NCBI GenBank assembly: GCA_903826205.1
Contig: CAIKDP010000448.1
Location: forward strand, 1 to 41,005
Reading direction: 5' to 3'
DNA: 41,005 nucleotides
From: Akkermansiaceae bacterium
GTDB taxonomy: Bacteria > Verrucomicrobiota > Verrucomicrobiia > Verrucomicrobiales > Akkermansiaceae
Shown: in pieces, positions 1 to 41,005 of the stretch
Position numbering within the stretch: the stretch's first letter is position 1
Layout: each line of letters opens with the position of its first letter
Made by a program: the position numbers and the translations under genes
Notes under the pieces: generated by a model
The model's input: only the letters and a program-made list of their open reading frames with translations
Databases searched by the model: none
Told to the model about the DNA's origin: nothing

Positions 1-1131
1 GATGCGGGCTGTGGCAAGCTCCAGAACAACGGCACCTGGAATCTGACCGATGGCAGCCAGTTCACAAACACCTATGGCGGCGGCGTGTTCAACAATCCGG
101 GAACCCTCAACCAAAGTGGTGGTGAGAACTATATGTACGCCGCAGTATCCAACAGCGGCACGATTCATGCCACCGCTGGCACCCTTTATCTCTACGGTGG
201 TTCCACTCACTCCGGTGCGCTTGTCACCGACAGCCACATTGTGCTGGGCGCAGGCACTCACAGCATGACAGGCACCTCCGCCCGTCTCAGCGGCGTCGGC
301 GCACTCTCCGGCAATCTATCGATATCGGACGGTGCCGGCATTGCCCCGGGCAACTCACCAGGCACGCTCACGCTATATGGACAGGTGAATTTCGTCGCCG
401 GGGGGGCTCATCCCGTCTGTGCGGTAGAACTCGCCGGCACTTCAGCATTTGATCAAATCGTCATCGCTGATGGTGCCGCGCTTGACCTCGGCAGCAGCCT
501 CACGGAGTTGCATGTCACCCTGCAATATGCCCCGGCGTTTGGCGATAGCTTCCGCATCATCAATGCGAGCGGCAGCGGGCACTATGCCGGAACGTTCCGC
601 AATGTGCCCGCAACCGACTCCGTCCTCACGGTGACCTATGGCACGCAGGTGTATTATCTCGGAGTCACCTACGATAGTGCCGGAAAACATGTGGATCTAA
701 CAGTTCTCATGCCCTGTCTCGCATGGGCCTACGGCAAAGGACTGCGCGGTGAGGAAGCGGCTTTCGGTGCAGATCCTGATCATGACGGAATTCCCAACGG
801 GATTGAGTTTGTGATCGGGGGCGAGCCCAACCCCGCCAATCCCGGCGCCAACTCCAGCGACTTGTTGCCGCGGATCACAGTGGATAATAACTATCTGCGC
901 GTGGTCTATCGGCGCCATGATGATGCGGTGTATCTGGCCCCAGGCATCGAATATGATGGTGATATGGTGGGTGCGTGGACCTTCGCCGAGCAAGGCGTCA
1001 ATGGCGTGGGGATCACTGTGGTCAACGATGGCTTTGGGGCATCCATCGACCGGGTGGAAGTGCTCATTCCCCGCGGCAATGCAGTGGCCGGAAAACTCTT
1101 TGCGCGGCTAAAAGTGCCCTCCACACCTTAA
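1..1131 (+). CDS. 3' end of a surface beta-strand-repeat protein (partial)
   Basis: The reading frame is open from the first base of the window, so the start lies upstream and 376 residues are visible. The N-terminal two thirds is rich in Gly, Thr, Asn and Ser, with short repeated strands of the parallel beta-helix or autotransporter-associated type. A segment near residue 115 (IAPGNSPGTLTLYG) is the motif commonly seen at the end of such repeats. Around residue 258 there is a DPDHDGIPN calcium-binding-like (thrombospondin type 3-like) motif. A compact C-terminal domain ending in RLKV follows. This arrangement is common in large Verrucomicrobia surface proteins. No PEP-CTERM anchor and no outer-membrane barrel are visible at the C terminus. 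The role is probably cell-surface adhesion or matrix, which is inference. The next gene is convergent, 54 bp away. Confidence 0.75.
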   Translation, partial: DAGCGKLQNNGTWNLTDGSQFTNTYGGGVFNNPGTLNQSGGENYMYAAVSNSGTIHATAGTLYLYGGSTHSGALVTDSHIVLGAGTHSMTGTSARLSGVGALSGNLSISDGAGIAPGNSPGTLTLYGQVNFVAGGAHPVCAVELAGTSAFDQIVIADGAALDLGSSLTELHVTLQYAPAFGDSFRIINASGSGHYAGTFRNVPATDSVLTVTYGTQVYYLGVTYDSAGKHVDLTVLMPCLAWAYGKGLRGEEAAFGADPDHDGIPNGIEFVIGGEPNPANPGANSSDLLPRITVDNNYLRVVYRRHDDAVYLAPGIEYDGDMVGAWTFAEQGVNGVGITVVNDGFGASIDRVEVLIPRGNAVAGKLFARLKVPSTP

Positions 1132-1185
1132 TTCTCGGTGCGGATCGGGGAGGCCGGCAGGCCGTACTTGTTGAGGAGATCCGGT

Positions 1186-1557
1186 TTACGGGTTGAAATA
1201 AACCCGTTTCATTTCGGTCCATCCCTTGGAACCCGGGAGCGGCTTTTGCATCGGGTCGCACACCTTGAGCCAAGCGCTGTTGCGGGGCTCCTTGGCCATG
1301 GTGGCCGTGTCCGCCTCGAAGTTGGTGCCGGTGTATTCGTAGTAGCCGAATTCATACCACTTGCCGTCGATTTGTTGGAGATAGATCGAGAAATTGCGCA
1401 GGTGGTATTTGCTGAGCAAATCGCGCACGCCGGGATTGGAGTCGGAGTGGAGGCGTTTGTATTCGGCGATTTTTTCCGGGCGGAGTTGGGTGACCATGCC
1501 GACGCGTTTGCTCGGGCCCACCTGGGTGCAACTGGTGGCGAACAAGGCGAGGAACAA
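1186..1557 (-). CDS. L-rhamnose mutarotase-like (RhaM/DUF718) putative lipoprotein
   Basis: The body matches the RhaM fold family, which interconverts alpha and beta anomers of L-rhamnose. It has RVGMVTQLRPEKIAEYKRLH near the N terminus, a central YLQQIDGKWYEFGYYEYTG strand pair and a C-terminal WTEMKRVYF. The length (about 104 residues after the leader) fits the family. A hydrophobic leader ending ALFATSC looks like a lipobox, so export and lipid anchoring are likely, whereas classical RhaM is cytoplasmic. The start is uncertain. There is no in-frame ATG or GTG before the upstream stop at 1591-1593. TTG at 1555-1557 leaves a very short leader, and an ATC at 1588-1590 would give a normal positively charged one. 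It lies just downstream of the GH2 gene on the same strand, which suggests shared transcription and a rhamnose-containing substrate (inference). Confidence 0.7.
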   Translation of the reverse strand: MFLALFATSCTQVGPSKRVGMVTQLRPEKIAEYKRLHSDSNPGVRDLLSKYHLRNFSIYLQQIDGKWYEFGYYEYTGTNFEADTATMAKEPRNSAWLKVCDPMQKPLPGSKGWTEMKRVYFNP

Positions 1558-1618
1558 GGGCGCGAGCCACTGGCGAACTGGACGGGTGATTTACTTGGGA
1601 TGAATCCGGGTGGATGGA

Positions 1619-3403
1619 TTACGGTTTGTCCAATTCGTAAGCCGCTTGGCGGGCGGTGATGTCATGGAGTTGTTTCACGTCGAACTTCGGCTTGCGGTCA
1701 TAATAGTAGAGGCCGTTTTTCTCCTGCTCGATGTCGGTCAACTGGGTGTAGCAGAACCCGAAGAAGTGCGGGTTGTCGAGCATGGCATCGATGGTGGCCT
1801 TATAGCGGGTATAGAATTCGTCGTGGGACTTGGGTTGGGCGCCATAGCTGAAGCCGCCCTCGGCGGCCCAGCCGATGCCGCCGATTTCGCTGACCATGAA
1901 CGGGAGGCCGCGGTCGCTGGCGGGCTGGTCCTTGCCAACGGATAGGTTTTTCATCCAGCGGTCGCGGAGGGTGGCGCCATTGCTTTCATAATCGTGGGCG
2001 TCGAGGACTTCCGGGTGGGGAAGGGTGTGGGACCAGCCGCTGGTTTCGAGAGCGGGACGGGTCGGGTCCACCGCCTTGGTGACGTTCCAGACCAATTGTT
2101 GGATTTCGCCCGCGGCCTTGTCGGTTTCGTTGAACGGGCACCAGCCGACGATCGACGGGTGGTTGCGGTCGCGCAGCAGGATCTCGGTCCATTCGTTGAC
2201 ATAGGCCGAGTATCCCGGTGGCTTGAGATCAAACCCCCAGTTAGGGTATTCGCCCCAGACCATGTAGCCGAGTTTGTCGGCCCAGTAGAGGAACCTTGGC
2301 TCGAAGACTTTCTGATGGAGGCGGGCGCCGTTGTAGCCGCAGGCCATGCTCATTTCGATGTCGCTTTTTAGGGCCGCATCCGAAGGGGCGGTCCACAGGC
2401 CATCGGGATAAAACCCCTGGTCGAGGATGAGCCGTTGGAACACCGGCTTGCCATTGATGAGGATCTTGCGGCCGTCGATGGTCACCTTGCGCAGGCCGAA
2501 GTAACTCTGCAACTCGTCGAGCTTGTCCTTGCCACTGCTGAGCGTGAGCTTCAGGTCATAGAGAAATGGCGCGCCGGGGTGCCAGAGTTTCTTTTCCTTG
2601 AGGTCGATCACCAACGTCTGCTGCCACGGGCCGGTGCTGGTGTCCGAGCCCACCAGCTTGCCATCGGCAAACGCCTCCGCCTTGAGAGTGAGGTCCTTGT
2701 CATGGCCGTCGATGGCGGCTGTGACCAGTACTCGAGAGTGGTCCGGATCCGGGATTACCGAAATATTCTGCACAAACGACGAGCCGACGGCTTCCAGCCA
2801 CACCGGTTGCCAGATGCCGGTGGTGCGGGTGTAGACACAGCCGCCGCTCTTGTCGCGCGATTGCTTGCCACACGGTTGGAGGCCGGTCCACATGTCGTCG
2901 AGCACCTTGACCACCACCTCGTTGGGGCCGGCCTTGAGAAAACGGGTGATTTCAAAGGCAAACGCGACATTCTCGCCGATGTGGGTGCCGACGGGCTGGC
3001 CGTTGACGTAGACCGAGGCCTTGTAATCGACGCCGCCGAAATGGATTCTAACGCGCTTGCCCTGCATGGTTTGTGGCAGGTCGAACATCCGGCGATACCA
3101 GACATTTTTGAGTTTTTCGCTGTTGCCGAGGCCGATGCCTGAGAGTTTGCTTTCCGGGCAGAAGGGGACAATGATCTTGGCGTTGAGGTCTTTGCCGGTG
3201 GTCAGTCCGCGAGTCTCGCCGTCGCCCGCCTTGTCGATCTCGAATTGCCACTCACCGTTGAGGGTCAGCCAATTATCGCGGAGCAAATCCGGCCGTGGGT
3301 GTTCCGGGCGGGGAGTGGGGGCGGGGGATTCAGCCGCCTGCGCGGCAGAACCAAGGGTCAGCATGGCGGACAACAACATCAAGGGAACGAACGGCGTTTT
3401 CAT
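1619..3403 (-). CDS. Secreted glycoside hydrolase family 2 protein
   Basis: A 594-residue GH2 enzyme of the beta-galactosidase/beta-glucuronidase superfamily. ATG 3401-3403 was chosen because it gives a clean signal peptide (MKTPFVPLMLLSAMLTLGSAAQA). Longer in-frame forms only add Arg- and Pro-rich sequence lacking coding character. The order is a jelly-roll sugar-binding domain (about 40-200), an immunoglobulin-like domain (about 205-305) and a TIM barrel (about 306-590). The likely acid/base is Glu426 in FNETD, and the likely nucleophile is Glu506 in VSEIGG. The length is typical of the short GH2 enzymes without a C-terminal extension. Sugar specificity cannot be read from the sequence. The neighbouring rhamnose mutarotase-like gene hints at a rhamnose-containing polysaccharide. 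Confidence 0.88.
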   Translation of the reverse strand: MKTPFVPLMLLSAMLTLGSAAQAAESPAPTPRPEHPRPDLLRDNWLTLNGEWQFEIDKAGDGETRGLTTGKDLNAKIIVPFCPESKLSGIGLGNSEKLKNVWYRRMFDLPQTMQGKRVRIHFGGVDYKASVYVNGQPVGTHIGENVAFAFEITRFLKAGPNEVVVKVLDDMWTGLQPCGKQSRDKSGGCVYTRTTGIWQPVWLEAVGSSFVQNISVIPDPDHSRVLVTAAIDGHDKDLTLKAEAFADGKLVGSDTSTGPWQQTLVIDLKEKKLWHPGAPFLYDLKLTLSSGKDKLDELQSYFGLRKVTIDGRKILINGKPVFQRLILDQGFYPDGLWTAPSDAALKSDIEMSMACGYNGARLHQKVFEPRFLYWADKLGYMVWGEYPNWGFDLKPPGYSAYVNEWTEILLRDRNHPSIVGWCPFNETDKAAGEIQQLVWNVTKAVDPTRPALETSGWSHTLPHPEVLDAHDYESNGATLRDRWMKNLSVGKDQPASDRGLPFMVSEIGGIGWAAEGGFSYGAQPKSHDEFYTRYKATIDAMLDNPHFFGFCYTQLTDIEQEKNGLYYYDRKPKFDVKQLHDITARQAAYELDKP

Positions 3404-3518
3404 AGGGGTGCGAGGAATGTGTATAACGGGGTTGCCGGGGGCGGTTCTTTCAGATTCCTGGCTGGGGCACCGCCCTCTTCGTAGGCGCGCTGGTGACAGC
3501 GCGGGGAGGGGAGTCGCG

Positions 3519-3546
3519 GCGCGGCGAGACCGCCACACCCTACCGG
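3519..3546. repeat. Copy A of a 28-bp interspersed repeat
   Basis: This stretch in the 215-bp gap between the divergent GH2 and respiratory genes matches 21781-21808 at about 24 of 28 positions. The shared core is GCGCGGCGAG followed by GCCAC and CCCTA blocks. It lies in non-coding DNA. GC-rich mobile-looking intergenic repeats of this kind are common in Verrucomicrobia. Only two copies are visible, so the repeat boundaries are not defined. Confidence 0.5.
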
Positions 3547-3618
3547 CCGAAAATAAATCCTTAAATGTTCTTGGATAACTGGCAAGCCTGTGTACATTCC
3601 GCGGCGACCCGCCCACTC

Positions 3619-4743
3619 ATGAACCCATTTCCTGCTGTTGATCCCATTCCGTTGCCAGCCCCGGTATTGCTCTTCAAGGGTTTGCACATTCTCACGCTGG
3701 CGTTGCACTTCATCACGGTGGAGTTGTTGTTAGGCGGCCTGCTGGTGGCCACGTGGTTGAACCTTTACGGGGTTATGCGGCGGCAGGATGCCGCGGCGGA
3801 GTTGCGGCTGACGGCGGCCGCGGCGCTGGCGAAGCGGCTGACGGTGGTGATGACCTACGTGATCAACCTGGGGGTGCCGCCGTTGTTGTTCGCGCAGGTG
3901 TTGTACGGGCGCGCCCTCTACACCAGCAGCGTACTGATAGGTGTGTACTGGATCGCGGTCATATTTTTGCTGATGGCCTGTTACTGGCTGATCTATCAAT
4001 TTGCCGCGGGCGCGGAAAAGGGCAAGGCCGTCTGGTGGCAGGGTTTGCTGGCCTGGTTGCTGGCCGGGGCCATCGCCAAGATTTACGTCACCAACATGAC
4101 GCTGATGCTGCGGCCCGAGGTCTGGGGCCAGATGTATGCGACCACCGCACACGGTTCGCAGTTGCCACCGCACGATCCGACCGCATTTCCACGCTGGTTG
4201 TTCATGGTGTCAGGTGGCTTTTGGGTTTCAGGCATCTGGATGATATGGCTGGCGGGCCGCCGTGTGTTTGAAGATCCGGTGCGCAGATATCTGGCAGCCA
4301 ACGGGGGACGTCTGGCAGTGGTGATGTTGATAGTTCAGGCCTTTGTCGCGGCCAGGGTCTTGCAGGCCCAGCCGCAAGGGATTCGCGACGCGCTGGCCGC
4401 CGATCCGCTCGCCCGTTACGCGGGTCTGGCATGGATTGGCGTCGCGGTATTGATAGGCCTGTTTGGTCTTTGGGCGGCGGTGAAACAACCGATCAACCGG
4501 GCGGCGGGCTGGATAGGGGCGACGTTGTTGTTGGTGGGGATCCTGGGCATGACGGTGTATCGGGATGCGCTCCGGGACCTGACATTGTTGAGCAAGGGCT
4601 ATGATGTTTGGCAGAGGGTGGTGGTCACCAACTGGGGGGTGGTGATCCTGTTCCTGGCGCTGTTTGTGGCCGGGTTGGGCGTGGCTGGCTGGCTGATTTC
4701 AGTGATGATGAAGGCAAAAACCATTCCGGAAAAAGTGATGTGA
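3619..4743 (+). CDS. CydA-like multi-pass membrane subunit of a composite quinol-oxidising complex
   Basis: A 374-residue integral membrane protein with about eight to nine predicted helices. The start at 3619 (MNPFPAVDPIPLP) precedes the first helix directly; upstream in-frame sequence looks non-coding. Helix 1 carries GLHILTLALHFITVELLLGG, with two histidines seven residues apart in a Gly-rich context. This resembles helix I of the last gene of this operon, which is CydA-like. Later helices include VSGGFWVSGIWMIWLAG and a C-terminal anchor. There is no heme c motif. It opens a four-gene operon and overlaps the Rieske gene (TGATG, shared base 4743), so translational coupling is likely. Membership in a bc-type complex is inferred from position. 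No named family is certain. It could be a membrane anchor or a divergent heme b subunit. Confidence 0.65.
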   Translation: MNPFPAVDPIPLPAPVLLFKGLHILTLALHFITVELLLGGLLVATWLNLYGVMRRQDAAAELRLTAAAALAKRLTVVMTYVINLGVPPLLFAQVLYGRALYTSSVLIGVYWIAVIFLLMACYWLIYQFAAGAEKGKAVWWQGLLAWLLAGAIAKIYVTNMTLMLRPEVWGQMYATTAHGSQLPPHDPTAFPRWLFMVSGGFWVSGIWMIWLAGRRVFEDPVRRYLAANGGRLAVVMLIVQAFVAARVLQAQPQGIRDALAADPLARYAGLAWIGVAVLIGLFGLWAAVKQPINRAAGWIGATLLLVGILGMTVYRDALRDLTLLSKGYDVWQRVVVTNWGVVILFLALFVAGLGVAGWLISVMMKAKTIPEKVM

Positions 4744-5237
4744 TGAGCCACGACAATTCCAACACACAACAGCAAGGGCAGGAGGAAATTTCACCGGCAT
4801 CCACCCGCCGCATGTTCACCAAGGTGGTCGTGGGCGGTGTCGGGTTTTGTTATGCGGCAGCCCTCGGCTATCCGATTTACCGGTTCCTGAACTCACCCGT
4901 GGAAAAAGCCACCCTGGCCGCAGCAGTGACCGAAATCACGCTGAAGGATGCGCAAAAACTCCCCGCCGGCAGCGCCCTCATTTTCAAGTTTGGTGCCGAG
5001 CCGTGCCTGCTGATTCATCTGCCGGAGGGCAAATGGGTGGCCATGAGCGCCAAATGCACCCATTTGGGGTGCACGGTGCAGTATGAGCCGGACAAGCAGC
5101 GCATTTTTTGCGCCTGCCACGGCGGCACCTACGATCCGGCCAATGGCCACAATATCGCCGGGCCTCCCCCCAAGCCGCTGAAGGCCTTTGTGGTTAGGGA
5201 AGTGACTGACACCGCTGTTATTGTATCTCGGGCATAG
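4743..5237 (+). CDS. Rieske [2Fe-2S] iron-sulfur protein
   Basis: A 164-residue Rieske subunit of a cytochrome bc1/b6f-type quinol:acceptor oxidoreductase. It moves one electron from quinol at the Qo site to a c-type cytochrome on the periplasmic side. It has an N-terminal arginine pair (TRRMF, 21-25), one transmembrane anchor (about 27-47) and a soluble Rieske fold. The cluster-binding boxes are CTHLGC (Cys105, His107, with Cys110) and CACHGG (Cys123, His126, with Cys125), so all four ligands and the disulfide pair are present. The TRRMF leader suggests Tat export of the folded cluster domain, as is known for this family. ATG 4743 overlaps the stop of the gene before by one base, and cytochrome b follows after 9 bp. 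Confidence 0.93.
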   Translation: MSHDNSNTQQQGQEEISPASTRRMFTKVVVGGVGFCYAAALGYPIYRFLNSPVEKATLAAAVTEITLKDAQKLPAGSALIFKFGAEPCLLIHLPEGKWVAMSAKCTHLGCTVQYEPDKQRIFCACHGGTYDPANGHNIAGPPPKPLKAFVVREVTDTAVIVSRA

Positions 5238-5246
5238 GAACGCATC

Positions 5247-6407
5247 ATGAACAAACTCATCCAAGCTGCTTACACATGGGCGAACGAGCGCCTCAACCTC
5301 GATGACATGCTGCACTTCGCGCAGAAGAAAACCGTGCCCGAACACCGCCATTCGGCCTGGTATTATTGGGGTGGCGTGACCTTGTTTTTCTTCCTCGTGC
5401 AGGCCGTCAGCGGGGTGCTCCTGCTGCTCTATTACCGGCCGGGGCCGGATTCATTCGAGTCGGTGCGTCAGATCACCTTCGACATCAACTTCGGCTGGTT
5501 GATCCGTTCCATCCATTCGTGGGCCGCCAACCTGATGGTGCTCTCCATTTTTGTGCACATGTTCTCGGTGTTTTTCATGAAGGCTTACCGCAGTCCGCGT
5601 GAATTCGGCTGGTGGAGCGGCATCGCGCTGTTGGTGATGGCCATGCTCTTCGGGTTCAGCGGCTATCTGCTGCCCATGAATGAGCTGGCGTATTTCGCCA
5701 CCAAGGTGGGTCTGGAAATTCCGGCCTCGATGCCGGTGATCGGGCCGGTGATGGCCGACCTGGTGCGGGGCGGACTGGAGGTCAACGAGTTCACGGTGCA
5801 ACGGTTTTTCGCCTTGCATGTGGTGGTGTTGCCGGCGCTGTTTGTTCCATTGTTAGGATTTCATCTGTGGCTGGTGCAAAAGCATGGCAACGCGCTGCCG
5901 CCATCCGAGGAGGCGCGGCCGGTTGAGCAACGCCGGAACATGCCGTTTTTCCCCAACTTCATGCTGAGGGACATGGCCATGTGGCTCATCGCTCTCAACG
6001 TGCTGGCGGTGCTGGCGGCGGTGTTTCCGTGGGACCTGGGCCAGGCGGCCGATCCGCTCAAGCCGGCGCCGCGGGGGATTCATCCGGAATGGTATTTCAT
6101 GAGCCAGTTCCAGGTGCTTAAAGTTTTCGGCAACTGGTTGCCGGGTGCGGCGGGCGAGATCATCGGCCTGGTGTGGTTTTCGTTAGGAATGGTGTTGTGG
6201 TGTCTCATTCCGCTCTACGATCCCAACCGGTCCTCGGGTCGGCGCGGTCGGCGCGCCACCTATTTCGGTCTGCTTGCGCTGTTCATTCTGATCGTCACCA
6301 CTGGCTGGGGATACTGGGCGACCCATAATGAAACCCTCACCGACGCGCAGCCCGGGCCAGCCAAGGCGGGCGCTGCCCAATCACCCCCGGCGGCAAATCC
6401 AAAGTAA
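5247..6407 (+). CDS. Cytochrome b of a bc/b6f-type complex
   Basis: A 386-residue diheme cytochrome b with N- and C-terminal parts in one chain. Heme ligands are His90/His104 (13 residues between) and His191/His206 (14 residues between). The 13/14 spacing is that of the b6 type rather than the classical bc1 13/13. The Qo-site PEWY motif is at 280-283. About eight helices are seen, with a short Pro/Ala-rich C-terminal tail (AKAGAAQSPPAANPK). An AGGA-like site lies shortly before the ATG (taggaacgcatc). It follows the Rieske gene by 9 bp and precedes the CydA-cytochrome c fusion by 12 bp. No separate cytochrome c1 gene is present, so the fused cytochrome c of the next gene is the obvious electron acceptor (inference). 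Confidence 0.93.
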   Translation: MNKLIQAAYTWANERLNLDDMLHFAQKKTVPEHRHSAWYYWGGVTLFFFLVQAVSGVLLLLYYRPGPDSFESVRQITFDINFGWLIRSIHSWAANLMVLSIFVHMFSVFFMKAYRSPREFGWWSGIALLVMAMLFGFSGYLLPMNELAYFATKVGLEIPASMPVIGPVMADLVRGGLEVNEFTVQRFFALHVVVLPALFVPLLGFHLWLVQKHGNALPPSEEARPVEQRRNMPFFPNFMLRDMAMWLIALNVLAVLAAVFPWDLGQAADPLKPAPRGIHPEWYFMSQFQVLKVFGNWLPGAAGEIIGLVWFSLGMVLWCLIPLYDPNRSSGRRGRRATYFGLLALFILIVTTGWGYWATHNETLTDAQPGPAKAGAAQSPPAANPK

Positions 6408-6419
6408 TTTCCGAGCATC

Positions 6420-7766
6420 ATGAACTATCCATTCTGGGACGTCCCTCATATCGGCAGTGGCTGGGTGATTGGCATCATTGCCATCTTCCATATCATGATC
6501 TCCCACTTTGCGGTGGGCGGCGGGCTCTATCTGCCGCTGGCCGAACGCAAAGCCTTGCGCGAAGGCCGCGCCGACTGGCTGGAAAAGGTGCGCGGGCACT
6601 CGAAGTTTTTCCTCATCCTCACGGGCGTGTTCGGGACCGTTTCAGGCGTGGGAATCTGGTTCTCCATCGGCCTGGCTAATCCCGAAGGCACCAGCACGTT
6701 GATTCATAACTTTGTCTTCGGCTGGGCGATCGAGTGGGTCTTGTTCATGGTCGAACTGAGCACGGCGGTGGTTTATTACTACACTTGGGGCAGGATCTCC
6801 AACGAACTTCATCTCAAGGTGGGTTATGTCTATGCCGTCGCATCGTTCCTCACCTTGGTGATCATCAACGGCATTCTCGGTTTCATGATGATGCCCGGCG
6901 AACCATGGCTGGCGGTGGCCGGCACCGGCCAGGAAGCCAGTCGGTTCTGGCAGGCGTTTTTCAATCCCACCTACTGGCCGAGTTTGCTCCTGCGTTCGGC
7001 GGTGTGTGTTTCGCTGGCCGGCATTTGGGCGTTGGTGACGTGCAGCCGGATTGATGGTGAGGCCGAACCGCGGCTCAAAACCGAGATGGTGCGCTGGAGC
7101 GCCAAATGGCTCCTGCCATCGTTTTTGGCCATGCCGTTCATTCTCGTCTGGTATCTGTGGCAGGTGCCCGAGGCGCAGCGCGCCCTGTTACAGTTAGGCA
7201 TGAGCACCATCGGCACCGGCGCCTTCACCCAGGTCACGCGGATGGCTTTGCTCATGGTCATTAGCTCGGTCACCGTCGTGGGTGTCGTGTATTTCCTGGC
7301 GTGGCGCCTGCCACTCTCATTTGGCCGCGCGCACGCCTTGGCGGTGTTGTTTTTGGGACTGGTGGTCACGGCCGCCGGCGAATACAGCCGTGAAATGTTG
7401 CGCAAGCCGTATGTGATCGGCCGCCATATGTATTCCAATGGCGTGCGCAAGAGCGACGTCGAGCGACTCAACCGCGACGGCTATCTCCCTAACTCCCCCT
7501 GGCTCCCTGCCAACGCCACGGTGTTGCAGCGCGGCGAAGGCATGTTCCGTGGCCAGTGCATGGCCTGCCATACCGTCGATGCTTACCGCCCCATGAAGCG
7601 TTTGATGGCGGGCCGCGACCGCGAGGCCATCACCAGGTTGTTAGCCATTCTGCACGACTCCAAGCCGGATTCCCCCTACAAATCCTTCATGCCGCCTTTG
7701 GTCGGCACCGCCGAGGAGATCACCGCCCTCGGCGATTATCTGGATTCCCTGACCGCCCCCAAGTAG
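6420..7766 (+). CDS. CydA-like membrane domain fused to monoheme cytochrome c
   Basis: A 448-residue protein. Residues 1-360 resemble the N-terminal quinol-oxidising part of cytochrome bd oxidase subunit I. Features are FHIMISHFAVGG in helix I (His24 aligns with the bd heme-ligand histidine), AIEWVLFMVELST (matching the conserved AIE...E..ST region) and NGILGFMMMPG (matching the bd N-G-W-M-x-x-P motif). The helix around residues 183-205, where bd carries another heme-ligand histidine, shows none here. A C-terminal cytochrome c domain carries CMACH (Cys380, Cys383, His384) with a probable axial Met424 in SFMPPL. Together with the Rieske and cytochrome b genes it probably forms a composite complex passing electrons to periplasmic cytochrome c. 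Its 3' end overlaps the convergent gene by 31 bp. Confidence 0.8.
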   Translation: MNYPFWDVPHIGSGWVIGIIAIFHIMISHFAVGGGLYLPLAERKALREGRADWLEKVRGHSKFFLILTGVFGTVSGVGIWFSIGLANPEGTSTLIHNFVFGWAIEWVLFMVELSTAVVYYYTWGRISNELHLKVGYVYAVASFLTLVIINGILGFMMMPGEPWLAVAGTGQEASRFWQAFFNPTYWPSLLLRSAVCVSLAGIWALVTCSRIDGEAEPRLKTEMVRWSAKWLLPSFLAMPFILVWYLWQVPEAQRALLQLGMSTIGTGAFTQVTRMALLMVISSVTVVGVVYFLAWRLPLSFGRAHALAVLFLGLVVTAAGEYSREMLRKPYVIGRHMYSNGVRKSDVERLNRDGYLPNSPWLPANATVLQRGEGMFRGQCMACHTVDAYRPMKRLMAGRDREAITRLLAILHDSKPDSPYKSFMPPLVGTAEEITALGDYLDSLTAPK

Positions 7767-9760
7767 GAATAGACCCAGTAATGGTATTCATTGGTGAGCT
7801 TTTCATCAGCCGGATTGATGGCCAATGAGTTCCTGGTGACGAACTTGAGGTTGAGAGCGGGTTTGCCTTTGGTTAGATTGGCCGGGATCTCGAAGTCGGT
7901 GTCGCGGAACTTCGCCGGCATGGTCCCGTTCTGCCAGGTCGGCACGTCCATTTGGGTTTCGGCATAGTGGTTCTTGATCAGCTCGCGGTATTTGCGCAGG
8001 TCGTAGTTGAGCACGTAATTGGCGCCCTGCTCGAACCAGGTGCCGGCCAGGGTGCCGTCCACATAAACGTCCACTTCCTGGTGATAGGCCGTCTGGTTGA
8101 TGCGTTTGCGCAAGCGCACGCCGTCGTTATCAGGGGAGATTTTGACCGTGAACGAGGACTCCTTGTCGGTCCAGCGGCCGTCATCGGTGAGGGGTTGGTT
8201 GAAATCGCCCTCATAGCCCGAGATGTCCGTCTGCACGCGCAGTTTGCCATCCGTGCCATCGGCTTTGTAGTAGTGCGCCGCCTCGGCGTCCGGCTTGCCG
8301 ACGTCGAGTGCATCGGTTGGAACCAGAAACTTTGTTGGATTGTGATAGTAATAGACGGCGCTGAGGAACGAACCGTCCCTGTCGTGGGTGAAGCCATGGG
8401 CATGATCCTGGGTTAGCTTGATAGAGTTGAGGAACGGGACATAATCGAGGATATGGAACCGGTAGGCGGTGCCGTCGGCGAGGCCGCCGCTGTAGGGGTT
8501 ACAGACGCCGGGATGGATGCCATAACTGTGGTTGAAATAATCCTCGCCGCCGGTGGTTTCCACGGCGGGGGTTTGCGAACCATCGGTGAAGATGCTGAAA
8601 TTGGCTTCAATGTCACCGGTGAGTTTTGAGACGCAGCCGACCAGAACGCCCGATCCTTCGACGTTGAGGTTGGCGAAGTCAGGCGCACCCGCCTTGACGG
8701 CCACGCCATCGTTGAACTGCACCTTGAAGGTGCCCGTGGTTGCCTCCGGATACGGGTTGTGCTCCGACCAATTGATCTCACAGACCCCCTGCAGCGGGGC
8801 AGCCTGTGGGTTGAGCAATTCGATCTTCATGGATTTCCAAAAAGGCATCGGGAAATAACAATACAATTGTTTGCCATCGAAGCCGGCGGGTTGACCCTTG
8901 GCATTTTTCATATCGGCCCCGCGGTAGCCTCCGAAAAACATCGATACCGGAAGGTTGGCGGTCACCACGCCGTCCGTGGTCATGCGGATGGATACCTTGT
9001 CCAGTAATCCGGCGTCGACCGATGATGGCGTGATCCGGATGCCGCGGATCACGCCGGGCTTGTTGACGTCAAAGACGACCTTTTCCTTGGCGCTGGCGTC
9101 GAGAGTGGTGGTGGCCGCTAGGTTGCCAGGGTCGGCGCCAGGGAAGGTGCCGGTGGGCGCCTGCAATTTTGCCTGGAGGGCATTGACTTCATCCACGCTG
9201 AGGGTTTCGGCGAACCGGCGCTCACGATAGAGGTGCAGCGTGTATTGGTACCAATCCGGCCGCTTGGTCAGGGTGGCCTTGAACACCGCGTCGAAGGGCA
9301 GGCAGGGGAAGGCCCACCACATGCTGCCGTTCTGGTTGTACCATAGTTGATAGGGTGCCTTGCCGGTTTTGAAATAGTCGGTCATGAGCCGGTCATGGCC
9401 TGGGACGGCGGCGTCTTTGAGGCTGAGTTTGAGGTTGCCGTCGTTTTTGTTCATCCAGGCGAACCAGGCATGAATCAACATGCCGGAGCCGCCCTTGAAA
9501 TACGCCTGCTCGTAGCCGCTGGCGTCCTGCAACGTGTAGTTGCTCCAATCCATGATGGTGCAGTTGAGCGGACTCTTGGAGGTGTGGCTCCAGACCTTCA
9601 CTCCCGTGCGGATGGCCGGCAGGCTTTCCCAGACCACCGCGGGGTTTTTCAGTGCCGGCTTGGGTGATGTTGTTAGATTGGCGGCCTCTTCTCCGCAGGC
9701 CAATCCGCCGAGCAGCAGGCCGGCTGCCAGACCTATCATGGTTTTAATTTTCGGGTTCAT
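7736..9760 (-). CDS. DUF2961 / GH172-like secreted protein
   Basis: A 674-residue exported protein recognisable as DUF2961, the family that includes GH172 fructofuranosidase and difructose-anhydride-forming enzymes. Motifs include FFGGYRGADMK (about 280), a VETTGGEDYFNHSYG block (about 410-425, with the conserved Glu/Asp), and YRFHILDYVPFLNSIKLTQDHAHG followed by SAVYYYHNP. The N terminus is a signal sequence (MIGLAAGLLLGGLACG); the Cys might be lipidated, but the lipobox is weak. A C-terminal beta-sandwich segment (DVYVDGTLAGTWFEQG) is as seen in the family. Substrate is unknown. It is convergent with, and overlaps by 31 bp, the respiratory operon, and is a saccharide-degradation candidate together with the GH2 and SGNH esterase genes. 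Confidence 0.8.
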   Translation of the reverse strand: MNPKIKTMIGLAAGLLLGGLACGEEAANLTTSPKPALKNPAVVWESLPAIRTGVKVWSHTSKSPLNCTIMDWSNYTLQDASGYEQAYFKGGSGMLIHAWFAWMNKNDGNLKLSLKDAAVPGHDRLMTDYFKTGKAPYQLWYNQNGSMWWAFPCLPFDAVFKATLTKRPDWYQYTLHLYRERRFAETLSVDEVNALQAKLQAPTGTFPGADPGNLAATTTLDASAKEKVVFDVNKPGVIRGIRITPSSVDAGLLDKVSIRMTTDGVVTANLPVSMFFGGYRGADMKNAKGQPAGFDGKQLYCYFPMPFWKSMKIELLNPQAAPLQGVCEINWSEHNPYPEATTGTFKVQFNDGVAVKAGAPDFANLNVEGSGVLVGCVSKLTGDIEANFSIFTDGSQTPAVETTGGEDYFNHSYGIHPGVCNPYSGGLADGTAYRFHILDYVPFLNSIKLTQDHAHGFTHDRDGSFLSAVYYYHNPTKFLVPTDALDVGKPDAEAAHYYKADGTDGKLRVQTDISGYEGDFNQPLTDDGRWTDKESSFTVKISPDNDGVRLRKRINQTAYHQEVDVYVDGTLAGTWFEQGANYVLNYDLRKYRELIKNHYAETQMDVPTWQNGTMPAKFRDTDFEIPANLTKGKPALNLKFVTRNSLAINPADEKLTNEYHYWVYSYLGAVRESR

Positions 9761-10138
9761 AGGCTTGTCGTCATCAGGGTTGACCCTAGTAAGAGAAATG
9801 AAACCGCAGATGGACGCATAGTCACGCAGATAATCAAAGAGTTGTGACGATTTGCGGTCTCACCTGCTGGGTTAGGTTGGAATTCGGTTTAAACCTCTTA
9901 TCATCAATGTTCATCCGCGTTAATCTGCGGTTCATTTTCCTCTTCAGGTTTAATGATTTAAGGAGGCTGGACATTTTTGTTCACCGATTCGCGAGGGACA
10001 GGAATGTACCTCCTCCTTATGGCGCCTCTGAGGGAGGGGTGAAAATTGTCAGTAATCCGTTCAATCAGTGGTTAAGCCGACTGATGATTTCAGTCGAGCT
10101 GGGCAATTATGTTAGATTATTCCTCGGGCTGCCGCGGG
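9761..10138. other. 378-bp intergenic region with repeat element and weak hairpin
   Basis: No credible gene is seen. The stretch holds the two arms of a CCGCAGAT-type inverted repeat (9798-9936). It also holds a 7-bp hairpin at 10078-10096 (stem CGACTGA, 5-nt loop), about 43 nt past the stop of the minus-strand gene ending at 10139. The hairpin lacks a T-run, so calling it a terminator is weak. It is AT-richer than the flanks. Confidence 0.6.
9798..9936. repeat. Imperfect inverted repeat of the CCGCAGAT family
   Basis: The left arm at 9798-9832 begins AATGAAACCGCAGATGGACG. The right arm at 9907-9936, read on the other strand, begins AATGAACCGCAGATTAACG, so the arms are near reverse complements around a spacer of about 74 bp. 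The left arm also repeats ACGCAGAT. It is related in pattern to the CCACAGAT element at 21557-21666. Similar CACAGAT/CGCAGAT intergenic elements are known from many environmental genomes; their function is unclear. Confidence 0.6.
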
Positions 10139-13100
10139 CTAGCGCGCGGAGGTTGCGGTTGGGGGTGGGAGCGTGCCGGAGGCGACGGCGGGCTGGCCCT
10201 CGGCAGACATCACGACGCGGAAGCCGACGTTGTAGACCGCCTGCCATGGGCGGTAGGGGAGACGTGCCGCGGAGCGTGCATGCTGCGGCCGGTCGAACCA
10301 TGAGCCGCCACGCACGGTCTTCATGGCGTCCGGTTTCGCCTCGTTGCGTCCGTCGCCGTCCGCATACGGATAGGCCCGGTACGAACTGAGCGTCCATTCC
10401 GCGGCGTTGCCATGCATGTTGCGCAGGCCCCAGCCATTCGGCTCATAGCGGCCGACGTCGGCGGTCACCCCGCAGCCGTCGTTGAAGCGGCGGTCCCGCG
10501 GATGCCATGGGGGAGCATCGCCGCGGTCCAGTTGGTTGAGCGAGGCGTCCGCCAGGTTGGCGAACTTGGAAAAATCGCTGTCGCGGGTGCCGTAGGCGAA
10601 CGGTGATTCGGTGCCGGCGCGGCAGGCCCATTCCCACTGTGCCTCGGTCGGCAGCGTGAACTTCTTGCCAGTCTTCTGCGAGAGCCATTTGCAAAACGCG
10701 ACGGCCTCGTTCCAGGAGATGCGGACCACGGGTTGGTTCGGCTGGTTGATGGTAATGCCGCGCTCGCCCTGATCCTTGCCGGTCATGCTGATCACGCCGC
10801 TGTCGTGTTTGGTGTCGAAGGCGGCGTATTGGGCGTTGCTGATTTCCAGGGTGCCCATGTAGAACGGCTTGTCGACCTTGACCCTGCTAACAGGAAACTC
10901 ATCGTTCTCACCGGCGGCATCGCCCATGATGAATTCGCCTGCGGGGATGAGTGCCAGATCCAGCGTCTTGCCGTCCGCCACCTCGATCTTTAGCGTGGGC
11001 GGCAGCTTCGCGGCCGTGACGCGCTTGGCCGCCTCGGCGGCATCAAACGGCCACCCGTCCACGCGCAGGTTCGACGGCTTGCGCTCGGGCAGCGGTGCGG
11101 GTGCAACATAGGCAACCGGCTCCTTGTTAGATGGTGCCGGGACCGCCTCCGGATCGTCGGTGCGGTTGCCATATTTCGCGTGCATCTCCATGCGCCTCTG
11201 CATCACGGGCCGCGCGCCATTGACATGCTCGGTCCAAGTGCCGTGGTCGGGCACGTTGAGGTCGATCCATGTGACGAGCCGCTCCCATGCCTCGGCGTCG
11301 AGCTTCACATTGTAGTGGCCGCGTTTGAGCATCTGGACCAGTTCGCTGGTGTCCGCATGATACTCCAACGGTTTTTGCAGGTGGTAATCGCTCTCCGGTC
11401 CCGGGCGGCGCACGAACGGATGGAGGGCGATGTAGGAGCGAGTGAAATTGCGCTCGCCGTTGGTTGGTTTGGCGGTGAAGTCGGCCACGGCCTGGCCATT
11501 AACCGGTTGGGCGCCTTCCTTGTGGCAACCGACACAGTATTTATCGAGGACCGGCTGCACCTCGCGTTTGAAGCTGAAGCCGCGGGCCGGACCATACCAC
11601 GGCGTGATGGCTGAGGCCGCACGCTGGCTGGCCAACGTAGGTTTGTTAGGAGGAATCGCGTTTTGCGTGTCGTGGCAACCGATGCATGAGAAACTCTCGC
11701 CCGGCATCGCCGTGTACCAACTGCGCATGAGTTGGATGGCCTTGCCCTCCGCATCGAGCGGTTGCACGGCGATGGGGGTGTTGGCCGGCACCTTGAAGCT
11801 GGCCGAGCCGTCGGCCTCCACCGGCACTGTGCCGAGGATGCGATGGACATCCCATGGGCCGTCGATGCCGACGTTGATGTGCCCGCCCATGCCGGGGTAG
11901 CCGAAGTGCGGTTCGTAGAGGCGCATTTTCTTGACGGTGCCGCGCGGCACGCCTGCCAGTCCCGGGCCCGCATAAATGTCTGCCAGATAGACCGTGGCAT
12001 CTTTTTTTGTCAGGTCGATGCGATCGGGGATGACCGGCGGACGGGTGGTCTTGCGCAGGGGGATCGGCTCTAACATGGCGTATCCGTCCAACTCCTTGAT
12101 GAGGGTCATGTTGTCAAACACATCCACCAGATAGATGCCCCATTTGGCCTGTTGCGTGGGTTTGCAGGAAACCAGAAAATACTTGTCGCTGAGCGGATAG
12201 GGATGAAGGAACTTCGGCCATGAGCCATCGACCAAGCCGTCGCGAATGACAGGTTCGACGGGTTTGCCGTTGCCCGGGATGCGTTGCACCACGCCATCGG
12301 CCTCGAAGCGGCCCTTGGCGGGGTCGAACACGACCAACTCGCCCATGCGTGGCACGCCGTGGTGGCCGGAGATGATGGAGACCAACTTGGTCGGGTGGTT
12401 GGGCACGGGCTTGGCATAGAAGAACGAATTGGGCCAATAGGAATTGCTGCCGTAATAGGACATTTGACCGGAGCCGTCCGGGTTCATGCGGAACAGGATG
12501 CGCGTGAAGTAATGCGGGGTGTCCGAGTATTCCCAACGGGTGTAGAGCACGCTGCCATCGTTGAGCACCGTGGGACACCAGTTCTGGTCCTGGTCGAAGC
12601 ACAGTTGGCGGATGCCTGTGCCGTCGGCATTCATTTTGCAGATGTTGGCCACATTGTTGCCGCCACCGACGCAGGGCACGCCGTGGAAGGCGAGGGACGA
12701 GGTGTAGAGGATCTTGCCATCGGGCAGATAGCAGGGGTCGTAGTTTTCCACATCGGGTTCCTCGCCGGGGGTCACCTGGCGCAAGCCGCTGCCGTCTGCC
12801 TTGACTTCCCACACCTGCCAGCGGTCATGTTTGCCGGGCATCGAGAACAGCATCTTGTCGCCGCTGAAGTCCAGCTTGAGGTCGCCCACAAACTCCGACT
12901 TCTGGGGCTTCATCAGGGTGGTCAGGTTGCCCTGCGGGCTCACCGGGGAAAGTACGGCGATTTCGTTGTCGTAACCGGTGCGGCCGATGCCGCAGTTGGC
13001 TTGCCAGTTTTGCGGCAGGCCGAGGTTGCCGGCACCGCGTTTGATCAACAGGAGTTTTTCAAAACCCAACAGCGGATTGGCCAGCAAGGACTCATTTTGC

Positions 13101-13429
13101 AGCGTGCTGAAATTGTTAGCCAACTCCTGGAGGCGCGGCTTGGCACCCTGGTCCCCACCTGCCAGGGCCGCTTCGGCCTCGGTGAGGGACTTCTCCAGGT
13201 CGGTCAGGCGGCTCAGAAAGTCCTTGCCTTTGGCGAATGTGGCACCGTGGGTGGCGATCATGTCGGTGATCGCCGCGCGCGTGCCCGGCACGCCGGCCAG
13301 CACGGGAAAATCCTTGGCGCTTGGCGGGGGGGCCTGTGGGGTGGCCGCCATGAGGCATCCACCTGCGGCCAGCCATCCCAATACGGCTGGAATTGCCGCC
13401 CTGCCCGTCATCAGTTGCAAATTATTCAT
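10139..13429 (-). CDS. PD40-repeat / diheme cytochrome (hydrazine-synthase-alpha-like) fused to an FGE-like domain
   Basis: A 1096-residue secreted fusion protein. After a signal peptide and a helical segment (about 35-125) come TolB/PD40-type propeller repeats (LKLDFSGDKMLFSMPG; YDPCYLPDGKILYTSS; CPTVLNDGSVLYTRWEY). A middle region follows that resembles the hydrazine synthase alpha family, with two c-type heme sites, CIGCH (near 581) and CVGCH (near 632). From about 820 there is a formylglycine-generating-enzyme/SUMF1-like domain (LIPAGEFIMGD; FTLPTEAQWEWACRAG; NMHGNAAEW; VRGGSW). The final block, GGSWFDRPQHARSAARLPYR, lacks the catalytic cysteine pair of true FGE, so sulfatase maturation is unlikely. 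PVC bacteria carry related heme/PD40 proteins of unknown function. True hydrazine synthesis is not implied. It stands alone on its strand, with a divergent region upstream. Confidence 0.78.
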   Translation of the reverse strand: MNNLQLMTGRAAIPAVLGWLAAGGCLMAATPQAPPPSAKDFPVLAGVPGTRAAITDMIATHGATFAKGKDFLSRLTDLEKSLTEAEAALAGGDQGAKPRLQELANNFSTLQNESLLANPLLGFEKLLLIKRGAGNLGLPQNWQANCGIGRTGYDNEIAVLSPVSPQGNLTTLMKPQKSEFVGDLKLDFSGDKMLFSMPGKHDRWQVWEVKADGSGLRQVTPGEEPDVENYDPCYLPDGKILYTSSLAFHGVPCVGGGNNVANICKMNADGTGIRQLCFDQDQNWCPTVLNDGSVLYTRWEYSDTPHYFTRILFRMNPDGSGQMSYYGSNSYWPNSFFYAKPVPNHPTKLVSIISGHHGVPRMGELVVFDPAKGRFEADGVVQRIPGNGKPVEPVIRDGLVDGSWPKFLHPYPLSDKYFLVSCKPTQQAKWGIYLVDVFDNMTLIKELDGYAMLEPIPLRKTTRPPVIPDRIDLTKKDATVYLADIYAGPGLAGVPRGTVKKMRLYEPHFGYPGMGGHINVGIDGPWDVHRILGTVPVEADGSASFKVPANTPIAVQPLDAEGKAIQLMRSWYTAMPGESFSCIGCHDTQNAIPPNKPTLASQRAASAITPWYGPARGFSFKREVQPVLDKYCVGCHKEGAQPVNGQAVADFTAKPTNGERNFTRSYIALHPFVRRPGPESDYHLQKPLEYHADTSELVQMLKRGHYNVKLDAEAWERLVTWIDLNVPDHGTWTEHVNGARPVMQRRMEMHAKYGNRTDDPEAVPAPSNKEPVAYVAPAPLPERKPSNLRVDGWPFDAAEAAKRVTAAKLPPTLKIEVADGKTLDLALIPAGEFIMGDAAGENDEFPVSRVKVDKPFYMGTLEISNAQYAAFDTKHDSGVISMTGKDQGERGITINQPNQPVVRISWNEAVAFCKWLSQKTGKKFTLPTEAQWEWACRAGTESPFAYGTRDSDFSKFANLADASLNQLDRGDAPPWHPRDRRFNDGCGVTADVGRYEPNGWGLRNMHGNAAEWTLSSYRAYPYADGDGRNEAKPDAMKTVRGGSWFDRPQHARSAARLPYRPWQAVYNVGFRVVMSAEGQPAVASGTLPPPTATSAR

Positions 13430-13645
13430 ACGCGTTTTCTAACAAATTTGGCGGCTTCCATATGAGAACCGCGCGTGCACGGAGATTCGTACGGCATGGA
13501 TACGAACTCAATTCCAAAATGTTTCATTTGGGTTGAAAGAAGCGCGCGGACGGCCCGTATGAGCGGCGACTTCACACTTGCAGTGGTGGGAGCCATGCAG
13601 GCATCCCGTGGGAGTCTGAGCCAGACCCGTATCATCCAACCGACC

Positions 13646-15079
13646 ATGAAACATCACAGTCCCATCAACCGTTGTCACAAGATTCACCATTTTTTGTTAG
13701 TTTTCGCCCTCGCGGGTGCCATTCCTGCCACCGCGGATGTGCGCCTGCCCAAGATTTTCACCGACAACATGCTGCTGCAACGGGACCTGCCGGTGCGGGT
13801 CTGGGGCTGGGCGGATGCCGGTGAAGACGTAAGTGTGGCCCTCGCTGGAAAGTCCGCCGCGGCCAAGGCCGACGATAAGGGCCAGTGGGCACTGGAATTG
13901 CCTGCACTCAAGGCCGGTGAAAACCTCGAACTCACGGTCAAGGGCAAGAATGAGCTGACCCTCAAGAACATCCTGATAGGAGACATTTGGGTTTGCTCCG
14001 GCCAATCCAACATGGAGATGGGTTTGAACGGTTGCCTGGGCGCTGCGGATGACATCAAGGCGGCCGACCTGCCGAAGATCCGCCGCATCAAGTTCAATCA
14101 TGCCAAGAGCGGCCAACCGGAGCCTGATGCACCGACCGCAACCCCATGGCAAGTGTGCACGCCGCAGACGGCGGGTGGGTTCACCGCTGTGGGATTCTAT
14201 TTCGCACGTGAGATCCTACAAAAAACCGGGGTGCCCATCGGCATCGTCGATTCCAATTGGGGCGGCACCCGGATTGAGCCGTGGGTGAGCACCGCCGACC
14301 TCGGGCTGCCCGCCGCCAAAGGCGACACGGGCAGCATGTACAACGCGATGATTCATCCGCTGGTGCGCCTCCCGATCAAGGGTGCCCTGTGGTACCAGGG
14401 TGAATCCAACGGCACTGAGGGCGATTCGTATTACGAAAAAATGTTGGCCTTGATCAGTGGCTGGCGCAAGCAATGGGGGCAGGGGGATTTCCCGTTCTAC
14501 TTTGTGCAACTTGCGAATTTCCAAGCCCCGTCAGTGGATCCCACCGGCGGCAATGGCTGGGCCAGGCTCCGCGAGGCGCAAACCAAGTCACTGTCCATTC
14601 CCAACACCGGCATGGCGGTCATCATCGATACCGTGCAGCTGGCCCAGTCCGGCGACATCCATCCCAAGAACAAATTCGATGTGGGGATGCGTCTGGCGCG
14701 CTGGGCGCTGGGCCGGGATTACGGACAAAAAGACCTGGTGGTTTCGGGGCCCCTGTTCAAGGCGCTCAAGATCGAAGGTGACAAGGCCCGCATGGAATTC
14801 AGCCACACTGGCACCGGGCTCATGATTGGCAAGAAAGAGGGGCTGACGCCTGCCGCCGAGGACAAGGAGGCCAAGCTCCAGCGCTTCGCGGTTGCCGGTG
14901 CCGACAAGAAATGGTTCTGGGCCACCGCCGTGATCGAAAACAATGCGGTCGTGGTTTCCTCGCCCGATGTGAAGGAACCCGTCGCCGTGCGTTATGCCTT
15001 CGAGATGAATCCGGACGGTGCCAACCTCTTCAATCGCGAGGGGCTTCCCGCCTCGCCCTTCCGCACCGACAGCTGGTGA
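13646..15079 (+). CDS. Sialate O-acetylesterase-type SGNH esterase
   Basis: A 477-residue secreted carbohydrate esterase of the SASA family (sialate 9-O-acetylesterase-like). Start 13646 gives a signal peptide ending near ATA (HHFLLVFALAGAIPATA); in-frame sequence upstream lacks coding character. After an N-terminal beta domain (DVRLPKIFTDNMLLQRDLPV) the catalytic domain shows CSGQSNMEM (nucleophile Ser121 in GQSN), WYQGESN and GDIHPKNK (Asp337 and His339). A C-terminal all-beta segment follows. Substrate is not fixed by the sequence: members deacetylate sialic acids, xylan or pectin-type polymers. It is convergent with the ThuA-ankyrin gene, with only 4 bp between the stops. Confidence 0.88.
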   Translation: MKHHSPINRCHKIHHFLLVFALAGAIPATADVRLPKIFTDNMLLQRDLPVRVWGWADAGEDVSVALAGKSAAAKADDKGQWALELPALKAGENLELTVKGKNELTLKNILIGDIWVCSGQSNMEMGLNGCLGAADDIKAADLPKIRRIKFNHAKSGQPEPDAPTATPWQVCTPQTAGGFTAVGFYFAREILQKTGVPIGIVDSNWGGTRIEPWVSTADLGLPAAKGDTGSMYNAMIHPLVRLPIKGALWYQGESNGTEGDSYYEKMLALISGWRKQWGQGDFPFYFVQLANFQAPSVDPTGGNGWARLREAQTKSLSIPNTGMAVIIDTVQLAQSGDIHPKNKFDVGMRLARWALGRDYGQKDLVVSGPLFKALKIEGDKARMEFSHTGTGLMIGKKEGLTPAAEDKEAKLQRFAVAGADKKWFWATAVIENNAVVVSSPDVKEPVAVRYAFEMNPDGANLFNREGLPASPFRTDSW

Positions 15080-15083
15080 GCCA

Positions 15084-16472
15084 TCACTTGGATAGAACCC
15101 CGAGCGCCGCCTGATTGTTGAATTTTTTGGCAATGTCCAGCGCCGTGACCCCTTCCTTGGATTTGAGGGAGGGGTCGACCTTGTGATCCAGAAGCAGTTG
15201 CACCATCTCCGCGCCACCACTGGCAGCCGCTTCATGCAGGGGCGTACCGCCTAACACACTCAGCACCATCGGGTTGGCCCCGCCACTGAGAAGGGCCTTG
15301 GCTATCTCAAGTTGATTCTTGGCCGCCGCATGATGCAAGGGCGTCCAGCCGTCCTTGTCGCGCGCATCCGGCTTGGCGCCTGACTTCAACAGCGCGCTTA
15401 CCAGCACCCCGTTGCCGCGCTCCACCGCAAGGTGCAGGATGCTGCGTTGCGACCCGTCCACACCGTCCGGCTTGGCCCCCGACTCTAACAAAACAAGCGC
15501 GATTTCCGTCTTGTTGCGCAGGACGGCCTGGGCCAAGGGTGAGCGGGTCTTGTCGCGGCCTTGATGGAGGCTGGCCGGGTCGGTTGACAGGTGGAGGCGC
15601 ACATCATCCAGATCGCCACGGGCGATGGCCTCGTCGATGGTTTGATAGGCGGGAGTGGCGGCGACGTTGCCGACAACGCCTTGTGGCGGCACCTCGAGGC
15701 CGGCCGTCCAGACGATTCCGTTAAGAACCAGTTGCCGGAAATCCTTGTTCGCCCAATGCCGGAATGAATGCCCGCCGCTAAAGCCAAACCCGCGTGATTT
15801 GTTAGGATTGTCGACCACCCAGGCGAGCGTCTGCGGGACCTTGTCGGCCAATTCCTTGCGCACCGCGGGATTGCCGGTGCGCGGGCCGTCCGCGCCGAGG
15901 GAATCCGCCGGCGGCAGCGCTTGCAGCAGGGGCGTGACGTCATCGCGCAACCGCAGGTGGTAGTAAAACTCATCTTCCATCTCAAACGGCGCGACCCCAC
16001 GGGTGGCCGGATGGCTGGCGATGATGGGGTGGGTCATTTTCCACACCGGATTGACCGACCACTCCGCGGAGAAATGGCCGCCAAGCGCCTCATCTAACAA
16101 CTTTGACAATTCCGGGTCGGCGGGTTCGAGGGCCCAGTGCAAGACGGTGAGGCCCTTGCCGGCAGCGTAGTGATTGCGCAATTCGGCGAGGTGTCCGGTG
16201 GCGGGGTGCTTGTCCATGCCATCGCCATAGATCACGATGGCATCGGCGGCGCCAACCCTGGCGACGTCCTGGGGCCAACCATTGCTGACGTCCACCTTGA
16301 GGTCGAGGCCGCTGGCGGCAAGATGCCTGGCCAGCAACGCGCAGGCGGACGGGTGCTCATGCTGACCGGCGTCGTGGCTCTTGGGGCCGGCAATGAAGAG
16401 GATGGTTTTAGGCGCGGCGCGCAGCGGTGCGAGCAGCAGGAGCAGCAGCAGGAGGGGCTTGGGGAAGAGCAT
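15084..16472 (-). CDS. Secreted ThuA-like domain fused to ankyrin repeats
   Basis: A 462-residue protein. ATG 16470-16472 was chosen because it gives an evident signal peptide with an eight-leucine run (MLFPKPLLLLLLLLAPLRAAP). Residues about 20-270 form a ThuA-like (trehalose utilisation, glutamine-amidotransferase-fold) domain: KTILFIAGPKSHDAG, IVIYGDGMDKH, GLTVLHWALEP, FEMEDEFYYHLRL and GFGFSGGHSFRHWANKDFRQLVLNGIVWTAG. The C-terminal third carries about four ankyrin repeats (LAVERGNGVLVSALLKSGAKP; DGWTPLHHAAAKNQLEIAKALLSGGANP; GGTPLHEAAASGGAEMVQLLLDH). ThuA and ankyrin domains are rarely discussed together. The ankyrins suggest protein binding in the periplasm. ThuA biochemistry is poorly defined; a sugar-related role is guessed from context. 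Confidence 0.82.
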   Translation of the reverse strand: MLFPKPLLLLLLLLAPLRAAPKTILFIAGPKSHDAGQHEHPSACALLARHLAASGLDLKVDVSNGWPQDVARVGAADAIVIYGDGMDKHPATGHLAELRNHYAAGKGLTVLHWALEPADPELSKLLDEALGGHFSAEWSVNPVWKMTHPIIASHPATRGVAPFEMEDEFYYHLRLRDDVTPLLQALPPADSLGADGPRTGNPAVRKELADKVPQTLAWVVDNPNKSRGFGFSGGHSFRHWANKDFRQLVLNGIVWTAGLEVPPQGVVGNVAATPAYQTIDEAIARGDLDDVRLHLSTDPASLHQGRDKTRSPLAQAVLRNKTEIALVLLESGAKPDGVDGSQRSILHLAVERGNGVLVSALLKSGAKPDARDKDGWTPLHHAAAKNQLEIAKALLSGGANPMVLSVLGGTPLHEAAASGGAEMVQLLLDHKVDPSLKSKEGVTALDIAKKFNNQAALGVLSK

Positions 16473-16631
16473 AGGTCGCAACCGATACGGAGGCGGGGTG
16501 CGGGATGTTTCGGGGTGACTGAATATTTCACCCGGCATGAAAGAACGGCCTGTGTTCAAGGGTAGAAGTGGCGGGTTCAATCCGCGGTTTTTGCGCCGCG
16601 GGCGCCTCCATTATTATTTCCCAACCAAATC

Positions 16632-17918
16632 ATGAACACCGTTATCAATCGTCGCTCGTTTCTCGGAACCTCCACCTTGTTAGGAGCCGGCCTGGCTGCC
16701 GGATCACTCTTCGCAGTGAATCTCCAAGCGGATACCAAAAAACTCAAAGTCGGCTTGATCGGGTGTGGCGGTCGTGGCAATGACGCGCTCAAAAATTTCC
16801 TGGAAGCCTGTAAAATCCTCGGGATCCAAGCCGAACTGGTCGCCACCGGCGACGCGTTCAAGGCTGCGGCCGAGGCGACCGGCAAGAGTCAGGGACTCGC
16901 GGCCGAGCGCTGCTTCGGTGGCTACGATGCCTATCAGAAAGTGGTGGCCAGTGATTGCGACTTTGTGCTGATGGCGACGCCACCGGCATTCCGGCCGGTG
17001 CATTTGGCGGCGGCCATTGAGGCGGGCAAGCATTGCTTTATCGAAAAGCCTGTGGCGGTGGATCCCGTCGGTGCGCGTGCCATCATTGCCACCGGTGAAA
17101 AAGCCAAGGCCAAAGGCCTGGCGATTGTGGCAGGCACCCAACGCCGGCATACGGCCGAATACCTGCGCAACAAGGCGCTGATTGATGCCGGAGCCATCGG
17201 CCAGATCAAGGGTGGCGTGGTGCAATGGAATGGCACGATCCCGTGGATCGCGGTGCGCCGCGACGGCGAATCGGATGCCTCCTACATGACCCGCAATTGG
17301 CTGAGTTTCACCGAGCTTTCCGGCGACCACATCGTCGAGCAACATGTCCACAATCTCGATGTCGCCGTCTGGTTCCTCGGACGTCTGCCGGTTTCCGCCG
17401 AAGGCTTCGGCGGCCGGGCCCGCCGCGAAACCGGCAACCAGTTCGACTTTTTCAGCATCGATTACGACTTTGGTGATGGCGTTCACATTCATAGCCAGTG
17501 CCGGCAGATCTCGGGCACCCACGGGGCCGTGGGCGAATTGTTCACCGGCACGGAGGGCGTTTGCTACGGCGGCGGCAAGATCACCGGCAAGGAAGTGAAG
17601 GTGGCGGAAATCAAAATGGACTCCGGCAATGCCTATGTCCAGGAGCATGTGGACCTGATCCGCAGCGCCCTGGCCGGCAAACCCCTCAACGAGGCCAAGA
17701 CCGTCGCGGAATCCACCCTGGTGGCCATCATGGGCCGGATCTCCGCCTACACCGGCGGCCTCGTCCGCATGGGCGATTTGCTCCAGAATGACAAAGCCGC
17801 CCTCTACAACTTCGCCTGTACCCCGGCGGCTCTGGATTTTGAAAAGGGCCCGATCAAACTCCCGGCGGAAGTCCCGGCGATTCCCGGCAATGATGCGAAG
17901 CCGCATGTCAGAGGGTGA
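16632..17918 (+). CDS. Tat-exported Gfo/Idh/MocA family oxidoreductase
   Basis: A 428-residue NAD(P)-dependent sugar dehydrogenase-like protein. It has a twin-arginine signal (NRRSFLG, 6-12) with a hydrophobic stretch to about residue 33, then a Rossmann GLIGCGGRG (41-49) and the family EKP motif (Glu138-Lys139-Pro140, IEKPVAV). DHIVEQHVHNLDVAVWFLG carries the conserved His/Asp residues of the catalytic region. PVC bacteria have many Tat-exported Gfo/Idh/MocA paralogues, which are linked to polysaccharide breakdown. It probably forms a two-gene unit with the sugar isomerase-like gene 23 bp downstream. The region upstream (16473-16631) is divergent with the ThuA-ankyrin gene. Confidence 0.9.
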   Translation: MNTVINRRSFLGTSTLLGAGLAAGSLFAVNLQADTKKLKVGLIGCGGRGNDALKNFLEACKILGIQAELVATGDAFKAAAEATGKSQGLAAERCFGGYDAYQKVVASDCDFVLMATPPAFRPVHLAAAIEAGKHCFIEKPVAVDPVGARAIIATGEKAKAKGLAIVAGTQRRHTAEYLRNKALIDAGAIGQIKGGVVQWNGTIPWIAVRRDGESDASYMTRNWLSFTELSGDHIVEQHVHNLDVAVWFLGRLPVSAEGFGGRARRETGNQFDFFSIDYDFGDGVHIHSQCRQISGTHGAVGELFTGTEGVCYGGGKITGKEVKVAEIKMDSGNAYVQEHVDLIRSALAGKPLNEAKTVAESTLVAIMGRISAYTGGLVRMGDLLQNDKAALYNFACTPAALDFEKGPIKLPAEVPAIPGNDAKPHVRG

Positions 17919-17941
17919 ATCATTGATAGAACAGCCGCCTT

Positions 17942-18853
17942 ATGAATACCTCACGTCGCCAATTCCTCGCGCTCTCATCCTTGGGCGCCGCCGCCGGCCT
18001 GCCGGGTTCCGTGTTGCGGGCAGCCTCCGCAGAGGCCACGCCAGCAGCCGGCGCGAATGCCGCCAAGGCGGTGTTGCGCTTGTCCTGTCAGGAATCCGTC
18101 GCCCCCGGCAAATCCCTAACCGAGAAGCTGGACTTTCTGGAGGCCAACGGCTTCGAAGCCATCGAACCCGGCGGCCGCGATCTAATCAAGCGGGTGGAGG
18201 AGTTCCAAAAGGCGTTGCAGGGGCGCAAGATCAAGATCAGTGCCGTCTGTGCCGGGTTTCAAGGGGTGCTCATTTCCGAACAGGAGGAGGAACGCAAGAA
18301 GGCGATCGACACGATGAAGGACATTCTAACGGCTGCGGGCGCGCTCGGCTCCGTCGGCATGATCATCGTTCCCGCCTTCAACAACCAAACCAAGCTCGGA
18401 CACCAGGAAGCCCGTGAATTGTTAGTCAGACTGCTGCCCGATCTCGGCGCGCACGCGCAGCAGGCAGGCACGAGAATCCTGTTGGAGCCGCTCAACCGCG
18501 GCGAATGCCATTTCCTGCGGCAAGTGGCGGATGGTGCGGCGATCTGCCGTGACGTGAACCATCCGGGCATCGCGTTGATGGGGGATTTCTGGCACATGAC
18601 GTGGGAGGAGACCAGTGATTATGCGGCATTTGTCGCCGCGGGCAAGTACCTGCAACATGTCCATTGCGCCAGCCGCAAGGATCGCAAGATGCCCGGCGAG
18701 GACGCCGGCGATAACTACGTGGACGGCATGAAGGGCCTCAAATACATTGGCTATCAGAATTTCATCAGCCTGGAATGCGGCTGCAAGGGCGATCGCATGA
18801 AGGCGATTCCGGCGGCCGTCCGCTTGCTGCGCGAGCAATGGGAACTCGCGTGA
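17942..18853 (+). CDS. Sugar phosphate isomerase/epimerase-like TIM-barrel protein with Tat-like leader
   Basis: A 303-residue AP-endonuclease-family-2 (xylose-isomerase-like) TIM barrel, a group that includes hydroxypyruvate isomerase and sugar epimerases. It has a Tat-type leader (TSRRQFLALSSLG, 3-15). Metal-ligand candidates are Glu in RILLEPLNRGECHFL, His and Asp in ALMGDFWHM, His in YLQHVHCAS and Glu in FISLECGCKGD. It follows the Gfo/Idh/MocA gene by 23 bp on the same strand. This pairing is common in Verrucomicrobia and Planctomycetes and suggests a shared sugar pathway. The exact reaction is unknown. Confidence 0.85.
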   Translation: MNTSRRQFLALSSLGAAAGLPGSVLRAASAEATPAAGANAAKAVLRLSCQESVAPGKSLTEKLDFLEANGFEAIEPGGRDLIKRVEEFQKALQGRKIKISAVCAGFQGVLISEQEEERKKAIDTMKDILTAAGALGSVGMIIVPAFNNQTKLGHQEARELLVRLLPDLGAHAQQAGTRILLEPLNRGECHFLRQVADGAAICRDVNHPGIALMGDFWHMTWEETSDYAAFVAAGKYLQHVHCASRKDRKMPGEDAGDNYVDGMKGLKYIGYQNFISLECGCKGDRMKAIPAAVRLLREQWELA

Positions 18854-18895
18854 GGCGGGGTGGGGGAGGTCGCTGCAACCCAAGGGTGGGCAATC

Positions 18896-19750
18896 CTAAA
18901 CTTCGGCCCCTTCGGTGTCGGGTTTGGGATCGAGCAGCCCGTATCTAACAAGAAATTCATCGGCGGCGGCCACGGTCATCGCGAAGTCGTCCTGATTGAC
19001 GTTGAAATTGAAGAAGCTGTGTTCGGCCCGCTCGTAATCGAGAAGTTCGCAGACATTGCGCCGCCAGCGCAGGCGGCTGCGGAAGCGCTTGACCTCAGCA
19101 AAGGGCGCGATGCGATCGGAGGTGCCGTGGAAAAGAATCATGGGCGGCAGCTTCGAGCGCACCAGTGAGGTCGGGCTGTGGCGGATGGCGCTTTTGGCGT
19201 CCGGGAAGCGATCCGCCCCTTGACCTTTCGGGGTGGTGTTGACAATCGAGCTGAAAAGCAGGAGGGCTTGGGGTCGGCAATCCACCCCGTCCACGGGTGG
19301 CAAGTGCTTGGCCTTGGGCATGGCGGTAAGCAATGCGAGGAAGGCCCCGCCAGCCGCACCGCCCACCGTGATGCGGGCTGGGTCAAGGTTGAAGGTGGTG
19401 GCGTGTTGGCGCAGCCAACGGATGAGTTCGCGGGCATCCTCGATGGCTTCGATGGGGCCGGTGCCGTGCTTGGACAAGATGCGGGTTTCCGCGGCCACGG
19501 CGACGGCGCCGCGGCTGGCGAAGTGGAGGCAATGCGGAACAAACTGGGTGTGCATTGGCGCGTCCCACAAACCGCCGTGAAAAAACACCACCGCCGGGCG
19601 TGGCGCGGTGCCGGAGTTTTTGGGCCAAAACAGGTGAGCCTGCACCTCACCCTGTGGCGTCTGGCGGTACACATAAGAGGAGGCGTCTTCTAGCAACCTG
19701 CGGTCTCGGGCCTCGCCGATCGGGGGGGATTTTTGGAGAATACTGCTCAT
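18896..19750 (-). CDS. Alpha/beta-hydrolase-fold protein lacking the nucleophile serine
   Basis: A 284-residue protein of the BD-FAE/alpha-beta hydrolase-3 type. ATG 19748-19750 (MSSILQKSPP) is preferred; the longer frame upstream reads through the start region of the divergent gene. The oxyanion-hole motif HGG is present (VVFFHGGLW), as are a candidate acid (GTSDRIAP) and a candidate histidine (ERAEHSFF). The nucleophile elbow reads VGGAAGG instead of G-x-S-A-G-G. The codon at 19355-19357 is GCG (Ala132) where Ser is expected, so classic ester hydrolysis is unlikely unless this is a sequencing error. No signal peptide is clear. It could be a pseudoenzyme or use other chemistry. Confidence 0.8.
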   Translation of the reverse strand: MSSILQKSPPIGEARDRRLLEDASSYVYRQTPQGEVQAHLFWPKNSGTAPRPAVVFFHGGLWDAPMHTQFVPHCLHFASRGAVAVAAETRILSKHGTGPIEAIEDARELIRWLRQHATTFNLDPARITVGGAAGGAFLALLTAMPKAKHLPPVDGVDCRPQALLLFSSIVNTTPKGQGADRFPDAKSAIRHSPTSLVRSKLPPMILFHGTSDRIAPFAEVKRFRSRLRWRRNVCELLDYERAEHSFFNFNVNQDDFAMTVAAADEFLVRYGLLDPKPDTEGAEV

Positions 19751-19833
19751 TCGGGGGTGGATCTGGCGGCTGGATTGTCCTGCGCGCGATTTGTTTGTTG
19801 TGAAAACCGGTCGTTTGTCCAATGGTTTCGCCC

Positions 19834-20715
19834 ATGAAGCGCCTAATTCTTGCTCTCTCCATCCTAATGACGTCAATTTCACCGGCGCAGCAACCCACCT
19901 TGCGCCCAGCCTTGGAGAAAACCTACCAAGCGTGGCGCGAGGCGATCCTCCGGCAGGATCTGACAAGCTGGCAGCAAGTGACGGCCAGTCACCGGCGCGT
20001 CGAAGTGCGCAACCGCATCGTTGCGGAAAGAAAGCCCTTTCCCGCCGCCCTTTTTCAATTGCCGGTGCCGCCGCCCACCCTTGACGGGCTGCGCTTTCTG
20101 GAGACCTCCCAGAACGGGCCGACCGCCAAAGCCGCCTATTTTGGCAAGATCGACTTCGGCGTCGGTGGCGCGCCCAGCGACAACTTGCTGGTGCTGTCGT
20201 TTGTCAATGAGCGGGGCGTCTGGCGCTACGACCGGGCGGATTACGTGAATTTGGAAGCGCTGCCGGCGGTGCGGCGCGAACTGGCGGCGGGCAATCTCAA
20301 ATACCTCAAGGAAACGCCGGAAGCACAGCCGAGCGGCAAGGTGCCAGCGACTCCCATCGAGGCACCCACCGCGAAATACATTGCAAAAGTCTATGTGTTC
20401 AGTCCGGGCCGCGAAGTAAAGGTACAGATCAATAAAATCAGCCAGCACCGGTTCGCCAACGCCAAGGAAGCGGAAATTGTCATCGGCGGCGCCGTGGATG
20501 GACCTAACGAAGTGCAATACGCCATCCGCAAACTCCCCGGCGGCACCGGCAATGAGGCGCTTTCCATCCGGGTCTATCTGCTATCCCAGATCAAGGACGT
20601 GAAACCCATCAAGGTGTACGAATACCAGGTGCAGCAAAACCAAGCCCCCAAGGAGTATGCCACCAACCACTTCAACCTCGATGCGGCCACCGCCGCCAAA
20701 CTCCTGGGGAAGTAG
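19834..20715 (+). CDS. Secreted protein of unknown function
   Basis: A 293-residue protein. The start at 19834 (MKRLILALSILMTSISPAQQ) gives a good signal peptide cleaved near SPA-QQ. An ATG 12 bp upstream is possible. The N-terminal half is helical (RPALEKTYQAWREAILRQDLTSWQQVTASHRR), resembling the start of NTF2- or DUF4440-like domains. The C-terminal half is beta-rich (KYIAKVYVFSPGREVKVQINKISQHRF). I do not recognise the family. It precedes the lipoate-ligase-like gene by 26 bp on the same strand but no functional link is evident. The divergent neighbour is the serine-less hydrolase. Confidence 0.65.
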   Translation: MKRLILALSILMTSISPAQQPTLRPALEKTYQAWREAILRQDLTSWQQVTASHRRVEVRNRIVAERKPFPAALFQLPVPPPTLDGLRFLETSQNGPTAKAAYFGKIDFGVGGAPSDNLLVLSFVNERGVWRYDRADYVNLEALPAVRRELAAGNLKYLKETPEAQPSGKVPATPIEAPTAKYIAKVYVFSPGREVKVQINKISQHRFANAKEAEIVIGGAVDGPNEVQYAIRKLPGGTGNEALSIRVYLLSQIKDVKPIKVYEYQVQQNQAPKEYATNHFNLDAATAAKLLGK

Positions 20716-20741
20716 TCGTTAGACCCAGCGCGCAGTTCCGC

Positions 20742-21488
20742 ATGGTGATGTCCCCAGACCCAAGGCCCGCCGGCCAACCCGGTCAGGATGACCGGGGCCC
20801 CGTGGCGCGGGCCGCCGTGCCAGACGGCCCGATTTTCAGGCAACTGCGGCTGTGGATCGATCCCGTGCCCCGTCCCGGTCCGGAGGCGATGGCGGTGGAT
20901 GAATGGTTGTTAGAAAACGCGGGCTCGCCGGTCTTGCGGGTTTACGGTTGGCTTGGTGCGTGGGCCTCGATCGGGTATTTCGGCAAGCTGGCGGAGGCGC
21001 AAGCCGCGCTTGCCGGTGTCCAATGGGTGCGCCGCTGGACCGGCGGCGGGGTGGTGGATCACCGGGCGGACTGGACCTACTCGGTGGTGGTTCCCGGCGG
21101 CGCGGGTCTCACACAAATGCGCGGGGTCGAAAGTTACCGGCGGATTCATCTGGCGCTGGCAGCGGCGCTGCGGGTTGAGGGGCTGACCGCCAGGCTGAGT
21201 GCGGGCGACCAACAAACCGGCGCGGCGCTGTGCTTTGACAATCCGGTCGGCCATGATTTGGTGGGGGCCGATGGCGGCAAACTTGCCGGTGCCGGTCAAC
21301 GGCGGACGCGGCAGGGCTTGTTGCACCAAGGGTCGGTGGCGGCCGCCTGCCATGATGAGGGTTCAAAAACGCGCGCCGTGGCGCTGGCGTCCACGCTGGC
21401 GGCGGATTGGGAATTGCATGATTTCAAGCCGCCCGCCGCGGTCATCGCGTGCTTGGTGGCGGCCCGCTACGCCCGCAGGGCAGGGTAG
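20742..21488 (+). CDS. lplA: Lipoate-protein ligase-like protein (BPL/LplA/LipB fold)
   Basis: A 248-residue member of the lipoyl/biotinyl transferase family, which attaches lipoate to E2 and GcvH proteins. Signature blocks are PEAMAVDEWLL (48-57), PVLRVYGW, RRWTGGGVVDH (97-107), WTYSVVVP and the loop with the conserved lysine, GGKLAGAGQRR (Lys180). It is shorter than full LplA (about 340 residues) and has no accessory C-terminal domain, as in LplA-like amidotransferases (LipM/LipL). Therefore ligase versus octanoyl/lipoyl transferase cannot be separated here. The start at 20742 or 20748 is equally possible; the first 30 residues are not conserved in character. Confidence 0.78.
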   Translation: MVMSPDPRPAGQPGQDDRGPVARAAVPDGPIFRQLRLWIDPVPRPGPEAMAVDEWLLENAGSPVLRVYGWLGAWASIGYFGKLAEAQAALAGVQWVRRWTGGGVVDHRADWTYSVVVPGGAGLTQMRGVESYRRIHLALAAALRVEGLTARLSAGDQQTGAALCFDNPVGHDLVGADGGKLAGAGQRRTRQGLLHQGSVAAACHDEGSKTRAVALASTLAADWELHDFKPPAAVIACLVAARYARRAG

Positions 21489-21801
21489 GACGGTCCGGCC
21501 ACGGGCCGCCCATTTATCCCGAAATCCGAAGTTGAATTCCTGCAATGGGGAAGAAAAACCACAGATTACACGGATTTTTTGGTTTGGATTTTTTCACCAT
21601 TTGCAACTTCGGAGAAGTTGCAAATGGAACCTAATTCAATCCGTGGAATCTGTGAAATCTGTGGTTATCTAACTAATAATTAAGACCCAACGTCGGTTTT
21701 CAGGTTTATCCGCCCGCATGGGCGGTGCCAAGGCACGGTGCACGGGAAGCACAGGAACAGCTCGCCCCCGGGGGGCTTGGGCGCGGCGAGGCTGCCACGC
21801 C
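21489..21801. other. Convergent intergenic region dominated by repeats
   Basis: 313 bp between the converging lplA-like and S10 peptidase genes. No gene is seen. It contains the CCACAGAT-type palindromic element (21557-21666) with its perfect inner hairpin, and the left part of a 28-bp interspersed repeat (21781-21808). The palindrome may act as a bidirectional transcription stop (inference). Confidence 0.6.
21557..21666. repeat. Nested palindromic element (CCACAGAT family)
   Basis: The outer arms are AACCACAGATTACACGGATT (21557-21576) and, on the other strand, AACCACAGATTTCACAGATT... starting at 21666 and running down to 21638. Inside is a perfect 14-bp stem, CCATTTGCAACTTC (21597-21610), loop GGA, partner 21614-21627. 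There is no T-tail. It lies between convergent genes. Confidence 0.8.
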
Positions 21802-21808
21802 CTAGCGG
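21781..21808. repeat. Copy B of the 28-bp interspersed repeat
   Basis: It shares about 24 of 28 bases with 3519-3546. It runs into the 3' end of the S10 peptidase gene and supplies that gene's TAG stop (21802-21804, minus strand) and its last codons. Confidence 0.5.
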
Positions 21809-23322
21809 TTGCCGGCTTCGATGAATTTCACCAGATCGGCGCGCGCTTTGGTGAGATCGGGCGGGTTGAGATAAAACATATGCCCACCCTCAAAGCGGCT
21901 GGTTTGGATGCGGTCGCGGGCGGCCGCGGGCAGATCCAACATATGCAACAGGGAATGCGCGACGCCCTCCGGCGGGGTGGCCAGGTCCGTGTAACCGGCC
22001 ATCACCAGCACCCGCAGGTGAGGGTTGTCGCGCAAGGCGTTGGCGAGGCGGCCACTGACGTTGACGATCTCATTGTTGGCACTCCAGCGCCAGGGATTGA
22101 CCTTGCCTGTCAGGACCTCATACGGGCGGTCTTCCTTGTAGCCGAGGTCACGGCCCAGATAATCGAGCAGCGCCGTGGCAAACGCGCCGTAGGCAAGTTC
22201 GTAGGACGGATCGCAATCCGGCGCCTGTGCCGACCGGTCCGCGGCATCCCAAGCGACCCGGGCATCGAAGCGACCCAGCACTTTGCCTTCCTTGCGGAGG
22301 AGTTCGGCGCGGAAAAAGGTCGAGTCGAGGCGCAAGTTGTGACTCAACCACACGGCGGGCTCAATGCCAGTGAAGCCGGCGAGCTTGGTGGCAAGCGCCA
22401 CGCGGGATTTTTCATCGAGCGCATTGCCCTTGAGCAAGGCCGTGGCGTATTCGCCGTAGACAAAATCCGTGCATTCCCTGACCAGCTGATCGCGGTCGCC
22501 GCTGATTTTCTTGTGATAATGGGCCACGCCGGTGAACGCCGGCAGATAGACGAGGTACCCGAGATCGTTGCCAGAGGATGCCTGGAGCGTGGCAAAATCC
22601 AACAAGGTGGAGAGCATGACCACGCCGTTGAGACTCATGCCGAAACGGGACTGCAAGTGGTTGGCCAGTCCGGCAGCACGGATGCCCCCATAGGATTCTC
22701 CTAACAGATATTTGGGCGATGACCAGCGGTCGTGTTCGGTGATCCAGCGGCGGATGAAGTCGCCGACCGATTCCACATCTTCATTGAGGCCGTGGAAATC
22801 CTCCGGCTTGGTGTCCTTCTCGGCGCGGCTGTATCCCGTGGACACAGGATCAATGAACACCAGATCACACACATCCAAAATGCTCAGCGGGTTGTCGATC
22901 ACACGGGCGGGCGGGCGGGGGGGCTGCGTGCCATCACCGGGCATTTCAACCCGCTTGGGCCCCAAGATGCCCAGATGCAGCCATACGGCCGACGACCCGG
23001 GGCCGCCATTGAATGCAAACATCACGGGCCGGCTGGCCGGATCCTTCACATCGGTCCGCACGTAGCTGATATGGAATATCGACGCGCGAGGCTTGCCGTC
23101 ATCTTGTTCAAGCTGGAGTTTCGCCGCACTGACCTTGTAAGCAACTTTCTTGCCACCAATCAGCAGCGACGCTTCGCGCACCTGTGACGCTGGCAATTTC
23201 TCCGCCGCCGGCTCCGCCTTGGCCGCTTCAGTGGGCTTGGCGGCTTCCGGTGGTTTTTCGCCCTCCGCCGCACCAATGGCAGAAATCCCGAGACTCAGTG
23301 ACAAAGACAGAAGGAAGCGCAT
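21802..23322 (-). CDS. Secreted serine carboxypeptidase (peptidase family S10)
   Basis: A 506-residue exported peptidase. A signal peptide (MRFLLSLSLSLGISAIGAAEG) is followed by an Ala/Pro/Glu/Lys-rich linker (about 20-45) and the S10 catalytic domain. Family motifs are FNGGPGSSAVW, the nucleophile elbow GESYGG (Ser210), the Asp region AGYTDLATPP and the His region FEGGHMFY, so the triad is complete. S10 enzymes remove C-terminal residues at acidic pH. Bacterial homologues are secreted and of unclear physiological role. Its last codons lie inside a repeat copy. Confidence 0.9.
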   Translation of the reverse strand: MRFLLSLSLSLGISAIGAAEGEKPPEAAKPTEAAKAEPAAEKLPASQVREASLLIGGKKVAYKVSAAKLQLEQDDGKPRASIFHISYVRTDVKDPASRPVMFAFNGGPGSSAVWLHLGILGPKRVEMPGDGTQPPRPPARVIDNPLSILDVCDLVFIDPVSTGYSRAEKDTKPEDFHGLNEDVESVGDFIRRWITEHDRWSSPKYLLGESYGGIRAAGLANHLQSRFGMSLNGVVMLSTLLDFATLQASSGNDLGYLVYLPAFTGVAHYHKKISGDRDQLVRECTDFVYGEYATALLKGNALDEKSRVALATKLAGFTGIEPAVWLSHNLRLDSTFFRAELLRKEGKVLGRFDARVAWDAADRSAQAPDCDPSYELAYGAFATALLDYLGRDLGYKEDRPYEVLTGKVNPWRWSANNEIVNVSGRLANALRDNPHLRVLVMAGYTDLATPPEGVAHSLLHMLDLPAAARDRIQTSRFEGGHMFYLNPPDLTKARADLVKFIEAGNR

Positions 23323-23871
23323 GGCGTGACTATACCGACCTCGCCGCGCTTGTCGAGTGGCACCTCCGTTCTCGCACCAAAATCCGCCGCCGGATCCGTC
23401 AGATGGATTAATTCCTCACTCAGCTCAGACGCACACCGCCGCCCAATCCCACTCGAAGCTGGCATAGAACGCGCACCAGCCATTACTTATATTTGCGTAA
23501 ATTATGCCCTAGATGTCTATCATCCAATGATTTACGAATCCTTACATACGGTCACAAACATCCGATTGATGCTACCGGATGAAACGATCGATGGCATTCG
23601 CGAGAGTGATAACCGTGATTGCGAATGATTGAAACAGACGCTGGAAACAGAGGTGGCATTCCCATAACGCGCCGGAGATTCGGCGTCCTGACCTCTGCCT
23701 GAGGCCAAGGCTCCACAGGCTCTAGAACTTGTGACAATGTATGTAATGCGGAATCCAATCGGATGGATACGGTGTCCGAGCCTGTGTCTGGACTTTCAGT
23801 CAGGCGCCTGCGGGCATCGTGCCTGAGGTTTGGGCTTGCCAGCCGGGCTGCGGGGCCAAGACTGGGCGGCG
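23323..23871. other. 549-bp intergenic region with an AT-richer core
   Basis: A divergent gap between the S10 peptidase and patB-like genes. The core at about 23480-23640 is clearly AT-richer than the flanks. It holds a short frame from ATG 23528 (MIYESLHTVTNIRLMLPDETIDGIRE...) that ends after 33 codons. No complete gene is credible elsewhere in the gap. Confidence 0.5.
23528..23629 (+). pseudogene. Possible ribbon-helix-helix antitoxin-like remnant
   Basis: A 33-codon frame reading MIYESLHTVTNIRLMLPDE and continuing TIDGIRESDNRDCE, then TGA. The TNIRLMLPDETIDGI stretch resembles the beta-strand and first helix of ribbon-helix-helix antitoxins, but the rest of the domain is missing. Base composition differs from neighbours. 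It may be decayed or chance. Confidence 0.2.
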
Positions 23872-25011
23872 ATGAAATATGATTTTGATCAAGCGATCGT
23901 GAGGCGTGGGACGGGCTGCATCAAGTATGACCGGCGGCCGGAACTGGATCCGTTTTGGGTGGCGGACATGGATTTCGCCTCGGCACCGGAGATTTTGGCA
24001 GCGCTGCAGCGACGTGTGGCACACGGGGTTTTTGGCTATCCGCAAGCGCATGACGGTTTGAATCAAGCGGTGCTGGAGTACCTGCGGACGCGGCGCGGCG
24101 TGGAGGTGCCACTGGAGCAGTTGGTGCACATGGGCGGCTTGGTGCCGGCGCTGTCGCTGGCGGCGCGGGCGTTCTGCGGGCCTGGCGAGGCGCTGCTGAC
24201 CTGCACCCCGGTCTATCCCCCATTCCTCAATGTGCATCACGATGCGCGGGTGGATTTGGTGACGGTGGATCATCTGTTTGAGGAGGGTCGGTGGGGCTTT
24301 GATTGGGCGGCGCTGGAGCGTGCCGTGACCCGGCAAACGCGCGTGTTTCTGCTGTGCAACCCGCAAAACCCGCTGGGCCGGGTGTTTTCGCGCGATGAGG
24401 TCACACGCTTGGCTGCGTTTTGCGAGACTCACGATCTGGTGCTGGTCTCCGATGAAATCCATTGCGACCTCATTTTCGATGAGGCTGCCACCCCGCATTT
24501 CTCCGCGTTGAACCTGCCACCGGCTCTTGCCCGACGTGCCGTCACCCTGCTCTCCCCCAGCAAAACCTGGAACATCGCCGGTCTCGGCTACGCCTACGCC
24601 GTCATTCCCGATGACTCGTTGCGCCGGCGCTTTGCCGCCGCCCGCGGCCATACCCTGGCGGAAATCAATGCGCTCGCCTACCACGCCGCCGAGGCCGCCC
24701 TGCGCCATGGTGAACCGTGGCGCCAGCAACTCCTGGCCTATCTGATAGGAAACCGCGACCGCCTGGTCGATTTCATCCGCAGCGAATGCCCAGATCTAAC
24801 TGTCATGGCGGGAGAGGCCACCTACCTGGCATGGATCGATGCCCGCCAAATGGGCGTGCCCAACCCTGCCGAGCATTTTGAAACCCGCGCCGGCTTGTTT
24901 CTATCAGACGGGAAATTCTTCGGCTGGCCCGGCTGGATCCGCTTCAATTTCGGCTGCCCGCGCGCCCGCATGTTGGAGGGACTGGCAAAAATCCGTAACG
25001 CACTGGGATGA
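23872..25011 (+). CDS. patB: PLP-dependent C-S lyase, MalY/PatB family
   Basis: A 379-residue fold-type I PLP enzyme. The start at 23872 (MKYDFDQAIVRRGTGCIKYD) matches the usual MalY/PatB N terminus. Family marks are FWVADMDFASAPEI, FGYPQ, TPVYPPF, CNPQNPLGRVFS, LVSDEIHCDL and the PLP lysine in SPSKTWNIAGL (Lys231). The reaction is beta-elimination of cystathionine or cysteine conjugates to pyruvate, ammonia and a thiol; aminotransferase activity is possible. It is convergent with fmt, 40 bp between stops. Confidence 0.88.
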   Translation: MKYDFDQAIVRRGTGCIKYDRRPELDPFWVADMDFASAPEILAALQRRVAHGVFGYPQAHDGLNQAVLEYLRTRRGVEVPLEQLVHMGGLVPALSLAARAFCGPGEALLTCTPVYPPFLNVHHDARVDLVTVDHLFEEGRWGFDWAALERAVTRQTRVFLLCNPQNPLGRVFSRDEVTRLAAFCETHDLVLVSDEIHCDLIFDEAATPHFSALNLPPALARRAVTLLSPSKTWNIAGLGYAYAVIPDDSLRRRFAAARGHTLAEINALAYHAAEAALRHGEPWRQQLLAYLIGNRDRLVDFIRSECPDLTVMAGEATYLAWIDARQMGVPNPAEHFETRAGLFLSDGKFFGWPGWIRFNFGCPRARMLEGLAKIRNALG

Positions 25012-25051
25012 TCCGGGGGTGTGCCGCCAAGGAGCATCCTGATTTTTCTTG

Positions 25052-26020
25052 TTAGAGCGGTGGGTTCGGGCATGGCGGTTGCAAACCGCCGCCACGGTGG
25101 AGCTGCCGTCCGCGCAGATACTCCGCGGCACTCATGCGCCGGGACCCCTCGGGCTGCACCACGTGCAGGCGCAAGCCACCGCTGCCACAGCCCACCCTGA
25201 GCTCATCCCCGGTGAGGGCGAATTCCCCGGGGCACAGCTCACAGTCGCAGATTTCAACCGGCGGGAAAATCTTCAAACGCCGGTCTGCATCCGCTTCTCT
25301 AACAACAGTGAAGGACCCCGGCCATGGATCATAGGCACGGATGCGGCGTTCCAGCGCAGCGGCCTCCAGCGTCCAATCGATACGGCCGTCCTCGCGTTCC
25401 AACTTGGGGGCATAGGTGGCCACACCCGCGTCCTGAGGCGTGCGGGTGGCGCTACCGGCCGCGAGTTGGCGCAGGGTTTCGGCGAGCACGGCGGGTGCCA
25501 GCGCCGCGAGCCGCTCATGCAAGCTGCCGCCGGTTTCCGCCGCTGCCAGCGGGATGGCTTGGGCAAAAATCACATCGCCGGCGTCGAGTTCGCGGATGAC
25601 GTGCATGGCGGTGATGCCGGACGCCGCATCGCCCGCGGCAATGGCCGCCTGGATACACGAGGCCCCCCGATGCCGCGGCAACAGCGAAGCATGCAGGTTG
25701 ATGATGGCGCCGCGGGCCAGCGTCAGGATGTCCTGGCGCAGGATTTGCCCATAGGCCATCACCACGATGACGTCCGGTTCCATGGCGGCCAACTCCGCCG
25801 CCACATCGCCGATGACCGGCGGTTGCAGCACCGGCAGCCCCGCCGCCAACGCCGCCAGTTTGAGGGGTGACGGCGTTAGCGTCTGGTGGCGCCCTAGTGG
25901 TTTGTCCGGCTGTGTCACCAATGCCAACGGGCGCGGCCCGCGATCTAACAATTCTAGAAAAGCGGGCAGGGCGATGTCACCGGTGGCAAGCAGGACCAGG
26001 CGCATGGTGGCGGCATTCAT
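25052..26020 (-). CDS. fmt: Methionyl-tRNA formyltransferase
   Basis: A 322-residue Fmt that formylates initiator Met-tRNA with 10-formyl-THF. Catalytic-domain motifs are MRLVLLATGDIALPAF, VTQPDKPLGR, INLHASLLPRHRGASCIQAAIAAGD (the active-site Asn-His region) and ITAMHVIRELDAGDVI (Asp). The C-terminal OB-fold domain carries AYDPWPGSF. ATG 26020 overlaps the stop of the kinase gene by one base (TGATG). MRLV at 26005 matches the usual Fmt N terminus equally well. The usual partner def (deformylase) is not in view. Confidence 0.92.
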   Translation of the reverse strand: MNAATMRLVLLATGDIALPAFLELLDRGPRPLALVTQPDKPLGRHQTLTPSPLKLAALAAGLPVLQPPVIGDVAAELAAMEPDVIVVMAYGQILRQDILTLARGAIINLHASLLPRHRGASCIQAAIAAGDAASGITAMHVIRELDAGDVIFAQAIPLAAAETGGSLHERLAALAPAVLAETLRQLAAGSATRTPQDAGVATYAPKLEREDGRIDWTLEAAALERRIRAYDPWPGSFTVVREADADRRLKIFPPVEICDCELCPGEFALTGDELRVGCGSGGLRLHVVQPEGSRRMSAAEYLRGRQLHRGGGLQPPCPNPPL

Positions 26021-26646
26021 CACGGCATGCGCTTGACCATTTCCCCATAGCTTGGCAGGGTTGTGATGCGTGCGATAATGTCAGCGAGCACCTTCACGGG
26101 CGGCTGGGTGGCATCGATCCAACTGATGATTTCCTTGGGATAGAAATCGAGGATGGGCAGGGTTTCCGTCTCATAGGCGGCGATGCGCCGGTGGATGACC
26201 GCGTCACTGGCATCATCGATGCGGTTGTCCTTGAGCGCACGCTTGCGCATGCGGGTGGCTAGCTCCTCGCGATTGGGACATGACAAGCGGAACACCTGGT
26301 GCACCTCCAACAAATCCTGCAGAATCTCCGCCTGACGGACGTTGCGCGGAATCCCGTCCAATATCAAAAAATCGATATCCGGTTTGTAGACATGGCTCTC
26401 GATCAGGTTGTCCACCTGCGCCTTCCACAACTGGACGGTCAGTTCATCCGGCACCAATTCACCACGGCTTGAGTAATACACGAACTTTTTTCCCAAGGCC
26501 GTGCGCGTGTCGAGGGAGCGGAACACATCCCCACAGGCGCAATGGAAAAACCGTGGCACGGTGCCCAGCACCTTGCCTTGCGTGCCTTTGCCGGATCCCG
26601 GGGCGCCAATAAAGATGAAAGCCGCTAGTTTCGATGGAATTGCCAT
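26020..26646 (-). CDS. Adenylate-kinase-like nucleoside monophosphate kinase
   Basis: A 208-residue P-loop kinase. ATG 26646 (MAIPSKLAAFIFIG) places the Walker A GAPGSGKGTQ at 14-23. FLILDGIPRN corresponds to the DGFPR motif, and KRALKDNRIDDASDAVIHRRIAAYETET is the LID and following helix. It lacks a zinc-binding LID, and the N-terminal AMP-site sequence differs from housekeeping Adk, so it may be a paralogue. It is translationally coupled to fmt (one-base overlap). Confidence 0.8.
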   Translation of the reverse strand: MAIPSKLAAFIFIGAPGSGKGTQGKVLGTVPRFFHCACGDVFRSLDTRTALGKKFVYYSSRGELVPDELTVQLWKAQVDNLIESHVYKPDIDFLILDGIPRNVRQAEILQDLLEVHQVFRLSCPNREELATRMRKRALKDNRIDDASDAVIHRRIAAYETETLPILDFYPKEIISWIDATQPPVKVLADIIARITTLPSYGEMVKRMP

Positions 26647-26710
26647 GGGGTTGTAGGAGCAGGCTAAGGGGGCGCCCGTCACCGTGCAAGCCTGGATTGA
26701 GCACGGCCAA

Positions 26711-27580
26711 TCACGGGCCAGAAACGGCGAAAAAAACCAGCGCCGGCGCCACCAGCGCCACGTCTGCCAGCACCCGCAACGATTCCATGGAAAACCGCGA
26801 CCGCGTCCGGTTGAGAATGTGCAACAACGCCGCCCCGGTGAGAATGGCATAAAAAAACGGCCGCGACCCGTGATCCTCTGCTTTGAGCGCAAATACCAGC
26901 GCCGCCGTTCCCAACAATGTTAGGGGCAGGGTCAGCGCCAGTTCGTCGGCGGCCTTGACCTCGGGGTCCGGGCTGCGGTTGGCATGCTCCCACAGGTCGA
27001 TGGCGGAAATATTGAGAATGCACAGCAGCGCGAAACAAGTGAACTCGCGCGAAAACAACAGATCGCGGATTCCCCGGTCATACAAATACACATGCGCCAC
27101 CATGGCGGTGCCGAAGGCAAAGGCGGCACCGGCAAGTATGTTTTTTGCGTAAGGAATTTCCTCCGTCTCGGGCGCGGTAAACACCGCCATCGCGAAGAAC
27201 CCCGTCACCAAAAAAGCCTCCACAATCACATAACTGAAAATCGCCATCGGTATCTTCCACAACACCATGCCCAGCGCGGCCAGTCCGGCAATGCCGGCCA
27301 CCCACAGGAACTTGCGGCGGTGCTTTTTGTGAAACCGGTGGCGTGCCTGACTGCGCGACGAGTCCCCCAGCAACGCCGAATCTAACAATCTATCCCCCAC
27401 ATACATCACCCACACCACCAGCGCGAGCACCACATAGCCATGCACCGGGTGGTAATTGACCCCCCAGGTCTTCGCGAACAAATACAGCCACACCACCGCC
27501 ACCAGCGGAGCATCCAGGCTCAACAGGTTAGGCAGCAGCCAGAATGGCTTGCGCGGCGCGTCGGTCACGCCATCGACCAT
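26711..27580 (-). CDS. Multi-pass membrane protein, UbiA-superfamily-like
   Basis: A 289-residue protein with about eight hydrophobic helices. A VMYVGDRLLDSALLGDSSRSQARHRFH loop between helices 2 and 3 has the Asp-rich, basic character of the first prenyl-diphosphate site of UbiA-type transferases. ISAIDLWEHANRSPDPEVKAADE could be the second. The match is by pattern only. It might equally be an unclassified membrane protein. It is 64 bp upstream of the kinase-fmt pair on the same strand. Confidence 0.5.
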   Translation of the reverse strand: MVDGVTDAPRKPFWLLPNLLSLDAPLVAVVWLYLFAKTWGVNYHPVHGYVVLALVVWVMYVGDRLLDSALLGDSSRSQARHRFHKKHRRKFLWVAGIAGLAALGMVLWKIPMAIFSYVIVEAFLVTGFFAMAVFTAPETEEIPYAKNILAGAAFAFGTAMVAHVYLYDRGIRDLLFSREFTCFALLCILNISAIDLWEHANRSPDPEVKAADELALTLPLTLLGTAALVFALKAEDHGSRPFFYAILTGAALLHILNRTRSRFSMESLRVLADVALVAPALVFFAVSGP

Positions 27581-27639
27581 CCATGACCCCGCCGCTTATG
27601 GCAAGCGTTCTATGGATTTTTCAATGTTGGCGGGCGGGC

Positions 27640-28176
27640 TCACGCCATGATGGCCGCCGCGACGTCGCGCGCCACCTGTTGCCCGGCGAGTCTGCGCACC
27701 AGCGCCAGTCCGAAGTCCACCGCCGTGCCCGGTCCGCGCGAGGTCACAATCCGCTCGTCCTCGACCACCCGTTCATCCAACGCGCCGGGCAAGTCGCCAT
27801 GCACACTGAAGTGGGCGGTGAACCGGCGGTTTTCCAGCAATCCGGCCGCCTGTAAAATCAGGGGTGCGGCACAGATGGCAGCCACGGCTTTGCCGGCGGC
27901 ATGAAACCCAGCCGCCAGGCGGGCCGCCCGCCCGTCACGCAGCAATTCCATCACACCAGGGCCGCCGGGAAGATAGAGCAGATCAAAGGCGGACGGGTCG
28001 AGTTCCTCAAAATCCGCGTCAGGCATGAGCCGCATCCCGCCGCGCCCCCCCACCCCACCGCCATGCAGCGATGCCATCACCACTTCAATGCCGCCACGCC
28101 GCAGTAAATTCACCGGCGTGACCACTTCGGTTTCCTCAAAACCATCGACTAACAGGCACAGGACACGTTTTGACAT
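27640..28176 (-). CDS. DJ-1/PfpI family protein
   Basis: A 178-residue class I glutamine-amidotransferase-fold protein of the DJ-1/YajL/ThiJ group. The start at 28176 (MSKRVLCLLVDGFEETE) puts the conserved acidic residue at Glu15-Glu16. The nucleophile elbow AICAAPLIL holds Cys102, and YLPGGPGV and VTSRGPGTAVDFGLALV are family blocks. Members act as chaperones, in glyoxal detoxification or as redox sensors, and the sequence does not decide between these. Confidence 0.88.
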   Translation of the reverse strand: MSKRVLCLLVDGFEETEVVTPVNLLRRGGIEVVMASLHGGGVGGRGGMRLMPDADFEELDPSAFDLLYLPGGPGVMELLRDGRAARLAAGFHAAGKAVAAICAAPLILQAAGLLENRRFTAHFSVHGDLPGALDERVVEDERIVTSRGPGTAVDFGLALVRRLAGQQVARDVAAAIMA

Positions 28177-28298
28177 GCCTGCGAGTGTGCCACGCTCCGT
28201 GCCTAACGCAAGCCCGTTAGCGCCCATTCTTGCGCGAGCCCGAGCAATGGCCCGCTGTGGGCTTGACGGGCGCGGATGGCAGGCACATGCTGCGCCCC

Positions 28299-29264
28299 AT
28301 GCGCATTCTCACCGGCCTCCAACCCAGCGGCAAACTTCACGTCGGCAATTATTTCGGGGCGATGGAGCCTGCGGTGCGTTTGCAGGACGAAGGCGAAGGG
28401 TTTTACTTCATCGCGGATTATCACGCGATGACCTCGATGCAGGATCCTCCGGCCTTGCGCGGCAATGTGCGGGAATTGGCGATTGATTTTCTGGCCTGCG
28501 GGCTGGATCCGGCGCGCTCGGTGTTTTTCCGACAAAGCGCGGTGCCCGAGGTCAATGAACTGGCCTGGATCCTCTCCACCGTGTGCCCGATGGGTTTGTT
28601 AGAAAAATGCCACTCCTACAAGGACAAGGTGGCGAAGGGCATAGCGGCGAGCCACGGGTTGTTTGCCTACCCGGTGCTGATGGCGGCGGATATTTTGCTC
28701 TACGATTCCAACAAGGTGCCGGTGGGCAAGGATCAGAAGCAACACTTGGAAGTGACCCGCGACATCGCGGCGAAGGTCAACGAGGCGTTTGGCGAGGGCA
28801 CGGTGCTGTTGCCCGAACCGATCATCCGCGAGGATACCGCCGTGGTGGTGGGTCTCGATGGCCAGAAAATGAGCAAGAGCTATGCCAACACCCTGCCGAT
28901 CTTCGGCGAGGAGAAACCCCTCAAAAAATTGCTCATGCGCATTGTCACCGACTCGACCCCGGTGGAGGCGCCCAAGCCAACGGCGGGGTCGACGATTCTG
29001 GCGCTCTACAAATTGTTTGCGAGTCCGGCGGATTATGTGGCGATGGTGGCGGATCACGAGCGGGGTGGCGTCGGATACGGGGATTTCAAAAAGCGTCTGG
29101 CCGAGGCGTATTGGGAGTTTTTTGCACCGATGCGCGTGCGGCGTGCGGAAATCACCGCGGACCCCGGGTATGTGGATCAAGTATTGGCGGCCGGCGCGGC
29201 ACGCGCGCGGCATGAGGCGGACAAGGTGCTGGCCCGGGTGCGGCTGGCCGTGGGCTTGCGCTGA
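28299..29264 (+). CDS. trpS: Tryptophanyl-tRNA synthetase
   Basis: A 321-residue class I aminoacyl-tRNA synthetase charging tRNA-Trp. ATG 28299 (MRILTGLQPSGKLHVGNY) gives the normal N terminus with the HIGH-equivalent HVGN. The KMSKS loop is intact (GQKMSKSYANT). YFIADYHAMTS, YPVLMAADILLYDS and VPVGKDQKQHLEVTRDIA are typical. The length is that of bacterial TrpRS. No T-box or leader ORF with Trp codons is seen in the 122 bp upstream. Confidence 0.95.
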   Translation: MRILTGLQPSGKLHVGNYFGAMEPAVRLQDEGEGFYFIADYHAMTSMQDPPALRGNVRELAIDFLACGLDPARSVFFRQSAVPEVNELAWILSTVCPMGLLEKCHSYKDKVAKGIAASHGLFAYPVLMAADILLYDSNKVPVGKDQKQHLEVTRDIAAKVNEAFGEGTVLLPEPIIREDTAVVVGLDGQKMSKSYANTLPIFGEEKPLKKLLMRIVTDSTPVEAPKPTAGSTILALYKLFASPADYVAMVADHERGGVGYGDFKKRLAEAYWEFFAPMRVRRAEITADPGYVDQVLAAGAARARHEADKVLARVRLAVGLR

Positions 29265-29416
29265 GTGCCGGGTCATGTTGGATGCCATTCCTTTTCAGCC
29301 ATCTTCGTTTTCAGGTTAATCAAAGCAACTTTCCCGACACGGCGGGGTTTACGCCAGCACCGTGAGTGCGCGATTTGCGCAAGATGGCACCAACCGAACT
29401 CAACCCGACCCGCACC

Positions 29417-29452
29417 ATGAACCGTAGAACTCCCATGAACCGTAGAACCTCC
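29417..29452 (+). repeat. 18-bp tandem duplication covering the start codon
   Basis: Two 18-bp units beginning ATGAACCGTAGAAC (29417-29434 and 29435-29452) differ at only two bases. A third ATG follows at 29453. The reading frame is kept, so the effect is to duplicate MNRRTP/MNRRTS. Confidence 0.85.
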
Positions 29453-30196
29453 ATGCGCCTGCCATTCGTCGCCCTAACCGGATTGGCGCTCTCGTCCATC
29501 GTCCCGCTTTGCCCGGCAGCGGAAACTCCTAACAAGATCAAGGTGTTGCTTGTCACCGGCGACGACGTCGGCGCGCATCCGTGGCGTGATGTGTCGCAGG
29601 CCATCCGCGAGACCCTGCTCGCCTCCGGCAAGTTCGACGTGAAGGTGAGCGAAGATCCGGGCATCCTTGAGTCTGCCAGCGCGCTCAAAGCCTATGATGT
29701 GGTGTTTCTCCATCTCTACAATGCCACGCTGCCGACGCTCGCCGCCACGGCCAAGCAAAACTTGCTAGACCACGTGAAGGGCGGCAAGGGCCTGTGCGTC
29801 TCCCATCTTTCCAGCGCGTCGTTCAAGGAGTGGAGTGAATTCCAAAAACTCTGCGGCCGCTATTGGGTCATGGGCAAATCCGGACATGGCCCGCGCGGGG
29901 TGTTCAAGGCGCAGATTGCCGACAAGGACCATCCGATCACCAAAGGCCTGGCCGACTTTGAAACCGACGACGAGCTCTACGCCAAGTTGCTAGGCGACGC
30001 CCCCATCCATGTGCTGGTGAGCGCCAACTCGGATTGGAGCAAGGCTGTGGAACCTCTCGTTTTCATCATGGATTACGGCCAAGGCCGCGTCTTCCATGAA
30101 ACCTTCGGCCACGACGCCAAGGCCATCCAGACCCCTAACGTGTCAAAGCTCATCCAGCGCGGCACCGAGTGGGCAGCCACCGGCAAGGTCGAGTAG
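29417..30196 (+). CDS. Secreted ThuA-like domain protein
   Basis: About 259 residues. There are three in-frame ATGs at 29417, 29435 and 29453, the first two heading a perfectly in-phase 18-bp duplication. Any of them gives a signal peptide ending near CPAAE. The mature part is a ThuA-like fold: IKVLLVTGDDVGAHPW, YDVVFLHLYN, GKGLCVSHLSSASF, DHPITKGL, FETDDELYAKLL and GQGRVFHETFGHDAKAI. It is a single-domain counterpart of the ThuA-ankyrin protein at 15084-16472. ThuA proteins are abundant in Verrucomicrobia; their catalytic activity is not settled. Confidence 0.85.
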   Translation: MNRRTPMNRRTSMRLPFVALTGLALSSIVPLCPAAETPNKIKVLLVTGDDVGAHPWRDVSQAIRETLLASGKFDVKVSEDPGILESASALKAYDVVFLHLYNATLPTLAATAKQNLLDHVKGGKGLCVSHLSSASFKEWSEFQKLCGRYWVMGKSGHGPRGVFKAQIADKDHPITKGLADFETDDELYAKLLGDAPIHVLVSANSDWSKAVEPLVFIMDYGQGRVFHETFGHDAKAIQTPNVSKLIQRGTEWAATGKVE

Positions 30197-30353
30197 GCAC
30201 CCACTCACTCGCCCCGCAAATTCTGCTCACAGCCCGCGGTTTGGCCTTGCCATCAGCCACTGCAATCCCTAATTTGTTGACGTCTCCGCAGGTTAGGACA
30301 CCGATTCCTATCGCGCTGGCCGGGAGACTTGGATTTTACGCCTTGCACGACTT

Positions 30354-30521
30354 ATGAAAAATCTTGAACGAATCGCCCTGATGACGCTGACCACCGCGTA
30401 TGCCGGTTACTTCATCCAACAGCTCCTGCGCACCCATGCAGAACGCCTGTTCCGTTTGGCCGCCGGCGAATCCCCCTACGAACGCACCCATCCCAAGCCC
30501 CTCAGGTCGAAAAAATCCTGA
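30354..30521 (+). CDS. Small 55-residue protein of unknown function
   Basis: An open frame from ATG 30354 to TGA 30519-30521: MKNLERIALMTLTTAYAGYF, then a mostly helical middle, ending PKPLRSKKS. It has high third-position GC like its neighbours, an amphipathic helical N-terminal half and a basic C terminus. There is no clear Shine-Dalgarno site. It sits alone between the ThuA-like gene and rpoN. It is not recognised; coding is supported only by codon character. Confidence 0.4.
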   Translation: MKNLERIALMTLTTAYAGYFIQQLLRTHAERLFRLAAGESPYERTHPKPLRSKKS

Positions 30522-30597
30522 GTTCTCCGGCCTCCTTCTCACACCCGCGGCCGATGCCGCAGCCGGATCCCGTGGCTAGGTGCCCAAGGTCACGGGT

Positions 30598-30631
30598 TTG
30601 AATTATTTGCATAATTTGGCATATAATTTGC
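30598..30631 (+). promoter_or_regulatory. Overlapping candidate sigma-54 and sigma-70 promoters for rpoN
   Basis: TGGCATATAATTTGC (30617-30631) fits the -24/-12 pattern TGGCAC-N5-TTGC with exact spacing, one mismatch in the first element. The same bases hold a perfect TATAAT (30622-30627) that is 18 bp after TTGAAT (30598-30603), a fair -10/-35 pair. It lies in an AT-rich island about 55 bp before the preferred rpoN start. Confidence 0.45.
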
Positions 30632-30684
30632 TTTGAATTGCTTCCCATGCCTGCTTGAATGTGCCCGACAAGCCGCTTGTCGCC

Positions 30685-32082
30685 ATGTCCCAAGCCTCGC
30701 TCAGCCAAGCATACTCCCAGCAACAGACGCTCGCGCCACAGATGCGCAAGAGTCTGGAAATCCTGCAAGCTGGAACGCTGGAGCTGTCGCAACTCGTGCG
30801 TCAGGCGCTCGAAACCAATCCGACCTTGGAAGACGTCAGCGAATCACTCTCCCTCGATGCGGATGGGCCCGACCCGGAAACCGCGGATTCGCTCGAGTAC
30901 CTCAACGAGACGGACGACGACTGGCGTGATTCCAACATCACCAACGGCCAGGCCTCGCCGTGGACCGCCGATGAGGAGGAACGCCGGCAGCATTTTTTTG
31001 ATTCGATCGTCGCCCCGGAATCGCTGCAGCAACACTTGCAGCAACAACTCGATCTATCGATGGTGGATCCGGAAATCCGCCAAGCCGCACAGGCACTGTT
31101 GGGCAATCTTGACGCGCGTGGATTTCTCGACCTTCCGGCGTCCGATCTCGGCGCGCGCCTGGGCATGGGAGCGGCGCAACTGGCGGCGGCCCTCAGGCTG
31201 GTGCAATCGTTTCATCCGCCAGGCGTGGGTGCCTCGGGCATTGCCGAGTCGCTGTTGCTGCAACTCGAACACAGCGGACGCAAGGACAGCCTCGAATACA
31301 AAATCGTACGCGATCACCTCGAAGCGCTCGCCCGCAAGCATTACCCGCTGATTGCCCGCGCTCTGGGCACCAGTGAGGAACGCATCGCCGAGGCGGCCGC
31401 CAGCATTGGTTGTCTCACCCCCAACCCCGGCGGTGAGTTTGACCCGACGGAGAACCCGCATATTCTTCCGGACGTGATCATAGAACGCGACACAAGCGGA
31501 CGCTGGCTGGCACAACTCACGAACGAACACCTGCCGACCCTGCGCATCAATGATTTCTACAAGGACATGATCGGCCGCAGCGGCGTGGACGCCAAGACCC
31601 GCCACTACCTTCGCGATCAAATCAGTGATGGCCGCAGCTTGATCCGCTCCATCTCCCTGCGTCAGGAAACCATCCTCGCCATCGCACACAAGATCATCGA
31701 GCATCAGGCACCGTTTCTCGACAAGGGCCCGCGCCACCTGCGCCCGCTGACCATGACCACCATCGCCGAGGAACTCAGCATGCACAACGCCACCATCTCG
31801 CGTGCCGTGGCCGGCAAGTATCTGCTCACCCCGCACGGGCTGATGGAAATGAGGACGTTTTTCGCCTCCGGCTACCAAACCCGGGATGGCGCCGAAGTCT
31901 CTAACACCGGCGTGCGCGAGGCCATCCAACAACTCGTCGCACGGGAAGCGCCCGGCAAGCCCCTGACCGACGACGCCCTAACCAAACAACTCGCCGCCCA
32001 AGGCATCAAGCTTGCCCGGCGCACTGTGGCCAAGTATCGCGAGCAGCTCAACATCCTGCCCGTTCACCTGCGCAAGGCGTGA
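30685..32082 (+). CDS. rpoN: RNA polymerase sigma-54 factor
   Basis: A 465-residue sigma-54 using ATG 30685 (MSQASLSQAYSQQQTLAPQM). Upstream TTG 30655 and GTG 30661 are in frame but give a poorer N terminus. Region I is Gln- and Leu-rich (MRKSLEILQAGTLELSQLV), followed by an acidic region II, the core-binding domain and helix-turn-helix (TMTTIAEELSMHNATISRAVAGKYLLTPHG). The RpoN box that reads the -24 element is present (ARRTVAKYREQL). Transcription by sigma-54 needs an enhancer-binding ATPase, none of which is encoded here. It ends 6 bp before the convergent phoR stop. Confidence 0.95.
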   Translation: MSQASLSQAYSQQQTLAPQMRKSLEILQAGTLELSQLVRQALETNPTLEDVSESLSLDADGPDPETADSLEYLNETDDDWRDSNITNGQASPWTADEEERRQHFFDSIVAPESLQQHLQQQLDLSMVDPEIRQAAQALLGNLDARGFLDLPASDLGARLGMGAAQLAAALRLVQSFHPPGVGASGIAESLLLQLEHSGRKDSLEYKIVRDHLEALARKHYPLIARALGTSEERIAEAAASIGCLTPNPGGEFDPTENPHILPDVIIERDTSGRWLAQLTNEHLPTLRINDFYKDMIGRSGVDAKTRHYLRDQISDGRSLIRSISLRQETILAIAHKIIEHQAPFLDKGPRHLRPLTMTTIAEELSMHNATISRAVAGKYLLTPHGLMEMRTFFASGYQTRDGAEVSNTGVREAIQQLVAREAPGKPLTDDALTKQLAAQGIKLARRTVAKYREQLNILPVHLRKA

Positions 32083-32088
32083 GAGATT

Positions 32089-33291
32089 TCACCGTGGCAG
32101 GGAGATCAGGAAACTGGTGCGCAGGCCCGGGGCTGATTGGCAGGTGATGGCGCCGCCGTGGGCTTCGACGGCCCGCTTGACAATGGACAGGCCGAGGCCG
32201 GTGCCCTTGATCTCGTTTTGCGAATGGTGTTTTTCCACCCGATAGAAACGCTTGAAGATGAAGGGCAGGTCGGCGGCGGGGATGCCGATGCCGTTATCAA
32301 TGATTTCGACGCGCAGGCCGGTGTCGGTTGTCTCACTGTGGATGGTGACCTGGAGACCGGGCTTGGGGTTTTGCTTGAGTGCGTTTTCTATCAGGTTGAA
32401 AAGGATCTGGGTCCAATAAAAGCGGTCGCCATGGAGGGTGACCGCGGGGTCGTGGAGGTCGATGCGCACGCTGGCCTGCTGGGCTTGGATGAGCGATTCA
32501 AGGCGCTCGATGATGTCCTGCACACATTCCACCAGCAAAAAGTCCTCCATGCGCAAGGTGGCGGCAGCTCTGCTTTCGATGCGCGAGATGAGCAGCATGT
32601 CCTCAATGATGCGGGTGATGCGCCCGGTGTGCTTGCGCATGATGCCGAGGAAGCGCAGCGCGGTGGGCCGGTCATCCAACAATTCAGGGGCTTCCAAAAA
32701 GGTCTCCAGATAGCCGTCGACCAGGGTGATGGGGGTGCGCAATTCGTGGGAGGCATTGGCAACAAAGTCCTTGCGGATTTGTTCGAGCTGGTGCTCGGCC
32801 GATAGATCGCGCAGCAGAATGCGGATGTGCGGCGGCCCTTCGGCCTGGGCAATGGGTGCGGCATCAACGACCCACACGGAGTCACCGCCGGAGGGATCCT
32901 GGCCGCGCGTGGGGGCGGCTTCGGCGGGAAGCAGGATTTGCGCGACGGCGGGCTTGCCGGTGTCACGGCATTCCAGATAGGGCGCGGCGAGCCGGGCGTC
33001 GCGCAAGGTTTCCAACACCGCGCGGCCGGTGAGCCGGGCCGGACCTAACAATTCGATCGCGGCCTGGTTGCAATGTTGGATGACGCCCTGGGCGTCGGCG
33101 ATGAGGAAAGCGTCGGGAAAGGCGTTGAGCAAGCTGTCGCGCTCGCTGCGGGCGGAGGCGAGCACCCGCAGGTCCTGGGCGTGCTGGCTGTTTTGCGGGT
33201 GGAGCAGGCGGCGGATGAGCCTGCGCTGCCGCAGCCCCCACCCGAGCAGGCAGAGGATGGCGAGGCCGAGGATGAGCGTGTGAAAATTCAT
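32089..33291 (-). CDS. phoR: Phosphate-regulon sensor histidine kinase
   Basis: A 400-residue kinase. It has one N-terminal membrane helix (about 4-20), a PAS-like domain (about 50-165), the H-box FVANASHELRTPIT (phospho-acceptor His182), an N-box LIENALKQNP and G-boxes DNGIGIPAADLPFIFKRFY and GTGLGLSIVK. There is no periplasmic sensor domain, which is as in PhoR, where phosphate status is read through the Pst complex and PhoU. It is the last gene of the pst-pho operon, 23 bp after phoB. Confidence 0.92.
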   Translation of the reverse strand: MNFHTLILGLAILCLLGWGLRQRRLIRRLLHPQNSQHAQDLRVLASARSERDSLLNAFPDAFLIADAQGVIQHCNQAAIELLGPARLTGRAVLETLRDARLAAPYLECRDTGKPAVAQILLPAEAAPTRGQDPSGGDSVWVVDAAPIAQAEGPPHIRILLRDLSAEHQLEQIRKDFVANASHELRTPITLVDGYLETFLEAPELLDDRPTALRFLGIMRKHTGRITRIIEDMLLISRIESRAAATLRMEDFLLVECVQDIIERLESLIQAQQASVRIDLHDPAVTLHGDRFYWTQILFNLIENALKQNPKPGLQVTIHSETTDTGLRVEIIDNGIGIPAADLPFIFKRFYRVEKHHSQNEIKGTGLGLSIVKRAVEAHGGAITCQSAPGLRTSFLISLPR

Positions 33292-33314
33292 GATGGCGCG
33301 GCGGCAGGCGCACC

Positions 33315-34010
33315 CTAGCCGAGGTTGGCGAGGTTTTCAATGCGCATGACATAGCCGGTGCCGCGGGCGGTTTCGAGGCAATCGGCATGGCGGCCGAGTT
33401 TGACGCGGAGGCGCTTGATGTGGGTGTCCAGCGTGCGGGAATTGGCGGCGTCGCTGTAACCCCAGACCGAGCGCAGCAGCTCCGTGCGTTCACAGGCTTG
33501 GTTGGGGTGCTCGCAAAGGTATTGGAGCAGCTTGTATTCAGTTTGAGTTAGATCGAGCGACTGGTTGTCGGCGTAGCAGTGGAGGCTTGCGGGGTCGAAG
33601 CGAAAGTGGCCGGTGCCGGAAGTTTCGCGGGGGGCGGCGGCGGCGACGCGCTTCAGCACGGCTTTGACGCGCAGCAGCAGTTCCTTGGGTGAGAAAGGCT
33701 TGGTGATATAATCATCGGCGCCGAGTTCAAGGCCGGCGACACGGTCTTCGGTCTGGGCGCGGGCCGTGAGCATGATGACGGGAGTGTGCAGGGTGCGCGG
33801 GTCGCGGCGCAGCTCCTTGAACACGCGCACGCCGTCCATGCCCGGCAACATCAGATCCAACAGCACCAGTGCGGGAGACGCGGATTTGGCCAGCGCCACA
33901 CCGGCGATGCCATCATGGGCGAGGATGGGCGTGTGGCCATCGCGCAGCAAATGCAGGGCGATGAGGTCCGCGATGTCGGTTTCATCTTCGATGACGAGAA
34001 TGCGGCTCAT
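33315..34010 (-). CDS. phoB: Phosphate-regulon response regulator, OmpR/PhoB family
   Basis: A 231-residue regulator. The receiver domain has the acidic pocket IEDE, phospho-acceptor Asp52 (LVLLDLMLPGMDG), Thr in VIMLTAR and Lys in DDYITKPFSPKELLLR. The C-terminal winged helix (LTQTEYKLLQYLCEHPNQACERTELL; SRTLDTHIKRLRVKLG) binds Pho boxes in this family. ATG 34008-34010 overlaps the phoU stop by 4 bases (ATGA), so translation is coupled. Confidence 0.93.
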   Translation of the reverse strand: MSRILVIEDETDIADLIALHLLRDGHTPILAHDGIAGVALAKSASPALVLLDLMLPGMDGVRVFKELRRDPRTLHTPVIMLTARAQTEDRVAGLELGADDYITKPFSPKELLLRVKAVLKRVAAAAPRETSGTGHFRFDPASLHCYADNQSLDLTQTEYKLLQYLCEHPNQACERTELLRSVWGYSDAANSRTLDTHIKRLRVKLGRHADCLETARGTGYVMRIENLANLG

Positions 34011-34708
34011 TGGGGGGGCGGGTTAGGGTCAACAGCTTGTTTGCGGTGCTCATGGCGGATGTCCTTGGCACTTTCAAGAAAGACGGTTTCCTCGCCGATG
34101 TTCACCGAGAGATCGCCGATGCGTTCCAGCGAGCGGGCGATGAAGATCAAATGGAGCCAGGCGTCCGAGCGGGTACCGGCGGTTTCGAGTTGGTTGCTGA
34201 GATTGCGGCCGAGTTGTTTGTGCAAGCGGTCGAGTTCCTTGTCTTTGGCGTGGAGTGCCTGACCGAGGACCGGGTCGTGATTGGTGTAGGAATCCATGGC
34301 ATCGCGCACCAGGGCGTAAGCCAGCGCGTAGAGGGGTTCGAGCCACTGCACTTCCTGCATGGGTTGGTCTTTGTTGATCTTGCGGGCGCGCTTGGCGATA
34401 CCCACGGCATGATCGGAAATGCGCTCGAGATTGGTGCTGATTTTCATCGAGGCGATGATGAGGCGCAGATCGGTGGCGACCGGGTGGAAGCGGACGAGAA
34501 TTTCCATGCCGATCTGGTCGACCTTGCGCTCGAGTTCGTCCACATCCGAATCTGCGGCGATCACGGTGTTGGCGAGATCGGTATCGGAGCGCAACAGGGC
34601 CTGCATGGCCTGTTCAAGGTTCTGGCGCGCCAGCGAGGCCATGGTCAGGAGGTCTTCCTGAAGGTGGCGGATGGCATTGTCGTAGTCGCTGAATATGTGC
34701 TGGGGCAT
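34007..34708 (-). CDS. phoU: Phosphate transport regulator PhoU
   Basis: A 233-residue all-helical PhoU with two PhoU repeats. Metal-binding acidic motifs are seen in each half (DSDVDELERKVDQIGMEIL and DKELDRLHKQLGRNL), with the family phrases ISTNLERISDHAVGIAKRA and FIARSLERIGDLSVNIGEE. PhoU links Pst transport activity to PhoR and silences the regulon in high phosphate. It lies between pstB and phoB in the operon and overlaps phoB by 4 bases. Confidence 0.95.
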   Translation of the reverse strand: MPQHIFSDYDNAIRHLQEDLLTMASLARQNLEQAMQALLRSDTDLANTVIAADSDVDELERKVDQIGMEILVRFHPVATDLRLIIASMKISTNLERISDHAVGIAKRARKINKDQPMQEVQWLEPLYALAYALVRDAMDSYTNHDPVLGQALHAKDKELDRLHKQLGRNLSNQLETAGTRSDAWLHLIFIARSLERIGDLSVNIGEETVFLESAKDIRHEHRKQAVDPNPPPQ

Positions 34709-34816
34709 GGGGGCTGAAGATTTGTTAGTTAAGAGTTATCGGTTATTGGGAGGAGACAGAAGACAGATGAAAAGAGGATGGGACGAATGAGACTGATAAG
34801 AACGATGGGACTTATC

Positions 34817-34846
34817 TCTGGTCTTCTGTCTTCTGGTCTTCTGTCT
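34817..34846. repeat. 15-bp perfect tandem duplication at the pstB 3' end
   Basis: TCTGGTCTTCTGTCT occurs twice in a row (34817-34831, 34832-34846), ending directly before the pstB stop codon (34847-34849, minus strand). GAAGACAGA-like words recur nearby at 34755-34766. It is non-coding for pstB. Confidence 0.8.
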
Positions 34847-35620
34847 TCACCCGAAGGTTCCCCTGAGGTAATCTTCGGTGAGCTTGTGGGCGGGGTTGCT
34901 GAAGAGTTTGAGGGTTCCGGAGAATTCGATGAGCTCACCCAGATAGAAAAAGGCGGTGTGATCGGAGACACGGGCGGCTTGTTGCATGCTGTGGGTGACG
35001 ATGATGATGGTGTATTGTTGCCTGAGAGTCCGGATCAGGTCTTCCACCTTGGCGGTGGCAATCGGATCCAGCGCACTGCAGGGCTCATCCATGAGGATGA
35101 TGCGGGGCTTGACGGCGAGGCTGCGGGCGATGCACAGGCGTTGTTGCTGACCACCGGAGAGGCCGAGGGCGGACTCGTGCAGACGGTCCTTGACCTCATC
35201 CCAGAGGGCGGCGGAGACCAGCGCTTCCTCAACCGCCTGCACAAGAATGCTGCGCGAGGCCATGCGGTGAAGTTGCAGGCCGAAGGCAACGTTGTCAAAG
35301 ATGCTGCGCGGAAACGGGTTGGACTTTTGAAAGACCATGCCAACCTCGCGGCGGAGTTTGACCACATCCACGGAGCGGTCCTGGATATCGATGCCGCCGA
35401 TGTGGATGGATCCCTGGGTGACGCGGGCACCGGGGATTTCATCGTTCATGCGGTTGAAGCAGCGCAGCAAGGTGGATTTGCCACAACCGGACGGACCGAT
35501 GAAGGCGGTGACTTGCCGCTCCGCCACATCCAGTGTAAGCGCCTTCAAGGCACAGGTGGGCCCGTAATGGAAGTGCATGTCGCGCACTTGAATGGCTGGC
35601 GGCTGTGGGGAGACTGACAT
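34847..35620 (-). CDS. pstB: Phosphate ABC transporter ATPase (pstB copy 1)
   Basis: A 257-residue ATPase, the energy subunit of the Pst importer. ATG 35620 ([20 protein letters not shown]) is preferred; upstream in-frame sequence has no coding character. Motifs are Walker [13 protein letters not shown]-loop [13 protein letters not shown], signature [15 protein letters not shown], Walker [13 protein letters not shown] and H-loop VTHSM. It is the second of two tandem pstB genes, separated from the other by a 100-bp gap holding a 9-bp tandem repeat. Confidence 0.94.
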
Positions 35621-35668
35621 GGGATGAAAAAATCGTGGCTGGTGCAATCCGGATGTGGAAGATTAGAG

Positions 35669-35704
35669 AAGTCGGACAAGTCTGACAGGTCCGACCCGTC
35701 CGAC
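35669..35704. repeat. Four 9-bp tandem units between the two pstB genes
   Basis: Units AAGTCGGAC, AAGTCTGAC, AGGTCCGAC and CCGTCCGAC follow one another at 35669-35704. GTC-x-GAC cores at 9-bp spacing can fold or bind protein repeatedly. They lie in the intercistronic gap of the pst operon. Confidence 0.8.
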
Positions 35705-35720
35705 CGCCGATCTAACCGAT

Positions 35721-36512
35721 TTACCCGAAACTGCCAGTGACATAGGCGAGGGTTTGTGGATCGTGAGGGGTTTGGAAGATTTGCAGGGTGGGCCCGAATT
35801 CCACGAGTTTGCCAAGATACATGAAAGCGGTGTGATCGGCGCAACGGGTGGCTTGTGCCATATTGTGCGTGACGATGACAATCGTGAATTGCTCTTTCAG
35901 CTGGTGCAGGAGTTCCTCGATCTTGAGGGTGGCGATGGGGTCGAGAGCGGCGCAGGGTTCATCCATGAGCAGGATGTCCGGTTGGCTGACGATGGCCCGG
36001 GCGATGCACAAGCGTTGCTGCTGGCCGCCGGACAGGCCCATGGCGCTGCTGTGCAGGCGGTCCTTGACCTCATCCCACAAGGCGGCGGAGCGCAGCGCGG
36101 CTTCGGCACTCTCATCGAGCTGGCTGCGCTTGCGGATGCCGCTCAACCGCAAGCTGTAGACCACGTTTTCGTAAATGGACTTCGGGAATGGATTGTATTT
36201 CTGAAAGACCATGCCGACGCGGCGGCGGAGTTCCTGGAGGTCGATATCCGGGCGGTTGATATCAATGCCGTGAATGTGGATAGAGCCGCCGGTGATGCGG
36301 GCACCGGGGATGCGGTCATTGATGCGGTTGAAGCAACGCAGCAGGGTGGTCTTGCCACAGCCGGAAGGACCGATAAAGGCGGTGACCTGACGCGCGGGCA
36401 GGTCAAGGGTGACGCCATGGAGAGCCGGCTTCGCTTGATAGGCGAAGCACAGCCGGTCTATCCGGATGGCCGGAGGCAGCGGGTCGGCGATGTTTGCTAG
36501 ATGATTCACCAT
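35721..36512 (-). CDS. pstB: Phosphate ABC transporter ATPase (pstB copy 2)
   Basis: A 263-residue ATPase with Walker [13 protein letters not shown]-loop [13 protein letters not shown], signature [15 protein letters not shown], Walker [13 protein letters not shown] and H-loop VTHNM. It is a clear paralogue of the adjacent copy, yet diverged through the middle ([14 protein letters not shown] versus [14 protein letters not shown]). The start overlaps pstA by 7 bases. Either the two form a heterodimer, or one replaces the other under some condition. The sequence does not decide. Confidence 0.94.
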
Positions 36513-37633
36513 TTGAGTTTGGCGCGAAGTTTGGCCCGCAACAGCATGGAGCCGAAGGAGAGCGTGGCCACCAGGATAAGGAAGACAAAGACCGATCCGT
36601 ATTGGGCGCGCTGGGTGTATTCGGAGGCCGGAATGCGTGCGGCCAGGGTGTAGATGTGATAGGGCAAGGCCTGCACTTGCGACGAGAGCAAATCAAAGGG
36701 GTTGGCAAGGGCTTGCCACGGCAGGTCGTCCTTGGCGGCAACCGCTGCGGTGAACATGATAGGCGCGGTCTCACCAGCGACGCGGGTGATGGCCAAGAGC
36801 GATGAGGTGAGGATGCCGGGCATGGAAAATGGCAGGACGCAGGTGCGGATGGTTTGCCAGCGGGTGGCGCCCATGGCGAGCGAGGCATCCCTGAATCCCT
36901 GAGGGACGGCACGCAGCGATTCTTCCGAGGCGGTGATGATGACCGGCAGGATCATGCAGGCGAGCGTGGCACAGCCGGCGATCAACGAGGAATTCCAGCC
37001 TTGGAAGCTGAGCACCGCATCCCCGATGAACAACGGCAGAGTGAGCAGCGAGCGGTCCGATGGCGTGCTGGTGATGACCGGAACGGCCAGCACAAACACC
37101 GAGAAACCGAACAAGCCGAACACAATCGAGGGAATGCCCGCGAGATTGAGGATGGCGATGCGCACCGCGTGAATGAACGGGCTTTGCTTGGCGTATTCTG
37201 ACAGATAGATGGCGGCACTCACGCCGAAAAACAGCGCAAGGACCATCGAACCGATGGTGAGCAGCGCCGTGCCGACAATGGGGCCGATGATGCCGCCGCC
37301 GGAATAGGAAAAAGTCTGCTCGTTATAAATCGGCGCCTCCCCGTGGCTCTTGATGTAATCGCTGTATTGCGAGGCGGGCAACTGGTGGCGCAGTCCCTGG
37401 GCGTCGTCGAAGACATGCAGGGTTTCGTTCTTATCCAACAGAAAGCCGAGATCCACAAAGGGTGCCTTGGCGGTGAACAGGACGGGCACCCCATCCTTGA
37501 TGATCTTGAAGAACAACAGCGCGGCGATAATGACTATGCAATAGGTGGTGATCCCCAGCATCAGTCGCACCGCGAGGTCCTTGAAGTGGCCCTTGGGCAA
37601 TCCCTTGCGGATCAGTGTTTCGGGGTCGTGCAT
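36506..37633 (-). CDS. pstA: Phosphate ABC transporter permease PstA
   Basis: A 375-residue inner-membrane permease. The first helix (about 25-46) is followed by a soluble insert of about 65 residues (47-111, including [20 protein letters not shown]). The conserved core follows, with the EAA-like loop [28 protein letters not shown] and [11 protein letters not shown]. It is longer than the usual 280-300 residues because of the insert and the N-terminal tail. It lies between pstC (11 bp upstream in transcription) and pstB copy 2. Confidence 0.92.
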
Positions 37634-37644
37634 GGCAAATAATG

Positions 37645-39540
37645 TTAGTGCTGGGTCCGGCTGACGAACTTGTGGGCGGTGGCGTTGATGCCAAGCACAA
37701 TGGTGAAGAGAAGGATGCCGACGACAAACAGCGCGCGATAGTGGACGCTGCCGAGCGGGACCTCGCCGAGTTCCTGGGCGATGATGCCGGTGAGGGTGTG
37801 GGACGGTTGCAGGAACGCGCCAATACCGCTGGAGAAATCCGGGATCTTGATACGGTTGCCGGCCACCAGCAACACCACCATGGTTTCACCAATGACGCGG
37901 CCCAGACCGAGCAGGACAGCGGCGAGGATGCCGGAAAAAGCGGCGGGAATAACCACGCGGAAGGACGTCTGGATGCGGGAGGCACCGAGTGCGTCAGACG
38001 CCTCCGAGTAGGCGGAGGGGACGTTGTTGAGGGCATCCTCGGCGAGCGAGAAGATGGTGGGAATGCTCATCAAGGCGAGCAGGCAACCGGCGGTGAAGAT
38101 GTTGAGCCGCTCTTCGATGGGAAAGCCCGGCACCCATGCCAGTGAATCGAGTTGCGACAAGTCACGCAAGACACTGCCGAAGACCAGAATGCCGATGAAG
38201 CCAAGTACCACCGAGGGAATCGCCTGGATGAACTCAATGACGGGTTTGACCAAGGACTGCTCGTGGCCCGAGGCGAATTGGTTGATATAGATGGCGGCTC
38301 CCACCCCGGCGGGAATGGCCAGGCAGAGGGCCACCATGGATATCATGAGTGAGCCGACCAGCAAGGGCAGAATGCCATAGAAATCCTGCCATTCTCCACC
38401 GGTGACCCAGTCCTTGCCGGTGAGAAACGAACGGATCGCCGCGCTGAGAGGAACCCGCGTGTCGTGACGCCATTGGCTGATTTGTCCGGGCGCCTGCCCG
38501 AGGGTGGTTAGAAAGACCGGTGCCGCCTTGCGGGCGGCGCGCAGCAGGCGCTCGGCTTCGGGCTGGGACAGCGCCGTCGGCAGCTGGGTTAGAATTTCGC
38601 TGCTGGTTTGGCGTAGCGCGTTGTGGGCCTCGATACATGTGGGCTTGCGCAGCATCAGGGATTGCATCGGCCCATCGATGTCGGCTTGTTCCGCGAGCGA
38701 GGCTTGGGCGTCCGCCATGAGCCGCGCGCGCTCGGCGGGGTCCTTGGCACGGGCGGCGGCGGCTAACAGGGTCTTGCGATCCTTCTCCAGGATATCGGCG
38801 TTTTGCAGCGACTCCTTGGTGGCGGTCACGGCCGTGGTCATCTCAGACACCAGTGTGGAGAGGTCCGATCCGGTGGCCTCGAAGGCGTCAATGGTGGCAC
38901 GCAGTCCGGCCAGGGGCTTGGCCTGCACCTGTTGGGCCGCGGCATATTGCTCCGTGAGGGTGGCTACCAGCGGCGGGTCGTCCTTGGCGGTGACGTCGCG
39001 GCTGCGCAGTGAGTCGATGAGCGCGGTGCGCTCCGTCAGGGTGAGATGGGGTGTGGGCGGCAGCTTGGCGAGAGCCTTCTGGACGTTGGCCGCATGGTTT
39101 TTCCTCAGCGTGGCAAGCATCTCCGAATCGGGGTCGATGCCGGCCGTCAAATTGTTGAGGATGAGGTCGCGGGTGGCGGTGGTTTGGTCGGAGAACGCGT
39201 TGAAAAGCGCCGCCGCCTCCCGGGAGCGTTTCAATTCCCGCGCACATTTGCCGTTAATCTCGGCGTAGTAGGCGCGGTTGAGGACGCTGGCCAGCTGTTC
39301 GTGGGTCGTTAGGTTTTGGCGCGACAGATCGACGAACTCGAGGCCGGCGATGCGATAGATCTCGAGCTCGCGGCGGTAACCGGGAAAGAATCCGAGGCCT
39401 TCCTTGAGCAGGAAGACAATGATGAGCACGAGAATGACAATGGTCAGACCGGCATTGGAGGCGAAGAAAAATTTGATGGCTTTCTCAAGGGAGAGGCCGG
39501 ATTTATTGAAGCGATGGGGGGCGGAGGCTGTCTTTGACAT
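37645..39540 (-). CDS. pstC: Phosphate ABC transporter permease PstC with a large periplasmic insertion
   Basis: A 631-residue protein, about twice the normal PstC. Start ATG 39540 (MSKTASAPHRFNKSG). The first helix is at about 31-46. Then comes a soluble, mostly helical and charged segment of about 340 residues (48-385), with coiled-coil-like stretches (TLTEQYAAAQQVQAKPLAGL; LEKDRKTLLAAAARAKDPAE). The normal permease core begins at about 388 (YGILPLLVGSLMISMVALC), with the EAA-like loop YSEASDALGASRIQTSFRVV and GRVIGETMVVLLVAGN. Topology puts the insertion outside the cytoplasm, near PstS. Confidence 0.92.
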   Translation of the reverse strand: MSKTASAPHRFNKSGLSLEKAIKFFFASNAGLTIVILVLIIVFLLKEGLGFFPGYRRELEIYRIAGLEFVDLSRQNLTTHEQLASVLNRAYYAEINGKCARELKRSREAAALFNAFSDQTTATRDLILNNLTAGIDPDSEMLATLRKNHAANVQKALAKLPPTPHLTLTERTALIDSLRSRDVTAKDDPPLVATLTEQYAAAQQVQAKPLAGLRATIDAFEATGSDLSTLVSEMTTAVTATKESLQNADILEKDRKTLLAAAARAKDPAERARLMADAQASLAEQADIDGPMQSLMLRKPTCIEAHNALRQTSSEILTQLPTALSQPEAERLLRAARKAAPVFLTTLGQAPGQISQWRHDTRVPLSAAIRSFLTGKDWVTGGEWQDFYGILPLLVGSLMISMVALCLAIPAGVGAAIYINQFASGHEQSLVKPVIEFIQAIPSVVLGFIGILVFGSVLRDLSQLDSLAWVPGFPIEERLNIFTAGCLLALMSIPTIFSLAEDALNNVPSAYSEASDALGASRIQTSFRVVIPAAFSGILAAVLLGLGRVIGETMVVLLVAGNRIKIPDFSSGIGAFLQPSHTLTGIIAQELGEVPLGSVHYRALFVVGILLFTIVLGINATAHKFVSRTQH

Positions 39541-39624
39541 GCACGATGAGGGGTTCTCAATATGAACCACACGGGATTAGACAAGCAGATTATTGGTTTC
39601 CACCTGTCGATTAATACCAGGGAC

Positions 39625-39667
39625 CTGTGTGCGGCAGGTCGCCGCACACAGCCGGCGGGATGCCGGC
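39625..39667. repeat. Double hairpin between pstS and pstC
   Basis: A perfect 11-bp stem CTGTGTGCGGC (39625-39635) with its partner at 39641-39651 encloses a 5-nt loop. A second stem, GCCGGC/GCCGGC (39651-39656 and 39662-39667), abuts it. In the pstS-to-pstC transcript such structures may stabilise pstS mRNA or reduce read-through into pstC (inference). No T-run follows. Confidence 0.75.
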
Positions 39668-39682
39668 GCCCCTAATGATAAA

Positions 39683-40492
39683 TCACAGATCCTTGACCGG
39701 GATGAAACCCACACGCCGGACAATGTCCTGGCCGGGCGCGGATTCGATGTAGGCCATGAACGCGGCGGACTCGGCACTTGGCTTGTCAGGCGCGTACAAG
39801 AAGCAGGGACGTGAGTAGGCGTAGCCCTTGGCGTTTTTGGCCAGCGGTTCGATGTCATCGATGGCCAGCGCCTTGGTGCCGGCGGTCTTGGCGTAGGCCA
39901 GGCCGACGTAGCCGATGCCGCCGGGGTTTTTGGCGACTTCCTGGGCGATTTGTTCGTTGCCGGCCATCTTGAGCGAGCTGGAGGGATAATCCCGACCGCC
40001 CATGGCGAGTTTCTGCCAGTCCTTGTAGGTGCCGGAAGATGTGTTGCGGGTGTAGATGGAGATTTTGCCTGGAGCACCGCCGATTTCCGACCAATCCTTG
40101 ATTTGACCGGTGAAGATCTTGGCAACCTGGGCCTTGGTCAGCTTGGCGACCGGGGAGTTCTTGTTCACGATCACGCAGATCATGTCATAACAAATCTGGT
40201 GCTCCTTGATGTAAACGCCCTTGGTGCGGCAGAACGTGCGCTCCTCATCCTTGACCTTGCGCGAGGACATGCCGATCTGGGCGGTACCATTGGCCAGGGC
40301 TGGAAACGCGGTGGTGGACCCTTCCGCGGCGATCTCGAACTTGACGCTCTTGTTGCCGGCGGCCTTGAAGCCTTCGGCTAGCTGCGGGACGAGCTTGGCG
40401 CCCAGGGTGTCACTGCCCTTGAGGCTGAGGGTTTGGGCGTTGGCCACGCCAAGCATGGCGGCGGCGGTGATGAATGTGATGATGTGTTTCAT
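39683..40492 (-). CDS. pstS: Periplasmic phosphate-binding protein PstS
   Basis: A 269-residue substrate-binding protein. ATG 40492 gives a signal peptide MKHIITFITAAAMLGVANAQ. The mature part has KGSDTLGAKLVPQLAEGF, AEGSTTAFPALANGTAQIGMSSR (phosphate-contacting Ser/Thr and the second strand), IFTGQIKDWSEIGG, TRNTSSGTYKDW and GIGYVGLAYAK, all typical of PstS and PBP-like-2 proteins. It lies between the phosphate-selective porin and pstC, on the same strand. Confidence 0.93.
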   Translation of the reverse strand: MKHIITFITAAAMLGVANAQTLSLKGSDTLGAKLVPQLAEGFKAAGNKSVKFEIAAEGSTTAFPALANGTAQIGMSSRKVKDEERTFCRTKGVYIKEHQICYDMICVIVNKNSPVAKLTKAQVAKIFTGQIKDWSEIGGAPGKISIYTRNTSSGTYKDWQKLAMGGRDYPSSSLKMAGNEQIAQEVAKNPGGIGYVGLAYAKTAGTKALAIDDIEPLAKNAKGYAYSRPCFLYAPDKPSAESAAFMAYIESAPGQDIVRRVGFIPVKDL

Positions 40493-40555
40493 AATGAATG
40501 TGTTTTGTGTGTTAGGGTTGGGGACGCGGGCACATGCCCACACCCCGGGTGTAAG

Positions 40556-41005
40556 TTAGAACGAGAAGCGCAGGCCGCTCAGGAAGGTGTAGCCGTCGTA
40601 GTCGCCGCCACCCAGATGGGAATACTCGATTCCGTTCATAAGCTTGAGCTTGTGACCGTAGAGGTAATAGTTGAGGCCCACGTAGGCCGAGGTGTAGGTG
40701 TTGCCCGCATCCTTGCCTTTCGCAGTCGGAGCAACGACAGGTGCCCATTTTTCGTAACGCCCGTAGAGGCTCAAGCCATTGGGATCGGCGCTCGAGGCGA
40801 ATTGGAATTGGCCGACGAGTTGCAATCCATCCGCGATGAAGTAAGACGGGATGAGGGTAATGCCGAAGACGTCGGATTGGTTCAGCTTGACGGACTTGCC
40901 GGCCTGCCGGGCGGTGCCGGAAAAGCCGAAGCCGTAGAGGATATCAGTGGTGAGGCCAAAGCGACCCTGGCTGATGTCATTGGTCAGGGCGATGCTGTCG
41001 GTAAA
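40556..41005 (-). CDS. Phosphate-selective porin O/P family protein (3' end)
   Basis: The frame is open to the window edge; 149 residues of the C-terminal barrel are visible. Segments such as LNQSDVFGITLIPSYFIADG, LQLVGQFQFASSADPNGLSL, SAYVGLNYYLYGHKLKLMNG and GYTFLSGLRFSF are outer-membrane beta strands. The chain ends in Phe, the usual BAM signal. The pattern is that of Porin_O_P (OprO/OprP-type). Position directly upstream of pstS supports phosphate entry. The start lies outside the window. Confidence 0.88.
   Translation of the reverse strand, partial: FTDSIALTNDISQGRFGLTTDILYGFGFSGTARQAGKSVKLNQSDVFGITLIPSYFIADGLQLVGQFQFASSADPNGLSLYGRYEKWAPVVAPTAKGKDAGNTYTSAYVGLNYYLYGHKLKLMNGIEYSHLGGGDYDGYTFLSGLRFSF

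Follow-up and report, generated by a model that had tools for sequence, protein, structure and literature searches.

A widespread clade of hydrazine synthase alpha homologs fused to a pseudo-FGE domain, represented by a 1096-residue protein of an Akkermansiaceae bacterium

We analyzed a 41,005-nucleotide stretch of DNA (the window; contig CAIKDP010000448.1) from an Akkermansiaceae bacterium and found that one of its genes encodes a 1096-residue homolog of the anammox hydrazine synthase (HZS) alpha subunit, with homology across the entire heme core and with an additional FGE-type domain at its end. The FGE fusion is a widespread clade across phyla; the alpha family shows a patchy copy expansion and among relatives co-occurs with a homolog of fused HZS beta-gamma that is present in one or two copies. 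Our preferred reading, to which we give about an even chance, is that the protein is a periplasmic diheme c-type oxidoreductase of the HZS-alpha superfamily that acts on sugar-derived substrates, uses its pseudo-FGE domain as a non-catalytic binding module and makes no hydrazine. The features of the gene are as follows.

10139..13429, minus strand: whole ORF (1096 aa), with helices, propeller, HZS-alpha middle domain, cytochrome c domain and pseudo-FGE domain
13340..13429, minus strand: putative Sec-type signal peptide, first ~30 residues (judged by eye; low pLDDT in the model)
13082..13306, minus strand: N-terminal helices, residues 42-116 (AlphaFold2 secondary structure)
12047..13066, minus strand: beta-propeller of TolB/HZS-alpha type, residues ~122-461 (model, structural and profile matches)
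12671..12673, minus strand: Cys253 in a propeller loop (family alignment)
12521..12538, minus strand: R298-W299-E300-Y301-x-D303 motif in a propeller loop (family alignment)
12359..12361, minus strand: His357 in a propeller loop (family alignment)
11669..11941, minus strand: HZS_alpha middle domain, residues 497-587 (PF18582)
11672..11686, minus strand: heme alpha-I site CIGCH, residues 582-586 (Asn590 stands at the place of HZS Tyr591)
11522..11536, minus strand: heme alpha-II site CVGCH, residues 632-636 (CxxCH motif)
11315..11317, minus strand: His705, candidate distal ligand of heme alpha-II (placed by alignment)
10211..10957, minus strand: FGE-sulfatase (SUMF1-type) domain, residues 825-1073 (Pfam and structure match)
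10262..10312, minus strand: pseudo-active site RGGSWFDRPQHARSAAR, residues 1040-1056 (sequence alignment)

Judging from sequence and model, the chain combines a propeller, a middle domain with one CxxCH motif, a cytochrome c domain with the second, and an FGE fold devoid of its Cys pair. Pfam recognizes HZS_alpha (PF18582, residues 497-587, E 6.2e-31, 107.3 bits against a cut-off of 26.6) and FGE-sulfatase (PF03781, residues 825-1073, E 1.7e-45, 156.2 bits against a cut-off of 23.3). The original prediction had described a PD40 propeller; the propeller itself is visible in the AlphaFold2 model and via HZS-alpha and TolB matches, but PD40 has no Pfam match in the ORF at E 0.05. Both predicted c-type heme sites are present, and exactly two CxxCH motifs occur in each of the 81 extracted fusion ORFs, a set that leaves out the fusion on contig C61 because its match started at residue 104. 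The model (pLDDT 89, pTM 0.87) was computed from a family alignment that drew on 66 of these 81 fusion ORFs and on 17 of the 23 non-fusions extracted, and a single-sequence model (pLDDT 35) was set aside. The Sec-type N-terminus and the c-type heme motifs indicate that the protein is probably secreted. ORF clusters 2 and 7 resemble antisense ORFs.

The model matches the HZS structure 5C2V with Z 32.8 (3.1 A over 555 residues), the heme-core profile matches the alpha subunit of 5C2V in four collinear stretches (E 4.6e-39), and a global profile-profile alignment of the family with eight anammox HZS alpha sequences gives E 1.3e-57. The proposed likeness of the middle region to HZS alpha was thereby confirmed; in common with HZS alpha (5C2V; PF18582; NF052339) the protein has the propeller, the CxxCH middle domain and a C-terminal cytochrome c domain with a second CxxCH. 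We found no enzymatic family already described that spans the whole architecture, and a limited literature search returned no description of an FGE fusion to HZS alpha.

In contrast to HZS alpha, the 1096-residue protein lacks a Tyr at the Tyr591 place, which is occupied by Asn590 although the CxxCH motif is retained; in the alignment this Tyr is present in none of the 93 family rows and in all eight anammox rows. The place of the Zn ligand Cys303 is likewise taken by Asn329, and none of the 93 family rows has Cys there; this criterion is not universal, however, since only two of the eight anammox rows carry that Cys. The protein further differs from HZS alpha in having a propeller motif (RWEYxD) and a His (H357) that are absent from HZS, the extra FGE domain and many genomic copies, and its score against the NF052339 equivalog (52.3 bits) is below the cut-off of 800. 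A functional hydrazine synthase, or an enzyme of NO or hydroxylamine, would be consistent with the heme-core homology and the presence of a beta-gamma homolog in the genome, yet we consider it extremely improbable given the missing Tyr, the NF052339 score and the genome's own beta-gamma, which reaches 174.1 against a curated cut-off of 1250. On these residues and scores we rejected hydrazine chemistry, which is very unlikely for the 1096-residue protein, and the argument originally made against it is thus upheld. In three of the 93 family rows (L070, L077 and L135) a Tyr stands one residue past the Tyr591 place, so a Tyr heme ligand is possible in these proteins. Cys253 was also considered as the counterpart of the Zn ligand and was rejected, as Cys303 aligns with Asn329.

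Hydrazine synthase has been seen as almost without relatives, as noted in the abstract of Hagglund et al. 2025 (PMC12758564), a paper that describes non-anammox HZS-alpha homologs of clades I-IV that lack Tyr591 and Cys303, as does our family, some of them adjoining fused beta-gamma homologs. The paper mentions that HZS searches of GTDB give 300 to 1,000 matches; for the homologs that they studied, a RefSeq subset, the authors reach the same negative conclusion on hydrazine synthesis. Its main text contains no mention of sulfatase, formylglycine, FGE, Verrucomicrob or carbohydrate, and we saw there no account of an FGE fusion, of genomes with 18-33 copies or of LsrF/DhaKL genes. He et al. 2017 (PMC5615132) describe the planctomycete-specific cytochromes PSCyt1-3 as multicopy c-type cytochromes of Verrucomicrobia that have no known function, are encoded close to sulfatase genes and in some cases contain carbohydrate-binding modules; unlike these, our protein has no PSCyt domain among Pfam matches up to E 0.05.

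The propeller loops carry a set of conserved residues. R298, W299, Y301 and D303 are conserved in all 83 aligned sequences, and their motif is not found in the eight anammox HZS alpha sequences; Cys253 is present in 66/66 fusions, 17/17 non-fusions and nine of ten further paralogs from this genome, and His357 in 83/83 sequences and seven of those ten paralogs. His705, which aligns with HZS His772 after a one-residue shift, is conserved in all 66 fusions and in 14 of the 17 non-fusions. We infer a substrate site where heme alpha-I, with His586 as an ordinary ligand, would meet the propeller face bearing C253, R298, Y301, D303 and H357, and from which electrons would be handed on by heme alpha-II (His636/His705). 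Sugars or sugar-derived ketones may, with less certainty, be the substrates. The periplasmic redox or binding role that had been thought plausible remains so. A structural, adhesion or electron-carrier protein with no substrate chemistry of its own would be in keeping with propellers and FGE-like folds as common binding folds (TolB, PorK and TvpA matches), but the strict conservation of polar propeller-loop residues and of the heme alpha-I site makes it improbable.

The FGE-type domain is fused to the heme part as predicted, and the loss of its Cys pair was also confirmed. The FGE catalytic pair, which we take to be Cys336/Cys341 in human numbering, corresponds to D1046 and A1051; in contrast to FGE/SUMF1, our domain thus has Asp and Ala at these positions and forms the tail of a diheme protein. 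Among 66 aligned fusions the first position holds D (59), E (4), T (2) or Q (1) and never Cys, and the second A (49), C (7), S (6), T (3) or G (1). We rejected the view that this replacement is remarkable, as it is ordinary here: this genome has 21 FGE-domain matches, and none of the 14 with a readable motif (six fusions and eight other proteins) has the first Cys, while five retain only the second. The domain shares the FGE-sulfatase family and fold with FGE/SUMF1, PvdO, TvpA and PorK (E 1.7e-45; Z 23-28). Its best structural match is PvdO (5HHA, Z 28.5), ahead of TvpA (Z 27.4; presumably a ligand-binding FGE-like protein), PorK (24.5) and true FGE (at most 23.6). The rank of PvdO above true FGE and the conservation of D1046-R1047-P1048 could mean that the domain is itself active as a different type of oxidase, like PvdO, with the heme part merely draining its electrons. 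We think this unlikely, because TvpA matches nearly as well, PorK also matches, fold likeness is no proof of function, and the FGE domain is missing from 12 of the 18 alpha paralogs in the genome. In our preferred reading the domain would be non-catalytic and bind a ligand or a partner.

Relatives of the protein are encoded on 403 stretches of the genome collection, of which the best 80, corresponding to 79 loci, were retained. One fusion, 52% identical to ours (L061), belongs to Puteibacter caeruleilacunae, a named and apparently cultured strain. In a quick LG+G4 tree, 66 FGE-fusion rows from several phyla form a single clade (SH-aLRT 100); the fusion rows were drawn from the 80 best among the 403 matches and from the copies of this genome, which means that fusions lying outside this clade, or losses within it, were possibly missed. 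The tree has long branches (L137, L091, L135) and includes one own-genome gene twice (L007, L129). The copy number of HZS-alpha-type genes is patchy, with 18 in this genome (six FGE fusions and 12 without the FGE domain) and up to 33 in a congener. The original prediction had not mentioned the widespread clade, these 18 genes or the beta-gamma homolog.

The fused beta-gamma homolog occurs in one or two copies per genome, and in 14 of 16 alpha-positive versus 1 of 43 alpha-negative relatives (Fisher p 1.3e-10, phylogeny ignored). No beta-gamma gene is present at the window locus; the only match in this genome lies on another contig, C63, where it forms an uninterrupted row with a non-FGE alpha gene and an alpha-FGE gene. 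Among the 54 fusion loci with at least 4 kb downstream, a same-strand beta-gamma gene is found there in 14 and none in 40. Because alpha copies far exceed beta-gamma copies, the majority of alpha genes stand at loci without a beta-gamma partner. The beta-gamma homolog shows weak profile matches to CCP_MauG, MauG-type and MbnH-type families, which, together with the copy-number disparity and the invariance of the propeller Cys, Trp and Tyr (Trp299 and Tyr301 being absent from anammox HZS alpha), led us to consider a MauG-type maturase that builds a protein-derived cofactor (Cys253, Trp299, Tyr301) in the alphas and turns them into quinone- or radical-type dehydrogenases. The probability of such a maturase seems low, as the own beta-gamma scores higher against HZS gamma (119.6 bits) than against MauG (39.4 bits) and the invariant residues can also be structural. 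Under the oxidoreductase reading, this MauG/CCP-like protein may, again with less certainty, be a redox or maturation partner common to many alpha paralogs.

In support of a sugar link, a minority of fusion loci carry genes for DhaK (12 of 78), DhaL (13), an LsrF-type thiolase (12) and a lyxose-isomerase-like protein (13), one representative of each having been identified; among them is L011, the fusion of which is 82% identical to ours. These genes are absent upstream in 37 of the 43 fusion loci with 6 kb there. The window locus has no LsrF operon; the DhaL-LsrF-DhaK genes of this genome lie on contig C423, where the stretch that we read contains no alpha gene. Five of the 10 congeners with alpha genes have LsrF, compared with none of the 27 congeners that lack alpha; across all 59 relatives the LsrF-alpha association is weak (Fisher p 0.033, phylogeny ignored), and LsrF occurs without alpha in five order-level genomes.

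A broader and rather doubtful reading joins these observations: one, rarely two, beta-gamma-like MauG-type diheme proteins per genome would serve up to 33 periplasmic alpha-like enzymes by maturation or electron transfer, each alpha would act on a different sugar-derived substrate, and the FGE-tailed clade would feed a DhaK-DhaL-LsrF diketone pathway. If so, anammox hydrazine synthase would have been recruited from a broad family of carbon metabolism. The alpha-architecture family, expanded in some Verrucomicrobiota, offers a concrete start for tracing the origin of the anammox enzyme, and the diketone/sugar gene set at some loci, together with beta-gamma, suggests a testable function for uncharacterised periplasmic cytochromes.

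Finally, genes for rhamnosidase, GH127, GH63/MGH1-like proteins, SASA esterase, polysaccharide deacetylase, a sulfatase fragment and Gfo/Idh proteins adjoin some alpha copies of this genome. For comparison we took 74 of 109 called neighbor genes (leaving out the 18 HZS-alpha genes, the beta-gamma gene and genes more than three positions off) and 74 of 92 control genes (three masked genes were dropped and the list was then cut in order, with L156-L158 unused). The result is suggestive only of a glycan enrichment around the alpha genes, as it covers the 25 most frequent families of each set (of 104 and 109): the neighbors include Gfo/Idh (3), rhamnosidase (2), MGH1-like (2), SASA (2) and GH94 (1), and the controls GH2 (2) and GH106 (1).

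The subject ORF encodes a protein in which a propeller is followed by an HZS_alpha middle domain, a cytochrome c domain and an FGE-like tail:

10139-13429, (-): subject ORF, 1096 aa
Residues 497-587: HZS_alpha domain (Pfam, E 6.2e-31)
Residues 582 and 632: starts of the two CxxCH motifs
Residues 825-1073: FGE-sulfatase domain (Pfam, E 1.7e-45)

Exactly two CxxCH motifs are present in all 81 extracted fusion ORFs (HZS-alpha-type proteins with this tail). The structure model of the protein, built with a family alignment of 83 rows, has a pLDDT of 89 and a pTM of 0.87. Its top Foldseek match is the alpha subunit of the anammox hydrazine synthase (HZS) structure 5C2V (E 2.4e-27), to which VIA-align fits model residues 122-738 with Z 32.8 and 3.1 Å over 555 residues. 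The best VIA-align scores of the modelled tail are to PvdO (Z 28.5), TvpA (27.4), PorK (24.5) and FGE (up to 23.6).

The cysteine pair of FGE, which we take to be Cys336/Cys341 in human numbering, is replaced by D1046 and A1051, so that, judging from its sequence, the tail should not be a formylglycine-generating enzyme. Among 66 fusions, the first position is D in 59, E in 4, T in 2 and Q in 1, and the second is A in 49, C in 7, S in 6, T in 3 and G in 1. R1047 is kept in 65 and P1048 in 64 of them, and the conservation of this DRP motif suggests that the tail keeps some role, most simply binding. The Pfam domains, both CxxCH motifs, the model and D1046/A1051 thus bear out the original prediction of a propeller, two c-type hemes and an FGE-like domain lacking the cysteines in one chain, which is probably secreted. 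The first cysteine is also absent from eight other FGE-domain proteins of the same genome, those with a readable motif.

The relationship to HZS alpha is clear at the profile level: a heme-core profile (19 cores) matches 5C2V alpha in four collinear stretches (E 4.6e-39), and in a global profile-profile alignment the family matches eight HZS alpha sequences of anammox bacteria at E 1.3e-57. The anammox set comprises the loci returned from genomes passing the curated cut-off (27 of 392 Planctomycetota genomes searched). According to the available portions of PMC12607021 and PMC12758564, heme alpha-I of HZS has zinc bound by the CxxCH histidine and iron bound by Tyr591. The Tyr591 place is Asn590 in the subject protein, and tyrosine occupies it in 0/93 family rows (66 fusions and 17 non-fusions, plus ten more paralogs from the own genome) versus 8/8 anammox rows; three rows (L070, L077, L135) have a tyrosine one residue further on. 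The Cys303 place is Asn329, with cysteine in 0/93 family and 2/8 anammox rows. Against the NCBIfam model for hydrazine synthase alpha, the subject ORF reaches 52.3 bits, where the cut-off is 800. Together with the missing tyrosine, this upholds the earlier argument against hydrazine chemistry, which is very unlikely for this protein.

The family has its own set of constant propeller residues: C253, R298, W299, Y301, D303 and H357 are found in 83/83 sequences, and ten more divergent own-genome copies keep them in 9, 10, 9, 9, 9 and 7 cases, respectively. HZS lacks the last five; at the C253 column its alignment to the family is unreliable. In the model these residues sit in loops joining the second to the third strands of successive blades and so should share one face, which we infer to be that of heme alpha-I. 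His705, present in 66/66 fusions and 14/17 non-fusions, matches HZS His772 after a one-residue shift, which would make bis-His ligation of heme alpha-II likely. A divergent HZS-alpha-like protein of ~1355 aa (L137:903-4967, own-genome contig C56) has no heme motif at the position aligned with the second one.

The heme-core tree contains 98 rows, with FGE columns left out; its fusion rows come from the best 80 of 403 relatives plus own-genome copies. All 66 fusion rows form a single clade (SH-aLRT 100), and the fusion trait requires one change versus a mean of 27.2 when shuffled. Within this sample, the nearest relatives of the window copy are another own-genome copy and Akkermansiaceae/Verrucomicrobia MAGs. 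The clade carries labels of Verrucomicrobiota, Kiritimatiellota, Planctomycetota, Hydrogenedentota, Lentisphaerota, Armatimonadota, Sumerlaeota, Nitrospirota and Bacteroidota, several of them interleaved, which suggests gene transfer between phyla; nearly all records are metagenome bins, where binning errors are possible. HZS_alpha is present in 16/59 relatives (own genome included) and 0/14 control genomes. Copy numbers reach 33, 31, 24, 15 and 8 in G018, G028, G025, G035 and G017 and are at most four in the remaining ten; the own genome has 18, six with the FGE domain. A Kiritimatiellae MAG holds five same-strand HZS-alpha-type genes, two of them FGE fusions (L019:1972-19088).

Some fusions adjoin a gene for a YVTN-type propeller with a MauG/CCP-like diheme domain. 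The NCBIfam beta-gamma fusion model matches this product below its curated cut-off (E 1.7e-43 at locus L040, 3.8e-51 for the own copy), and hhalign to anammox gamma gives E 1e-34 with 38% identity over 219 columns. At E 1e-20, beta-gamma occurs in 15/59 relatives, namely 14/16 alpha-positive versus 1/43 alpha-negative genomes (p 1.3e-10, phylogeny ignored). The exceptions are weak matches (best alpha E 8e-8 in G029 and 2.6e-12 in G057; beta-gamma E 4e-21 in G056); the G056 match (C47:79526-81256) lies inside a 2617-aa open frame. All 14 hand-picked alpha-bearing genomes have beta-gamma, in one copy (11) or two (3). The own genome has a single copy, on contig C63, and the next two genes, both on its strand, are a non-FGE alpha and then an FGE fusion. 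Among 54 fusion loci with at least 4 kb downstream, 14 have a same-strand beta-gamma there, and none was found in this stretch of the other 40.

A putative sugar-linked periplasmic redox function is the best-supported reading. Using tblastn with representatives, we found DhaK at 12, DhaL at 13, an aldolase-family gene at 12 and an isomerase-like gene at 13 of 78 fusion loci, identities being checked on one representative each. The aldolase-family representative is an LsrF thiolase (curated model 431 bits versus 297; LsrF structures at 2e-105); the isomerase-like one resembles D-lyxose/D-mannose isomerase (E 3e-16) and has, by eye, a twin-arginine-like N-terminus. DhaL is above and DhaK below its model's cut-off. 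At L011 (82% identity to the subject protein), DhaL, LsrF, isomerase-like, DhaK and fusion genes follow in order on one strand; at least two of the four lie upstream on the same strand at 6/43 fusion loci whose upstream stretch spans 6 kb or more. Within the genus, LsrF (E 1e-60) occurs in 5/10 alpha-positive and 0/27 alpha-negative genomes (p 5.8e-4, phylogeny ignored), the five being those richest in alpha copies; the association is weak across the full set of 59 relatives (p 0.033, phylogeny ignored), five order-level genomes having LsrF without alpha. In the own genome, DhaL-LsrF-DhaK lie on contig C423 beside sulfatase-like ORFs (by eye), with no alpha gene found on the stretch examined; on C208 the isomerase-like gene is upstream of a non-FGE alpha on the same strand. 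Some own-genome alpha copies neighbor rhamnosidase, GH127, GH63/MGH1-like, Gfo/Idh, SASA esterase, polysaccharide deacetylase or sulfatase-fragment genes, an excess of glycan-type neighbors over control genes being only suggestive. E. coli LsrF converts a phosphorylated diketone to acetyl-CoA and DHAP; hence it is a reasonable guess that the heme protein serves a pathway in which a sugar or deoxysugar is oxidized in the direction of a ketone of this kind.

The available part of Hagglund et al. 2025 (PMC12758564) describes non-anammox HZS-alpha homologs without key residues, some adjoined by fused beta-gamma homologs, and mentions 300 to 1,000 GTDB matches. As an HZS-alpha homolog the subject protein is of a known kind; the FGE fusion is its new feature, and no description of it was found in the literature searched. 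The fusion, the large expansion and the sugar genes do not appear in that part of the paper. Different multicopy Verrucomicrobia cytochromes with sulfatase genes nearby are described in the consulted portion of He et al. 2017 (PMC5615132).

Other genes of the window are:

4608-7766, (+): Rieske protein, cytochrome b and CydA-like membrane protein in a row, 2.4 kb from the subject ORF
13475-15079, (+): SASA acetylesterase, divergent from the subject ORF
15084-16580, (-): ThuA domain, then ankyrin repeats, in a single ORF
16632-18853, (+): a Gfo/Idh/MocA protein and a xylose-isomerase-like TIM-barrel protein, each with a TAT-type N-terminus

The gene row at 4608-7766 may encode an electron acceptor; the end of its CydA-like protein has a weak cytochrome c match under the cut-off. 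The NCBIfam TAT cut-off is exceeded by the Gfo/Idh/MocA protein and slightly missed by the xylose-isomerase-like one. The copy of the subject ORF on own-genome contig C160 (L092, 84% identity) also has a SASA protein upstream.
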